Part shown: positions 1-64,000 of the stretch, in pieces | How positions within the stretch are numbered: the stretch's first letter is position 1 | Layout: each line of letters begins with the position of its first letter | NCBI GenBank assembly: GCA_021734075.1 | Contig: JAIPJW010000005.1 | Location: 1-64,000 of the forward strand | DNA: 64,000 nt | Direction: 5' to 3' | Source of the DNA: Cephaloticoccus sp. | GTDB taxonomy: Bacteria > Verrucomicrobiota > Verrucomicrobiia > Opitutales > Opitutaceae | Notes under the pieces: generated by a model | What the model saw: only the letters and a program-made list of their open reading frames with translations | Database searches by the model: none | Told to the model about the DNA's origin: nothing | Translations under genes and position numbers: made by a program

Positions 1-16
1 AAAATATGTTTGAAGC

Positions 17-3000
17 TCAGATGGCTTTGACTGCCTTGCGACGGCGATAGATGTAGGCGGCAAGACCGCCCAACATCATAAGGGCCCCCTACGTCGTGGG
101 CTCCGGGACCGGGGTGATGCGGGAATACTGCGTGTCGTATTCCGCCCAGTAGGCCCCGTCACCGTAACCCTCAAATTGAATCTGATTGAGCACGGTGCCC
201 AGGTTGGCCTCGTTGCGGACCAGCAAAAAGTCGGTGTAGTCGATCCAATTGCGAATGAAGAGCATGCTGTCCGGCGAGCTCATCAGCAGGTCATCGAGGT
301 AAAGGAAGTTCGCATCACAGACATTGCCGCCGGCAAAATCAATGATCGTCGTGCCGTCGATGGTCAGGTTGGCAAAAGTCTCGATCAAGCCCTCACCCCC
401 GGCCCCATTGAATTGCAGGATCGTTGCCCCGCCGTATTCGCTGCCCTTGAGGGTGACATTCGCGCTATCCGCGATCTGCTCGTCATTGTTCAGCTGCAGG
501 ATGTCCGTGCCTCGACCGTCTCCGACAAAAATGTCGCCCGTGATCGCAGTTGTATTGGCTGATTTGTTCAACGCCAAGGTGCCGTCGTTCACATAAACGT
601 CGCCCGTGAAGGTATTCGCTGTGCCGCCCGACAGGGTCAGCGTGCCGTCACCCGTCTTGGTCAGGCTGACCTCATTGGCTCCATTGTTCGCTATGACCGC
701 GCTGACATCGAGCCCTCCGGTGCCATAAATATTGGCAATAAGTTCACCCGCCCCGGCTCCACCGGCGGTCAGGGTGCCGTTGGTGATCGCGCTGGCGGTC
801 CCGATCGCCAACAAGCCTCCGGAAGTCAAATTGAGCGTGTAACCCCCGGCATCGACATCAATGCCCGCGCCCAATTTCATTGAATTCGCGCCCCGGTTAG
901 CGGTCAGGGTCTGATCCGAGGTGGGGGCGGCATTGGTGGTCGAAGTCCAGCCAGTCTGGCTGCCCGTATTGTAGCCGGCGTAGGCTACCACATCGGTATT
1001 GTTGCCACTATGCGCCGCAAAATCCGTGCCGTTGACCGTCGCATAGGCGAGGATGCCATTGGTCAGGGTGGGTGCGGTGGAGAAACGCACATCCGAACTG
1101 GTATTGGGCAACCCAAAGTCCAGAGTCGCCCCGGTATTTCGCGTAAGGGAACCAAAGGTCAGTCGGGTGCTGCCCGTGCCGGCCCGGGTGGAATTAATGG
1201 TGTTGGCACCGCTGCTGAGGGTCAGGGCCCCGGCAGTCTCCGTGCTGGTGGTGTTGCTCCGGCCAATCAGGGCGATGGTGCCACCAGCCAAGGACACGGC
1301 TGCACTATTGGCCAATCGGGTGGTGTCACTGGACAAGGTGTTGTCCATCGAGAACGTGCCGCCCTCTTGCACCGTCAATCCAGTGATAGAATTAAGGTTT
1401 CCCGTGGATTCCAAAGTCAGGGTCGCCCCCTTGACCGTGACGGTGCCCGCCAGCGTGTTGTTGCCCCGCATGGCCAGATTGCCATCGCCGACCACCGTCA
1501 GGCTGCCGTTGCTGATCACGCGGTTCATGCGGGCATCGGTCGTGGCACTGCCGTCAACCACCTTGATGGTCCGGTTGGCCCCACCCAGATTTACCGTGTT
1601 GTTGAATATCAGGGTGCGGTTGGCGCTTTGCGATCCAAGGATCAAGGTGTCCCCGTCACCGATAAAGTTGGCGGTCGATCCCCAAGTCAGAGCCGTGGTG
1701 GCATTGTTGTTCAGCGTCACGGTGCGATTACTGCCCGAGGCCGAAAAACCACCATCACCGGACCACTGCACCTGGCCGCCACCAGTCCCCAGATTACCGG
1801 TGAAGTTGCCCGTCAGCTCACGCACACCGCCATTGAGCACCAAATTGCTGCTGCCCGAAATATTTCCCCGCAAGGCGCCGCCCTGGATTTCAGTCGCCCC
1901 GGTGTAACTGTTGGTGCCGGTTAGGTTCAGGGTGCCTTCTCCGGTTTTGACCAACCCACCCCCGGTTCCGGTCAGATTGCCGGACAGCGTGCCATCCACG
2001 GTCGCCGACCCGTTGGCGACCCGGACTTCACGGGAGGCTCCGCCCAAATTGATCGCATTGGTGAAGGTCACCATCGCGTTGGCGTAGTCCGAACTGAGCA
2101 ATAGCGCATTGTTGGTCGGCACAAAACTGCCCGAGCCCCAGGTCATCGTGCCGCCCGAAAGCGTCACGGTGCGGTTGGCGCCGAAAGCCGAAAAGCCCCC
2201 ATCACCGGTCCACTGCACCTGGTCCGAACCCGTGCCCACGCTGCGGTTAAACGTGGTGTTGACCCCGATTTCCAGCACGCCCCCGTTCAGTTGCAAATTG
2301 CCGCCGGTATATCCGTTGGTGGAGAAACCGCCGGCCAGGGCGTTGGAACTTCCGCTGATGCGCAGGACCCCGTCGTTGATGACAGTGGCGCCGTTCCAGG
2401 CGTTGCTGCCATTGGTCAATTCCACCACGCCTTCGCCACGCTTGGTAAGGGTAAAGCTGCCCGCCCCGTCGGATACGACACCGCTCAAGGTCAACACCCC
2501 GGCACGCGAGCCAATGCCACTGTCCGCAGCCAGGGTGATGTTACCCGCAAAACTGTTGATCCCGCCGTCGTTGTAGATCGCCCCGACCTGGCCTTCGCGA
2601 CCGCGATAGATCCCCTGCCCGCTGATCGTGACGGATTCCGCCGTGGTGTAGTTGACGGAGCCGCTCACCGTCGGGGCGCGGAATGCCAGGGTGCCGCCAT
2701 CCGCAACCGTCGTGGTGCCTGCCGTGGTGCCCAGGGCACCGTTGGTGGTCACCACGGCCATGCCGCTGTTCACATTAACGTCACCGGTCCAGGAAGTGTT
2801 GTTGTTGTTGAGCGTCACGATACCCGTGCCGTTCTTGTTCATGTCACCGGATCCCACGATCGCCCCGTTGAAATTCGTCGCGCCGGTGCCGTTCACATCG
2901 ATCTCATTGCCGTTGGTGGCAACCGTGCCGTTGATACACAGCGTGCTGAAGGAATAGTTGTTGATCCGCAGCTGCTCCACCACATCCAGATCGACATTGA

Positions 3001-4234
3001 TATGATGCTGCCCCTGCGCCCCGTTGTAGTCGTTGACATTGATGGAAGGCAGGCCGGCCTGCAGTGCGTCACCCAAGGTCAGGGTCCCGGTGCCATTGAT
3101 CGAATAGTTGAGTGCCGAATCGAAGGTAAGGGAGCGAACCTCCTCATTGGAGTTCATTGTCACCGTCTGGTTCACTCCGGTCAAAGGGGCATTGCCAAAA
3201 AGAATGTCCGCATCCGGAGTCGGAACCGCATCATCGACCCAATTGCCGGATGTGGTCCAACTGCTGCCACTGCCACCATCATCCCATTCAAACGCGTCCG
3301 GCTGCCATGGCGACATCGTCACGGCCACATTGCGGACTTCATGAATTTCGTTGGCCCCGCCCGTCGCCCCGGTAAAGCCGATCTTGAAAGTGTCAGGCCG
3401 ATCATAGGACGAAAGATCCGCCGTGAAAACCGTGATGAAATCACCACTGGCGCCGAATTTCATATCGACCGTCAGCTGGTTGTTCGCATCGAGGGTCATT
3501 TTGAATGAGCGGTAATCAGCGCCGGACTGATCGGGACGTGAGGTGTAGGCCGGGAAATCCATCTGCCCGCCGCCGCTCAAGACACTCAAGTCACCTGAAC
3601 CATCAATAAAGTCGTAATTGCTGCTTTCCGGTCCGCGCACGGCGACAGAATTGGGCACGAAGCCCGTGCCCCCCACGCGGCCCTCCGTGGCGTTAGAATA
3701 GTTGCCCCAGTTATCCAACGCGAAACCCAGATAACCACCAGCCATCCCATCAATGCCGGTTTTTTGGGCATACCCCATGGAGCCGCCGTAGGCTCCAGGT
3801 GAAAAGCTCCCGGCATCCACCGCGCCATCAACCAGGAAAAACGTAATGCCGTCAGCCCCGGACCCATTGTAAAACGCGTAATCCATCGTGATCTCGATCT
3901 GGGCGTTGACCGAAAAAATGGCCGAATCAAACAATGCGTAGGTCGCCTGATTCCCGATATTTTCCGTGAGGCGCAACCAGCCGTCGCCCGGGGTGTCGAT
4001 GGTGTTGGCTGTGAGGTAGGGGTTGGTGGATCCAACCGAACCACCAAATACCCAACCTGAAGCAGTGGTATCCTTAAAGTCTGTGGTCACCGTGACCTGG
4101 GCCATTGCACCCATTGCAAATCCAAAGCCCAGCGCGCAAACAACCGCTTTCAGCAGGTGCAATGCTGAACGCTTGATCGCGCCGGTAATACAGGAGGGGC
4201 TCACTATGCGTATAAGGGAATGACCCCAGGCCAT
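17..4234 (-). CDS. Large secreted surface protein: N-terminal L-type-lectin-like region, autotransporter-associated beta-strand (PATR) repeats and PEP-CTERM signal; in-frame TAG at 89-91 separates VPEPTT from the TM/Arg tail
   Basis: ORF 89..4234(-) ends ...ITPVPEPTT*. Reading through the TAG gives GALMMLGGLAAYIYRRRKAVKAI* ending at 17. Repeats such as GEGTLNLTGTNSYTGATEIQGGAL are PATR-like; DGITFFLVDGA..GGYLGFALDNWGN is lectin-like. Confidence 0.8.
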
Positions 4235-4304
4235 GGAGTCAATCGGATATACCGACTGGGTATGGGTGGAGATTACTTAGGTAACCTACGTAGTAACAGG
4301 GGGG

Positions 4305-4967
4305 TTAACCCAACAATCCAGAATGTAAGTGCAATTGCCGGCCACAACGGGAAGCATGCGCAACATTATGGGTAACAAGCACAAGCGAAGTATTCGTTTC
4401 ACGGCATAACGTTAGCAGGAGCTCAATCACGACTTCGCCGGTATGCTCGTCCAGATTACCGGTCGGTTCATCAGCCAAAATCAAGCAAGGCTGATTCATG
4501 AGCGCCCGAGCCAAAGCCACGCGCTGGCGCTCTCCTCCCGAAAGCTGGTTTGGCAGATGACTGGACCGTTCACCCAACCCCACTCGATTTAACAAATCCC
4601 GGGCCCGCGCCTGCTCGGCGCGGCCAATTCTGCCCCGCATGCGCGCCGCCATCAGCACATTGGCCAACGCATCCATTTCCGGGATCAGATAAAAAGACTG
4701 AAAGACCATCCCCAAATATACGGCCCGGGCACTGGCGGGCAAATTTTCGGCACCGCTCCATGTGACCGTGCCCGCCTCGGGTTCATCCAGACGGGCAAGC
4801 AAATGCAACAAAGTTGATTTGCCGGTGCCGGACTCACCGCGAATGCTCACGGTCTCACTGGCGGCAACTTCCAGCGAGGCACCCCGCAATACTTCGATGC
4901 GCCGGTCCCCGCTCACAAAGGTCTTGTGCAGATCGTGCGCAGACAAAACTGATGCCGGTTTATTCAC
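4305..4967 (-). CDS. lolD: ABC transporter ATP-binding protein, LolD-like
   Basis: Walker A GESGTGKST, signature LSGGERQRVALARAL, Walker B LILADEPTGNLD. GTG start at 4967 overlaps the end of the upstream permease. Confidence 0.85.
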   Translation of the reverse strand: MNKPASVLSAHDLHKTFVSGDRRIEVLRGASLEVAASETVSIRGESGTGKSTLLHLLARLDEPEAGTVTWSGAENLPASARAVYLGMVFQSFYLIPEMDALANVLMAARMRGRIGRAEQARARDLLNRVGLGERSSHLPNQLSGGERQRVALARALMNQPCLILADEPTGNLDEHTGEVVIELLLTLCRETNTSLVLVTHNVAHASRCGRQLHLHSGLLG

Positions 4968-6195
4968 TGCGCAAAGCCTCCACGGGTTTGAGCCGCGCCG
5001 CGCGCCATGCCGGCAAAAGGCCGGCCAGGGTGGAAATGACGATCGCACAGGCGATAATCAATGCGATGTCTTTGGGGGCGGAATAAGCGGGCAATTGGCT
5101 GAATTGGTAAAACCGGGTGAGCACGGCCTCACTGCCGGTCAATTCAGTAAAGACCCGGATAAGATCGTTGCGGAAATGCAGGAAGGTAAAGCCCAGCATC
5201 AGTCCGACCGCGGTGCCCGCCAAGCCGATGAAGAAGCCCTGAAAACAAAAACAGGCCGCCACATGGCGTGGTTTGGCGCCGAGGGCGCCGAGCAGCCCGA
5301 TCTCACGGGTCTTGCGCACCACCGAGATCAGCAGCGAACTCGCCACGGAAAAGGCGGCCACGATGATGATGAAAACCAGCAGGAAAAAGATCATGTTTTT
5401 CTCCAATTGCAGCACGAAGAGAAAATCCTGATTGGCCTCGATCCAGGAACGGGCGGAAGCATTGCGGTCGGGGCCGAGCGCCTGATTGATTTTGGCCGCG
5501 GCCTGATCGGCGTCGAGGCCCGGGGCAATCTTGATGTTGATACCATGCACGGCGTTGCCGAGCCCGTAGAGATCCTGCATGGTGCGCAGGGTCACTAGGA
5601 CAACTGAACTGTCGAGTTGCTGGTGGCCGATCTCAAATATGCCCACCACTTCCAGTTCCCGGGGCAACATCACCTCGTCGTTTTTCATCTTCTCCAACAA
5701 CAGCGGGGAATAAACCTGCACCACACTCCCCAACCGGGCCCCGAGGGAAATGGCCAGTTGGGCGCTGAGAATGACCGAATCGTCGTCCAGTGCGTCCAAT
5801 GATCCAATGCGCACAAAACGCCGCAGCGGCACCACGTCGCCCACGCGATTGATGTCGATGCCTTGAATGACCGGATATTCCGGTTTGCGGTCATACTCCA
5901 ACATCGCGACGCCTTCGGCGAATGGCGTCGCGGCCACCACTCCCGGCACTTGGGTAATGCGGGCCAACATCGCCTCGGGTTGGTCGATCAGACCATGGGC
6001 CCGGACCTGCACATCGCCCTGGGTATCCACGATCATCTGGCGAATCTGATGGCCAAAACCGCCCATCACCGAGACTGACACCACAAGCAGGGCCACGCCC
6101 AACGCCACCCCCAGCACCGAAATGGCGGTAAAAAATGGAAACCGCCGCCCAGTCGGGAATAGCTGCTTAAGGGCGAGGTAGAGATACCATGGCAT
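4960..6195 (-). CDS. LolC/LolE-family lipoprotein-releasing ABC permease
   Basis: N-terminal MPWYLYLALKQLFPTGRRFPFFTAISVLGVALGVALLVVSVSVMGGF and C-terminal FtsX-like TM region; adjacent to lolD-like ATPase. Confidence 0.85.
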   Translation of the reverse strand: MPWYLYLALKQLFPTGRRFPFFTAISVLGVALGVALLVVSVSVMGGFGHQIRQMIVDTQGDVQVRAHGLIDQPEAMLARITQVPGVVAATPFAEGVAMLEYDRKPEYPVIQGIDINRVGDVVPLRRFVRIGSLDALDDDSVILSAQLAISLGARLGSVVQVYSPLLLEKMKNDEVMLPRELEVVGIFEIGHQQLDSSVVLVTLRTMQDLYGLGNAVHGINIKIAPGLDADQAAAKINQALGPDRNASARSWIEANQDFLFVLQLEKNMIFFLLVFIIIVAAFSVASSLLISVVRKTREIGLLGALGAKPRHVAACFCFQGFFIGLAGTAVGLMLGFTFLHFRNDLIRVFTELTGSEAVLTRFYQFSQLPAYSAPKDIALIIACAIVISTLAGLLPAWRAARLKPVEALRSE

Positions 6196-6290
6196 GAATC
6201 AAAGCGGGAGGAACTGGGGCCTAGGCTGCAAACCCCATGATGGTTGGCGAGTGCTTTATCTGCGGGCGCAAGGCAGTGGACCCAGGATCC

Positions 6291-7787
6291 TCATGCGTTG
6301 CCGCCCGGGCGCAATTGGGGAAAGAGGATCACGTCGCGGATGCTCTCGGCTCCGGTCAGCAGAATGCATAGCCGGTCGATTCCAACCCCCATGCCCCCGG
6401 CTGGCGGCATGCCATGTTCGAGGGCGAGAAGAAAATCCTGGTCGATCGCCTGTTGATCGCCACCCGACTGGGCCTCAAACATTTCGCGCTGCACCATCGG
6501 ATCATTCTGTTCCGAATATGCCGGGGCCACTTCCATGCCGCCGATGCACAGCTCGAAGACATCAATCGTGGAAGGATCATCCGCCGTGATCTTGGCCAGC
6601 GGACAAAGCTGCTTGGGCAGGTGGGTGACAAAAGTGGGTTGGATCAGGGTCGGCTCGATTTTCTTGGAGAAGATCTCGTTGGTCACTTCGAAATCCTCCC
6701 AGTCAGGGGCACATTTCAATCCCAGCTTTTCCGCCGCGGCTATCTTCTCTTCCTTGCTGCGTTCAAACCAATCGGGATCGTTCGTTTCTACCCGCACCAG
6801 ATCCTTGTATTTGGCTTCACGCCACTCGCCCGCAAAATTGATTTCCTGACCGCTGGCCGCATGCTTGATGGTGGCGGTATTAAGCACGTTGGTGCAGAGG
6901 GTGGTGAGCATGTCCTTGATCAAAATCATCATGCCCCGGTAGTCGCTGTAGGCCTGATAAACCTCCAGCATGGTGAACTCGGGATTATGCCGGCGCGACA
7001 CCCCCTCGTTGCGAAAGATGCGGCCGATTTCAAACACCCGGTCAAAGCCACCCACCAACAGGCGCTTGAGCCGCAATTCCGTCGCAATCCGCAGCACAAA
7101 ATCCGTGTCCAAGGCGTTGTGATGCGTGACAAAGGGTCGGGCGGCCGCACCGCCGGCCGTGGACTCGAGGACCGGCGTCTCCACCTCGATAAAACGACGG
7201 GATTCCAGAAACCGCCGGATGTGCGATACGATCCGGGAACGCAAAAGCAGTCGCTGGCGCGATTCCTGGTTCACGATCAGGTCGAGATAACGCTGACGGT
7301 AAACTTGCTCGGCATCGCTGAGGCCATGCCACTTCTCGGGCAGGGGATGCAGCGCCTTGGCGACCAGGGTATAGCTTTCCGCCCGCACGGTGACCTCACC
7401 AGTCTTGGTTTTGAAAAGCGTGCCCGGCACGCCTATGATGTCGCCCAGATCGAGTTTTTTGAATGCCACATAGGCCTCATCGCCGATGGCATCCTTGCGG
7501 ACGTAAAGCTGGAGAATCCCGGCCTGATCAAGAATTTTGACAAACTGACTCTTGCCCATGTCGCGAATGACCACCAGGCGACCGGCCACGGCCACCTTGA
7601 CCGCATTGTCCTCACCTTCCACATAAGCTTTCAGGGCCTCATCCGAAAAATGCGTGGTCGGGAAACTGGCCCGGTAGGGATCCTGGCCCGCCGCCCGCAA
7701 TTCATGCAGCTTGGCAAGCCGCACCGCATGCTGGTCGTGGGAAATATCGAAAGGAGTGTCACTCATGGAAACGGAGGAATTAGCCAT
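6291..7787 (-). CDS. lysS: Lysyl-tRNA synthetase, class II
   Basis: Class II motifs: RSRIVSHIRRFLESRRFIEVETPVL, FEIGRIFRNEGVSRRHNPEFTMLE, GMGVGIDRLCILLTG. ORF is open further upstream; start taken at MANSSVSMSDTPF. Confidence 0.95.
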   Translation of the reverse strand: MANSSVSMSDTPFDISHDQHAVRLAKLHELRAAGQDPYRASFPTTHFSDEALKAYVEGEDNAVKVAVAGRLVVIRDMGKSQFVKILDQAGILQLYVRKDAIGDEAYVAFKKLDLGDIIGVPGTLFKTKTGEVTVRAESYTLVAKALHPLPEKWHGLSDAEQVYRQRYLDLIVNQESRQRLLLRSRIVSHIRRFLESRRFIEVETPVLESTAGGAAARPFVTHHNALDTDFVLRIATELRLKRLLVGGFDRVFEIGRIFRNEGVSRRHNPEFTMLEVYQAYSDYRGMMILIKDMLTTLCTNVLNTATIKHAASGQEINFAGEWREAKYKDLVRVETNDPDWFERSKEEKIAAAEKLGLKCAPDWEDFEVTNEIFSKKIEPTLIQPTFVTHLPKQLCPLAKITADDPSTIDVFELCIGGMEVAPAYSEQNDPMVQREMFEAQSGGDQQAIDQDFLLALEHGMPPAGGMGVGIDRLCILLTGAESIRDVILFPQLRPGGNA

Positions 7788-7892
7788 GCCCGCCCGCATG
7801 GGGCAAACGGAAACTACCGCCAACTTGAAAGTCATCCGGCCCAAATCGGAAGCGCTTGCGATCGTCGGCCCCGGCGTCAGGCTACGGGCACT

Positions 7893-9152
7893 GTGACCAA
7901 CCCGAATCTTCTGGTGTCGATTGTGGTCAGCGCCTGTCTCGGCGCCCTTATAGGTCTCATCCGTCAATGGAGTGACCAGACCGAGTATGAACAAGCCACC
8001 GATTTGGGCGGGGTGCGCACCTATACCTTCTGGGCGATGCTCGGCTGCATTGGCGCCGTTCTGAGTCCCGGACCCGTGCCCGTGCTGCTCATGGTGATCC
8101 TGGCGTTGGTGGGCGTTTTTCAAATCGTGGTGGCCCGCAATGGACCGATTGGCCATCCGGGCAGCACGACCTTCGCCGCAGCGTTGCTGACGGTCCTGGT
8201 GGGGGCACTAGTCTGGTGGCAATATCGCCAGGCCGCGGTGGTCGTCGCTGCGGTCACCATGGTTTTGCTGGGCATGAAGCAAACCATCCACGCTTGGACC
8301 CGCGCCTTCAAAATCGAGGACATCCGGGCGACGCTGCAATTTGTCGCCATCACCGGCGCCATTCTGCCCTTGGTTCCGGATCGCGAATTCGGCCCTTATG
8401 GCGGGTTCAATCCCTATTCGACATGGCTGATGGTCGTGCTCATCTCCGGCCTGGGCTTCGTGGGTTACATTGCCATGCGCTGGTTCGGGGCGAAAGCGGG
8501 CATATTCCTGACCAGCCTGCTCGGCGGCATTGCCTCGAGCACCGCCACCACCCTTGCCTTCAGTCGCAGAAGCCGGGAAGACCCCGCCCTGTCCGACGAA
8601 TATTCGTTGGCCGTCGTGACCGCCTGCAGCGTCATGCTGCCGAGAATAATCATCGCGGTCGGGGTGATCAATCCGGGTCTCGCCCTCATGCTGATCACCC
8701 CTTTTGCCTGCCTGATGCTGCCCGGGGTTGTTTTCGGGGGGTGGCACCTGCTGGTCAGCCGGTCCCCTTCAAATTTGACGGAACCCCCCCGGCTTTCCAA
8801 TCCTCTGTGCCTGACAACTGCGGTGAAGTTCGGTCTCCTCTATGCCCTGATTGCCTTTTTGGTAAAGGCAGCCACCCAGCTTGATCTGTTGAATTCCAGT
8901 CTGATTCCGCTGAGCTTCGTGTCGGGCCTGACTGATATGGACGCCATTTCACTTTCAATGGCAGCCAGTTCGGAGGCCCAGGCCATCCCCTACACCCTAG
9001 CAACGCGGGCAATCATCATTGCCGCGGTGGGAAATTCCCTGCTCAAAGCCGGTCTCGCCGCAAGCTTGGGCTCGCCATCGTTGCGGCGCAAGGTATCGCT
9101 CGTGCTCGGCCTCACTGCCGCCTTCGGCGTTGCCAGTCTGTGGCTGACCTAA
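7893..9152 (+). CDS. MgtC/SapB - DUF4010-type membrane protein
   Basis: GTG start VTNPNLLVSIVVSACLGALIGLIRQW; DUF4010-like GGIASSTATTLAFSRRSRED and multiple TM segments. Upstream extension of the ORF is antisense to lysS and not used. Confidence 0.75.
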   Translation: MTNPNLLVSIVVSACLGALIGLIRQWSDQTEYEQATDLGGVRTYTFWAMLGCIGAVLSPGPVPVLLMVILALVGVFQIVVARNGPIGHPGSTTFAAALLTVLVGALVWWQYRQAAVVVAAVTMVLLGMKQTIHAWTRAFKIEDIRATLQFVAITGAILPLVPDREFGPYGGFNPYSTWLMVVLISGLGFVGYIAMRWFGAKAGIFLTSLLGGIASSTATTLAFSRRSREDPALSDEYSLAVVTACSVMLPRIIIAVGVINPGLALMLITPFACLMLPGVVFGGWHLLVSRSPSNLTEPPRLSNPLCLTTAVKFGLLYALIAFLVKAATQLDLLNSSLIPLSFVSGLTDMDAISLSMAASSEAQAIPYTLATRAIIIAAVGNSLLKAGLAASLGSPSLRRKVSLVLGLTAAFGVASLWLT

Positions 9153-9161
9153 TCCCCCACC

Positions 9162-10322
9162 ATGAAAATCATCCTCAAGCTCCTCGCCGGCATGGCCGCC
9201 GGCATCTTGATCGGGTTGTATTCCCCCGACTGGTCCATCCGCACGCTCCTGACCGTGCACGAAGCGATCGGCCAGCTCATCAAGTTCACCATCCCGTTGA
9301 TCATCCTGTTCTATATCACCAACGGCATTGCCAGTTTACCGAGCAATTCCGGCAAACTGCTCGGTCGCACGGTCGGTTTTGCCTATGGTTCGACCCTGAT
9401 CGCCGGTATCTCGGCCTTTCTGGTGGCAAGCGTGATCCTGCCCTGGCTGGCCCCGGTCGCTGCCGAGGCCGGTCATGAATCCGTCTCCCGCGCCGCCTAC
9501 TTCAGTCTCGAAATCCCGCCGCTCTTCGGGGTGATCAGCGCGCTGGTCGCCGCCTTTGTTTTCGGCATCGGGATCAGTGCCAATCGCAGTGAAACCTTGC
9601 GTAACATTTTTTCCCAAGGCTGCACAGTCATCGAGGGTCTTTTGGGCAAGGTCATCATTCCCTTGTTGCCCCTTTATATTGCCGGGGTTTTTGCTGCGAT
9701 GGCCGCGGATGGCAGCGTCTTCACCACCTTGCATGCCTTCGGTAAAGTGCTGGTGCTCGTGGTAATCATGCACTGGGTGTGGCTCAGCCTGCTGTTTATC
9801 GTCACTGGTATCCTCAATGGTCGCTCGCCCCTGGAATTGATCCGCAACATGCTGCCCGCCTATTTTACCGCGCTCGGCACCATGTCCAGTGCCGCCACAA
9901 TTCCGGTCACGCTCCGCTCGGTCAAGGCCGCCAAGGTCAGCGAGCCGATTGCCAATTTCGTCGTGCCGCTCTGTGCCAACATTCACCTGTCGGGTTCCAC
10001 CATCACCTTGGTGACGTGCAGCAGTGCAGTCATGCTGATGACCCCCGGCGTTGGCATCGCTTCCCTGGGCGCCATGATTCCCTTCATCATGATGCTGGGC
10101 ATCATCATGATTGCGGCCCCAGGTGCACCCGGGGGAGCCGTGATGTCCGCTCTTGGTTTGCTCACTTCGATGCTCGGTTTCAACGAAACCCAGGTTGCCC
10201 TGATGATTGCACTCTACCTCGCGCAGGACAGCTTTGGCACCGCCACCAACGTGACCGGTGACTGCGTCATCGCGGTCTGGATGGACCGCTTCTTCGGCAA
10301 GCAGGTGGCCGTTGAAAATTGA
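9162..10322 (+). CDS. Dicarboxylate/amino acid:cation symporter (DAACS family)
   Basis: GltP-like features: TMSSAATIPVTL, NFVVPLCANIHLSGSTI, APGAPGG, QDSFGTATNVTGDCVIAVWMDRF. Confidence 0.9.
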   Translation: MKIILKLLAGMAAGILIGLYSPDWSIRTLLTVHEAIGQLIKFTIPLIILFYITNGIASLPSNSGKLLGRTVGFAYGSTLIAGISAFLVASVILPWLAPVAAEAGHESVSRAAYFSLEIPPLFGVISALVAAFVFGIGISANRSETLRNIFSQGCTVIEGLLGKVIIPLLPLYIAGVFAAMAADGSVFTTLHAFGKVLVLVVIMHWVWLSLLFIVTGILNGRSPLELIRNMLPAYFTALGTMSSAATIPVTLRSVKAAKVSEPIANFVVPLCANIHLSGSTITLVTCSSAVMLMTPGVGIASLGAMIPFIMMLGIIMIAAPGAPGGAVMSALGLLTSMLGFNETQVALMIALYLAQDSFGTATNVTGDCVIAVWMDRFFGKQVAVEN

Positions 10323-10331
10323 GGTGGATTG

Positions 10332-10410
10332 ATTGTAGGGCGGGGTCGCTGCCCCGCCAATTCGGTCTCATTTGATAATCGCGGCGGGATCAGCGATCCC
10401 GCCCTACAAT
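10332..10410. repeat. BIME-like pair of inverted REP-type hairpins
   Basis: ATTGTAGGGCGGGGTCGCTGCCCCGCC ... GGCGGGATCAGCGATCCCGCCCTACAAT. Outer arms are exact inverted repeats (ATTGTAGGGCGGG) and each unit is its own hairpin. Confidence 0.8.
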
Positions 10411-11360
10411 CCGAACTCAGCCAAATCATCACGCGATACAACTTGCAAGATGGTCGGTTCCGCCGCCGACCAATCCACCATGCCCACCAACATGCGATAG
10501 TAGCGCAGCCCGAAATAAGCCACGAGCCAGCGATTTCCGCGGCGGCGTATCACCTCCATGCCGGTGATGTCGTCGCGCAGTTTGCGCGGCAGCACATCGG
10601 GCCAGCACAGTGGGTTGTCGGAATCAATATAACTCCACGCATGGTGTCCCCCGAAGAACAACCGCCAGCGCCCATCGTCCAATTGCTGCACATTGCTCGA
10701 CTCGCACTGGTTCCAGGCCGTAAAGCCGTAGGCGACACCCTCGTCGCGCCAGGTCAGCAAGTCGTGCGATGAAGCCCGGGCCACACAGCCGTTGCCGTCT
10801 TTTTGGACCGCGGTGTAATACAGCTGAAACTTGCCGTTCAGTTCGATGACGTGCGCATCGCGGCACGCCGCCCCGCCACTAGTCGGACAAAAGGACCAAG
10901 CGTATTCCTCCGGTCGGATTACCGGGCGATCACTGGCACGCGTCCAATGAAACAGATCCGTGGAGGTCGCCACCCCGATGCGCTGGGTGTTGTCCGTGGC
11001 CACTCCGGTGTAAAACATCCAATGCCTGCCGCCGTGTGAAATCACAAACGGAGCGAACACGTGACCGTGATCCCAACCCCGCACATCAATGAAGAAGCAC
11101 GGCTCGTGCGTTTCCCACGTCAGAAAATCCCGCGTGGTGGCGTGCCCGAAAAACAACTCGTTGCCCGGCAGGCAGCAGCTCACGCCCGGGGTTCCGGCAA
11201 TGTGATAGAGATGCCAGATGCCATCCACCTCATGCAGACAAAAGTCCTTCAAGTAAAACCCGAGGGGCGCGTAGCCGACCTTGAGCCAATCCTCCTGATG
11301 CGACCGCTGCCGCGCGATCGCGTCGCAGTAGCATTTGCCGTCCATGTTCGCAAAACTCAT
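10404..11360 (-). CDS. Five-bladed beta-propeller glycosidase (GH43/GH32-like)
   Basis: Repeats such as HVFAPFVISHGGRHWMFYTGVATDNTQRIGVATSTDLFHWTRAS and ACRDAHVIELNGKFQLYYTA; ATGA overlap with the preceding gene. Confidence 0.65.
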   Translation of the reverse strand: MSFANMDGKCYCDAIARQRSHQEDWLKVGYAPLGFYLKDFCLHEVDGIWHLYHIAGTPGVSCCLPGNELFFGHATTRDFLTWETHEPCFFIDVRGWDHGHVFAPFVISHGGRHWMFYTGVATDNTQRIGVATSTDLFHWTRASDRPVIRPEEYAWSFCPTSGGAACRDAHVIELNGKFQLYYTAVQKDGNGCVARASSHDLLTWRDEGVAYGFTAWNQCESSNVQQLDDGRWRLFFGGHHAWSYIDSDNPLCWPDVLPRKLRDDITGMEVIRRRGNRWLVAYFGLRYYRMLVGMVDWSAAEPTILQVVSRDDLAEFGL

Positions 11361-12463
11361 CGCTGCCAGCGCTCATTCAGCGTGGGAAATTTCGGAAAAG
11401 TCGCATGCGGTTCGTTCTGATACCAAAATGCTGTGGATGCCACATCATCACTCAGCGGCTGGTAAATGTGGCCCGGCCACCAGCCCAGGGTCTGCACGGT
11501 CACACGCAGGTCCTCGGCAAAACCTATGCTGTCCATGATATGCCAGCGATACAGCCCGAAGTATCGCGGGCAGTCCGTGCCGGTTACATGCGCCAGGGGC
11601 ATGCCGACAAACGGCGTGTTATAAGCCTCTTCCACGGGTTCGTTCTTGGGGTCCTTGAAAAAACCCCAGGCGCCACCAAAATAGTCCTCCGTGCCATTGT
11701 CACAAATGGTGGGAAACTCACCGTCACCATCGAGGTAGAATTTCACCTCCCCTTCGCCCCACCAACCCCGCGAAAGGGCCGTCCAAGCCAGATAGGTGCC
11801 GACGTAAAGTCCGCGGCCCTTGACCCCATCGATGATCGTGTGCTCGGGATGTTCCCGCGTCGTCAGGCTGCGGCGCCATTGGACGTGAAAATAAGCCGCC
11901 TCCGCCGGCACGTCGTGCAGTTTGTAAAGCACCTTGTAGGCGATAATTTTGACGTCGGTTTTGTTTTCATTCGTCAACGTGATCCGGGCGTGTCGCCGAA
12001 ACGGCATCTGCCAATAACAACTGCAACCCCGGTGGGGTGCCACGACCACCGGGAGCGAGTTCACCTGGTGGGGCTGGGTATCGAAACCCATCGCAAAAAA
12101 ATCCCCCAAGGGCACCTCGACCGACGGTGCTTCCTCCTCGTCCCAATACATGCGCAGCACCAGGGTGCGGAATTCATCCGCACTCGCGGTGATCCAAAAT
12201 TGGTTGATGCAACCCGGACCCGTGATGTCCGCCAGCGTCGCCGTCGCCCCCGCCTTCAGACTGATGAAAGGCCGCACTTTCCAACCGCGCCCCAAGTGCA
12301 TGGCCTGGGCACTGTGCGCCAAAAACGGATCCTCGGGATTTGGATCCCACTTCGCTGCACCACCCTTTTCCCCGGTGGGATTTTCCGCATTGATCATGCG
12401 GGTGACCGCTCCGGTTTGCAACGGCAGCTGCCCGAGGAGGTTGTTCATGGGAGAAGGGATCAT
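11357..12463 (-). CDS. DUF2961 / GH172-family glycoside hydrolase
   Basis: GRGWKVRPFISLKAGATATLADITGPGCINQFWIT, MYWDEEEAPSVEVPLGDFFAMGF, NGTEDYFGGAW are typical of DUF2961/GH172. ATGA overlap with the upstream gene. Confidence 0.85.
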   Translation of the reverse strand: MIPSPMNNLLGQLPLQTGAVTRMINAENPTGEKGGAAKWDPNPEDPFLAHSAQAMHLGRGWKVRPFISLKAGATATLADITGPGCINQFWITASADEFRTLVLRMYWDEEEAPSVEVPLGDFFAMGFDTQPHQVNSLPVVVAPHRGCSCYWQMPFRRHARITLTNENKTDVKIIAYKVLYKLHDVPAEAAYFHVQWRRSLTTREHPEHTIIDGVKGRGLYVGTYLAWTALSRGWWGEGEVKFYLDGDGEFPTICDNGTEDYFGGAWGFFKDPKNEPVEEAYNTPFVGMPLAHVTGTDCPRYFGLYRWHIMDSIGFAEDLRVTVQTLGWWPGHIYQPLSDDVASTAFWYQNEPHATFPKFPTLNERWQR

Positions 12464-14139
12464 AAGATTTTGTCCGGGAAAAGCAGCTGGGCGCGGTGGG
12501 CGCGGGCCTGTGCCTCGGAAAGGTAAGTTAGCCCATCCAGCGGTGCCAGCAAGGTTCCAGTGCGCGTGCAAAGATAACGCCCCGCACCCATGGGTTTGAA
12601 CGCTTCGTCTGCCGCCAGTGCCAGTGGATCCTTCGTTTCCGCCCCCAGGAACAGGGGACCGTGGGCAAAACGGTGATGCCCTGGCAGCCGGTCCGGATTC
12701 TGCGGTTGTTCCGGCCAGATGGTCAGCGGAAGCTCCAAGTCAAACACCTCTCCGGGCTCGGGGTGGAGCATAACCCGCATGAAGCCCTTCTGCACGTCGA
12801 GGATCAATGGACTGCTCGCACGCGTGAGTCGCATACTCGCTCCCTTCACGCCCGGGGGAACGAAAAAATTGAATTCGACGGGATGCCTTAACGTGGTCGC
12901 GATCACGGTGTAAGTGACCTTACCGGCATGAGGATACTCACTGTGACAAGCAAGTTGCAGTGTCCCGGATGAAAATCGCAGCGTCGATCCGCCCTCGAAA
13001 TAAAACGGCAGCCAGACCGCCCCGGGATCAGGATCAACATAAGTCCCGTATTGGGCCGCGCGGGCCAGGCCTTCCGCACCGCGCATGGAGCAGCACCAAG
13101 GGGCCTCAAAGAATCGATGGGGAGAAATGAAAAGTTCCCCTTGCGCGCCCACGCAATGATCGCAGCCAAAACCACCATTGGGTCGCTGCGCATAACACAT
13201 GGCATTGAAGTATACGCGATGGGCTTCAGTCAGATAATCGCCTTCACCAGTGATTTGCCACAACTGCACGGCCAGCATGAATGCGTCAATGACCGCACAG
13301 GCCTCGGTCCAATCCGGTCGACCAAACCAGTTGAAGTTGGCATGTATCTCCGTCTCGGCCAGTTCGCGATACAGCGCGTAACGCGCTTGCACCATGGCCA
13401 GATACTCCGGCCGGGCGTCCACCGTGTCATACCAGCGCAGGATACCCCGCAGGGCTGTGAGACAGGAATGGGTCTGGGCCCCGAGTTTCACGACATCCAG
13501 CTGCGCATAACGCGAGATCATTGTCTCAATCAATTTCCGGAGTTCCGGATCGGGCTCGATCAGGTAGGCCTGGGTCAAGCCATCGAGGGTAAAAAACACC
13601 GTCCCGATATCGGTGGAAAGCCCCAGCCAGGGACCCTCATTTTGCACCGTCAGCCCTATTTGGGAACCATCCTGCAATTTTTGCAAAGGTTGATCCGGAT
13701 ACTGGGCGTAGAGGGCGGTGGTCGGCACCATCAGATGGCGCAATATGCCCCGTATCGCCGTCAACGCACGCGGGTCCTGTTTCCACAGATGGTATTCACA
13801 GAGTCCCCGCAGGAGTCCATTGTGACCGCCAACCTGGTTTTCGTCGGCCGTCCCGGCTGGATGAATCACGCCAATGTAACCCCGCGCATTGCAGGCTTCC
13901 GGCAATCGTGCGATGCACTCCTCCAGGTAATGCGGCTCGGTCTTCAGCGTTTGCCCGAGCAATGTCAGCCCCAGGATGGCCCGCCCGATCCAGTCACCCG
14001 GGGCCTCTTTCGCGGTTGAGGAGTGAATCATCGCATCGAACCGAAAAGCACTCTCGTGTAGTCGCTGAAAATTGAGCGCCGCCCGGCGATGCAGATCACC
14101 GGCAGGGATCACGTCGGCAAACGGGAGGGGATTGCGCAT
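12460..14139 (-). CDS. GH127/GH146-like glycoside hydrolase (DUF1680-like)
   Basis: Alpha/alpha-barrel-like sequence with C..C / CCSMRGAEGLARA, similar to the CC motif of GH127-type enzymes, followed by a beta-sandwich-like region. Confidence 0.6.
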   Translation of the reverse strand: MRNPLPFADVIPAGDLHRRAALNFQRLHESAFRFDAMIHSSTAKEAPGDWIGRAILGLTLLGQTLKTEPHYLEECIARLPEACNARGYIGVIHPAGTADENQVGGHNGLLRGLCEYHLWKQDPRALTAIRGILRHLMVPTTALYAQYPDQPLQKLQDGSQIGLTVQNEGPWLGLSTDIGTVFFTLDGLTQAYLIEPDPELRKLIETMISRYAQLDVVKLGAQTHSCLTALRGILRWYDTVDARPEYLAMVQARYALYRELAETEIHANFNWFGRPDWTEACAVIDAFMLAVQLWQITGEGDYLTEAHRVYFNAMCYAQRPNGGFGCDHCVGAQGELFISPHRFFEAPWCCSMRGAEGLARAAQYGTYVDPDPGAVWLPFYFEGGSTLRFSSGTLQLACHSEYPHAGKVTYTVIATTLRHPVEFNFFVPPGVKGASMRLTRASSPLILDVQKGFMRVMLHPEPGEVFDLELPLTIWPEQPQNPDRLPGHHRFAHGPLFLGAETKDPLALAADEAFKPMGAGRYLCTRTGTLLAPLDGLTYLSEAQARAHRAQLLFPDKIL

Positions 14140-14248
14140 CCCCTACCACCTAAGCTATTCCCCCGGGTCGCCAAGCAGAAGCCGCAGGATCATTCGGAAA
14201 CTCAAGTCGCAGTTGCACCCGCACCCGTTTTGACAATCTTTTCCCTCC

Positions 14249-14941
14249 ATGGCCCCCGCCCTCCCCCAACCCACCATTGCGACCCTCGATTGGGGTCGCA
14301 CCGGGTATGCGGATGCTGCGCAAAGACAGGTCGAATTGGTTGATCGCCGGATCAAAGCTCAAGTCGGGGATACGTTGGTGTTCACGGAACATGACCCGGT
14401 CTTCACTGTTGGCCTCCGCCGTGAGGCTGAAAAGCACCTCGTTTGGGACCAGGCTCAACTAACCCAGGAAGGCGTTGCGGTGGCCAAAACCAATCGGGGC
14501 GGTGACATCACCTATCACGGACCGGGTCAGATCGTGGGTTATCCGATCGTCTCGCTGGCCACACGACGAGATTTGCACGCTTACCTGCGCTTTCTTGAGC
14601 AGGTGGTGATCAACAGTGTCGGCTCCCTGGGCCTTGCCGCCAGCCGGCGGGAAGGACTGACAGGCATTTGGCTGGGGCAGAGCAAAGTGGCGGCGATCGG
14701 CATCGCCGTGAAACGCTGGGTCGCCTACCACGGGTTCGCCCTGAACGTGAACGCCAACCTCGCCCACTTCAATGGCATCGTGCCCTGCGGAATCAGCGCA
14801 ACCGAGGGCTCCGTCACTTCCCTGCAGGCCGAACTCGGTCGGGCACTCGATCCCAGGGAAGTAAAGTCCGTCCTGACCCGGGAATTCCAGTCGCTTTGGC
14901 CGGATTTCATCCGTCCTGACAAAATGGAGAACATTCCATAA
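14249..14941 (+). CDS. lipB: Lipoyl(octanoyl) transferase
   Basis: KTNRGGDITYHGPGQIVGYPIVSL, GLTGIWLGQSKVAAIGIAVKRWVAYHGFALNV. Confidence 0.95.
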   Translation: MAPALPQPTIATLDWGRTGYADAAQRQVELVDRRIKAQVGDTLVFTEHDPVFTVGLRREAEKHLVWDQAQLTQEGVAVAKTNRGGDITYHGPGQIVGYPIVSLATRRDLHAYLRFLEQVVINSVGSLGLAASRREGLTGIWLGQSKVAAIGIAVKRWVAYHGFALNVNANLAHFNGIVPCGISATEGSVTSLQAELGRALDPREVKSVLTREFQSLWPDFIRPDKMENIP

Positions 14942-15024
14942 CGACTGCTATCAGCCACGATCATGAATCAAAAATAGCTGTGTTCATCCGTGTAATTCGT
15001 GGTTAACTCTGTTTTTCAAAATTG

Positions 15025-15921
15025 ATGGATACCACGCGCAAACCCTCCTGGCTCCGCGCCAAACTGCCCTCCGGCCCCGGCTATCACGCGGTGCGTTCAC
15101 TGGTGGATGAACACAAGCTCCACACCGTGTGCCAGAGCGCGCAATGCCCCAACCTCGGCGAATGCTGGGCCCGTGGCACCGCCACATTGATGATTCTGGG
15201 CAACATTTGCACCCGCTCCTGTAATTTCTGCGCCATCCAGACCGGCCGCCCCACCGAACTCGACTTGGGTGAACCCGCCCGGGTGGCCGATGCCGTCGCG
15301 ATGATGGGGCTCAAGCATTGTGTCATCACTTCTGTGGCCCGCGATGAACTCGCCGATGGAGGCGCCGCCGTCTGGGCGGCCACGATTCGAGCCATTCGTC
15401 ATCGCATGCCGCAGACCGCGATCGAGGTGCTCACGCCCGATTGGAAGGGCCGGCTGCACGACCTCGATACCGTGCTCGACGCCAAACCTGATATTTTCAA
15501 TCACAACCTCGAGACCGTCGAGCGCTTGCAAAGGCCCGTCCGCGTGCAAGCCCGTTATGATCGCAGCCGCTCGGTCTTGCGCCATGCCAAAAGCCGCGGC
15601 TTCACCACCAAAACCGGCATCATGCTCGGGCTGGGTGAGGAACAAGGTGAAATCGAACAGACCCTGCGGGACATCGCGGCCGACCAAACGGACATTCTCA
15701 CCATCGGGCAGTATCTTCAACCCACGCCGCAGCATCTCAAGGTGGACCGCTGGGTGCACCCGGATGAGTTCGTCCACTGGAAACAGTTTGGCTTGTCCAT
15801 CGGTCTGGGGGTGGTGGAAAGCGGTGCCATGGTTCGCTCCAGCTACCACGCCGACGAGCAGTCGGAGAAATACACGGGCGGCGACCACCTGAACAACGCC
15901 AATGCCCTCGCGGGTGCGTAA
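15025..15921 (+). CDS. lipA: Lipoyl synthase
   Basis: Radical-SAM CTRSCNFC plus CQSAQCPNLGEC auxiliary cluster motif; KTGIMLGLGE, LTIGQYLQPTPQHLKV. Confidence 0.97.
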   Translation: MDTTRKPSWLRAKLPSGPGYHAVRSLVDEHKLHTVCQSAQCPNLGECWARGTATLMILGNICTRSCNFCAIQTGRPTELDLGEPARVADAVAMMGLKHCVITSVARDELADGGAAVWAATIRAIRHRMPQTAIEVLTPDWKGRLHDLDTVLDAKPDIFNHNLETVERLQRPVRVQARYDRSRSVLRHAKSRGFTTKTGIMLGLGEEQGEIEQTLRDIAADQTDILTIGQYLQPTPQHLKVDRWVHPDEFVHWKQFGLSIGLGVVESGAMVRSSYHADEQSEKYTGGDHLNNANALAGA

Positions 15922-15998
15922 ACAGGATCACGTAAATTTTACGCGCGGGAATGGTGGGAAATCCGCTTTCCGTTGTCCTTGCATGAGGAGTCCCTTGC

Positions 15999-18362
15999 AT
16001 GAAACGACATCTGATCCGTTTTCAATTTGCGTCCGTGCTACTGCTGGCCGTGTTGCCTGGCGCCGTCTTGGCCCAATTGGACTATGCCAAACCCTATGTA
16101 ATGAGTCCAATGGCCGGCATCAGCAGCATCGGCCATGCCGATGGAAACGGCACCGCCGCACGATTCTATCATCCTCGCGGCATCACCGTGGACAACGCAG
16201 GAAACATTTATGTGGCGGATACGGACAACCAGCTCATCCGCAAGATAACCGCTGGTGGCGAGGTCACCACACTCGCCGGCGCACCGGGCGTAAGGGATCG
16301 CACCAACGGATCGGCCAGTGAAGCCCGATTCAGCGACCCGCAAGCCATCGTGATGGACAGCAGGGGCAACCTGCTCGTTGCCGACTTTAATGGCAACGCG
16401 ATCCGCCGGATCACCCCGGATGGCATGGTCACTGCGCTGCCTTGGCATCTGCAAAACCCACCCGCGCTCACCATCGACGGCAGTGACAACCTTTATCTCG
16501 CGCAAAAGGAATTCCACACCATCCAACGCATCACTCCTGCCGGACAACTGGAGGATTACGCGGGAAAAGTGTTCCAAGCCGGCTCAGCGGACGGGCCACG
16601 GGCCGAAGCCAAATTCAACGACATCCGTCGGCTCGCCGCCGATCATAACGGCGGTCTTTTTGTGGCCGAGAGTTACACTGCGCCGTTTCGTTACATCAGC
16701 CCGGCTGGTATCGTCTCCACCTTTCCGGCCATGCCCGGTATCAGCAACGCTTACACCCACGGCCTTGCCATTGACACAAACAACAACCTGCTCGTCTCCG
16801 CCACCTTTTACGGCACGATTGCCCGGGTCACTCAGGCGGGCCAAACCACGATCATTGCCGGCAAACAGGAGGAACGCGACTACGTGGATGGATCCGCCGC
16901 AGAAGCCCGTTTCGAAATGCCAGGAGCCTTGGCGCAAGCCCCCAACGGCAACATCTACGTCGTTGACGAAGGCAGCAATGTGATCCGCAAAATCACGCCC
17001 CAAGGTGTGGTATCCACGTTCGCCGGCTATCCGGAAGCCTGGGCCTTGGGGAATACTGATGGGAAAGGCGATGCCGCCCGTTTCTCCGACCAATGTCTGG
17101 TGGCCCTCGCCCCTGATGGGTCAGTGGTCGTGGGCGATGTGGAGAATTTCACGATCCGCCGCCTGGCCGCTGATGGAACGGTTACCACCTTGGCCGGAAA
17201 GCCCGGCGACGAACGCATCCTCGATGGCACCGGCGAAGAAGCTCGTTTCACTTACCACCGCGCCATTACCACCGACGCACTGGGCAATATCTATGTGGCC
17301 GACGCCAAAACGATTCGAAAGGTTACTCCATCCGGAATTGTCTCGACCCTTGCCGACCTTGGAGCTGGCTACTACCCAAACGGGCTGGCCGTGAATGCAA
17401 CCGGCACGGTATATTTCACCGATCAGAACGCAGTGCTCAGACTGAAACCAGATGGCGCCGCGGAAGTTTACACCGGCCGTTTTTCATCCCCCAGTTCCCC
17501 GCAATATTATGACCTGACGGGAAGCACCGATGGTTCGCTCTCCGCCGCACGATTCAATAATCCGACCGGATTGGCATTCGATTCCGCGGGCAATCTCTAC
17601 GTGGCCGACACGGGCAATAACACTATCCGCAGGATAACCCCGGACGGCCAAGTCACCACCCTTGCAGGTGCAGCCACCCCGGGCTCTGGCGGCGCCATTG
17701 ACGGTGATCGCACCAGCGCCCGCTTCTTTGGTCCATCTGGCATTGCGGTCACCCCCACTGGCACGCTCTTCGTCACGGACAAATCCAACAATCTGATTCG
17801 CCGGATCACCCCGGACGGCCACGTCTCCACGGTTTTGGGAGAACGCAGAGCTCGCGGCAACGGAGCCGGTTTGGGCGTAGAAGCCCGGCTCGACTGGCCG
17901 GTCAGTGTCGCAGTCACGTCAGATGAGACCCTGTATGTAGCCAATCAAAGTGAAATTTATCAGGCCAAGCCGGCGGCGACACCGATCATCACCACTCAAC
18001 CTCGGAGTCAAACAGTGACGGTTGGGGGCAACGTGCAACTCACGGTAATCGCCAGTGGCACACCCGATCCCATCCACCAATGGCAATTCAACGGTGCCGC
18101 GATCTCCGGTGCCACCTCCAACACCCTCACGTTGACCAATGTGCAAGCCGCCGACGCCGGCGAATACACCGTGGTCGTCAGCAACGACCTCGGCACTGTC
18201 ACCAGCAACGCGGCCACGCTGACCGTGACGGCCACTCCGACATCACCTGCTCCCACCCCCACGACCGGCGGTGGGGGTGGGGGCGCGCCTTCGGCCTGGT
18301 TCTTGGCCGGATTGATCACATTGCATTTGGTTCGTCGCTGCGCGCTAAGCCGCACGGCTTGA
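15999..18362 (+). CDS. Secreted NHL-repeat/beta-propeller protein with C-terminal Ig-like domain and Gly-rich C-terminal sorting-like signal
   Basis: Repeated ARFxxPxGIxVDxxGNxYVADxxNxxIRKITPxGxVxTLAG; Ig-like QPRSQTVTVGGNVQLTVIASG..YTVVVSNDLGTVTSNAATLTVT; C-term GGGGGGAPSAWFLAGLITLHLVRRC. Confidence 0.9.
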   Translation: MKRHLIRFQFASVLLLAVLPGAVLAQLDYAKPYVMSPMAGISSIGHADGNGTAARFYHPRGITVDNAGNIYVADTDNQLIRKITAGGEVTTLAGAPGVRDRTNGSASEARFSDPQAIVMDSRGNLLVADFNGNAIRRITPDGMVTALPWHLQNPPALTIDGSDNLYLAQKEFHTIQRITPAGQLEDYAGKVFQAGSADGPRAEAKFNDIRRLAADHNGGLFVAESYTAPFRYISPAGIVSTFPAMPGISNAYTHGLAIDTNNNLLVSATFYGTIARVTQAGQTTIIAGKQEERDYVDGSAAEARFEMPGALAQAPNGNIYVVDEGSNVIRKITPQGVVSTFAGYPEAWALGNTDGKGDAARFSDQCLVALAPDGSVVVGDVENFTIRRLAADGTVTTLAGKPGDERILDGTGEEARFTYHRAITTDALGNIYVADAKTIRKVTPSGIVSTLADLGAGYYPNGLAVNATGTVYFTDQNAVLRLKPDGAAEVYTGRFSSPSSPQYYDLTGSTDGSLSAARFNNPTGLAFDSAGNLYVADTGNNTIRRITPDGQVTTLAGAATPGSGGAIDGDRTSARFFGPSGIAVTPTGTLFVTDKSNNLIRRITPDGHVSTVLGERRARGNGAGLGVEARLDWPVSVAVTSDETLYVANQSEIYQAKPAATPIITTQPRSQTVTVGGNVQLTVIASGTPDPIHQWQFNGAAISGATSNTLTLTNVQAADAGEYTVVVSNDLGTVTSNAATLTVTATPTSPAPTPTTGGGGGGAPSAWFLAGLITLHLVRRCALSRTA

Positions 18363-18441
18363 GTCATGACATTGCTCCCAGGGTAGTCCCTGCTGGCAAT
18401 GCGCTTGTGTTCACAACCACCTCCGATAGCAGTCTCGGGGC

Positions 18442-19632
18442 ATGACCACTCTGGCGGGATTTTCCGTGAAGCCGGACAGCTCGGGCCGTGGCTGGTGCCA
18501 ATTGACCCGGGATCGGGCGCACGCCTACCCGTTGTATTACTTCACTCCTTCGATGACGAGTGACAGTCGCTATCTGATTCACCACAGCGAACGCAGTGGC
18601 GAGGTGCAACTTTACCGGCTCGACCTGCAGACCGGCTCGAGTGTCGCATTGACCGACGGGCACACCGCTGATGCCGGTTGGGGCGTCTGGTGCGAATGGC
18701 GGCTCCGGGGAATTTATAATCACCTCAGTTCACTCAATCCGGTCAAACGCGAGGTCTATTATTTTCAGAATGAAGAGATTCGCTGCACCGGATTGGACAC
18801 TCTGGCCAACCGTCAGGTGTTGTCCCTGCCGGGTCGTGTCCCGATCGCTCAAACCAGCTTTTCGCCCGATGGTCGACACTTTGGTTTCATCCATGCCGAT
18901 CGTGCCTCGTTGCGGCGGGAACTGGCCGACTACGAGGTGCGGCGCAACATGGATCAGTTTGATTGGATGCAGGACCACCAGACTTGGCGCAACCGCATCC
19001 CCTGCACCATCGCAATCATCGATACGGCGACGGGGGCATATCGTGAAGTGCGACAGCTCGACCACTATGCACACCACCTGCTGTTTCTCGATAACGAGCG
19101 ACTGTTACTCAATCACCCAAAAAACGACAACGGCATGTGGACCATCCGGCTGGATGGTTCCGATTACCGTTGGCTGCGCCCACGGGATGATCACGGCACC
19201 ATCTGCCACCAAGTCGTCACGTCCCGGGGAATTTTTTATGAGACCGTGATGCGGGCCGGGGAGGTTCGCCGCAACTGGCTGGGCTGCTATGACCCCGTGC
19301 GGCACACGTTCGAGGAAGTGCCCCTGCCCGAAAGGCTGGATGGCTATGTGCATACCGGTTTCGATCCCACCGGGAAGTTCCTCTTTTTCGAACACCATGG
19401 GAACACCCATGAATTGCTGTCCCTGCATCAGCCGTTCGGCACGCCGGTGCTGAAAACCCTCCGCACCTTGCCCCCCTACCCCAAACATGGGCAGCGCTTT
19501 CACGCCCACCCATTTCTCACCCCGGATCGGAATTGGTTGATCCATACCGAGGTAATCGAAGGCTTTGCCCAGATCTGCGCCCTGGATGTGCGGGACCTTG
19601 TGGACCGCACCGACTACTGGAACCTGCGCTGA
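18442..19632 (+). CDS. Oligogalacturonate lyase-like (PL22-like) beta-propeller protein
   Basis: YYFTPSMTSDSRYLIHHSERSGEVQLYRLDLQTGSSVALTDG; GYVHTGFDPTGKFLFFEHH; overall OGL-like propeller. Confidence 0.6.
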   Translation: MTTLAGFSVKPDSSGRGWCQLTRDRAHAYPLYYFTPSMTSDSRYLIHHSERSGEVQLYRLDLQTGSSVALTDGHTADAGWGVWCEWRLRGIYNHLSSLNPVKREVYYFQNEEIRCTGLDTLANRQVLSLPGRVPIAQTSFSPDGRHFGFIHADRASLRRELADYEVRRNMDQFDWMQDHQTWRNRIPCTIAIIDTATGAYREVRQLDHYAHHLLFLDNERLLLNHPKNDNGMWTIRLDGSDYRWLRPRDDHGTICHQVVTSRGIFYETVMRAGEVRRNWLGCYDPVRHTFEEVPLPERLDGYVHTGFDPTGKFLFFEHHGNTHELLSLHQPFGTPVLKTLRTLPPYPKHGQRFHAHPFLTPDRNWLIHTEVIEGFAQICALDVRDLVDRTDYWNLR

Positions 19633-19635
19633 GCG

Positions 19636-20589
19636 TTAATTGCCGCAACAACACTTGCGGCCGGCTCGGCACCAGGCGAGCAACGCTGCCAGGGCAAAAC
19701 CCAGGGAATTCAATGACCCGTGCACCATGCGCATCCAGGGCACATCCAACCAGGGCAACGGGTCAAGGTAGGTGCGCGAGCTATACAAGGCTGCCAGCAC
19801 CATGCCGATGGCCAACGCAACCCCTGCAATAAACCAAAGACCACGCACCACCGGGCGCACGCTGCGTTCAAGGACCGCCAACACGATGTGTTGCACGGCC
19901 ACCCCCAGTCCTCCGAGCGCCAGAATCCATGCGGCGACCGATTCAAACCAAGCGGGTCCCCCGCGACTGGAAAGCAAAATACTTATGGCGACCAAGGGCA
20001 CGCCGAACAGCACCATGACACTGGAAACCATGGCCAGGGGACAGGTAGACCGGCGCGCAAGCACCAAACTCGCAACCACCGGGAGTATCAGTCCGGCATA
20101 ATGAAAGTGAACCGCGGTCAGCAGCACAATGTGGGGGGCGAAGCCCAACGGTGACCAGCCACAGCGATTCGCCAACAGCCAGACCCCGCCGATCGAAGCA
20201 TAGACCAGTCCCATGTCGCGACAAAACACGCCGAGGGGCGCAAACCCGTGCCGACGGATCCGGATCAATCCATCCACCCCCATCACCACCAACAGCAAGG
20301 CCCATGGCAGGGCACAGAGCATGGCTCCCGGTCCCACGGGCAGCAAAAACGCCGGGATCAGCAACAACGCCGCGGGCAATTGCAGATGCAGGTCGAATTT
20401 CCAAAGCCGCGCGGCCCAACCGGTGTCATCCAGATCGCGCGCCAGGCACCAGGTCATCGGCATAAGCACCAACGCCGCCAGTAACAGCAGGGCCACCGTC
20501 CAATGGCCATGGGCCAGACTGGCGACGGTGAAGTAGATAAATGCGCACCAGCAGACTGCGCCGATGCGAACTTTGATGGGGGAAGTCAT
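19636..20589 (-). CDS. YndJ-like multi-pass membrane protein
   Basis: About 9 hydrophobic segments; VHFHYAGLILPVV motif seen in YndJ-like proteins. Confidence 0.5.
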   Translation of the reverse strand: MTSPIKVRIGAVCWCAFIYFTVASLAHGHWTVALLLLAALVLMPMTWCLARDLDDTGWAARLWKFDLHLQLPAALLLIPAFLLPVGPGAMLCALPWALLLVVMGVDGLIRIRRHGFAPLGVFCRDMGLVYASIGGVWLLANRCGWSPLGFAPHIVLLTAVHFHYAGLILPVVASLVLARRSTCPLAMVSSVMVLFGVPLVAISILLSSRGGPAWFESVAAWILALGGLGVAVQHIVLAVLERSVRPVVRGLWFIAGVALAIGMVLAALYSSRTYLDPLPWLDVPWMRMVHGSLNSLGFALAALLAWCRAGRKCCCGN

Positions 20590-21180
20590 GCAGGGGTCCG
20601 GGCAGCTTGCAGGATTGTTGCCTGAGAGTCCCGCACAAATTTTCGCTGCCAGTTACGCACCCATGGTCTGGCCGCTCGTGCCGCCCAGAAACGCGGCCGG
20701 GAAAATGCCTGCACCCGATACCACACGGTGCCGTCCGCCCATTGTTCAATGGTGAAAAGTTCTTCCCCCTGCTCCAAATGTGCGGGCAAGGTGCCATAGG
20801 CAAAGCCCCGGCGACGCACCGGCAGTTGCTCATCCACCAGATAGACCACGCGGCAGGCATTGAGCCACCACAGGCCCGATGCCCTGGCCTGCACGATCAG
20901 GTTCAGGCCGGGGCGAATTTGGCCCGTTTCCGCTGTGATGATGCGGGTCCATGCGGGGGGGAAACATTTGCCATTCAAACAGGGCTGCCACCGCCCGGTC
21001 ATACACCGCATTGCCCTCGCCCAATTGCACCTCATTGTCGTCATAATCGTAACCGCGCGGGGGATGGCCCCGGGTGGCCCCGACCTCCCGAAAGGAAAAA
21101 CCCTCGGCGTTCTGCCGGGTCAAAAATTCCTGCACCAGGGTTTCAGTCGGCGTGAAAAATGACCAATGCGGGACTAGCAT
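20586..21180 (-). pseudogene. DUF1990-family protein, frameshifted at a C7 tract
   Basis: N-terminal half (FSFREVGATRGHPPRGYDYDDNEVQLGEGNAVYDRAVAALFEWQMFPP) lies in ORF 20830..21234; C-terminal half (CRVVYLVDEQLPVRRRGFAYGTLPAHLEQGEELFTIEQWADGTVWYRVQAFSRP) lies in ORF 20586..21044, a different frame. Confidence 0.7.
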
Positions 21181-21282
21181 TGTTTGTAACCTAGGGCTGC
21201 GGCGCACTCCCTGTCCACCGCATCTTGTTCTCAATTATTTTGCGGCTTTGCCTTTGCGTGGCGGTTTGCTCAACCTCCCGCG

Positions 21283-22671
21283 ATGAGACCGCTGTTTTTG
21301 CTTCGAAGCCTGCTGCTCGTGATGACACTACCCGTCTTGGCTTGGGCCAACGGTCGCATTGTTTCAGGCCCGATGCTTGGTTACCGGGCCCACCGCGAAG
21401 TGTTTTTGTGGCTGGAAACAAAGGAAGCGCAGCAAGTCACCCTGACCTATTGGTTGCGTGACCAACCCGCCACCTCGAAGTCGATAACCCATAAGCATGT
21501 CACGCCCAATCCCGCGGGGACCCAGATCCACCATTTTCGACCGGGTTTGCTGAGGATGGGCGGCACCTACGACTATCGCCTCACGATTGATGGGGTTGAT
21601 CAAGCCGTGGCTGCGCCGAAAACATTTCAAACCCAGCCGCTTTGGGAATGGCGCACTCCGCCTCCCGATTTTTCCTTTCTGGTCGGATCCTGCGCCTACA
21701 TCAATGACCCCGAATACGATCGTCCCGGACCCGGCTACGGCAAGACCACCCATACGCTGGAACTCATGGGTGACAGCGGTGCCGACTTCATGATCTGGAC
21801 CGGTGACAACTGGTATTGGCGTGAACCCGACTATGATTCAATCAGTGGTCTCTGGTATCGTCCTTCACACGACCGGTCCATTCCACAAATGCAGAAACTC
21901 CTCGGCGTGATGCATCACTATGCCACCTGGGATGATCACGACTACGGGCCCAACGATTCCAATTGGTCCTTCGAATACAAGGACATGGCCTTGGCCATCT
22001 TCAAGGCCTACTGGGGCAATCACAGCTACGGGGAGCCCGGCAACCCCGGCGTCTACAGCAAATTCTACTGGGGTGATGCGGCATTCTTCCTGATGGACAA
22101 TCACTATTACCGCGATGCGGCGGGGCTCGATCAGGACAAAAATCCGGACAAATCCCAATGGGGCCGCGCGCAATTGGAATGGCTCAAGCAATCCTTGCTC
22201 GGGGCCATGGAACTCAAACATTTCAAGTTTCTCTTCATCGCCACGGGCAATCAAATGCTGCAATCCACCTCGCGGGGGGAAAGCCACGAACTTTATCGGA
22301 AGGAACGGGAAGAACTGATGGATTTCATCCTCGAGAATGGAATCACGGGTGTGGTTTTTCTGACCGGAGACGTGCATTTCTCCGCGATGTATCAGCGGGT
22401 GCTTGGTGACCAAGGACAGAAAATTTACGAGATCACTTCATCACCCATTACGAGCGGAGCCTGGACCAATATTGCGGATACTCCGGGTGGCAGCGATCCG
22501 GCACTGATTTCCGGCACCATCGTAAACGACCAAAACTTCATGCGGATCGATATCACTGGCGAAGATGCCACCCGCACGCTAAAAATCACCTGTGTCGACA
22601 AGCAGGGCACCGTGCGATTCGTCCGTAACATCAAGGCTACTGAACTCGGCTACAAACCACGCCAGCGATGA
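21283..22671 (+). CDS. PhoD-like alkaline phosphatase/phosphodiesterase
   Basis: Signal peptide; VGSCAYIND, WTGDNWYWREPDY, ATWDDHDYGPNDSN, LTGDVHFSAM metal-ligand motifs. Confidence 0.88.
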   Translation: MRPLFLLRSLLLVMTLPVLAWANGRIVSGPMLGYRAHREVFLWLETKEAQQVTLTYWLRDQPATSKSITHKHVTPNPAGTQIHHFRPGLLRMGGTYDYRLTIDGVDQAVAAPKTFQTQPLWEWRTPPPDFSFLVGSCAYINDPEYDRPGPGYGKTTHTLELMGDSGADFMIWTGDNWYWREPDYDSISGLWYRPSHDRSIPQMQKLLGVMHHYATWDDHDYGPNDSNWSFEYKDMALAIFKAYWGNHSYGEPGNPGVYSKFYWGDAAFFLMDNHYYRDAAGLDQDKNPDKSQWGRAQLEWLKQSLLGAMELKHFKFLFIATGNQMLQSTSRGESHELYRKEREELMDFILENGITGVVFLTGDVHFSAMYQRVLGDQGQKIYEITSSPITSGAWTNIADTPGGSDPALISGTIVNDQNFMRIDITGEDATRTLKITCVDKQGTVRFVRNIKATELGYKPRQR

Positions 22672-23465
22672 ATCGCAGCAAACAACCAACTCCTATGAAT
22701 ACCCGCAAAGAGATCGTTGAAAACTGGCTGCCGCGTTACACCGGACTGGCCCTGGAGGAATTCGGCGAATACATCCTGCTGACCAATTTTGACCATTACG
22801 TGAAACTCTTCGCGCAGTGGCATCGCGTGCCGGTCAAGGGCAAGGACAAACCCATGCCCAATGCCACTGCCGGGGAAATCACCATCATAAATTTCGGCAT
22901 GGGCAGTGCCACGGCCGCGACCGTGATGGATTTGCTCAGCGCGATCAAACCGAAGGCCGTGCTCTTCCTCGGCAAGTGCGGGGGCATCAAACACCGCACT
23001 TCGATCGGCGATTTCATTCTCCCCATCGCCGCCATTCGCGGCGAGGGCACGAGCAACGACTACTACCCTCCGGAGGTTCCTGCCCTGCCCGCCTTTGCCC
23101 TGCAGAAAGCCATCTCCACGACCATCCGGGAACATGCGCGCGACTATTGGACCGGCACGGTCTACACCACCAACCGCCGGGTCTGGGAGCACGATGCCGA
23201 ATTCAAAAAATACCTCCGGAAAATCCGCGTGCTCTGCATCGATATGGAGACGGCCACCATTTTCATGACCGGCTTTTTCAACGAAATCCCCACCGGCGCA
23301 CTGTTACTCGTTTCCGATCAACCCATGGTGCCCGAAGGCGTGAAAACCGCGGAAAGCGACAAGGCGGTGGATGCCAACTATGTCAGTGATCACATCCGCA
23401 TCGGCATCGATTCCCTCAAGCAGCTCATCAACAAGGGCGTCACCGTGAAGCATCTGCAGTTCTAG
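22668..23465 (+). CDS. amn: AMP nucleosidase-like (PNP/UDP family)
   Basis: ITIINFGMGSATAATVMDLLSAIKPKAVLFLGKCGGIK, CIDMETATIF, LVSDQPM. ATGA overlap with the phosphatase; internal ATG 22695 is an alternative start. Confidence 0.8.
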   Translation: MNRSKQPTPMNTRKEIVENWLPRYTGLALEEFGEYILLTNFDHYVKLFAQWHRVPVKGKDKPMPNATAGEITIINFGMGSATAATVMDLLSAIKPKAVLFLGKCGGIKHRTSIGDFILPIAAIRGEGTSNDYYPPEVPALPAFALQKAISTTIREHARDYWTGTVYTTNRRVWEHDAEFKKYLRKIRVLCIDMETATIFMTGFFNEIPTGALLLVSDQPMVPEGVKTAESDKAVDANYVSDHIRIGIDSLKQLINKGVTVKHLQF

Positions 23466-23480
23466 CCAACCCGCTGCCTG

Positions 23481-24326
23481 CTAACCTCTCACCGTGGGAT
23501 GGGCTTGCAGGCGATAACGACGCGGGCTCACTCCAAATCGCTTCCGGAACAACGCGTAAAAATGCGAAAGGTTCGTGAGCCCGCAATCGAGCATGATCTC
23601 GATGATGGGTCGTGAGGTTCCCGCCAATTGCCCCGCGCTGTAATCGATTCGCGCCGTGTTTACGATGTCGGTCGGGGTTGCCCCCAGCCAACGCAAGGCG
23701 GCCCGCGACACATGGGAGGGACTGCGTCCCGCCAAACGGGCAAATGCCACCGTGCCCCCGACAAAGTTGTCCGGTCGCCCTATCTCAAGTTGCGCCCGCA
23801 GCAGCCAATCCGGCACTGGTTCCTGCTGCATGATCGGTTTCATCGGACGCAAATTGGGCAGTTCCATCAAAAACCCATCCACCAGCACCCGTGGTCTGGT
23901 CGTGGAAGCCAGTCGCTCTGCCCAAAGCTTCAGGCCCGTCTGCGCCCGGACAGATAATGCCCAGGCCCTCTGCTCCCCGGGCAGCTCAAACCAATCCGTT
24001 TCCGTTTCAAAATATCGTCGATGCACGACCCGCCAACACACGCTGGGAAAGGCCAGGTTCACGATGCGCATTGGAGCCTCCTTTGAACCAGCCACGCGGT
24101 GCCGGTCCGACGGGTGAATCAGATGCAAGACTCCGGGTTGCAGGATCCGGGTCTTGCCGTTCCAGCGATGCTCACCGCGGCCATGAGTCACCCAAAACAC
24201 TTCGTGATAATCGTGATCGTGGTAGCGCACCCCGTCTTCAGCCGACAACTCGGTGTGCGCAAAGTGATAACTTTCGCCGGGTCGGATGAAGTCCTTGATC
24301 TTGAAATGGGCACAGCGCTCAGCCAT
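23481..24326 (-). CDS. AraC-family transcriptional regulator
   Basis: N-terminal cupin (YHDHDYHEVFWVTHGRGEHRWNG), C-terminal double HTH (RSPSHVSRAALRWLGATPTDIVNTARIDYSAGQLAGTSRPIIEIMLDCGLTNLSHFYALFRKRFGVSPRRYR). Confidence 0.92.
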   Translation of the reverse strand: MAERCAHFKIKDFIRPGESYHFAHTELSAEDGVRYHDHDYHEVFWVTHGRGEHRWNGKTRILQPGVLHLIHPSDRHRVAGSKEAPMRIVNLAFPSVCWRVVHRRYFETETDWFELPGEQRAWALSVRAQTGLKLWAERLASTTRPRVLVDGFLMELPNLRPMKPIMQQEPVPDWLLRAQLEIGRPDNFVGGTVAFARLAGRSPSHVSRAALRWLGATPTDIVNTARIDYSAGQLAGTSRPIIEIMLDCGLTNLSHFYALFRKRFGVSPRRYRLQAHPTVRG

Positions 24327-24334
24327 GAAAGCAA

Positions 24335-24396
24335 TATAACACAATTAAACGCGACTATATGGCAAGATTTCCCCACATAAAGCTGTTATAACACAA
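24335..24396. promoter_or_regulatory. Candidate operator pair: direct repeats TATAACACAA in the divergent araC-like/phyH-like intergenic region
   Basis: Exact TATAACACAA at 24335-24344 and 24387-24396, 52 bp apart, next to the two divergent starts. Confidence 0.4.
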
Positions 24397-24398
24397 AC

Positions 24399-25235
24399 AT
24401 GGTTGCTTCCAATTCCTCCGCTAAATCCCATCATCGCCTCACACCCGAGCAAGTGGCCCGTTACCACGTCGAGGGTTATCATATCTTTCGCGAACCGGTT
24501 CTTCCCCAGGCCAAATTCGACGGTCTTAAGAATTGTTTCGAGGACATCCTGGACAATCTGGAGGCCGACGTGCGACCGGAATCCATGGATGTGCCGCATT
24601 TCCAGCACCCCCAGCTGTTCGAATGGCTCTTTGCCGATGAAATCCTCGATCTGGTCGAGCCCATCCTCGGTCCGGATATCGCTCTCTTTTCCAGCCATTT
24701 TATCTGCAAGCCCAAGGGCAATGGCAAACGGGTGCCGTGGCATGAGGATTCCCATTATTGGAAGACAATGATCTCCCCGATGGAGGTCGTCACCGTCTGG
24801 TTGGCCATTGACCCGTCCACCAAGATCAACGGTTGCATGAACATCATTCCGCGCACGCACACCAGCGGCAAACAGGGCTTTTCGGATTATGATGACCTGA
24901 AGCCGGGTGAAGCGGTGTTCCCCGATGAAATCAAGGCCGCCCAGCGTGACCCCAGCCGGGCCATCGCCATCGAGCTCGATGCCAACCAGTGCAGCTTGCA
25001 CGACGGCCGCATCATTCACGGCAGTGAGCCCAATACCAGCGACATCCGCCGCTGCGGCTACACCATGCGCTATATCAGCAGCAAGGTGCGCCTGAACCAG
25101 GATATGGTGGGCACCTACCACAACATCTACCTGGCCCGGGGCAAGGACCTCGCTGGCAACACCTATGGCGATCCGACCAAGGCCTACGCCGAGATGGCCC
25201 GCTTCCGCGCCAAGCACGGCAAGAACGGGCATTGA
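24399..25235 (+). CDS. Phytanoyl-CoA dioxygenase (PhyH) family protein
   Basis: Fe(II)/2OG motif VPWHEDSHYWKTM..VTVWLAIDPSTKINGCMNIIPRTH and distal His SLHDGRIIHGSEPN. Confidence 0.88.
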   Translation: MVASNSSAKSHHRLTPEQVARYHVEGYHIFREPVLPQAKFDGLKNCFEDILDNLEADVRPESMDVPHFQHPQLFEWLFADEILDLVEPILGPDIALFSSHFICKPKGNGKRVPWHEDSHYWKTMISPMEVVTVWLAIDPSTKINGCMNIIPRTHTSGKQGFSDYDDLKPGEAVFPDEIKAAQRDPSRAIAIELDANQCSLHDGRIIHGSEPNTSDIRRCGYTMRYISSKVRLNQDMVGTYHNIYLARGKDLAGNTYGDPTKAYAEMARFRAKHGKNGH

Positions 25236-25256
25236 GGAATACCGGGAAAGGGAATC

Positions 25257-26189
25257 TCAACCGAACAATTCGGGCAATTCCACCCGGGCGATGCGTCCGA
25301 CTTCCGTCGCGGTGGCCTGGTCGATGAATTGATAGGGCCAGCGGAGGCGCGGGGTCATGCCCGGCAGCCAGCCACCGGCACTGGCCATCATCTTGTCGAT
25401 GGCGGTGCCCGAGACACCGCGCTCGCGCATGAGTCGCCCGGCTTGGGTTGTCCAGAAATTTAGAATCCTGGTCTCAAGTGCCAAGGCCGCAGAAGGATCC
25501 GTTTTAATCAATTCCCACCAGCGTTGGGCACCTTTGGGCGACAAACAGGCCACATTAGAGTAGCAACCGCGGGCACCTTGCTGGCAGCCCGAAGCCATGC
25601 GATGTCCCGCCACAAACACCGAGATTTTTTCCAGCACCGGCTTCATTTCGGCATACCAATTGGCATCGCCGCCCAGCACCTTGATGCCGACAATTTCGGG
25701 CACCGCATTGATCACTTGCAGCAGCTCGGCCGAATTAAACAAGGGCTTCGCGTGGGGCGGATTGTAGAGAATCAGAGGTATGCCGTCAGCCACCTTTGCC
25801 ACCCGACCGAGAAAGGCTATCGCTTCGCTTACCCCCACCGGCAACCAGTCCGGCAAAATCACCTGCAGCCCCGAGGGCCGCAACTCCCTTGCCCGGCGCA
25901 CCAATTCCAAAGTCGCCTGGGGGCTGGTGTGGCTGGCTCCGATTTGAAAGGGCATCCCTGACTGGGTGCAGATATCCGCCAACATGCCGTTGATGCGGTC
26001 AAATTCCGCTTCACTCTGGGTCCAGAATTCCCCGGCGCTGCCGTTGGAATAAACGCCGGAGACTCCCGCATCCACCAGATGCTGCAGCTCCAGACGCAAT
26101 AAATCGAAATCGATCGAATCATCATCCCGCAGTGGCAGCAGCAGAGTGCCCCAGACGCCCTGCAGTGTATCCCGAGTCAATGGAGTCAT
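25257..26189 (-). CDS. Dihydrodipicolinate synthase (DapA/NAL) family protein
   Basis: GVWGTLLLPLRDDDSIDFDLLRLELQHLVDAGVSGVYSNGSAGEFW; LILYNPP; GIKVLGG Schiff-base Lys region. Confidence 0.88.
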   Translation of the reverse strand: MTPLTRDTLQGVWGTLLLPLRDDDSIDFDLLRLELQHLVDAGVSGVYSNGSAGEFWTQSEAEFDRINGMLADICTQSGMPFQIGASHTSPQATLELVRRARELRPSGLQVILPDWLPVGVSEAIAFLGRVAKVADGIPLILYNPPHAKPLFNSAELLQVINAVPEIVGIKVLGGDANWYAEMKPVLEKISVFVAGHRMASGCQQGARGCYSNVACLSPKGAQRWWELIKTDPSAALALETRILNFWTTQAGRLMRERGVSGTAIDKMMASAGGWLPGMTPRLRWPYQFIDQATATEVGRIARVELPELFG

Positions 26190-26239
26190 AAGCGAAAAGA
26201 CCTACGTTCAGAGTCGCAACCAGTTTTCTCCCGGATCGT

Positions 26240-27172
26240 TCACGGCACAACTGCAAACCAGAAAGGGGCGAATAACTCGGTTTCATTCATGTTGACCTGA
26301 GCCCAGGTCACATAGCGACCCGGGGTCGGGATGGTTATTTGGAAACTAAGCGTAGGCTGCATACGATCCGGCGGGACCGACAAATCGACCTCCTGAGGAT
26401 GTAAATGGGCAAAGCCGGAACGCGCTTCATCAAAGGCGACGACATGGGCGTAGGCCCCCATGACGGTGTGCAGAGGCACTTCCCCCCCGGCGAGAGCGGT
26501 AATCGTCAAACGCATCAGGGCTTCCCGACCGGCCCGAATTTGTCCCCCGGACGGGCGCAATTCAAACCGGTAACCCGACACATTCACCACCCATGACTGG
26601 CGTTGCGCAGCGGCGATGGTTTCGGCGGTCGGAGTCGGGCCCGTGACATCAAGTGCCGCATTGGCATACAGCCCCAAGCCCGTGGCCGCGGGGGTGAAAT
26701 CGGCAAAGAACCGATACTCCCCGCCAAATTGAGGCGTGAAGCGAAAGTGCCATTCTCCGGGGATGCGCTGTGGCTGGGGATGCACGTGGTGATAATCCAT
26801 CAACTGCGGATCGATGATCATCAGGTGAAGCAGTTCCGTATGCACCGTCAGTAAATCAGCCGGGGCAATGGGTTTGCCGGCATGTGTCTTCAGGGTGAGT
26901 TTCACCTCAACTTCCTGTCCGGCGACCAACGGCGCCAAGGGGGTGAGTTGCAGGTTCACGGGAGAACTCACATTGACCACGGGAAGAAACTGCGGGTTCG
27001 CCGGATCACACATCTGAATGACATTCTCGCCCTCCACCCGAAAATCCATGTGGCTGAGATTGGTCCCGGTCGGGAGCACCCGGAACAGGGCATACAAACC
27101 CACGGACAGAACCGTAATGCGCAGGATGCGCCACCACGGTCGCGCAAACAAATTGGAGGCCGGAGCACTCAT
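26240..27172 (-). CDS. Membrane-anchored His-rich protein, candidate copper-handling factor of the oxidase locus
   Basis: N-terminal TM; YHHVHP, FAHLHPQE, GEYRFFADFTP motifs; start codon overlaps the SCO stop codon. Confidence 0.5.
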   Translation of the reverse strand: MSAPASNLFARPWWRILRITVLSVGLYALFRVLPTGTNLSHMDFRVEGENVIQMCDPANPQFLPVVNVSSPVNLQLTPLAPLVAGQEVEVKLTLKTHAGKPIAPADLLTVHTELLHLMIIDPQLMDYHHVHPQPQRIPGEWHFRFTPQFGGEYRFFADFTPAATGLGLYANAALDVTGPTPTAETIAAAQRQSWVVNVSGYRFELRPSGGQIRAGREALMRLTITALAGGEVPLHTVMGAYAHVVAFDEARSGFAHLHPQEVDLSVPPDRMQPTLSFQITIPTPGRYVTWAQVNMNETELFAPFWFAVVP

Positions 27173-28071
27173 TACTTGCGCATCTTGGCCACAAAATCCT
27201 TGGGATCCCACAAGGTGCCGTCCGCCCGATGGATGATCCGACCGTTTTCATTGATGAGCAGCGTCGTGAGGGTGTGTTTGATGATACTGCCTTCAAATTG
27301 CGCGATGACCCCAAATTGCGTCAGCAGGTCCTTGATCGAACGTTCCGGGCCGGTCAAAAAACTGAAATTGGAGGTATCGATGTCACGGGCCTTGGCGTAA
27401 TCGCGCAGCACACCGGGGGAGTCGTGTTCGGGATCGAGCGTAATCGAAACCAGCTCCAAGTTGGGCACGCCGGTCTTCCGAGCGAGCTCCTGGGTGGCCA
27501 TCATCTTCATGGTGGCAGCCGGACACATCGTGGCCACGGGACACCGCGTATAAATGAAGTTGAGCATGATCTGCTTGCCACGAAACCGCGCACTCTGCAC
27601 CACCGCACCGGTCTGATCGTAGAGCACAAAATCCGGCAGATTCTCACCCACTTCGCGATAAGGGCTGTTGCCCCGAATCAAGGTGTCCTGCCGCAACGCA
27701 TCCTCACCGGCCTTGAGGGTGGCCGCAGACATCGCATCATCGGGCCAGATGTTTTCCAGCCGGAAGTGACCCGTGTCACTGGGAATTACCTCCGCCTTGA
27801 TGCGTTGACCTTCCTGGGCATTTGCCGCATCGCCGGCCGACACCGAAAACTCCATCGTCATCGCCGGCATGTAGTCTGGAATTTCCTCATGTTGCACAAT
27901 TAACACGTTTTGCTTCGTATCGACCGAGAGTATCTCACCGCGCAAGGGATAACGCTTTTCGGCTGGGGCGGTGGCCTCGGTTGCCGCCGGTTTATCCGCG
28001 TCTGATCGGGCACAACCGGAAGCGGCAAACAAAATCAGCATGGCCCCCACTAGGCGGGAATAAGAGTTCAT
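27172..28071 (-). CDS. SCO1/SenC-type copper chaperone lipoprotein with N-terminal CusF-like domain
   Basis: Lipobox ASGC; CusF-like RGEILSVDTKQNVLIVQHEEIPDYMPAMTMEF; SCO-type FIYTRCPVATMCP and LVSITLDPEHDSPGVLRDYA. Confidence 0.88.
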   Translation of the reverse strand: MNSYSRLVGAMLILFAASGCARSDADKPAATEATAPAEKRYPLRGEILSVDTKQNVLIVQHEEIPDYMPAMTMEFSVSAGDAANAQEGQRIKAEVIPSDTGHFRLENIWPDDAMSAATLKAGEDALRQDTLIRGNSPYREVGENLPDFVLYDQTGAVVQSARFRGKQIMLNFIYTRCPVATMCPAATMKMMATQELARKTGVPNLELVSITLDPEHDSPGVLRDYAKARDIDTSNFSFLTGPERSIKDLLTQFGVIAQFEGSIIKHTLTTLLINENGRIIHRADGTLWDPKDFVAKMRK

Positions 28072-28157
28072 GCCTATACGGATTCGCCCTGAGAATTAAT
28101 TGTCAAAGGGTTTGCGGCAATTGGTGCGGTTGTTTCTATCTCGCAGTTTTCCCGCTA

Positions 28158-29141
28158 ATGTCCTCAACGACACCAAATCCGCCCCCTCCTGTCTACCAAC
28201 CCGCGTTGGCTTGGTTTGCCCTGATCGGCGGAGCCTGGGTCTTTGTATTGGTGACCCTGGGCGCATTCACCACCACCATTGGTGCCGGGATGGCTTTTGG
28301 GGATTGGCCGCTCTCCAATGGTTCAGTCAATCCCCATGGCTGGCTCGAGGATATCGCCATGTTTGCGGAACACTCCCACCGGCTCAGCGGCACAATGATG
28401 GGCCTCATCACCATCGTTCTGGCAGTCTGGCTGGCGCGAAAAGAATCCCGGCGTTGGGTTCGTCGGCTTGGCTGGGCCGCCTTGGCCATTGTGGTCGTCC
28501 AGGGGGTATTGGGCGGCACCCGCGTGCTCTTTGATGCCATTCACGTGCCGGGGTTTGAAATGACTTTGGGTCAGATGCTCCGGATTCCCCATGGCGTCCT
28601 GGCCCAGCTTTACATCTGTGTGCTGATCATAATCGCCACCGCCCTGTCGCGAAGCTGGATCGAACATTCCCGCCCTGTCACCCTCGCTCTGCGTCACAGT
28701 GGAGTCCTCTGTGTGGTGCTGCTCTTGCTCCAATTGACCGTGGCAGCCACCATGCGGCACAATTTTGCCGGACTGGCCATTCCCACTTTTCCCTATTCCA
28801 CCACCGAGGGCCAACTGCTGCCAGCCCACTGGGACTATCGCGTGGGCCTGAATTTCGCTCATCGCCTGATGGCAGTGGTTCTGTCGATCGCCCTCCTGTG
28901 GTTCGCCCTCAAACTTTGGACTGACCGGGGAGCCTCCCTGCTCATGCGTTGTGGTGCCTCGGTCATGATCAGTATGTTGGCCCTGCAGATCCTGCTCGGA
29001 GCCCACATCATCTGGCAAATGCGCGAGGTGCATGTGACCACCGGCCACGTGGTCGTCGGAGCCCTGCTGCTGGCGGTGACCTTTTGGCTGACCTGCCTGG
29101 CGCATCGCGATGCCATTGAAGACGCGCCCGAAGCACGATGA
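28158..29141 (+). CDS. ctaA: Heme A synthase (CtaA/COX15)
   Basis: EHSHRLSGTMMGL, QGVLGGTRV, FAHRLMAVVL, VTTGHVVVGALLLA. Confidence 0.88.
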   Translation: MSSTTPNPPPPVYQPALAWFALIGGAWVFVLVTLGAFTTTIGAGMAFGDWPLSNGSVNPHGWLEDIAMFAEHSHRLSGTMMGLITIVLAVWLARKESRRWVRRLGWAALAIVVVQGVLGGTRVLFDAIHVPGFEMTLGQMLRIPHGVLAQLYICVLIIIATALSRSWIEHSRPVTLALRHSGVLCVVLLLLQLTVAATMRHNFAGLAIPTFPYSTTEGQLLPAHWDYRVGLNFAHRLMAVVLSIALLWFALKLWTDRGASLLMRCGASVMISMLALQILLGAHIIWQMREVHVTTGHVVVGALLLAVTFWLTCLAHRDAIEDAPEAR

Positions 29142-30022
29142 ACCCACCCACCCCAACCAAAGCAGTTTTTGGTGACTATCTCGAGCTGACCAAACCCCGT
29201 CTGAGCCTGTTATCCGTGCTCACGGCCTTGGTGGGCTATGCTGCCGCGCGCCCTCCTTGGTTGCCGATTGAATTTGCCTCCCTGGTGATCGGCACCTGTC
29301 TGGCCGCCGGAGGTGTTGCCGCCTTGAATCAATGGCTCGAAGTTGAAACCGACGCGCGGATGCGCCGCACCGCCGATCGACCCATCCCCACCGGAAAAAT
29401 CCCCACGGGCTCCGCCTTTGTTCTCGGCGCCCTGTTATGTTGTGCATCCTTGGCCATCTTTTTCATCAAGGTCAACGGCATGGCGACGATCTTCACGCTC
29501 CTCACCATGGTTTCCTACGTGGGTTGGTATACCCCGGCAAAACGGAATTCTATTTGGGCGACAGAAATCGGCGCCTTGGCGGGTGCATTTCCTCCCCTTA
29601 TTGGGTGGTCGGCTGCTCAAGGCGGAGTTTCGACCTTGGGCTGGATCCTGTTCGTCATGATGGTGTTCTGGCAAATCCCGCATTTCATGGCGATCGCCTG
29701 GACCTACCGAAAGGACTATGCCACAGTCAATTTCCCCATGCTCTCCGTGCGGGATGAAAAAGGCGGTTGGGTGGCAGGCTGGTCTTTTGTCTGCACTTTA
29801 TTGCTGCTCATAGTGTCAGTGATCCCGGCCTTTATTGGCCTGACCAGCTTCTACTATGGCGGAGTGGCCGCGCTATCGGGGCTCTGGTTTCTTGGGCGTG
29901 CCGTGGCTTTCCTGCGGCCCGCGACCCGGGAAAAAGCGGCGCGCCGTCTGTTTTTTGCCTCGATCATCTACTTGCCCATCACCCTTGTCGCCTTGGTGAT
30001 TGATCGGGTATTATTCTTCTAA
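29138..30022 (+). CDS. ctaB: Protoheme IX farnesyltransferase (heme O synthase)
   Basis: UbiA-family: LTKPRLSLLSVLTALVGY, NQWLEVETDARMRRTADRPIPTG, YTPAKRNSIWATEIGALAGAFPPLIGW. ATGA overlap with ctaA. Confidence 0.95.
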   Translation: MNPPTPTKAVFGDYLELTKPRLSLLSVLTALVGYAAARPPWLPIEFASLVIGTCLAAGGVAALNQWLEVETDARMRRTADRPIPTGKIPTGSAFVLGALLCCASLAIFFIKVNGMATIFTLLTMVSYVGWYTPAKRNSIWATEIGALAGAFPPLIGWSAAQGGVSTLGWILFVMMVFWQIPHFMAIAWTYRKDYATVNFPMLSVRDEKGGWVAGWSFVCTLLLLIVSVIPAFIGLTSFYYGGVAALSGLWFLGRAVAFLRPATREKAARRLFFASIIYLPITLVALVIDRVLFF

Positions 30023-30027
30023 ATCAT

Positions 30028-30462
30028 ATGCATATCAACGATATACCTTCAATCAATGCGTCACTGAATGCCCTCGCTACCGTCTTGCTGACCACTGGTT
30101 TCATCTTCATCAAACGCGGCAACAAGGAGGCCCATCGGAAGTGCATGTTGGCTGCCGTGGTGGTTTCAACCGTGTTTCTCGTCGGTTACGTCTCCCATAA
30201 GATCCTCGTGCATGGAGTGCATACCCCATTTGGAGGCACCGGGACCATCAAGACCGTCTACTACACGATGCTGATTTCGCACATCCTCTTGGCCATGGCC
30301 ATTGCCTACTTGGTGCCGCGCACTTTCGTATACGCCATCAGAGGAAACTTCGAACGTCACCAGGCCTGGGCCCGCTGGACCTTCCCCATCTGGTATTATG
30401 TGTCCGTTACAGGTGTGCTTATCTATCTGTTCAATTATCAGTGGTGGCCGTTGGCTCGCTAA
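30028..30462 (+). CDS. DUF420 family membrane protein
   Basis: SLNALATVLLTTGFIFIKRGNKEAHRKCMLAAVVVSTVFLVGYVSHK and SHILLAMAI are typical of DUF420, commonly in cox loci. Confidence 0.85.
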   Translation: MHINDIPSINASLNALATVLLTTGFIFIKRGNKEAHRKCMLAAVVVSTVFLVGYVSHKILVHGVHTPFGGTGTIKTVYYTMLISHILLAMAIAYLVPRTFVYAIRGNFERHQAWARWTFPIWYYVSVTGVLIYLFNYQWWPLAR

Positions 30463-30504
30463 AGCGTTCTGCACGCGGCGCGGACAACCTGAAATTCAGC
30501 ACGC

Positions 30505-30532
30505 AAAAAAGGCCAGGCACATGGCCCGGCCG
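30505..30532 (-). terminator. Rho-independent terminator of the azurin-like gene
   Basis: Minus strand GGCCGGGC-CATGT-GCCTGGCC followed by TTTTTT. Confidence 0.7.
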
Positions 30533-30557
30533 AAGCGACTACCCAAGCAGTGGGACA

Positions 30558-31043
30558 TTATTTGACCGTAATGACACCCTTCATGCCGACCTGAAAATGG
30601 GCCGGAAACGAGCAAAGGAAGGGATACTGACCCGCCTCGGCAAATTTCAAGGTGACCGTATCGGATTCCTTAGGACCCAGCATCTTGGTGTGCGCAATCA
30701 CTTCGTCTTGCAACGCAGGGGGGATGTAGTTGGTCGCGGCTGCTGGTGCTGCTGCCATTGAAAATGCTGCCGCGTCGGAACCGGCCTTCAGCACCACAAA
30801 ATTGTGCGCCATGGCCTGTTTGGGCATCGTGCCGATATTCGTAAAAATAACCTTAACTTCTTCACCAACATTGAGTTCTATGGAATTCATGTTGTATTTC
30901 ATGGCGTCATTGCCGGTGAGTTCGATCACGCGCACGCCGGGTTGGGCCGGGGCGGCAACCACTGCTTTGGCAGTGTCCTGCTTGGCGCAGCCAAAGGTCA
31001 GGAGGGCCACGATAATGGAAGGGATGAGGATGCGAAGTTTCAT
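30558..31043 (-). CDS. Azurin-like blue copper lipoprotein
   Basis: Lipobox LLTFGC; azurin pattern GNDAMKYNMNSIELN..NIGTMPKQAMAHNFVVL..VIAHTKMLGPKESDTVTLKF..YPFLCSFPAHFQVGMKGVITVK with His/Cys/His/Met ligands. Confidence 0.88.
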   Translation of the reverse strand: MKLRILIPSIIVALLTFGCAKQDTAKAVVAAPAQPGVRVIELTGNDAMKYNMNSIELNVGEEVKVIFTNIGTMPKQAMAHNFVVLKAGSDAAAFSMAAAPAAATNYIPPALQDEVIAHTKMLGPKESDTVTLKFAEAGQYPFLCSFPAHFQVGMKGVITVK

Positions 31044-31284
31044 AAAAGCCCCACTGTAAGCGCACGTGACATATTCCGCAAAGGCCAAATGTAAAATTGT
31101 GCGCAATCAACCCTCGAGCTAATGTCCACCCCATCTGGATTAATAACCGGAGACCCACCTTGCCGGTCCCGAACGAATCACAATTGTCCGAGGATTATGG
31201 CTTGAAATGGCCGCTTGTTCGAGAACTCTCTTGCAGGTCGGCAACTTGTTTGCCGACATTTTACTTTTTACCACGACAGTAACC

Positions 31285-32538
31285 ATGCGTTTGTCCTCAT
31301 TCCTTACGAAACTCGCCCTCTGGGGTCGAACCGCCCTGCTCATGGGCGGAGTTCTCCTACTGACGGGTTGTAAATTCAATTTCTGGCAGATGGATGGCCA
31401 TCAGACCACCATGGTGACCTCCGGTCCCGTGGCCAAGTCACAGCTGGAGGTTTTCTATGTAACCTGTTGGGTCACCCTGATCATCTTTCTGATCGTCGGC
31501 GCCGTGCTGGCTTATGCGACGATCAAATTCAAGGCCCGTAATTCCGCGGATGAACACGCGGAACCACCGGCGCAAAGCCATGGCAATCCCATGATCGAGT
31601 TGAGTCTCATCGGCCTGTCGGTTCTCGCGCTGGTCTTCATTGCCGTGCCCACCCTCAAGGCCATCTGGTTCACCTATGATCCGCCCGAGGAGCAAAAGGC
31701 CAACGTTTACGAGATCGCCGCCACCGGCTACCAATGGTGGTTCAAATTTTCCTATCCCGCTGAACAGATCGATGGGGTTGGTTCGCTCACGACCGCCAAC
31801 GAACTGGTCATCCCGGCGGGACGCCCGGTCCGTATCAGCCTGCGCACGGTCGATGTCATTCATTCCTTCTGGGTGCCCAAATTGGCTGGCAAGGTGGACA
31901 TGATTCCCAATCGCGGCAACCACCTCTGGTTGCAGGCCGATGAACCCGGCTACTTCTGGGGCCAATGTGCCGAATTCTGCGGCGAATCCCACGCCGTCAT
32001 GCGTTTTCGCGTCATCGCCCTCAACGAGCAGGATTTTGCCGAATGGGTCGCCCGGGAAAAACAACCCGCCCGCACGGTTAACGCCGCTGAATTGGCCTCG
32101 GCTGAAAAACCGCAAATCGAATTCGCCGCCTTCAAACGCAACGCCTATGGATTCAGCGACAAATGGAACGCCAAGGCGGATGTGTCGCCGCTTGATAATT
32201 GGAAACAACAGCAATTTCCCGCCAAGCAGGAGAGCGCACCCTTGATTGCCGAAGGCCGTGAACTGTTTCTCAACAAGACCTGTGCGGGTTGCCATACGGT
32301 GCGGGGCCACGACGGACTGGGCATCACCGGACCGGATCTCACCCATATTGGCTCACGCACCACGATTGCGGCCGGACTTTTGGAGAACAACCCGGAGCAA
32401 CTCGCGCGTTGGTTGGCGCATCCCGATCAGGTGAAACCCGGCAACAAAATGTATGAGACCGGTTACATCCCCAATAATATCCAGCTTTCCAACGAGGAAG
32501 TCACGGCCTTGGTCGCCTACCTCGGGAGCCTTAAATAA
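31285..32538 (+). CDS. ctaC: Cytochrome c oxidase subunit II with fused cytochrome c domain (caa3 type)
   Basis: Lipobox LLLTGC, CuA motif WGQCAEFCGESHAVM, heme motif CAGCH. Confidence 0.95.
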   Translation: MRLSSFLTKLALWGRTALLMGGVLLLTGCKFNFWQMDGHQTTMVTSGPVAKSQLEVFYVTCWVTLIIFLIVGAVLAYATIKFKARNSADEHAEPPAQSHGNPMIELSLIGLSVLALVFIAVPTLKAIWFTYDPPEEQKANVYEIAATGYQWWFKFSYPAEQIDGVGSLTTANELVIPAGRPVRISLRTVDVIHSFWVPKLAGKVDMIPNRGNHLWLQADEPGYFWGQCAEFCGESHAVMRFRVIALNEQDFAEWVAREKQPARTVNAAELASAEKPQIEFAAFKRNAYGFSDKWNAKADVSPLDNWKQQQFPAKQESAPLIAEGRELFLNKTCAGCHTVRGHDGLGITGPDLTHIGSRTTIAAGLLENNPEQLARWLAHPDQVKPGNKMYETGYIPNNIQLSNEEVTALVAYLGSLK

Positions 32539-32544
32539 AACAAC

Positions 32545-34479
32545 ATGGACGCTACGGTAAAAACATCTTTCACAGGTCACGAAGAAGAGACCCAGACCAG
32601 GGCGGGAGTATTCTGGCGCCCGACCGCCAAGACGGGGCTCATGAGCTGGCTCACCACCGTCGATCACAAGCGCATCGGTTTTCTCTACGGGGTATTTGCC
32701 TTGTTTTTCTTTTTGGTCGGCGGCGTCGAAGCGCTGCTGATTCGCCTCCAATTGGCGGTGCCCAACAACGACGTGCTCACCGCCCAGCAATACAACGAGA
32801 TGTTCACGATGCATGGCACCACCATGATCTTTCTCGCGATCATGCCGTTGTCGGCCGCCTTCTTTAACTACATCATGCCCCTGCAGATTGGTGCGCGCGA
32901 TGTGGCTTTCCCCCGCCTCAACGCCTTCTCCCTTTGGACCTTTGTCGCCGGGGCCATCATCATCAACCTGGGCTGGTTCATCAAGGACGGTGCGCCCGAT
33001 GGCGGTTGGTTTGGTTATGCCCCGCTGACCTCCAAGACCTTCAGCCCCGACCATTCGATCGACATGTGGGTGATGGGCCTGCAATTGCTCGGTGTCGCCT
33101 CCATTGCCGCTTCCCTGAATTTCATCGTCACCATCATCAACATGCGCGCACCCGGCATGACGATGATGCGCCTGCCGGTTTTCACCTGGATGACCCTGAT
33201 CACGGCATTTCTCCTGATTCTCTCCTTCCCGGCCATCACCATCGCCTTGGTTGAATTGATGATGGACCGTCTGTTCGGGACGAGCTTCTTTGAGATCTCC
33301 AACGGCGGTATGCCGATCCTGTGGCAGCACCTTTTCTGGGTCTTTGGTCATCCCGAGGTCTACATTCTGATCTTACCGGCCATGGGCATTGTTTCGGAAA
33401 TTCTGCCCACCTTCTCCCGCAAGCCACTGTTCGGTTATCCCATCGTGGTCTTTTCCGGTGCAACCATCGGATTTCTGGGCTTTGCGGTCTGGAGTCATCA
33501 CATGTTTACGACGGGCATGGGGACCGTCGCTACTGCGGCTTTCGCCCTTGCGACGATGGCCATTGCTGTGCCGACCGGCGTGAAAATCTTCAATTGGATC
33601 GGCACCTTGTGGGGCGGTCATTTGCAAATGCGAACCCCCATGATGTTTGCTCTCGGGTTCATCTGGATGTTCATGATGGGCGGTTTTTCCGGTATCATGC
33701 ACTCGGCTGCACCGGCTGATGCCCAGCAGCAGGACAGTTATTTCGTCATCGCCCACTTCCATTATGTGCTGATCGGCGGCTCACTTTTTGGCCTGCTTGC
33801 CGGTATCCACTATTGGTTCCCCTTGATGTTCGGTCGCAAGGTCAGTGAGTTCTGGGGCAAACTCTCCTTCTGGGTCATTTTCATCGGCTTCAACACCACG
33901 TTCTTCCCGATGCATTTCCTCGGCTTGAACGGCATGCCGCGCCGCACCTTTACCTATGATGGTAATCTCGGTTGGAACAGCCCCAACCTGATCGCAACCA
34001 TTGGAGCCTTCATTCTCGGTATCGGAGTAGCCATCTACTTCGGCGTGATGATCTACACCTACTTCAAGGGTGAAAAAATCCGCCGGGACCCATGGGATGC
34101 CCGCACCTTGGAGTGGTCCATCCCCAACCCACCGCCGGAATATAACTTTGCCGTGACCCCCACGGTGCACGCGCGCGATGCCTTCTGGTATGAAAAGCAT
34201 CACCAGGCCGAAATCGCCCAGGAAAAGGCCGCCCATGCCAAGGACGATGAAGCCCATGGCGGGATCCACATGCCGTTTCAATCCGTCTACCCGTTGGTCG
34301 CCAGTGTCGGTTTGTTCATCATGGGGCTCGGCGTCGCGGTTTTGGGCGGTGGAGCCGCCGTGAAACTACCCGTCTCGATCGCCGGCATATTCATCATGCT
34401 GGTCGGGGTTTACATGTGGGCCCACGAAGGCAACGAAGGTTTTCATATCCATCCTGACAAGGAGGATCTCAACTCATGA
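32545..34479 (+). CDS. ctaD: Cytochrome c oxidase subunit I
   Basis: WLTTVDHKRIGFLYG, HGTTMIFLAIMP, QHLFWVFGHPEVYILILP, HFHYVLIGG. Confidence 0.97.
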   Translation: MDATVKTSFTGHEEETQTRAGVFWRPTAKTGLMSWLTTVDHKRIGFLYGVFALFFFLVGGVEALLIRLQLAVPNNDVLTAQQYNEMFTMHGTTMIFLAIMPLSAAFFNYIMPLQIGARDVAFPRLNAFSLWTFVAGAIIINLGWFIKDGAPDGGWFGYAPLTSKTFSPDHSIDMWVMGLQLLGVASIAASLNFIVTIINMRAPGMTMMRLPVFTWMTLITAFLLILSFPAITIALVELMMDRLFGTSFFEISNGGMPILWQHLFWVFGHPEVYILILPAMGIVSEILPTFSRKPLFGYPIVVFSGATIGFLGFAVWSHHMFTTGMGTVATAAFALATMAIAVPTGVKIFNWIGTLWGGHLQMRTPMMFALGFIWMFMMGGFSGIMHSAAPADAQQQDSYFVIAHFHYVLIGGSLFGLLAGIHYWFPLMFGRKVSEFWGKLSFWVIFIGFNTTFFPMHFLGLNGMPRRTFTYDGNLGWNSPNLIATIGAFILGIGVAIYFGVMIYTYFKGEKIRRDPWDARTLEWSIPNPPPEYNFAVTPTVHARDAFWYEKHHQAEIAQEKAAHAKDDEAHGGIHMPFQSVYPLVASVGLFIMGLGVAVLGGGAAVKLPVSIAGIFIMLVGVYMWAHEGNEGFHIHPDKEDLNS

Positions 34480-35315
34480 GCAGCACTGCCGCCACCATTG
34501 ATCATCATCATGATCACACCACCTCCACGGGCATCCCGAACAAGAAACTCGTCATGTGGGCGTTTCTTGCCTCGGACTGCATGTTTTTCGGGTGCCTGAT
34601 CTCCACGCACCTGATCTACCGGTTGCACCCGCCACCGGATGCCCCCGTCGCCCGGGATATCTTTTCGATCGAGCTGACCTCGTTCTCAACGTTCATCCTG
34701 TTGATGTCATCGCTGATGATGGCGTTGGCCGTGAATGCGATCCAAAAGAACAACCTGAAGAGCATGCGCTGGTCCCTGCTCACCACGATCTTCTTCGGCG
34801 CGATCTTCCTCGGCTGCCAAGTCTATGAATTCCAGCACTTCGTGCACGCAAAGGGTCTGACCATCACGAACAGCATCCTGGGCACCACCTTCTATACCCT
34901 CACCGGGACCCACGGCACCCACGTTGCCATTGGTGTGCTCTGGCTGATCATGATGTATGTGCGCTCATTCCAACCCGTCGACACCGCCGCCGACCGCGGA
35001 TGGTTCTGGCGTGGCATTCTGCACATCGCCGCGATCATCGGCGTGGTCATGTGCTCCATGTTCGCCGTGATCGGGCTCACCCACACCCTGCAAGCCGGGG
35101 AAGGCCTGCAGGCTTTTGTCAGTCATGACTTCGGCCTGCTCATCGGACTGGCTGTCAGCACGGCCATCAGCCTTTTCCTCGCCCGTCCCCGTGGACCGGT
35201 CGCATTCAATGAAGCCAATGCCATCGACGTTGAGTCGATGGGACTTTACTGGCACTTCGTCGATATTGTCTGGATCGTCATTTTCACTGCAGTTTATCTG
35301 CTCGAATATCTCTGA
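34476..35315 (+). CDS. ctaE: Cytochrome c oxidase subunit III
   Basis: TGTHGTHVAIGVLWL, LYWHFVDIVWIVIFTAVYLLEYL. Confidence 0.95.
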   Translation: MSSTAATIDHHHDHTTSTGIPNKKLVMWAFLASDCMFFGCLISTHLIYRLHPPPDAPVARDIFSIELTSFSTFILLMSSLMMALAVNAIQKNNLKSMRWSLLTTIFFGAIFLGCQVYEFQHFVHAKGLTITNSILGTTFYTLTGTHGTHVAIGVLWLIMMYVRSFQPVDTAADRGWFWRGILHIAAIIGVVMCSMFAVIGLTHTLQAGEGLQAFVSHDFGLLIGLAVSTAISLFLARPRGPVAFNEANAIDVESMGLYWHFVDIVWIVIFTAVYLLEYL

Positions 35316-35321
35316 GCACCC

Positions 35322-35660
35322 ATGAGCACCCATAACGCCACCACCGATTCACACGGATCGGACGACAATAAATTCCAGATCTACGTCCAGATCGCCATGC
35401 TCCTCGCCGTCATCACCGGAGTGGAGATTGTTGGGATCTTTCTTCCTTTTACTAAATGGCTGATCGTGGCCGCCCTGGTCATCCTGTCCCTGGTGAAGTT
35501 CATGTTCGTTATTTTCTACTTCATGCATCTGCGTTGGGACAAACCGTTCTGCACCATTCTGTTTTTTATCGGACTTGTGCTGGCCGGCGGCACAACCTGG
35601 GCGTTGCTTCTGCTGTTCGGTGCCCACGACAGCATCCCGTTGACCGCGATCGCCTCATAG
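35322..35660 (+). CDS. ctaF: Cytochrome c oxidase subunit IV family protein
   Basis: KFMFVIFYFMHLRWD motif plus position after subunit III. Confidence 0.88.
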   Translation: MSTHNATTDSHGSDDNKFQIYVQIAMLLAVITGVEIVGIFLPFTKWLIVAALVILSLVKFMFVIFYFMHLRWDKPFCTILFFIGLVLAGGTTWALLLLFGAHDSIPLTAIAS

Positions 35661-35695
35661 TCCCCGGCTGCCTTCCCTCCCTTCCACCCCGAGAG

Positions 35696-35726
35696 GCGGC
35701 CCCGGTGCGGGCCGCTTTTCTTTTTC
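35696..35726 (+). terminator. Rho-independent terminator of the cox operon
   Basis: GCGGCCC-CGGTGC-GGGCCGC followed by TTTTCTTTTTC. Confidence 0.8.
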
Positions 35727-35732
35727 AAAGAC

Positions 35733-36533
35733 ATGATCAATTGGACCCATTGGCACAATGAACCCTATCTGGTGGGCGGGCTCATATTCTTTGGCTGGCT
35801 GTATGCCCTGATGAGCGGCCCGCTGCGCGCAAGATTTGCGCCGGACAAACCCCACCCCACCCGCCAGGCCGTCAAGTTTTACGCCGGGATCCTGGTCTTC
35901 TACCTGGCGGTGGGATCGCCCCTGGACCAGATCAGTGAGCGCTTTCTTTTCAGCGCCCACATGGTCCAACACTTCCTCCTGATGTATGCCGCCCCAGTGC
36001 TCATATTGTTGGGCCTGCCCGGCTGGATGGTGGATTCTGTCCTGCGTCACCCCGCCCTCAGCACTGCCGGACGGATCGCCAGCCAGCCGGTGGTTTGCGG
36101 GGTCGTGTTTGTCGTCACAAGCAGTGTCTGGCATGCTCCCCTGCTCTATGAATGGGCCCTGCATGACAAAGTCGTTCATGTCATCGAGCACATCATGTTT
36201 TTTGGTGCCGCCCTGTTTTATTGGTGGTCGCAGCTGAGCCCGTCCGCCGTCTTTCCCGCCCGCAGTTATCCCACGCAAATGCTGTTTCAGCTCTGTGTGA
36301 TAATCGCCATGACCCCGGTCTACGCCTACATTACCTTTACCACCGAAATTCTTTATCCCACGTATGAATATGCCCCGCGCATCATCGCCGGTTTTACCGC
36401 CACAGAGGATCAACTGCTGGCCGGCGTAATCATGAAAATAGGCGGCATGCTCGTGGCCCTCGCGGCCATCGGCGTAAGTTTTTACCGCTGGTATCAACGC
36501 GGGGATGACCGCCATGTCATAACGCCGGGATAA
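35733..36533 (+). CDS. ctaG: CtaG-type (caa3) cytochrome c oxidase assembly factor
   Basis: FSAHMVQHFLLMYAAPVLILLGLP, HVIEHIMFFGAALFYWW. Confidence 0.88.
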   Translation: MINWTHWHNEPYLVGGLIFFGWLYALMSGPLRARFAPDKPHPTRQAVKFYAGILVFYLAVGSPLDQISERFLFSAHMVQHFLLMYAAPVLILLGLPGWMVDSVLRHPALSTAGRIASQPVVCGVVFVVTSSVWHAPLLYEWALHDKVVHVIEHIMFFGAALFYWWSQLSPSAVFPARSYPTQMLFQLCVIIAMTPVYAYITFTTEILYPTYEYAPRIIAGFTATEDQLLAGVIMKIGGMLVALAAIGVSFYRWYQRGDDRHVITPG

Positions 36534-36600
36534 TTCAGTCCTGACCCGGCCGCTGCCCGCGCTTGCACCGAACCGTTTCACTGCCAATGCTGGCGATCCC

Positions 36601-38397
36601 ATGACATGGGATATCGCCCTCGTTTTTATTCTGCTGGTCCTCACCCTGGCCTGCTTCATGTGGGAAAAGTTTCCGCCGGATCTCACGGCGCTGACACTTT
36701 TCCTGATCTTGGTTGGCACCCAGTTGATCCCCTCGGGGATGGCCTTTTCGGTGTTTTCCAATCCCGCTCCACTCACGGTCGGTGCGATGTTTATTCTCAG
36801 TGCGGCGCTGGTGAAATGCGGTGCGGTGGACCGGATTTCGGCGCTCATTGAGAGCACCTCCAAGCTGCCCTATTCGGTCGTGATTCTCCTGATGGTGGTC
36901 ATGGTCTCGACCCTCTCGGCCTTCATCAACAACACACCCGTCGTGGTTGTTTTTCTCCCCGTGATTTTGAACCTGGCCCGGAAGATGAATCGGGCCCCCT
37001 CGAAATTGTTGATCCCCCTTTCCTATGCCGCCGTGCTGGGTGGAACCTGCACCCTGATTGGCACCAGCACCAACCTGGTGGTCAATGGCATCATCACCGC
37101 CAAGGGCCTGCCCGCTTTCTCCATGTTTGAACTCGGCTGGCTCGGCGTCCCGGTGACCATCCTGGGGGGAATCTACCTCGCAATTTTTGGTAATCGTCTC
37201 CTGCCCGTGCGGGAAATGCTGACCTCCATTCTTTCGGATGAGGAGCGACGCGAATATATTACCGAGGCCTATGTGCAGGATAGTTCACCCGTGTTGGGCA
37301 AAACCCTCGCAGAAGCTGGGCTTACCCAGAAACGGGGCGTCCGCGTCATCGAAATTGTGCGCGATGGCATTGCACTTCACCTGGAGGCCAAGAACGTGGA
37401 ACTCAAGCCCGGTGACCGTCTCATTTTGTCCTGCCGGCCGACCGGCATCGCCAATACTCGTCGATTGGAAGGCGTGAATCTGGTTTCCGAACTCAATCTG
37501 GGTATTGAACAAATCGCGGCTCATGAAGGCTCTTTGGTTGAGGCAGTGGTCACCCCCCACTCCGCCCTCCTCGGTCATACGGTAAGCGATGTAAATTTCC
37601 GGCAACGTTACCGCATGGTCGTCGTCGCCCTGCACCGCAAAGGGAAAAATGTGCGCGAACAAATTGAGAGTCTACCGATAGAGGCAGGAGACGTGTTGCT
37701 CATGATGGGCACAGACCAGGCGATCGATGCTTTGCGCAATAATGACGATTTCCTCTTCTTTGATCGGGCCCGCGTGCCTACCAAGCCACAGACCGGCAAA
37801 ATGCTTTTGGTTGCAGGAGTCATCGCCGCCGTGGTCACTGCCGCCGCCTTGGAATGGGTGCCGATCGAAATAGGGGCCTTGACCGGTTGTGTCATTGTCT
37901 GCCTGGCCCGGGTGCTCAAGACCACCGAGGCATACGCGGCCGTCGACTGGAACATCCTTTTCCTCATCTACGGCATGTTGGCCATGGGCATGGCCATGGA
38001 GCACACCGGGGCTGCGGCTTGGATTGCAGGACATGTAGTCACCGGCGTGCAATATTTGGTGCCCGCCGCCCACAAGGGTATCGTAATGCTGGCCTGCCTG
38101 TATCTGGTAACGACCGTTCTGACTGAAATCCTTTCCAATAATGCCGTCGCCGCCTTGATGGCCCCCATCGCGATAGGCGTCGCCATCAAGCTCGGGATGG
38201 ATCCCCGGCCTTTCATCATCGCCGTCGCTTTCGGAGCCTCCGCTGCCTTTGCCACGCCAATCGGTTACCAGACCAACACCTATGTCTACGGAGTGGGCGG
38301 TTATCGTTTCAGCGACTTTCTCAAAATCGGCGTCCCCTTGAATATCCTTTGTTTCGTTGTCGCCATGGTGGTGATTCCACGTGTCTGGCCGTTCTGA
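36601..38397 (+). CDS. SLC13/DASS-family anion permease with RCK_C (TrkA-C) domains
   Basis: INNTPVVVVFLPV, GGTCTLIGTSTNLVVNG, two RCK_C-like segments, SNNAVAALMAPIAI. Confidence 0.88.
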   Translation: MTWDIALVFILLVLTLACFMWEKFPPDLTALTLFLILVGTQLIPSGMAFSVFSNPAPLTVGAMFILSAALVKCGAVDRISALIESTSKLPYSVVILLMVVMVSTLSAFINNTPVVVVFLPVILNLARKMNRAPSKLLIPLSYAAVLGGTCTLIGTSTNLVVNGIITAKGLPAFSMFELGWLGVPVTILGGIYLAIFGNRLLPVREMLTSILSDEERREYITEAYVQDSSPVLGKTLAEAGLTQKRGVRVIEIVRDGIALHLEAKNVELKPGDRLILSCRPTGIANTRRLEGVNLVSELNLGIEQIAAHEGSLVEAVVTPHSALLGHTVSDVNFRQRYRMVVVALHRKGKNVREQIESLPIEAGDVLLMMGTDQAIDALRNNDDFLFFDRARVPTKPQTGKMLLVAGVIAAVVTAAALEWVPIEIGALTGCVIVCLARVLKTTEAYAAVDWNILFLIYGMLAMGMAMEHTGAAAWIAGHVVTGVQYLVPAAHKGIVMLACLYLVTTVLTEILSNNAVAALMAPIAIGVAIKLGMDPRPFIIAVAFGASAAFATPIGYQTNTYVYGVGGYRFSDFLKIGVPLNILCFVVAMVVIPRVWPF

Positions 38398-38413
38398 TCC
38401 AGACAAATTTTTA

Positions 38414-39193
38414 CTAAAGTGAGATGCGCAGCCCGTCGTAGGCCAGATTGATGCCCGCAGGCAGTTCCGCATCAGCCGGACCGTGGTCGGTATAATGCGT
38501 GAGATGAGTCAACCAAGTCTGGGGCGCCCCAATCCCCTGGGCCGCGACTATCGCCTCCGGTATGCTCATGTGCGTGGGGTGCACCTGCGGTCGTAACCCA
38601 TCAAGCACCACGGCATCCGCACCCCTGGCCAGAGCTACCGCCGCCAGGGGCAGCCGCTTGTTGTCCGTGTAATAGACAAATTTCAGCCCACTGCTTCGTT
38701 CGATAAAAACCAAACCAAGGGTATTGATCCCCCCATGCGGCAACAAGGTCGATTCGATTGTGCCCTGGGGCAATTCAAGTCTCTCCGGCATGTCGTGCAG
38801 TTTGAAGGCGGCATATCCTTTGGCGATCGGTCGCTCCGCAATGGTATAGGGATAAACGGCCAGCACCCGGGCCATCCCCTCTTCCGTCGTGTAGACCGGC
38901 AAGGCCTCACCCCCCTTGAGGTCGCAGAATCTTCGGAGATCATCCATCCCCGCAATATGGTCGGCATGACCATGGGTCAGGATGAATAGATCCAGACCTT
39001 TGATATTTTCCCGCAAACATTGCAGCCGGAATTCCGGGGCGGCGTCCACCTGCACGTGCAAACCGTCCATCACCACATGGATGGAGGCGCGGGTGCGACG
39101 ATTACGCGGGTCCGGTGACGAACATACGGAACAATCACACGCAATCATTGGCACCCCTTGGGAGGTTCCCGTGCCCATAAAGATGACTTCCAT
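38414..39193 (-). CDS. MBL-fold metallohydrolase (PhnP-like)
   Basis: MGTGTSQGVPMIACDCSVC; LTHGHADHIAGMDDLRRF. Confidence 0.88.
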   Translation of the reverse strand: MEVIFMGTGTSQGVPMIACDCSVCSSPDPRNRRTRASIHVVMDGLHVQVDAAPEFRLQCLRENIKGLDLFILTHGHADHIAGMDDLRRFCDLKGGEALPVYTTEEGMARVLAVYPYTIAERPIAKGYAAFKLHDMPERLELPQGTIESTLLPHGGINTLGLVFIERSSGLKFVYYTDNKRLPLAAVALARGADAVVLDGLRPQVHPTHMSIPEAIVAAQGIGAPQTWLTHLTHYTDHGPADAELPAGINLAYDGLRISL

Positions 39194-39315
39194 GGGCTTC
39201 ACTTTTACTGCCACCGACCCACTGGCAATGAGGAAGTCGTGACGCCAAACCAGCACCCGGACCGTTCGTCCTGAAACCATTGCCTTGGGCCTAGCCCGCC
39301 GGCATTCTGTCATGC

Positions 39316-41127
39316 ATGTCAAATCTTGCCGACCTACCCCGCACTTGGGACCTAGCCAGTTATTTCCCCACGTTGAACGGACCGGAATACCAGCAATTCA
39401 AAGCTGAATTGATCCGGGACTTGAACGCCCAGTTGAAGATCGTTTCGACTCGCGCAGAGCTCAATGGTGCCACCGCAAATGACTGGAGCCGGCACGTATG
39501 TGCATACGAAGATCTCATCGGTCGCATATCGCATCTATCGTCCTATCTCGGCAACATTTGCTCCGCAGATGCCGCCAATGAAACCGGCAAACGCGAAACG
39601 GCGGAATTGTCCACCCACCACGCCACTCTCTCGAAAATTCGCAGCGAGATATTACGCGCCATCGGCCATGCGGATAAATCGATCTGGGAATCATTGCTTA
39701 CCACCCCGGAACTCACGGGGGCGACCTTCACCCTCCAGCGCATGCGGGCTGAAGCCAAGCATCGGATGTCGGGAACAGAAGAAGCTTTGGCGGCTGATCT
39801 GGGCGTGAATGGAATCAGCGCGTGGGGCCGACTCTACGATAATCTCACCGGGCAGATGACGTTCGAGATGATCTGGCCTGACGGTCGTAAGGAGACCATA
39901 CCCATGGCGCAACGCCGGGCGCTCATGTCCAACACCGACCGGGCCGTGCGTGCCGCGGCCTTCCAAGAAGGCAATCGCACTTGGGAAGCCCACGGGCAAA
40001 CCCTCGCGGCAGCCCTCAATGCCATCGCCGGCACCCGTCTCACGCTTTACGGTCGCCGTGGCCAAGCCAATTTCCTGGATCAGCCCTACTTTGATTCCGC
40101 CGTCTCCGCCCCCACCATTGATGCAATGTTCCAGGCCATTGCGGCCAATTATGAAGTGCCGCGCCAAGCCCTGCGTCTCGGTGCAAAGCTACAGCAAACT
40201 TCCGCCCTCGCCTTTTACGATCTTGAGGCTCCACGCCCCCTTGATCCGGTGCCGCCACTCAGCTGGTCCCACGCCGTCACCCTGGTGGAACAAGCCTTCG
40301 ACGCGGGCTATCCTGCACTGGCCGATTATTATCGCTCCATGTTTGCCCAAGGGTGGATCGAGTCGGAAAAACGCGCGAACAAGCGTTCCGGTGCCTATTG
40401 CACCGGTTCGGTGGTCACTGGTGAACAGCGGGTCTTTATGACCTATGCTGACACCATGCACGACGCCAATACCCTTGCCCACGAGGTGGGACATGCCTGG
40501 CACAGCCACGCCATCAAGGGTCTACGGCCCTACGCCCAGGAGTATCCGATGACTCTGGCCGAGACTGCCTCCACTTTTGCGGAGAAAATTTTCATGCACG
40601 GCATGTTGCAGGACCCCAAGCTCAACGACGCCCAACGCGCATTCCTGCTGGACCAGGAATGCAGCAGCGCCGGCTCGTATCTGCTCAATATCGCCATGCG
40701 TTACGAATTCGAAATGGAGTTCTATCACCAACGCATGAAAGGCGAACTTTCAGTCAGCGAGTTGTGTGATCTCATGGTGCAGACCCAACGCAAGGTTTAC
40801 GGCGACACCATCGCCTTGGGTGATGAGGACCCTTGGTTCTGGGCCTCCAAGCTCCACTTCTTCATCACGGATGTCTCGTTCTACAACTTTCCCTATACTT
40901 TTGGCTACTTGCTCAGCCAGGCACTCTTTGCGGACTACAAACGCAGCGGGTCTGAATTCCTGCCGCGCTATGAAGCCTTCCTGCGCGCCACCGGTGTGGC
41001 GAGTTGCGAGGATGCCGTGAAATCCACTCTCGGTTGGGACCTCACCAGTGAAGCCTTCTGGGAAAACGCCGTGCGCAGTGTCGAGACACCGGTCAATGCC
41101 TTTGCCGATATTGTCGCCCGCAGATAG
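39316..41127 (+). CDS. M3-family oligoendopeptidase
   Basis: Zinc motif HEVGHAWHSH with MTLAETASTFAEKI. Confidence 0.93.
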   Translation: MSNLADLPRTWDLASYFPTLNGPEYQQFKAELIRDLNAQLKIVSTRAELNGATANDWSRHVCAYEDLIGRISHLSSYLGNICSADAANETGKRETAELSTHHATLSKIRSEILRAIGHADKSIWESLLTTPELTGATFTLQRMRAEAKHRMSGTEEALAADLGVNGISAWGRLYDNLTGQMTFEMIWPDGRKETIPMAQRRALMSNTDRAVRAAAFQEGNRTWEAHGQTLAAALNAIAGTRLTLYGRRGQANFLDQPYFDSAVSAPTIDAMFQAIAANYEVPRQALRLGAKLQQTSALAFYDLEAPRPLDPVPPLSWSHAVTLVEQAFDAGYPALADYYRSMFAQGWIESEKRANKRSGAYCTGSVVTGEQRVFMTYADTMHDANTLAHEVGHAWHSHAIKGLRPYAQEYPMTLAETASTFAEKIFMHGMLQDPKLNDAQRAFLLDQECSSAGSYLLNIAMRYEFEMEFYHQRMKGELSVSELCDLMVQTQRKVYGDTIALGDEDPWFWASKLHFFITDVSFYNFPYTFGYLLSQALFADYKRSGSEFLPRYEAFLRATGVASCEDAVKSTLGWDLTSEAFWENAVRSVETPVNAFADIVARR

Positions 41128-41187
41128 GAACACCGTTTCCGAGAGGGACTTGCCCAGGAGCGGGAGAAATGGCAGCCTGCAAGCACC

Positions 41188-42189
41188 ATGCCCCCCGTGC
41201 CGCTTACCCCGCAACAGGTGAGTTTTTCCCATGATGAGGGTTTCCTCATCATTCCCGACTTGTTCAATCCTGTGGCGCTTGAGCCGCTCCGACATGAATT
41301 GCACAATGAAATCAATCGCAAGGCTCGCGAATTCCAAGCAAAGGGACAATTGAGTGAATTGCACGAGGAAGAAGGCTTGGATCGACAAATCAGTGCTATT
41401 TATCGCGATGCGAAGGAATGCGGCGCTGCGCTGGTCCAGCATCTCATCGGCGAACGGGGCGGGGCATTTTTGTCCCCGGAGATGTTTAATCTCATCATAA
41501 ATAGAAAACTGATTCAAATAATCAGCTCGCTGCTTGGGTCGGAAGAAATCGTGGCTTCGGCCCATCGGTTGCGGCCCAAACTACCCCATTTGGGCAGTGG
41601 TGATGTGCCGTGGCACCAGGACGGTGGTTACCTTGCTGAGCACTGCGACGACCATCTGATTATCACCTGCTGGGTGCCCCTCGTGGATGCCACCAGGGAA
41701 AATGGCTGCATGGAGATTCTGCCTCGCACTCATCTTGCTGGAGTTGTGCGGCACCATGCTGGTGGCAATGCCGGCTTTTTGGTGATCAAGGCCGAAGATT
41801 TACCCACCGATCCGAGCCAAGCGATCATTGCTACTTGTCCACGTGGTGGAGCGGTATTTATGACCAATCGCACTCCACACTGCTCTACACCCAATATATC
41901 CGATCACATACGTTGGAGCGTTGACCTGCGCTACAAGTCTGCGGATGTGCCCAGCAATGTAGGGATAAAACCCACGTCCATTGACGCGGAAGGCCATGCG
42001 GATCGGAAATTTTACGAGCAAGTTAACATCGCGTGTTATCCTCCCGAAGCGGATTTTGTGATCTCAAGCAAAGAGCATCCTGAACGAGTGATTGGTTATG
42101 ACGACTATGTTCGGTTACGGGCACTCTATACCCGGACGAAACCGGGCTACCCCGAAGTTCGCGCATGGCCTGCGATGCCTAAGTTTTGA
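41188..42189 (+). CDS. Phytanoyl-CoA dioxygenase (PhyH) family protein
   Basis: VPWHQDGGYLAEHCDDHLIITCWVPLVDATRENGCMEILPRTH; distal FMTNRTPHCSTPN..IRWSVDLRYKS. Confidence 0.9.
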   Translation: MPPVPLTPQQVSFSHDEGFLIIPDLFNPVALEPLRHELHNEINRKAREFQAKGQLSELHEEEGLDRQISAIYRDAKECGAALVQHLIGERGGAFLSPEMFNLIINRKLIQIISSLLGSEEIVASAHRLRPKLPHLGSGDVPWHQDGGYLAEHCDDHLIITCWVPLVDATRENGCMEILPRTHLAGVVRHHAGGNAGFLVIKAEDLPTDPSQAIIATCPRGGAVFMTNRTPHCSTPNISDHIRWSVDLRYKSADVPSNVGIKPTSIDAEGHADRKFYEQVNIACYPPEADFVISSKEHPERVIGYDDYVRLRALYTRTKPGYPEVRAWPAMPKF

Positions 42190-42197
42190 AATCGACC

Positions 42198-42237
42198 AAA
42201 AAAAGACGCGCTCCGAGGAGCGCGTCTTTGAATTTTT
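42198..42237. terminator. Bidirectional Rho-independent terminator between phyH-like gene and groEL
   Basis: AAAAAGACGCGCTCC-GAG-GAGCGCGTCTTTGAATTTTTT. Confidence 0.85.
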
Positions 42238-42259
42238 TCGAATGGTTTCGAGCCGGGAC

Positions 42260-43909
42260 TTAGTAGTCCATACCCCCGCCCATACCACCCATGCCGCCGC
42301 CACCGGGAGGACCGCCTGCACCACCGGAGGATTTCTCCGGAAGCTCGGTGATCATGCACTCAGTGGTGAGGAGGAGACCGGCAATCGAAGCTGCGTTCTG
42401 CAGCGCGGTGCGGGTCACCTTGGTCGGATCGACGACCCCAGCCTTGACGAGGTCTTCAAACTTATCGGTCGCCACATTGTAGCCGATGTTGCCCTTGGAG
42501 GAGAGGACTTCCTTGACGACCACGCCGCCGTCCACGCCTGCATTGGAGCAGAGCATACGGATCGGGTGCTCGATCGCACGCCGCACGATCTGGGCTCCAA
42601 TGGCCTCGTCGCCTTCCAGCGCGAGGGTCTCAATGGCCTTGACCGTCCGGAGCAGCGCGACACCGCCGCCGGCAACGATACCCTCTTCAACCGCCGCACG
42701 GGTGGCATGGAGAGCGTCTTCGACGCGGGCCTTCTTTTCCTTCATTTCCACTTCGGTCGCAGCACCGACGTTGATGACGGCAACACCGCCGGCCAATTTG
42801 GCCAGACGTTCTTGCAGCTTCTCGCGATCGTAATCGGAAGTGGTCTCGTCGATTTGACGGCGAATCTGCTTCACGCGACCCTGGATGTCGGAAGACTTGC
42901 CGCCGCCTTCGACGATGGTGGTGTTTTCCTTGTCCACCACGATGCGCTTGGCGCGGCCGAGGTCGGCAATAGTCAGGTTTTCGAGCTTCAGACCGAGGTC
43001 TTCGGTGATGCAACGACCACCGGTGAGAACTGCGAGGTCTTCCAGCATGGCTTTGCGACGATCACCAAAGCCGGGAGCCTTGACGGCGCAGACATTGATG
43101 GTGCCACGAATCTTGTTCACCACGAGCGCGGCGAGGGCTTCGCCCTCGACCTCTTCAGCGATGACGAGGAGCGGTTTGCCGCTCTTGGCAACAGTCTGCA
43201 ACAGCGGGAGGAACTCCTGCAGATTGCCGATCTTCTTCTCGTGAATGAGCACATAGGCGTCCTCCAGGATGGCCTCCTGGGCCTCCATGTTGGTCGCGAA
43301 GTAAGGTGAGAGGTAGCCCTTGTCGAACTGCATGCCTTCAACGACGTTGAGGGTCGTCTCGATGGACTTGGCCTCTTCCACCGTGATGGTGCCGTCCTTG
43401 CCGACCTTGTCCATGGCATCAGCGATGATCTCGCCGATCGTGGTGTCCCAGTTGGCGGAGACCGTGGCGACCTGACGGATTTCCTCGCGGTCATTGACCT
43501 TCTTGGAAGCCTTCGCGAGGGCCGCGACGGCGGCCGCGACGGCTTTGTCGATACCGCGCTTGAGATAAACCGGGTTGGAGCCGGCGGTGACATTCTTCAA
43601 GCCTTCACGGTAGATACCTTCGGCGAGAACGGTGGCGGTCGTGGTGCCGTCACCCGCGGTGTCACTGGTCTTGGAAGCGACTTCCTTGACCATCTGTGCA
43701 CCCATATTTTCGTAGGGATCAGGAAGTTCGATTTCCTTGGCCACGGTCACGCCGTCCTTGGTGACGGTCGGGGACCCAAATTTTTTGTCGATGACGACAT
43801 TGCGGCCCTTGGGGCCGAGCGTCACTTTGACGGCGCGAGAAAGAAGCTCGACGCCACGGAGGATCTTTTGACGAGCGGCCTCGTCGAAGAGAAGTTGTTT
43901 AGCTGCCAT
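42260..43909 (-). CDS. groEL: Chaperonin GroEL
   Basis: [60 protein letters not shown]-terminal [12 protein letters not shown]. Confidence 0.99.
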
Positions 43910-43949
43910 AATGATTAAGTATTTGTTTAGTTTGAGTTAAGAAGCGCAC

Positions 43950-44246
43950 TTAAGCGATCACGCCGAGAATATCGTCTTCGCGCACGAGCTTGAATTTCTC
44001 GCCGTCGACTTTGACTTCGGAACCGCCGTAGGGGCTGAGCAGCACCACGTCGCCCACCTTCACCTCGAAAGCGGACACTTTGCCATTCTCATCCTTCTTG
44101 CCGGTGCCCAGGGCAATAACCTTGGCCTCCTGCGGTTTTTCTTTGGCGCTGTCGGGAATGATGATCCCGCCACGCACTTGCTCTTTTTCTTCGATGTGCT
44201 GCACCAGCACGCGATCACCGATAGGTCTGATTTTTACTTTAGCCAT
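43950..44246 (-). CDS. groES: Co-chaperonin GroES
   Basis: [45 protein letters not shown]. Confidence 0.98.
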
Positions 44247-44296
44247 AATTATTGGGTTTTGGATTAGAGTTGGAGTTTTGTTGATTTAACAAAGCC

Positions 44297-44320
44297 CCCC
44301 GCCGGTTGAAACCGGCGGGG
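44297..44320. terminator. Strong hairpin between dnaK and groES (terminator/attenuator or processing site)
   Basis: CCCCGCCGGTT-GA-AACCGGCGGGG, 11-bp perfect stem; only a weak T-run on the minus strand. Confidence 0.6.
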
Positions 44321-44336
44321 AGCAAAGCGTTAAAAA

Positions 44337-46274
44337 TTATTTCTTGTCCTCATCGACGACCTCAAAGTCAGCATCGACCACGTCGGCTTTCTTCTCGGTC
44401 TTTTTCTTCTTCTCTTCGGGCGGGGGAGCCCCTTCGGCTCCTCCGGCAGCGGCTTGGGCGGCTTGCGCCGCTTTCTGGGCCTCGGCGTAAAGTTCGGCCC
44501 CCACTTTGGAAAGATTCTCCAGGGCGGCCTTCATCTTGTCCGGATCATTGGCTTCCAACTCCTTTTTCGCGTCGGCAATGGCCGTCTCGATCGTGGACTT
44601 CTTGTCAGCCGGGAGCTTGTCGCCGCTTTCCTTGAGCGTCTTTTCCAGTTGGTAGATGGTGGAATCGAGTTGGTTCTTGGTCTCCACCGCCTCCTTGCGC
44701 TTCTTGTCCTCCTCGGCGTGCAATTCAGCCTCCTTGGTCATGCGTTCCACCTCTTCCTTGGAGAGGCCGGATGAGTCCTGGATGGTGATTTTCTGGTCCT
44801 TGCCGGTGCCAAGATCCTTGGCCGAGACATGCAGAATGCCATTCGCGTCGATGTCGAAAGTTACTTCGATTTGGGGCGTGCCCCGCGGTGCCGGTGGAAT
44901 GCCGTCGAGCTTGAATGTGCCCAGAGTCTTGTTGTCACGCGCCATCGAGCGCTCGCCCTGCAGGACCACAATTTCAACTGAGGGTTGATTGTCGCTGTAG
45001 GTGGAGAAAGTCTGCGTCTTCTTCGAGGGAATTGTCGTGTTACGTGGAATCATCGCCGTCGAGACATCGCCCGCGGTCATAATGCCGAGGGTGAGGGGCG
45101 TCACGTCGAGCAGAAGCACGTCGCGCACGTCGCCCTTGAGCACGCCACCTTGCACAGCCGCGCCAATCGCCACAACTTCGTCTGGATTGACGCCTTGGTG
45201 CGGTTGTTTGCCGGCCAGTTTATGGGCAATCTCAACCACCTTGGGCATGCGGGTCATGCCACCGACGAGCACCAACTCGTCGATTTCCGAGGAGGTCAAA
45301 TCCGCGTCCTTGAGGCAGTTCTTGAACGGCTGAACGCAACGCTCGAACAGGGCATCACAAATTTGTTCCAATTTGGCCCGTGTCAGCTGCACGTTGAGGT
45401 GCTTGGGACCGGAGGCATCCGCCGTGATGAAGGGCAGATTGATGTCCACTGATTGGGAAGAGGACAGCGCGATCTTGGCTTTCTCGGCCTCTTCCTTCAG
45501 GCGCTGGAGTGCCATTGGGTCCTGACGCAGGTCGATCCCGTTGTCTTTCTTAAATTCGTCCACCAACCAGGAGATCAGGGCATTATCCCAATTATCCCCG
45601 CCAAGGTGGGTGTCGCCATTGGTCGCTTTGACCTCAAATACCCCGTCGCCGATCTCCAGGGTGGAAACATCAAATGTGCCACCGCCGAGGTCGAATACCG
45701 CGATCTTCTCATCTTTCTTCTTGTCGAGACCGTAGGCCAAGGAAGCGGCCGTGGGCTCATTGATGATGCGCAGAACATCAAGTCCGGCGATTTTGCCGGC
45801 ATCCTTGGTGGCTTGGCGCTGGGAGTCGTTGAAATAGGCCGGCACCGTGATCACCGCTTGCGTCACTTTTTCGCCGAGATAGGCCTCTGCGTCCGCCTTC
45901 ATCTTCGTGAGCACAAAAGCGGCGATTTGTTGCGGTGCAAACTGCTCCGTCTTGTCGCCCACCTGCACTTCGATATAGGCATCACCATTCTTACCGGCGG
46001 TCACCTTATACGGCAGGCCCTTGATTTCTTCCGTGGTCTCGGAAAATTTGCGGCCAATAAGCCGTTTGGCAGAAAAGATGGTGTTGCGTGGGTTGGTCAC
46101 GGCTTGACGCTTGGCGGCTTGGCCAACCAGTCGCTCGCCGGTCTTAGTGAACGCGACAATCGACGGAGTCGTGCGCGCACCTTCTGCATTGGGGACAACC
46201 ACCGGCTCTCCGCCTTCCATGACGGCCATGCACGAGTTTGTCGTTCCTAGATCAATACCTAAAATTCGGCTCAT
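44337..46274 (-). CDS. dnaK: Chaperone DnaK
   Basis: [57 protein letters not shown]; complete with C-terminal lid. Confidence 0.99.
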
Positions 46275-46497
46275 GCCGTATCTTAAGCAATGCACATGCC
46301 TGCATCCCTATACTTGCTTATCTCATTCATAAATAATGACTAAAAGTTTATTACCCTTTTTTGTGCACGTTAGCCGACACTCAATTTCTGCCATTATGTC
46401 ACACTCCTGTCTCAGTTGAAAAACGTGAATGGGACAGAGTTGGCACAAAAGCAGGGTAACAGTTGAACCAGCATGGGAGTTTGCTCAACTTGGGACC

Positions 46498-47187
46498 ATG
46501 GAAATGGAAATCGTAGTCCCGGATGAAATTCCGGTCATGACTTTGCCCAATATCACTTTTTTCCCACAGGCACTGCTACCGCTGCATATATTTGAGCCAC
46601 GCTATCGCAAAATGCTCGCTGATGTCCTCTCCAAGGATCGATTGATGGCCGTGGCCGGCTTGGATGCACAACGCGTGAGTGAAAACAATGCCTTCGAGCC
46701 ACCCCACCGCATTATTACCGTGGGGATCATCCGGGCCTGCCAAAAGGACGAGAATGGCACGTCAAACCTCCTTCTGCAGGGATTGTGCCGGGCAGAAATA
46801 ATGCAAATCATGTCAGAGAATCCGTATCGGATGATCGCGATCCGTGCCCTCAACACCGAGCCGGATCCGGATGCGAATCCACAAATTACTCGGCAACTGC
46901 GCCTTGAATTGGAAAATTTACTGGCCCTCAAATGTAATTTCGGCACCAAGCCACCTCAACAACTGACCGATTTTCTGCAAGCAGTTCAGGAACATGATAC
47001 CTATGTGGATCTGGCCGCTTTTAACCTGTGTGATAATCCGGCAGTGAAACAAAAACTGCTTGAAACCCTCGGGGTTCGGGCCCGGTTCGAACTCTTCAAC
47101 CGTCATCTGCGGGCTGAGATCGACAACCTGTCCTTGTGGCAAAAGTTGCAGGGTGACCTGCCCGACGAACGTATCCCCGAAAACTAG
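46498..47187 (+). CDS. LON substrate-binding (LON N-terminal) domain protein
   Basis: MTLPNITFFPQALLPLHIFEPRYRKMLADVL; no AAA or protease domain. Confidence 0.88.
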   Translation: MEMEIVVPDEIPVMTLPNITFFPQALLPLHIFEPRYRKMLADVLSKDRLMAVAGLDAQRVSENNAFEPPHRIITVGIIRACQKDENGTSNLLLQGLCRAEIMQIMSENPYRMIAIRALNTEPDPDANPQITRQLRLELENLLALKCNFGTKPPQQLTDFLQAVQEHDTYVDLAAFNLCDNPAVKQKLLETLGVRARFELFNRHLRAEIDNLSLWQKLQGDLPDERIPEN

Positions 47188-47220
47188 AAATCCCGCCGCA
47201 CCTTGGGCGACGGGATTTCT
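47187..47220 (+). terminator. Hairpin after the LON-domain gene
   Basis: GAAATCCCGCCG...CGACGGGATTTC (one mismatch). Confidence 0.5.
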
Positions 47221-47224
47221 AAAA

Positions 47225-47300
47225 TGGAGCCGAGCATCGGATTCGAACCGACGACCTACTCATTACGAATGAGTCGCTCTACCAACTGAGCTAGCTCGGC
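47225..47300 (-). tRNA. tRNA-Thr (anticodon CGT)
   Basis: Minus strand GCCGAGCTAGCTCAGTTGGTAGAGCGACTCATTCGTAATGAGTAGGTCGTCGGTTCGAATCCGATGCTCGGCTCCA; full cloverleaf, loop TTCGTAA, encoded CCA. Confidence 0.97.
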
Positions 47301-47352
47301 ACTAGCGAAAGAACGGAACAAACTCGCCCCCAAGGCAAGCGCAAGTCTTCAT

Positions 47353-48438
47353 TTGCCTCCCGTGCCTCCGCTCGCCACTCACCTCTTTGATTATCACCTG
47401 CCCGAACGCTTGATTGCCCAGACTCCGGCGACTCGACGTGACGCTTCACAACTGCTGGTCGTCAACCGGGCGCTACATTCGGTCAGTCACCATGTTTTCA
47501 CCGACTTGCCTGATTTTCTGTCCCCGGGTGACACCCTGATACGCAACAACGCCTCCGTTTTACCCGCCCGCCTACGGGCGGTGCGACCCAGCGGAGGGCA
47601 AGTCGAATGCTTTTTGCTTCGCCCGGTCGAAGGGGAAACGGTCTGGCGCTGCCTGATCAAACCCGGTAAACGCCTGCCCGTCGGGGCCACTTTTGCCCAC
47701 GAAACCGGTGAATTCACGGGAGAAATACTCGCGAAGGAATCAGATGGCTCAGCCCTCGTGAAATTGGACACCCGCAACCAGGAACCCATTACCGCAGTGG
47801 CCAATCGGCTGGGATCTGTGCCTTTGCCTCCCTATATCCGCCGGTCAGATGAGACCCTAAGGGCTACAGATCTGGCCCGATACCAAACTGTTTATGCCAA
47901 TCCTTCTCGACAGGTTGCCGTGGCCGCACCCACGGCCGGGCTTCATTTCACCCCGGAATTATTGTCGAAGCTCTCCACTCAAGGCGTGACCACCGCGGAG
48001 GTGACGTTGCATGTCGGACTGGGCACATTTCGCCCCATCACCACGGATACGGTTGATGCCCATGATATTCACCGGGAGCTGTATGAAATGCCCGCAAAAA
48101 CCCAGCTGTGCCTTGGCCGCCCCAACGGACGCCGCATTGCGGTTGGCACGACCACGGTTCGCACCATAGAACATTTTCTGCGGCAGCCCAGCCCAACTCC
48201 CGGCAAGGAATATTTCGATGAGGCTGACATCTATATTTATCCACCCAGTCTGTTCCAAGGGGTGGATGCATTGATCACCAACTTCCACCAACCGCGCTCC
48301 ACTCTGCTCTGTCTGGTGTCCGCGTTTATCACCCCGGGATCGACCGAGGGCATCACCTGGCTCAAGGAAATCTATGCCGAGGCCATAACCCGCGAATACC
48401 GCTTCTTCAGTTATGGCGACGCCATGTTGATTCTGTAA
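47353..48438 (+). CDS. queA: tRNA preQ1(34) S-adenosylmethionine ribosyltransferase-isomerase
   Basis: FDYHLPERLIAQTPATRRDASQLLVV; VAAPTAGLHFTPELL; YIYPP; TNFHQPRSTLLCLVSAF. Non-ATG start (TTG 47353 or GTG 47362). Confidence 0.95.
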   Translation: MPPVPPLATHLFDYHLPERLIAQTPATRRDASQLLVVNRALHSVSHHVFTDLPDFLSPGDTLIRNNASVLPARLRAVRPSGGQVECFLLRPVEGETVWRCLIKPGKRLPVGATFAHETGEFTGEILAKESDGSALVKLDTRNQEPITAVANRLGSVPLPPYIRRSDETLRATDLARYQTVYANPSRQVAVAAPTAGLHFTPELLSKLSTQGVTTAEVTLHVGLGTFRPITTDTVDAHDIHRELYEMPAKTQLCLGRPNGRRIAVGTTTVRTIEHFLRQPSPTPGKEYFDEADIYIYPPSLFQGVDALITNFHQPRSTLLCLVSAFITPGSTEGITWLKEIYAEAITREYRFFSYGDAMLIL

Positions 48439-48481
48439 GCCTATCCGTTGCATTCCCGCGCAAGCCCGACAAATTGAACCT

Positions 48482-48844
48482 GTGACCAACGAAGAACTCC
48501 AAACCCTGATTGACGACGCCACCTATGATTACGCCATGGGAGAGATGGAGCCGGCGGTGGCCAAGCTGAACCAGGCCGCGAAGGCGGCCCCGGATTCATT
48601 CGCCGCCTGGCATGCTTTGGCCGAGATCCACTTCAGCCAGCGCCAACTTGATGACGCGCTACAAGCGGCGGAAAGGGCCCACGGCATTGATCCCAAGGAT
48701 TTGTTCATCAACACGACACTTTCCCGCATCTGGATGGAGCGGGGAGACAAGGCGATGGCCGAAAAATACGGGGCCCAGGCCAAAATGCTCAGCTGGAAGG
48801 ACCAATTGAAAAAACCACAAGAGCAAGCGGATGGCATTAACTGA
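48482..48844 (+). CDS. Small TPR protein
   Basis: Two TPR-like helices (AAPDSFAAWHALAEIHFSQRQLDDALQAAERAHGIDP..); GTG start. Confidence 0.65.
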   Translation: MTNEELQTLIDDATYDYAMGEMEPAVAKLNQAAKAAPDSFAAWHALAEIHFSQRQLDDALQAAERAHGIDPKDLFINTTLSRIWMERGDKAMAEKYGAQAKMLSWKDQLKKPQEQADGIN

Positions 48845-48891
48845 TGTTCCGCTCGTTGACAGCTTCAGATCAGGGCCAGTAATTTTGTCAC

Positions 48892-49869
48892 ATGCACACG
48901 CAGACCTATGTGTTGGAATTCGAAAAGCCTTTGCGCGAACTCGCGATGCAACTCGATGCACTCCAGCAGCAATCGCTTGAGAGCAACCTGGATCTTGCCA
49001 AGGAAGTAGCCGCGATCGAAAAGAAAATCGAACACACGCGGCGCGACATCTACACCCATCTCACGCCGTGGCAGCGGGTACAAATTGCCCGGCATCCCAA
49101 ACGGCCCTACGCGCTCGATTACATCGATCTGCTATGTGAGGATTTTCTCGAATTGCACGGCGACCGCCAATTCCGCGATGACCGGGCGCTGATCGGCGGC
49201 ACGGCCTTTTTTCAAGGTCAGGCCGTAATGGTGATCGCCCAGCAAAAAGGGCGCGACCCCAAGGAAAGAATCTCCCGCAATTTTGGCATGCCCCAACCCG
49301 AAGGCTACCGCAAGGCTCTCCGTCTCATGAAGATGGCGGAAAAATTCAATCTGCCGGTGCTGGCTTTCATTGACACCCCCGGTGCCTATCCAGGGATCGG
49401 CTCCGAGGAACGCCACGTTTCCGAGGCCATCGCGGTCAATCTGCGCGAGATGGCAATGCTCAAGATTCCCACCATCGCAGTCGTGGTCGGGGAAGGCGGT
49501 TCGGGCGGGGCCTTGGGCATCGGGGTCACGGACCGGGTAGTGATTTTTGAAAACAGTTATTACTCGGTTATTTCTCCCGAAGGCTGTGCCGCCATCCTTT
49601 GGAAGGACGGCACCGCGGCTCCCCAGGCTGCCCAAGCCTTGAAACTCAATGCCGCCACCCTGCTCGATTTGGGTGTGGTGGAGGAAGTGATTCCAGAACC
49701 CATGGGCGGAGCCCATTACAATCCAGCGGCTGCCGCCGAATCCCTGGGCCACAGCTTGCAAAAGCAGCTCAAGGAAATCACCAAACTTCCCGTGGCCAAA
49801 TTATTGGATGCCCGTTACGCACGCTACCGCAAGTTGGGCGTATTTGAGGAAACGCTCACTCGGGCCTGA
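48892..49869 (+). CDS. accA: Acetyl-CoA carboxylase carboxyltransferase subunit alpha
   Basis: LDFEKPL-like N-terminus, ARHPKRPYALDYIDLLCEDFLELHGDRQFRDD, AFIDTPGAYPGIGSEERHVSEAI, GEGGSGGALGIG. Confidence 0.98.
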   Translation: MHTQTYVLEFEKPLRELAMQLDALQQQSLESNLDLAKEVAAIEKKIEHTRRDIYTHLTPWQRVQIARHPKRPYALDYIDLLCEDFLELHGDRQFRDDRALIGGTAFFQGQAVMVIAQQKGRDPKERISRNFGMPQPEGYRKALRLMKMAEKFNLPVLAFIDTPGAYPGIGSEERHVSEAIAVNLREMAMLKIPTIAVVVGEGGSGGALGIGVTDRVVIFENSYYSVISPEGCAAILWKDGTAAPQAAQALKLNAATLLDLGVVEEVIPEPMGGAHYNPAAAAESLGHSLQKQLKEITKLPVAKLLDARYARYRKLGVFEETLTRA

Positions 49870-49904
49870 ACGGGGCGCTCGGTTGCCCCTCGCTTCCGGC
49901 TCGG

Positions 49905-50684
49905 CTATTTTACAGTCAAAAGTTCGATTTTTTCCGCCCGAGCCATCCCGGGGCTGATTTCGATCAAGGCGCCGGATAGCCGCACATCTTCACTCGCCAC
50001 GGGGAACCTGCGCGGCATCCCGTCAAGGAAACGGCCGATCACCGGTTCGACTTCCCGACCCAACACCGAGGCATAGGGTCCGGTCATGCCCACATCGCAA
50101 ATGAATGCGGTCCCTTTCGGCAATATCCGGGCATCCGCGGTGGGCACATGTGTATGGGTGCCCAGCACTGCGGTCACCCGACCATCCAAATACCAGCCCA
50201 ACGCCTGCTTTTCGGACGTCGCCTCGGCATGGACTTCGACAATGATCGCATCGGTCTGAGGGCGCAGTCGTTCGATCATCCGATCTGCACAAAGAAAGGG
50301 ACACTCTGATTTCAAGTTAAGATACTGGCGCCCCAACACCGTGAAAATCCCGACCCGAAACCCCCGGGCCGCGATGACCAGATGATCCCATCCCGGGCAT
50401 GTCGCCGGCAGATTCGCCGGTCGGCAAACGTGCTCCATCTGGTCAATCTCAGTCACCCAGTCACGTTGATCCCAAACATGATCGCCCAAGGTGATTGCAT
50501 CCACCCCAGCACTGAGCAGGGATTGCGCAATGGCCGAAGTGATTCCGGAGCCAGCCGCCGCGTTTTCCCCATTGGCCACGACAAAATCCAAGGCATGCTG
50601 CCGGCGCACCCCCGCAAGTCGTTCATTAACTATATCACGACCGGGACGGCCGACTATATCTCCAATGAACAACAGTTTGAGCAT
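49905..50684 (-). CDS. YmdB-like metallophosphoesterase (TIGR00282 family)
   Basis: [76 protein letters not shown]. Confidence 0.9.
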
Positions 50685-50806
50685 TACGCCAACGTGGAGC
50701 GCAAGAACGGGTCCGCCAATCGAAAAACAGTATGACATTCTGGTGGCTGCCTAGGCTTGCCCCAAGTCCGTGAAACCTCTTAGCTCCGGACCCTTTTGTT
50801 CCGCCT

Positions 50807-52582
50807 ATGAAAACCACGACCTCTCCCACTGCGTTTCCCAAAGCCGAAATCGGCCGAGAAATGAAAGGTGCCGACGCCGTCGTCGAATGCCTCATTCGTG
50901 AGGGCGTGGACACCATTTTCGCTTATCCCGGGGGAGCTTCATTGGAACTGCACCAATCCCTCGCCCGCACGGATAAAATCCGCACCATCCTGCCCCGTCA
51001 CGAACAGGGTGGTTCCTTTGCGGCTGAGGGTTATGCCCGGGCATCGGGCAAGGTTGGCGTATGCATGGCGACGAGCGGCCCCGGTGCGACCAATCTCATT
51101 ACTGCCATCGCTGATGCCTTCATGGACTCGATCCCTCTGGTGGCCATCACCGGTCAGGTTCATATCAATTTTATCGGCAAGATGGCGTTTCAGGAGACCG
51201 ATTTCTACGGCATGACGCTGCCGATCGTGAAGCATTCCTACCTCATCACGGATGTGCATGAACTCCCGCGCATCTTCAAGGAAGCTTTCCATCTTGCCCG
51301 CACGGGACGACCGGGACCGGTCATCATCGATATCCCGAAAAATGTGCAGCAAACCCTGTTCCGCCCGGTTTACCCGGCCACGGTCGAGTTCAGCAATCCC
51401 TATGTCGGCTGTGCCCATGAAGCCACCGATGACCAGCTGAAGCAAATTCTGGCGCTGATTGCGGAGGCCAAGAAACCGATGCTCTACGTTGGTGGTGGAA
51501 TTGTCTCCGCCGCTGCGACGCAGGAACTGAAGGTCTTTGCCGAATCCACCAACATTCAGGTGGCCACCACCTTGATGGGCATGGGGGCATTCTCCGAATC
51601 CCACCCGCTCTCCATGCATTGGTTTGGTATGCACGGCGCCGCATATGGCAATTGGGCGGTGGATCAATGCGACCTGCTCGTCTGTCTCGGTGCGCGCTTC
51701 GACGATCGCATCACCGGCGACACCGGCAAGTTTGCCACCAAGGCAAAAATTGTGCACGTCGACATCGACGCCTCGGAGCACAATAAAAACAAGGCCGTCC
51801 AACTCGCGGTGGTCAGTGACATTAAATATGCCCTCCGGCGCCTGAATGAGTTGATCGCGGCCGCCAAATTTGTCCCGCCCGACTCGACCCCATGGCACAA
51901 TGAAGTGGCCAAATGGAAAAAGGATTATCCCTTCAGCTACGAGGCGAGCCAGCACATCCAGCCACAGGAAGCCATTTCCCTGCTGTATGAATTGACCAAG
52001 GGAGAAGCCATCATCACCACCGGGGTGGGCCAGCACCAGATGTGGGCCGCGCAGTTTTACCGCTTTGACGAACCCCGCCGTTTCATCAGTTCACTTGGAC
52101 TGGGGGCCATGGGTTTTGGCTATCCGGCCGCTTTGGGCGCCAAGGTCGCCTGCCCGGACAAGCAAGTGATCGATATTGATGGGGATGGTTCGTTTGCCAT
52201 GAACATCCAGGAACTGGCCACGGCCAAAATCGAGAAAATCGCCGCCAAGGTCATCATCCTTAACAATCAGCATCTGGGCATGGTCGTGCAGTGGGAGGAC
52301 CGTTTTTATGACAGCGTCCGGGGCAATACCATCCTCGGAGATGAAAAGAATATCGGCAGTCCCGACAATCCCGACGCGCTTTACCCTGACTTCGTCAAGA
52401 TTGCAGACGGATATGGCGTGGCCGGCCGTCGCGTCATCAAAAAGAGCGAGCTCAAGGCGGCCATCCAGGAAATGCTGGATCATGATGGACCGTATTTGCT
52501 CGATGTCATCGTGCCTTACACCGAACACGTGTTGCCCATGATCCCGGCGGGCAAATCGGTGAAAGAGATGCTGCTTAAATAA
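50807..52582 (+). CDS. ilvB: Acetolactate synthase large subunit
   Basis: ThDP enzyme: [73 protein letters not shown]. Confidence 0.96.
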
Positions 52583-52609
52583 TCCAAGCCGGCATCGCTA
52601 TTACCCTTC

Positions 52610-52640
52610 AGCCCGTGCCCCAGTGCACGGGCTTTTTATT
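52610..52640 (+). terminator. Rho-independent terminator of ilvB
   Basis: AGCCCGTGC-CCCA-GTGCACGGGCTTTTTATTT. Confidence 0.85.
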
Positions 52641-54900
52641 TCTCCGTCATCACGTGCACGCCATCCCAATCACTGGGTGGCGGATTGATCCGGTATTTGG
52701 CGACGATATCAAGATACACCAGCGAGGGATTCTTCGTCACGCCCGGGGTCACCCCTGGCAGGTTCGGCTCGATTTCGCGGCTTCGCTCAAAGCTCGCCTG
52801 CGCCCCGTCCCAATCGAGCGCGTAGTGCTGGTCGAGACCCTGTTCAAAAATCCGGATGCATTCCATGGTGGCCTCGGACACATTTTCCTTCAAACCGACA
52901 ATTTCGAATATGGGAACGGCTTGCGAACGCCCCTTGACCACAATCCGGCCCAGCCGCCGGAAAACGAGCCGGTCCCCGCCGTGTTTCTCGCAGGAGTTTT
53001 TCGTGACTTCGGTGCACATGGTATAGCTGCCCCAGCTTTTCGCACCCGATTCCATGCGGGCGGCCAAGTTAACATTGTCGCCCATCATGGTATAATTGAA
53101 GCGCGTGCGACTGCCCATGTTGCCGATCATGCACATACCGGTGTTCAGCCCGATTCGAGTTTGCATTTGTTTGACGATTTCGGGCCATTTCTCCCCCTCG
53201 TCCTTCCATTTCGTGCGTAATTCGGCCAGTTTCTGGTGCACCCGTTGCGTCGCCACACATGCCCGATAGGCGTGATCGGGGGCCGGGATCGGGGCCCCAA
53301 ACATCGCCACCACGGCATCGCCGATATACTTGTCGAGAGTCCCGCCTTCCTCTTGAACGATGTCAGTGCACGCCGTCAGGTATTCGTTCATCAAATCCAC
53401 CAAGGGACCGGAACCGAGCACCTCGGAGAAGGTGGAGAAGGATTGGATGTCTGAAAAATAGGCCGTGATTTCCGCATCGTGACCGCCCAACTGCGGATCC
53501 TCGCCTGACTCAACCATCCGACTGACCAATTCGGGCGAGACATAGGCACCAAACATTCCCTTGATGCGGCCCTTCTGCTTTTGTTCTTCCAGGACCTGCC
53601 AGATCAGTGCACCAAAACTGGTGGTGAAAGCAGCGCCCAGGGGGCCGGTCATTGGCAGCAAAACGTGCATCTCACGAAACAGCTGAAAAGCCACCGCGAC
53701 ATAAATTGCGGCCGCCAGCACCGCCATGATTTTAGTGAACACGCCCCGACCCCCGCCCGCGATCACCATGCCGGTGACGAACAGCGTAAGACCGAAGATC
53801 ACCCCGTAGATCGCAGTCTGGCTGAGATGGGTGATAAACTTTCCGGACACGATGGTTTTCAGCAGATTGCCGTGCACCCCCACCTTGGGCACAGGCACCG
53901 AATCAAATGGTGTGGTCGCTAGATCCTGCAGCAATGGATCGGTCGGGCCGATCAATACCACGGCATCCTTCCAATCTGGTTGGGCGAAAAACTTCTCAGC
54001 TGAAATTCGCTCGGTGCCATCCTCCGATTTCAACATTTCGGCGTAGTTGTATACCGTGGAAAATCCTATCCGGGGATTATTCTCCGGCGCCAACCAAGCA
54101 GAGAACCAGTTGACCTCAAGCAACTGGCCGTTCTTCAACGGCAGATGTGACACCACCGAGCCATCAGGCCGCACCAATTCGAGCGTGTTTCCCGCTACCT
54201 GGATCGCATCCGGACCCAGGCCGAAATACAGCCGGGCCAATTCCAAACTCAAGTGGTAATAGGTCCGCACGCCACTCGGGGCAAACAGGGGCACCCAACG
54301 CGTGCCACCATCAATGGTGTCAATCAATCCGACGTTGGGTGGATTCCAAGGTGTGTTTTGGCCCACGTTGAAGGCTGGTAGCTCCGGGCTTTCCAATTGC
54401 TCGGTGGGCCCAAGACCATTCGTCAGCAATGGAAACTCCCGTTGCTGTTTCCGCCCATTGATATCGCGAAATACCGCGGCGGAATAGGATGCAGCCAGCA
54501 CTACCGGGGGATTTTTCCACAGGTATCGGGCAAAGGCCCGATTGCCGGTCACATACTTGGTGCGATCCACCGACTCGGAGACTCCGTTGTCGGACAGCAC
54601 AAAATCAAATCCAACCGCCCGGACACCACCCTGAGCGATCAGGGCTTCCGCCACCCGGGCAAAATACATGCGACTCCATGGAAATCCGCCTATTTCATCG
54701 ATGGACTGGGAATCAACATCGACATAAACCACCTTCAGCGGGGTCGGCAGTTCACCGCGAAATTGGTAACGCCAATCAGTAAACTTGCTCTCCACAAAAT
54801 CCAGCCAGCCATTCGCGCTCAAGATACACCACAGCAATGGGATCGGGGTGAGGAGCGACCAGCGTAGAGAAAACAAATTCTTCGCCTTGGGGAGGAGCAT
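52636..54900 (-). CDS. CHASE2-sensor class III adenylate/guanylate cyclase
   Basis: N-terminal TM + CHASE2 (VYVDVDSQSIDEIGGFPWSRMYFARVAEAL..), TM segments, cyclase domain with AYFSDIQSFS, GGTLDKYIGDAVVAMFGAP, MMGDNVNLAARME. Confidence 0.93.
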   Translation of the reverse strand: MLLPKAKNLFSLRWSLLTPIPLLWCILSANGWLDFVESKFTDWRYQFRGELPTPLKVVYVDVDSQSIDEIGGFPWSRMYFARVAEALIAQGGVRAVGFDFVLSDNGVSESVDRTKYVTGNRAFARYLWKNPPVVLAASYSAAVFRDINGRKQQREFPLLTNGLGPTEQLESPELPAFNVGQNTPWNPPNVGLIDTIDGGTRWVPLFAPSGVRTYYHLSLELARLYFGLGPDAIQVAGNTLELVRPDGSVVSHLPLKNGQLLEVNWFSAWLAPENNPRIGFSTVYNYAEMLKSEDGTERISAEKFFAQPDWKDAVVLIGPTDPLLQDLATTPFDSVPVPKVGVHGNLLKTIVSGKFITHLSQTAIYGVIFGLTLFVTGMVIAGGGRGVFTKIMAVLAAAIYVAVAFQLFREMHVLLPMTGPLGAAFTTSFGALIWQVLEEQKQKGRIKGMFGAYVSPELVSRMVESGEDPQLGGHDAEITAYFSDIQSFSTFSEVLGSGPLVDLMNEYLTACTDIVQEEGGTLDKYIGDAVVAMFGAPIPAPDHAYRACVATQRVHQKLAELRTKWKDEGEKWPEIVKQMQTRIGLNTGMCMIGNMGSRTRFNYTMMGDNVNLAARMESGAKSWGSYTMCTEVTKNSCEKHGGDRLVFRRLGRIVVKGRSQAVPIFEIVGLKENVSEATMECIRIFEQGLDQHYALDWDGAQASFERSREIEPNLPGVTPGVTKNPSLVYLDIVAKYRINPPPSDWDGVHVMTEK

Positions 54901-55012
54901 CTCCCGACCAATCTAGCCAACCGAGCTGTAAACGGAAGCAGATTTAACCATCCATACCCCATCCTTTTGACATCGAATGAAGCCGCGGGGGCACTTTCTC
55001 CGCGGTGAAGGC

Positions 55013-55945
55013 TTACTTGCCGTCACCGGTGGTCGTGCGTGGGGTCGGCGCTGTTGCCGGTGGCGGCTGATTCGTCGTCGGGGGGGGAGTTTCCGCTGGT
55101 TTCTCGGTGGTCGGTGTCGTGGGCGTCGGTGTCGTGGGTGTCGGTGTCGGCGTGGTGGTTGGAGTGGTAAAGACCACATTTGCCACCGCCTGCGTCACCT
55201 GTTGCACCGTAGCCGCAACTGCTGCCTGGGTCGCGGGTGGAGTATCAATTACAATCACAGGCGTGCTGGGCCCTGCCGTGACCGTCACGGCACCCGTGAC
55301 ATCATCAACTGTCACATCAATCAGCACTTCAACTTCCTTGTTGTCGGGCACCGAAACTTCACTGGGCATGTTCACCGTTCCCGAGGCCAGCACCACGTTA
55401 CCTTCCACCGTCGTGAGTGAGAAGAAGGCCCGTCCCGTGCCATCAGGTCGAAAAACAATCCGGAACGTGGTCCCGCGAATACCTGCCGCGCCCACCGGGG
55501 TATTCACCGTGAAAGTGGAGCCCGCATCCGTGTTCAATTTCTTTACGTTTCCGACCAATTCACCGCGGCTGAGATTCAGTTTGGTGGTTGAAGACGAGGG
55601 TTCCGCCGTCATGGCGGCCACGGATATCTCATCGGCAAAGGGGTCCTGCAGAAATTCGTCGATCGAAAGCGAGGTGTCCTGCGCCAGGTTTACCGTCGCA
55701 CCATTGGAAAAAACCAGCACCACACTGGAATCATTGGCCGTATTGACCACGTATCCCTGCGTTAATTCCACACCGGCCGACAAATCAATTGTATTGCCGT
55801 CCTTGATGGCCGTCACACTACCGGTCACCTTGGCCACCTTGATTACACCGAGGAGTCGTGAACCCTCCTCTTGCCCTTGCACGGAAGCGGCAACAAACGA
55901 AGTTACAGTGAACAACAACAGCCAAGAGATTATCTTTTTATTCAT
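55013..55945 (-). CDS. FecR-domain secreted protein with Thr/Pro-rich C-terminal tail
   Basis: Signal peptide; VVLVFSNGATVNLAQDTSLSIDEF, GSTFTVNTPVGAAGIRGTTFRI are FecR hallmarks; TPTTTPTPTPTTPTPTTPTTEKP tail. Confidence 0.88.
   Translation of the reverse strand: MNKKIISWLLLFTVTSFVAASVQGQEEGSRLLGVIKVAKVTGSVTAIKDGNTIDLSAGVELTQGYVVNTANDSSVVLVFSNGATVNLAQDTSLSIDEFLQDPFADEISVAAMTAEPSSSTTKLNLSRGELVGNVKKLNTDAGSTFTVNTPVGAAGIRGTTFRIVFRPDGTGRAFFSLTTVEGNVVLASGTVNMPSEVSVPDNKEVEVLIDVTVDDVTGAVTVTAGPSTPVIVIDTPPATQAAVAATVQQVTQAVANVVFTTPTTTPTPTPTTPTPTTPTTEKPAETPPPTTNQPPPATAPTPRTTTGDGK
55104..55160. repeat. Imperfect short tandem repeat encoding the Thr-Pro tail of the FecR protein
   Basis: Iterated GTCGGTGTCGTGGG-type units on the plus strand. 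Confidence 0.7.
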
Positions 55946-55965
55946 GGGAAACAGGGATTCGTGAG

Positions 55966-57873
55966 CTAGCGCTTTGTTGCCAATTGCTGGCGCAAATGCT
56001 TGGCCGAGGGATTGGCGGGGTCAAGACGCAAGCAATAGTCCAAGGCGGCCCGTGCTTGGGGCATGCTGGCAGGTTGCAGACTAAGGTGAAACCCCTGGTA
56101 AAGCCAAACTGACGCGTTGGCCGGGGCCAAAAGCATGGCTTGGATCATTTCGTTCCCTCCGTCCAACCACTTGCCTTGCATGTCGCTAGCCACAGATTTA
56201 CGTATCCAAAACTCCGGAACGACTCGGGAAAAGCCGAGCGCCCGGTCCGCATAGATTTCCGCGGCACGCCCGAGTTCCGCCACGCGTTCAGGGGTGACAT
56301 GCGCTTGGAGCGATGTTGCCATGGCCAAATCCGACCAAGCTTGGGCATTGCGTGGGTTTATCTCCGTAGCCAGTTGCAGGTCTTGCCGTGCCCCACTCAA
56401 GGTGGCCCGATAGATTGGCTCACTGGCTTCGTGCCGCCAAAGTGTATCCAAAGCTTGACGAGCGGAATAGCGCAGCGCTTCGCCCCGATAAAACGGATAC
56501 AATCCAACCCCGACACCCCAAACCAGAGCCAGAAGGACCAATCCTGATATGGCTCGCGACCGGAGCCTTGGCTTGTTCTCCACCTGCAATTGTGAGGGCC
56601 AGACCCGCTGCACGAGCAATGCGGCCAACAGGGCAAAAAGCATGCCCAGCGCGGGAATTTTAAAGTGAAAGTCGACCAGCAGTTGGAGGGCAAAAGCCAA
56701 TAGACCCACGGCGACCGCCTGCCAGAAAAGAGGTTCATCCAAGGCGTGACGCAAACCCGGCACCGATTCGTCGCGACTGCGGCGACCCAATCCGACCAGC
56801 GTCACAGCTCCTGCCATCCCGAATATCAGGAGGAAACCAACGCTCCCGTAATCACTGAGCGTGTTCAGATAATCATTGTGCGCCCACTGCGGTTCCTGCT
56901 GATAGATTTCGGGCCGATATTTTTCAAATAGCACATTGTAGCTCCCGGCACCACTCCCCAGCACTGCATGCTCGCGAAAGAGCGCCCAGGCTCCATGCCA
57001 CATGACGGGACGCGTCCATTCCCCGGATTCGTTGATCATGGCTTGAATCCGTTCGCGCACGATCGGACTGAAAGAATGAAGCGTCCAACCCGCCAGTGCC
57101 AAACCTCCAACCGCGCCCAACATGACACCCAATCGCCATGACCAGCGCCGCTTTCTGGCCAGCAAAGGCCAAAGCATCAACGCCGCGGCCAATCCGGCCC
57201 ATCCTCCGCGGCTGACCGTAAAAAACAATCCCACTGCAGTGCATAGGCCCAGGTAGCCGAAAAACACCCTTTGCAGTGCGGTCGCCCGTCGGCGTAGCGC
57301 CAGCACCCAGATTCCCGGAATAATGAGCAAATAAAATGCCGCCAAACTATTGGGAATACCAAACGGTCCACTGGAACGGCTGAGAAACTGATCCGCCTGC
57401 ACCCGACCCAGCATCAGCCAGTCAGGCTGCACAAAACGCTGATAGGCCGCCAGCATGGTTGCAACCAGCGCCAACCCGCCGATTACCAGCAATAGAACAG
57501 TTAGGGGGCGTCGATGGTGGACCCCGTTCAATACAATCCAGAAGGTGATGATTATATGTGCCCACAAAACCCAGTCGTGCCAGCCAACCCAGGGCACGGG
57601 TGTCACCCATATGACATTGGCCGTCGCATAGATCAGGAAGGGCAAACCCAACCAACCAACCGGATGCAAACGCATCTTTCCCTTGGTCCAACCCCAACCA
57701 ATCAACTGCACCACCAAGGTCAGAGCCGTAAGCAGGCTGGTCACCAACATGGTTTCCGGGCGATAGCCGCCCAGGCCGAGCGTCGTCCAAATCAAATTGA
57801 CCGACAACAAAATCACCAACAGCCACTCGACTGGGGCTGCGCGGGGCGAAAGGGGGGCGTTCGACTCAAGCAC
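55966..57873 (-). CDS. O-antigen ligase (Wzy/WaaL-like) family protein with C-terminal TPR-like region
   Basis: Multi-TM; VSRGGWAGLAAALMLWPLL; GSGAGSYNVLFEKYRPE..WAHNDYLNTLSDYGSVGFLLI typical of the Wzy_C region. Confidence 0.85.
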   Translation of the reverse strand: MLESNAPLSPRAAPVEWLLVILLSVNLIWTTLGLGGYRPETMLVTSLLTALTLVVQLIGWGWTKGKMRLHPVGWLGLPFLIYATANVIWVTPVPWVGWHDWVLWAHIIITFWIVLNGVHHRRPLTVLLLVIGGLALVATMLAAYQRFVQPDWLMLGRVQADQFLSRSSGPFGIPNSLAAFYLLIIPGIWVLALRRRATALQRVFFGYLGLCTAVGLFFTVSRGGWAGLAAALMLWPLLARKRRWSWRLGVMLGAVGGLALAGWTLHSFSPIVRERIQAMINESGEWTRPVMWHGAWALFREHAVLGSGAGSYNVLFEKYRPEIYQQEPQWAHNDYLNTLSDYGSVGFLLIFGMAGAVTLVGLGRRSRDESVPGLRHALDEPLFWQAVAVGLLAFALQLLVDFHFKIPALGMLFALLAALLVQRVWPSQLQVENKPRLRSRAISGLVLLALVWGVGVGLYPFYRGEALRYSARQALDTLWRHEASEPIYRATLSGARQDLQLATEINPRNAQAWSDLAMATSLQAHVTPERVAELGRAAEIYADRALGFSRVVPEFWIRKSVASDMQGKWLDGGNEMIQAMLLAPANASVWLYQGFHLSLQPASMPQARAALDYCLRLDPANPSAKHLRQQLATKR

Positions 57874-57938
57874 GACACCTGTTCAAGCCGCGCCCGTCCC
57901 GTGCGGCGACAAAAATCCCGTGAACCCCGTCAAAGGCC

Positions 57939-57969
57939 AAAAAAAACGCCATCCGTGGAGGATGGCGTT
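57939..57969 (-). terminator. Rho-independent terminator of glutamine synthetase gene
   Basis: Minus strand AACGCCATCC-TCCAC-GGATGGCGTT followed by a T-run. Confidence 0.85.
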
Positions 57970-57992
57970 GGTCTGGCTTGAATGTGCCGGAT

Positions 57993-59027
57993 TCAGCTCG
58001 TGGGCACGGACTGGATCGTCTTCAGGATACGACCGGCCACCAAGTAAGGATCGGCCGCGGAATTCGGACGGCGATCCTCAAGGTAACCCTTGTAGCCACT
58101 GTTGATGAAACTGTGCGGGATGCGAATGGACGCGCCACGATCCGCCAGCCCGAAGGTAAACTTGTCGATGGACTGGGTCTCATGCAGTCCGGTCAGGCGC
58201 ATGTGATTGTCCGGCCCATAAACGGCGATATGCTCGTCCATGTTTTTGCTGAATGCCGCCATGAGCTGCTCGAAGTAGGCTTTACCGCCGACTTCGCGCA
58301 TGTGTTCGGTGGAAAAATTCGCATGCATACCGGAACCGTTCCAATCGAGCGGCTTGTTGAATGCACCACGGATGGGTTTGCATTGCCACTCAATATCCAA
58401 GCCATAGGCCTCACCCAGTCGTGCAAGGATGTAGCGAGCCACCCACATCTGGTCGGCCGCTTTTCGTGAGCCCTTGCCAAAGATCTGGAATTCCCACTGA
58501 CCCTTGGCGACTTCGGCATTGATGCCCTCGAGATTGATGCCGGCATCGAGACAAATATCGATGTGCTTCTCCACCACCTCGCGGGCCACACAGCCGACGC
58601 TGCTGTAACCCACGCCGGTGTAGTAGGGACCTTGGGGACCGGGAAACCCGCCGGGAGGGAACCCAAGTGGTGCGCCGTCCTTGTAAAAGAAGTATTCCTG
58701 TTCAAAACCGAACCAGGCATCAGCGGCATCGGGGATGGAGGCCCGGCTGTTGGACGGATGTGGAGTCTTGCCGTCCGGCATCATGACTTCGCTCATTACG
58801 AGCACCCCGTTCTTGCGCGTGCTGTCCGGAAAGACCGCCACGGGTTTCAGCATGCAGTCAGAACTCTTGCCCTCCGCCTGTTGGGTCGAGCTGCCGTCGA
58901 AGCCCCACATGGGAAGTTCTTCGAGCTTGGGAAAGCTGGCGAATTCCTTGATTTGAGTTTTGCTGCGCATGCCAGCCAACGGCGTGTAGCCGTCCAGCCA
59001 GATGTATTCGAGTTTGAATTTAGCCAT
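57993..59027 (-). CDS. glnII: Glutamine synthetase type II (eukaryotic-like, GlnII)
   Basis: About 344 aa; WGFDGSSTQQAEGKSSDCMLKPVAVFPD, WFGFEQEYFF, WNGSGMHANFSTEHMR, DRGASIRIP. Confidence 0.93.
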   Translation of the reverse strand: MAKFKLEYIWLDGYTPLAGMRSKTQIKEFASFPKLEELPMWGFDGSSTQQAEGKSSDCMLKPVAVFPDSTRKNGVLVMSEVMMPDGKTPHPSNSRASIPDAADAWFGFEQEYFFYKDGAPLGFPPGGFPGPQGPYYTGVGYSSVGCVAREVVEKHIDICLDAGINLEGINAEVAKGQWEFQIFGKGSRKAADQMWVARYILARLGEAYGLDIEWQCKPIRGAFNKPLDWNGSGMHANFSTEHMREVGGKAYFEQLMAAFSKNMDEHIAVYGPDNHMRLTGLHETQSIDKFTFGLADRGASIRIPHSFINSGYKGYLEDRRPNSAADPYLVAGRILKTIQSVPTS

Positions 59028-59230
59028 ATCGGTTAGGTTTGGTTTAACAGGGTTTTTGCTACAATCACCGCGGAAACACCCATGAGAATGGCACCGAAGT
59101 GAAATGTAAAATCACGAATTGTAGAGCACCTTATGTGCCAGCAGCCGAATGAAATCTGTCATTACGGAAATTTCTACCTCAAATTACTCAAGTCATTGCC
59201 CTCCAATATTCAAGGAAAACAAAGTCACCC

Positions 59231-59695
59231 TTGCCACTCAACGGGACAATGCCATTCTCGAACCAGTATTTCCGCTTCATGCCTGATATCAAAGACACCA
59301 AACGAGCATTGGTCCGCATCGGATATGATGGAACCGTGCAAAAAACGTTTCGCGGACATGACAAGGAAAGGCGTTTTGCCAACGAAATCCGGATCTTGCG
59401 ACATCTAGAGTCGCGGGGCTGCGATTTCGTTCCCCGCCTACTGAAAAGCGATCCCGAGCAACTTAAAATCATCACCACCAGTTGCGGTTCACGGGTCGAG
59501 CACATCGGTGAGGAAAAGCTGAAAAGCCTGTTTGGGGAATTGGAGGCCTACGGGGTCCGCCACGATGATCCGTATGTGCGCAATGTGACCTACCGCAAAG
59601 AGGACGGTCGCTTTTGCCTGATCGATTTCGAACACGCCATCTTGCTCGATGAGCCGACGCCAGCAACCGCCCCGAGTGACGGCCCGACCCCCTGA
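59231..59695 (+). CDS. Miniature protein-kinase-like (Bud32/RIO-type core) protein
   Basis: 154 aa; candidate VQKTF Lys, RFANEIRILRHLES helix-C Glu, RHDDPYVRNVTYR (HxDxxxxN), FCLIDFEHA (DFG-like). Confidence 0.6.
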   Translation: MPLNGTMPFSNQYFRFMPDIKDTKRALVRIGYDGTVQKTFRGHDKERRFANEIRILRHLESRGCDFVPRLLKSDPEQLKIITTSCGSRVEHIGEEKLKSLFGELEAYGVRHDDPYVRNVTYRKEDGRFCLIDFEHAILLDEPTPATAPSDGPTP

Positions 59696-59727
59696 ATAAA
59701 ATTTCCACGCAACCTACACCCCCCCGC

Positions 59728-60582
59728 TTGCATGCCCCGGACCTGCGTTGGTCCGGTCTGACCCATAAGGGAAAAGTCAGGCCGAACAACGAGGATGCCT
59801 TTCTCGGCCTCTGTTTTGAAGGGCACGATGTGCGTTATCTGGGCAAGACCGGGGAGGCCTCGGTCAGCAATGCTGATTTTGTCTTTGCCGTCAGCGACGG
59901 TATGGGTGGTGCGCAATCGGGTGAGTTCGCCAGCCGCATAACCATTGAAAAACTATCCCACTGGCTGCCCAAAAGCTTTCAGATGTCCGCTCTGGGTGTT
60001 GCGGTCAACCAAACCGAATTACTCGTTGAGGTGTTTCATTCCATTCATGGGGAACTGCTCAATTTGAGTCGGAGTTACGAGGAATGCCGTGGCATGGGCA
60101 CGACCCTGAGCATGTGCTGGTTCACCCCCGAACGGGTGTATTTCGGCCACATTGGCGACAGCCGTATCTATCATTTGCCCAAATCGGGCGACATGCATCA
60201 ACTCACCCACGATCACACCCACACCGGTTGGTTGCGGCGCAAGGGTCAAATTAATGAACGTGAAGCCCGTTCGCATCCCATGCGACATTCCCTGAACCAA
60301 GCCTTGGGCACCGGTCGCCAAATCGTCGAGCCCCAGGTCGGTGCCGTCGTTTATGAACCGGGCGATCGCTTTTTGCTCTGCTCCGATGGCCTGACAGACG
60401 GTCTATGGGATCGCCACCTCGATGAGTTTGCCCGTCTGCCCAATCCTGACGAAACCGGCCGCAATCCGGCCCAGCGTCTGATTGACGAATCCCTCGAACG
60501 CTCGGGGCGGGACAACCTCACTGCGATGGTCATCGAAACCAACCGGGCCGCCTCCCTTCCCCCGCAAATGCCAACGTCGTGA
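59728..60582 (+). CDS. PP2C-family serine/threonine phosphatase
   Basis: GKVRPNNEDAFLG, VFAVSDGMGGAQSGEFAS, GMGTTLSMCWFTPERVYFGHIGDSRIY, FLLCSDGLTDGL, RDNLTAMVIE. Start non-ATG (TTG 59728 or upstream). Confidence 0.92.
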   Translation: MHAPDLRWSGLTHKGKVRPNNEDAFLGLCFEGHDVRYLGKTGEASVSNADFVFAVSDGMGGAQSGEFASRITIEKLSHWLPKSFQMSALGVAVNQTELLVEVFHSIHGELLNLSRSYEECRGMGTTLSMCWFTPERVYFGHIGDSRIYHLPKSGDMHQLTHDHTHTGWLRRKGQINEREARSHPMRHSLNQALGTGRQIVEPQVGAVVYEPGDRFLLCSDGLTDGLWDRHLDEFARLPNPDETGRNPAQRLIDESLERSGRDNLTAMVIETNRAASLPPQMPTS

Positions 60583-60583
60583 A

Positions 60584-60940
60584 ATGAACCCGATTTTCGT
60601 CTACGGCACCTTGAAACGTGGCGGGCGCTATCACTCCTATCTGGCCGGGCAACAGTTCCTCACCACCGCCTGCACAATCGCCGGTCACACTTTGTATCAA
60701 CCGGCTGACTATCCTGCGATGGTATTGGATGATACCGACCGCAAAGGCGTGACGGGTGAAGTATGGCAGGTAAACGCAGCATGTCTGCAAGCACTTGACC
60801 AACTGGAAGGGGTGCATGAACACCTCTACGCCCGAAAGCCGGTTAAACTGGTTCCACCTCATGCCGAACTCACCGTGGAGTCGTATTTCTATTTAAGACC
60901 GGTCACAGGCCACCCGCATCTGGGCTCAACCTGGCCTTGA
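60584..60940 (+). CDS. Gamma-glutamylcyclotransferase (GGCT)-like protein
   Basis: NPIFVYGTLKRGGRYHSYL, GEVWQVNAACLQALDQLEG. Confidence 0.9.
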   Translation: MNPIFVYGTLKRGGRYHSYLAGQQFLTTACTIAGHTLYQPADYPAMVLDDTDRKGVTGEVWQVNAACLQALDQLEGVHEHLYARKPVKLVPPHAELTVESYFYLRPVTGHPHLGSTWP

Positions 60941-62454
60941 GCCCCCGCTTGATTTCTTCTTCAAATCCCAGGCCGGCACGCGTCGCACCGCGATGAACTT
61001 GGCCCGGAACAAATCGTCCATGATTTTCAATGCATGTGACGGTATCCGCTCAACCAATCCGGCCAACGCCGGCAATTCTCCTATGGGCTCATCTTCGATC
61101 GATACGGTGGGACCGGGCGCGGGTGCGGGAACTGACGTTACCTCTGTCAAAAAGGCGGATTCCTCGGCTTCACTGGGGCCTACGGGCGCACTGTCTTCCT
61201 CAATCAATTCATCCGGTTCGGTTTCTTCTGACCGTGACATGACCGGTGCCGCCACTCCGGACAAGCGCGCCTCCATACCTGCTTCCAACCGGTCAATCAG
61301 TCCTTTTTTTTTTCGCTGTCTCCGGCATCACCCGGGGGCATGGACTCGGCCAAAGCGGCCAGTTCCTTGATCAGGGAATCGATGGCCCGGGAACGGCTGG
61401 CCTCAACGGCTTTCAGCAGCGTGACTTCAAAATTTATTTTTTCCGCCAACCCCAGCTTTACGCCCCCCTCCCCTTCCCGCAGGGCATCGAGCAAGCGTGT
61501 GACCTGCTCGGTGGTCATCACCACATTCCCCAAAACAGTGGTGCTACCGCCCTGAGCAATTGCATCCAACAGCGCCGTGCGCACATGGGCCTGCAGATCG
61601 GACAACAACCTGACGAGATCCCGGCCGGCCGCGTCACACTCGTCGACAATCGCCACCATTTGCTGGTGGTCACCGCGCGCCGTGGCACCGCCCAATAAGG
61701 CCACCTTTTCCGTCGCCACCAGTCCATAAACATCCAGCACATCCGGTTCGGTGATTTCCGCCCCGCAGAAGGATATCATCTGGTCAAAAATCGATTGCGC
61801 ATCGCGTAATCCGCCATCAGCCATTCGGGCAATACAGGCCAGCGCGCCCGTTGAGATTTTGATTTTTTCCTCCACTGCAATCTGTTGCAGACGCCCCACG
61901 ATCAAGTCGGCTGGAATGGGCCGGAGATCGAACCGCTGGCAACGGGACAAAATGGTCGGCAGCACTTTTTGCACATCCGTCGTGGCGAAAACAAATTTCA
62001 CATGTTCCGGAGGCTCCTCCAGGGTCTTGAGCAGCGCATTGAAGGCCTGGTTCGAAAGCATGTGCACTTCATCGATGATATAGACCTTGTATTTGCCCTG
62101 GGTGGGGGCGTAGCGCACGTCGTCCCGCAGTTCACGAATTTGCTCCACCGAATTGTTTGACGCACCGTCTATTTCGATCACATCCAACGAAGACCCGTCA
62201 CCGATCGATTTCACTATCGGGTCGTTGACGTCAAATTCAGCGTTGGGCCCATCGGTGCAATTGAGCGCCTTGGCAAAAATCCGGGCGGTGGATGTCTTGC
62301 CCGTGCCCCGCGGTCCCACGAACAGATAGGCATGCGCAATGCGATTTCGGCTGATGGCGTTTTTCAGCGTCCGCACCACATGGTCCTGCCCCACCACATC
62401 GGCGAAGGTCTGGGGCCGCCACTTGCGGGCAATGACTTGATAAGCACTCGACAC
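60926..62454 (-). CDS. dnaX: DNA polymerase III subunit gamma/tau; zero frame stops at 61297, -1 frame extends to 60926
   Basis: [82 protein letters not shown]. Zero frame ends ...GDSEKKKD*; -1 frame reads ...[20 protein letters not shown]...RPG*. Confidence 0.9.
61240..61323 (-). promoter_or_regulatory. Candidate dnaX recoding (frameshift/slippage) site: GGAG - N10 - A_AAA_AAG - N7 - TGACCGGT..N40..ACCGGTCA
   Basis: GGAG 61323-61320; A10 run 61313-61304; heptamer 61309-61303; zero-frame TGA 61299-61297; inverted repeat arms 61295-61288 and 61247-61240. Confidence 0.7.
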
Positions 62455-62509
62455 GATGTGTTAGCAGAATTCCGAAATCGGTTGGGGCAAAGCTGAAAAT
62501 TAAAAAAGT

Positions 62510-62605
62510 GGCCAGGCACTCCACGGCACTGGAAGAACGTCGTTGCCGTTGCTACCTTCCGGTCCTGGCGGAGTTCACGCGCCTACCCATGCATGGCACC
62601 TGGCC
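62510..62605 (-). ncRNA. ffs: Signal recognition particle RNA (bacterial small type, 4.5S-like)
   Basis: Minus strand GGCCAGGTGCC...GCCAGGACCGGAAGGTAGCAACGGC...GAGTGCCTGGCC then CACTTTTTT; conserved SRP domain IV GGACCGGAAGGTAGC and closing terminal stem. Confidence 0.93.
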
Positions 62606-62863
62606 GAGGCGGAACGTAGGTGCCTGAACGGGGCATTCAACTGCAAACTGCAATTTTAACCAATTTGGAGACCACGGGCCCGACCAATCATCCCGTCAAT
62701 CCGCCCGGGAGGTGCATTTATAGGTGTTTGGCGGGCTGCATTTAGCCCGAAGATTTGCAAAAATGAAAATTCGCTCAAAGAAATTTCCATCTCCCCCGGA
62801 AGCATCCCGAGCAGTCGGCCCGACGGGTGCATGCTTTACCCCATGGGATGTCAAAGATGCAGG

Positions 62864-63316
62864 TTAGGGATTTGGCTCATCCGGACGATGTCCGTCCGGT
62901 GGCGGGGGTCGCGGAGGGCCGCCGTTGCGTTTGGCCCGGTCTCGCTTCCAGCGTTCGCTCATCTCTTTTCTCAATTCCTGCAACTTGCCCACTTGCTCCG
63001 GGGTCAGCACTTTCGCGACTTCCTCGTTCATTTTTTCCGCGATTACCACGGTTTCCTTAAACCCGGCATTGCGCACCCGGCGCAATTCACCTTCAGCCTT
63101 CATCACAATCGGGCGGATAATTTCCTTTTGTTCGGAGGTCAAAGCCAGGCGATCACTGTAACGGGTCAAGACCATGGTGGTAAACCGGTCCATCGCGGCT
63201 GACTTCATATCGTGATTCCGGGCCACGCGCAGCACCAACAAGCCCCCGAACACCGCGCCGGCCAGAAACACCCCAAAAAAGGCGAGGATGACTTTCCAGG
63301 GTTTATTCATGGTCAT
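62864..63316 (-). CDS. Membrane-anchored Spy/CpxP-like (heavy-metal-resistance type) periplasmic protein
   Basis: N-terminal TM; LALTSEQKEIIRPIVMKAEGELRRVRN..VLTPEQVGKLQELRKEM helices; Pro-rich C-terminus. Confidence 0.65.
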   Translation of the reverse strand: MTMNKPWKVILAFFGVFLAGAVFGGLLVLRVARNHDMKSAAMDRFTTMVLTRYSDRLALTSEQKEIIRPIVMKAEGELRRVRNAGFKETVVIAEKMNEEVAKVLTPEQVGKLQELRKEMSERWKRDRAKRNGGPPRPPPPDGHRPDEPNP

Positions 63317-63617
63317 TTATCCCCAGAACAATGGCGGCAGGATCTTCAACCGTGAAAAGGCTTTCGGTCGCCTGGGGCGCGGTGGCCTGGGCAATGACCG
63401 AGTAGTTGCCAACCACCCCCAGCACGGCGAGCAAACACGAAACACCCAGCGCCCGGAGGGAAAAACGCTCGATCAGTGACATGGCGGGACGTTTCTTTTC
63501 GAAGGCTCGGGCGGCCACTTGCGTGGCGAAGCCATAGGGTGCCGTCCACCCGCGATCATCCGGCGCTTGCCGGGCAACCTGAACCAGTCGCTGCCATGCC
63601 TTGTCTGTGGGCTTCAT
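63303..63617 (-). CDS. Small single-TM protein between sigma factor and Spy-like gene, possible anti-sigma
   Basis: One TM (LGVSCLLAVLGVVGNYSVIA); start overlaps the 3' end of the sigma gene and its 3' end overlaps the Spy-like gene. Confidence 0.5.
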   Translation of the reverse strand: MKPTDKAWQRLVQVARQAPDDRGWTAPYGFATQVAARAFEKKRPAMSLIERFSLRALGVSCLLAVLGVVGNYSVIAQATAPQATESLFTVEDPAAIVLGINDHE

Positions 63618-64000
63618 GATCTTTCCTTTTTTTCTAGGGTTTCGAAGAGTTTGCGCAACTTTCTCCGTGCGCGAAATGCACGAACTTTGACCAGGGATCC
63701 GTTCCAACCCGTCAATTCACTGATATCGGCAATGGTTTTTTGCTCCAAATCCAACAGTCGGATGACCAATTGATCATCCGGTTTCAACTGGGCCAACAAC
63801 TTACCGACCAGCTCCTGGGCGGCCAGGGCATCATCCGGGGTCACTTCGTTGTCGTTGGTCAAGACCGCATCCAGCACGTCGGCTTCCTGCTCGGACAGGT
63901 CGGCCCACCGAAATTCCGGCCGCCGCTTCTGTGCGCGCAGATGGTCGATGCAGGTCGTCACGGCAATGCGCGACACCCAATGGGAAAATGGCACCGACCC
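63614..64000 (-). CDS. ECF-type RNA polymerase sigma factor (partial; N-terminus beyond window)
   Basis: SHWVSRIAVTTCIDHLRAQKRRPE (region 2) and LKPDDQLVIRLLDLEQKTIADISELTGWNGSLVKVRAFRARRKLRKLFE (region 4). Confidence 0.88.
   Translation of the reverse strand, partial: GSVPFSHWVSRIAVTTCIDHLRAQKRRPEFRWADLSEQEADVLDAVLTNDNEVTPDDALAAQELVGKLLAQLKPDDQLVIRLLDLEQKTIADISELTGWNGSLVKVRAFRARRKLRKLFETLEKKERS

Follow-up and report, generated by a model that had tools for sequence, protein, structure and literature searches.

Introduction

GlnE is dedicated to modifying a glutamine synthetase (GS) covalently and reversibly; it acts on GSI as a nucleotidyltransferase (adenylyltransferase/removase). In pairs of the PrkC/PrpC type, which combine a Hanks kinase with Stp1, the kinase gene adjoins a PP2C gene. 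AceK exerts kinase and phosphatase control over one metabolic enzyme, isocitrate dehydrogenase, and a single kinase scaffold performs both reactions (PMC6591243). In Sinorhizobium, GSII has been described as controlled mainly at the transcriptional level, with additional translational inhibition by GstI, which blocks GSII translation (PMC8829014). The RNA kinase ArkI carries HGQ in place of the HxD motif and a conserved YKR motif within a long C-terminal helix, and bacterial homologues of it exist (PMC9095486).

Here, we describe a miniature kinase-like protein and a PP2C-type phosphatase encoded beside a type II GS (GSII) in Cephaloticoccus sp.; the 64,000-nucleotide stretch of DNA that was analyzed is hereafter termed the window. 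The system resembles GlnE and AceK in role, a role proposed by analogy, and is a member of neither. Whereas GlnE transfers nucleotidyl groups to GSI, the pair is made up of a kinase with a PP2C and tracks GSII; in the genomes checked here, clear GlnE turned up solely where GSI is encoded. Some loci encode the pair as one polypeptide, reminiscent of AceK; however, two unrelated domains are involved, usually from two genes, and the PP2C domain remains separate even in the fusions. Unlike in PrkC/PrpC-type pairs, the kinase is not of the Hanks type, has no sensor or membrane part, and is accompanied by a PP2C scoring below the Stp1 equivalog cut-off. ArkI (AQ578 family, COG2112) offers the closest solved fold and shares the DFE motif, but the kinase described here lacks its HGQ and YKR helix and is partnered with PP2C rather than KptA. 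The rhizobial glnII-gstI locus likewise places a nitrogen-controlled GSII gene beside a divergent small regulator (DUF2735 in L133 and L134), but kinase and PP2C are both missing from it. Our literature searches, which most subscription papers lay beyond, found neither an earlier description of this system nor a dedicated covalent modifier of any bacterial GSII.

A conserved miniature kinase-like protein is encoded in a pair with a PP2C-type phosphatase

The initial annotation had assigned a 154-amino-acid protein with kinase catalytic motifs to positions 59231..59695 (+). Inspection of the window sequence confirmed that this frame is open and that the motifs are in place, although the protein itself proved shorter. 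Homologues were present in 51 of 76 relatives, at 45–80% identity, and the methionine at ATG 59279 was kept in all 81 aligned homologues, indicating a kinase of 138 rather than 154 amino acids; the in-frame starts upstream, ATG 59249 and TTG 59231, showed no conservation. In the numbering of the shorter protein, K22, E36, H95, D97, N102, D116 and E118 were invariant (87/87 homologues), and F117 of the DFE motif was present in 86 of the 87. On these sequence comparisons, the gene is taken to encode a genuine, conserved kinase-like protein. Elsewhere, a second, divergent copy with 45% identity to the window kinase was observed in genome G016 (L047), where PP2C and GSII were not nearby. A tblastn search for phage or plasmid relatives of the window kinase returned none; the protein matches the phage kinase profile phrog_3297 ('kinase', PHROGs) at 33.5 bits.

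Table 1 Features of the GSII-kinase-PP2C locus in the window.
Feature	Position	Strand	Evidence and remarks
Type II glutamine synthetase (GSII/GlnII type), 344 aa	57993..59027	-	Divergent from kinase; profile and structure matches, identity
Sigma-54 (-24/-12) promoter-like element TGGCACATAAGGTGCT	59125..59140	-	Toward GSII, 113 bp before its start
Miniature kinase, 138 aa	59279..59695	+	Core K22, E36, H95-x-D97, N102, D116-F-E; conservation and predicted fold
PP2C-type phosphatase	59692..60582	+	PF13672 67.2 bits, cut-off 24; metal-site motifs conserved
Gamma-glutamylcyclotransferase-family (GGACT/AIG2-like, GGCT) gene	60584..60940	+	PF06094 76.7 bits

The PP2C frame had been noted to reach the kinase stop codon without an ATG start, and it does so: the frame is open from 59680, runs across the TGA that ends the kinase (59693–59695) and contains no ATG ahead of the conserved core. 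Because 19 relatives carry an ATGA overlap where the window reads CTGA at position 59692, the CTG at that position appears to be the likeliest PP2C start, with TTG 59728 as an alternative. Overlaps of the NTGA type were found at 29 of 81 loci, and several loci with a CTGA overlap have an in-frame ATG shortly downstream. At 14 of the 81 loci, including L036, L038–L043 and L045, kinase and PP2C form a single open reading frame. The pairing of kinase and PP2C, first noted in the window alone, proved strongly conserved. The PP2C metal-site motifs (D35, D69-G70, G155-D156, D232-G233 and D274) were conserved across 82 homologues, and a model of the fusion protein (5 sequences, pLDDT 74) was too weak for judging the domain interface.

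Assignment of the window PP2C to the Stp1/IreP family (NF033484) was rejected at 180.9 bits against an equivalog cut-off of 230. The PADLOC candidate-defence model PDC-M21C matched it with an E-value of 8e-11, which probably reflects the general PP2C domain. One kinase-PP2C fusion, located behind GSII in L036, lies on a contig labelled Planctomycetota, reflecting either inter-phylum transfer or a mislabelled or mixed assembly. The GGCT gene, previously reported 1 nt after the PP2C, indeed begins one base past its stop codon and is probably co-transcribed with the pair; it was rejected as a core member, since it was detected next to the pair in no more than some members of the window's family.

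The kinase is predicted to adopt a reduced protein kinase fold

An AlphaFold2 model of the kinase (11 sequences; pLDDT 87, pTM 0.78) comprised, in order, N-terminal strands, αC, two strands, αE, the catalytic loop, two strands and a disordered tail. The modelled chain stops soon after DFE, with no helix beyond it, in agreement with the earlier remark that almost no room is left for a C-lobe. As modelled, the protein is a kinase fold cut down to the N-lobe and the catalytic part of the C-lobe. A Foldseek search of the PDB yielded 154 matches at E ≤ 0.001, and the 50 listed were all kinases or kinase-containing entries; the top match was ArkI (8yv5; E 1.4e-6, TM 0.66 by query), and RIO2, PRPK/Bud32 and CK2 also ranked high. 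The structure prediction that had been suggested as a check on the kinase reading returned a kinase fold. The hallmarks of protein-kinase-like proteins, namely the Lys, the αC Glu, HxD with an Asn five residues on, and the metal-binding Asp, were found in 87/87 homologues.

Profile searches against Pfam, NCBIfam and PHROGs gave partial or weak matches throughout. The Kdo/WaaP profile PF06293 scored 23.3 bits against a cut-off of 21.3, spanning 39 residues only, and was matched by 8 of 14 members at E 0.01. Membership of Bud32, the KEOPS kinase, was rejected on a profile score of 20.6 bits against a curated cut-off of 125; no gene of the Kae1/TsaD type was noticed next to the kinase. Membership of the ArkI (AQ578) family was rejected on two grounds: HxD is present in 87/87 homologues instead of HGQ, and the YKR motif and helix α7 are absent, no helix being modelled after DFE. 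Bud32/PRPK, RIO and Kdo/WaaP kinases resemble the protein in fold, and the Bud32 and Kdo profiles are also weakly similar to it; however, the kinase has fewer than 140 residues compared with at least 171 among the solved matches listed, scores far under the Bud32 cut-off and sits in an unlike gene context.

Kinase, PP2C and GSII form one evolutionary unit

The initial annotation had proposed a minimal kinase-phosphatase switch as one reading of the locus. The modelled kinase fold and the PP2C pairing support this in part, but it missed a third component, the divergently encoded GSII. Residues 4–336 of this protein align with the bacterial GSII 4bax, and it also aligns over nearly its full length with eukaryotic GS; its identity to rhizobial and methylobacterial GSII is 72–76%, and it is the sole GS found in the window's genome assembly. 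A -24/-12 element near the consensus TGGCAY-N5-KTGCT lies approximately 90–137 bp ahead of the GSII start in nearly all regions. Counting elements that scored 10 or more, we found it toward GSII in 63 of 64 distinct divergent intergenic regions, compared with a mean of 18 and a maximum of 25 in shuffles; RpoN is also encoded. This conserved element, together with RpoN, suggests that GSII is likely nitrogen-regulated at transcription. Sigma-54 promoters toward the kinase showed no excess over shuffles in the divergent regions scanned, and no Rfam elements were found in the GSII-kinase intergenic region.

In a sample of 338 genomes from the phylum, 64 carried the kinase (scored at E<1e-40), 71 carried GSII and 67 the PP2C ortholog. 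All 64 kinase genomes fell within both the GSII set and the PP2C ortholog set, in line with the conserved co-occurrence with PP2C for which a neighbourhood survey had been proposed. The exceptions, which are 7 genomes of the GSII-only kind and 3 PP2C matches of weak score (E 1e-31 to 1e-33), all lay outside the window's class. At least 20 genomes of that class, some of them of the window's family, had none of the three genes. Fisher's test of kinase and GSII co-occurrence gave p 1.4e-61, a figure that takes no account of descent. The best DnaX tree, covering 49 genomes, showed 10 changes of the triad label, at least 6 of them on supported branches; at every change, the three genes were gained or lost jointly (six of six independent pairs, p 0.031). 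Collectively, kinase, PP2C and GSII are one evolutionary unit.

The distance between kinase and GSII was under 3 kb in 50 of the 64 genomes; in the remaining 14, the two genes co-occurred without being adjacent. The commonest order was divergent GS<>kinase-PP2C. Other arrangements included GS>kinase-PP2C (L036, L040–L042, L044), kinase-PP2C>GS (L125–L129), kinase-PP2C with GS elsewhere (L111/L112, L113/L130, L119/L120, L123/L124), and GS<>PP2C in which the kinase lies apart, downstream of a gene for an MgtE transporter (L102/L101, L104/L103, L106/L105 and others); in G374, all three genes were apart. These several orders, unlinked cases included, indicate that the co-occurrence does not stem from inherited linkage alone. 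In the family in which the kinase gene is split from PP2C, the kinase was retained with complete motifs. In this family, the lone kinase, split from GSII as well, lies directly behind the MgtE magnesium transporter gene (L101, L103, L105, L108, L109, L110, L118, L122), which a Pfam match in L103 confirmed as MgtE; the signal could thus include Mg2+.

At the syntenic locus in two genomes of one genus (L184:4336-6639 and L186:3783-6083), a single GSIII gene of 767 amino acids replaces the whole GSII-kinase-PP2C-GGCT block (57993..60940 in the window). The flanks match those of the window, with FecR-like and O-antigen ligase-like genes on one side and DnaX, two small proteins and a sigma factor on the other, and the same replacement was visible on the DnaX side of L185. 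In a check of 28 genomes, every genome lacking the triad carried GSIII- or GSI-length frames, save three GSII-only genomes outside the class. Two of the 11 genomes examined for GlnE, the GSI-bearing G021 and G067, encode a clear two-domain form of it, and no clear GlnE was found in the GSII-only genomes among these 11, the window's genome included. The search of the GSII-only genomes gave at most short weak matches within frames of ~950 amino acids, which we infer to be GlnD-like proteins. In one genome with GlnE, a GSI gene adjoins the PP2C-kinase-GSII cluster (L013, G021:C1:3177279-3181316).

Discussion

With the tie to the adjoining GSII gene, what had been a generic 'switch' becomes a specific hypothesis on nitrogen assimilation: given its joint inheritance with one GS type within a verrucomicrobial class, the pair is probably an undescribed on/off switch for this process. 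We consider it very probable that the pair is functionally dedicated to GSII. On the sequence evidence, kinase and PP2C would, with somewhat better than even probability, act as the writer and the eraser in a reversible phosphorylation cycle that controls GSII; whether GSII itself is the direct substrate is an evenly balanced matter. In this scheme, the kinase would be active and would phosphorylate GSII or, less likely, a protein controlling GSII, and PP2C would remove this phosphorylation. The balance between the two enzymes would track nitrogen or energy status, and the pair would add a post-translational layer atop the likely transcriptional control of GSII.

In favor of this reading, we count the sharing of the three genes by 64 of 338 genomes, their joint changes, the varied gene orders, the retention of the trio even without linkage, the fusions, the GSIII replacement and the GSIII or GSI of most genomes that lack the triad among those checked, together with the invariant catalytic residues in both enzymes, the sigma-54 element on GSII, the encoded RpoN and the GlnE pattern. 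Against it stand the RNA kinase ArkI as the closest solved fold, the rhizobial GSII, which is 72–75% identical and whose locus encodes neither kinase nor PP2C, and the comparison of 84 linked with 10 unlinked GSII sequences, in which no Ser, Thr or Tyr was specific to kinase-linked GSII. A generally conserved site, phosphorylated only where the kinase exists, would be compatible with this last result.

The missing GSII-specific phosphosite would also fit a pair that serves nitrogen signaling through another substrate, such as PII, GlnD or an NtrC-type activator, with the amount or inhibition of GSII controlled indirectly. PII occurs in 10 of 11 genomes checked, and the promoter-like element on GSII points to transcription as a control point; yet genomes lacking the pair (G048, G010) encode PII and RpoN too, so that neither of these tracks it, whereas GSII does, and we regard this explanation as unlikely. 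The initial annotation had also raised a pseudokinase controlling the phosphatase. Such an adaptor, perhaps ATP-sensing, would regulate or target PP2C, which alone would act, on a site phosphorylated by another kinase. The nearly absent C-lobe, with nothing past DFE able to form an activation segment in the model, and the frequent fusion to PP2C would accord with it, but the invariance of K, E, H, D, N and D in 87 homologues does not support it, and one family keeps a kinase with full motifs away from PP2C; we consider it rather improbable.

An ArkI-like RNA kinase acting on tRNA or glnII mRNA is suggested by the best solved fold match, the common DFE and the bacterial occurrence of ArkI homologues (PMC9095486). 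It is improbable, however, because HxD is invariant where ArkI has HGQ, the chain ends soon after DFE without the YKR helix, and the partner and fusion mate belongs to a protein phosphatase family and is not KptA. The APH profile gave weak matches in 14 of 14 members scanned (best E 3.6e-9), as might be expected of a small-molecule kinase that phosphorylates a metabolite connected with glutamine metabolism; nevertheless, these matches lie mostly over the catalytic loop region, the window kinase falls below the cut-off, no room exists for a substrate-binding insert and the partner is a PP2C, making this very improbable. That the genes are merely neighbours inherited together, with no functional link, is hardly credible at all: the divergent arrangement common to most loci shows that linkage is partly inherited, but the co-occurrence holds in the non-adjacent genomes and rearranged orders, and at least six joint changes were independent.

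Returning to control of GSII by phosphorylation, we see about equal chances for and against the full picture, in which verrucomicrobial GSII is under a dedicated phosphorylation cycle, run by a kinase that would rank among the smallest active ones known and that is paired or fused with a PP2C, as a parallel to GlnE in covalent GS control that is swapped whole when the GS type changes. If true, this would add another mode to the covalent control of GS and would explain how ammonium assimilation is adjusted in GSII-only bacteria without GlnE. It would also provide a kinase of fewer than 140 residues with which to ask how little C-lobe a working kinase needs.
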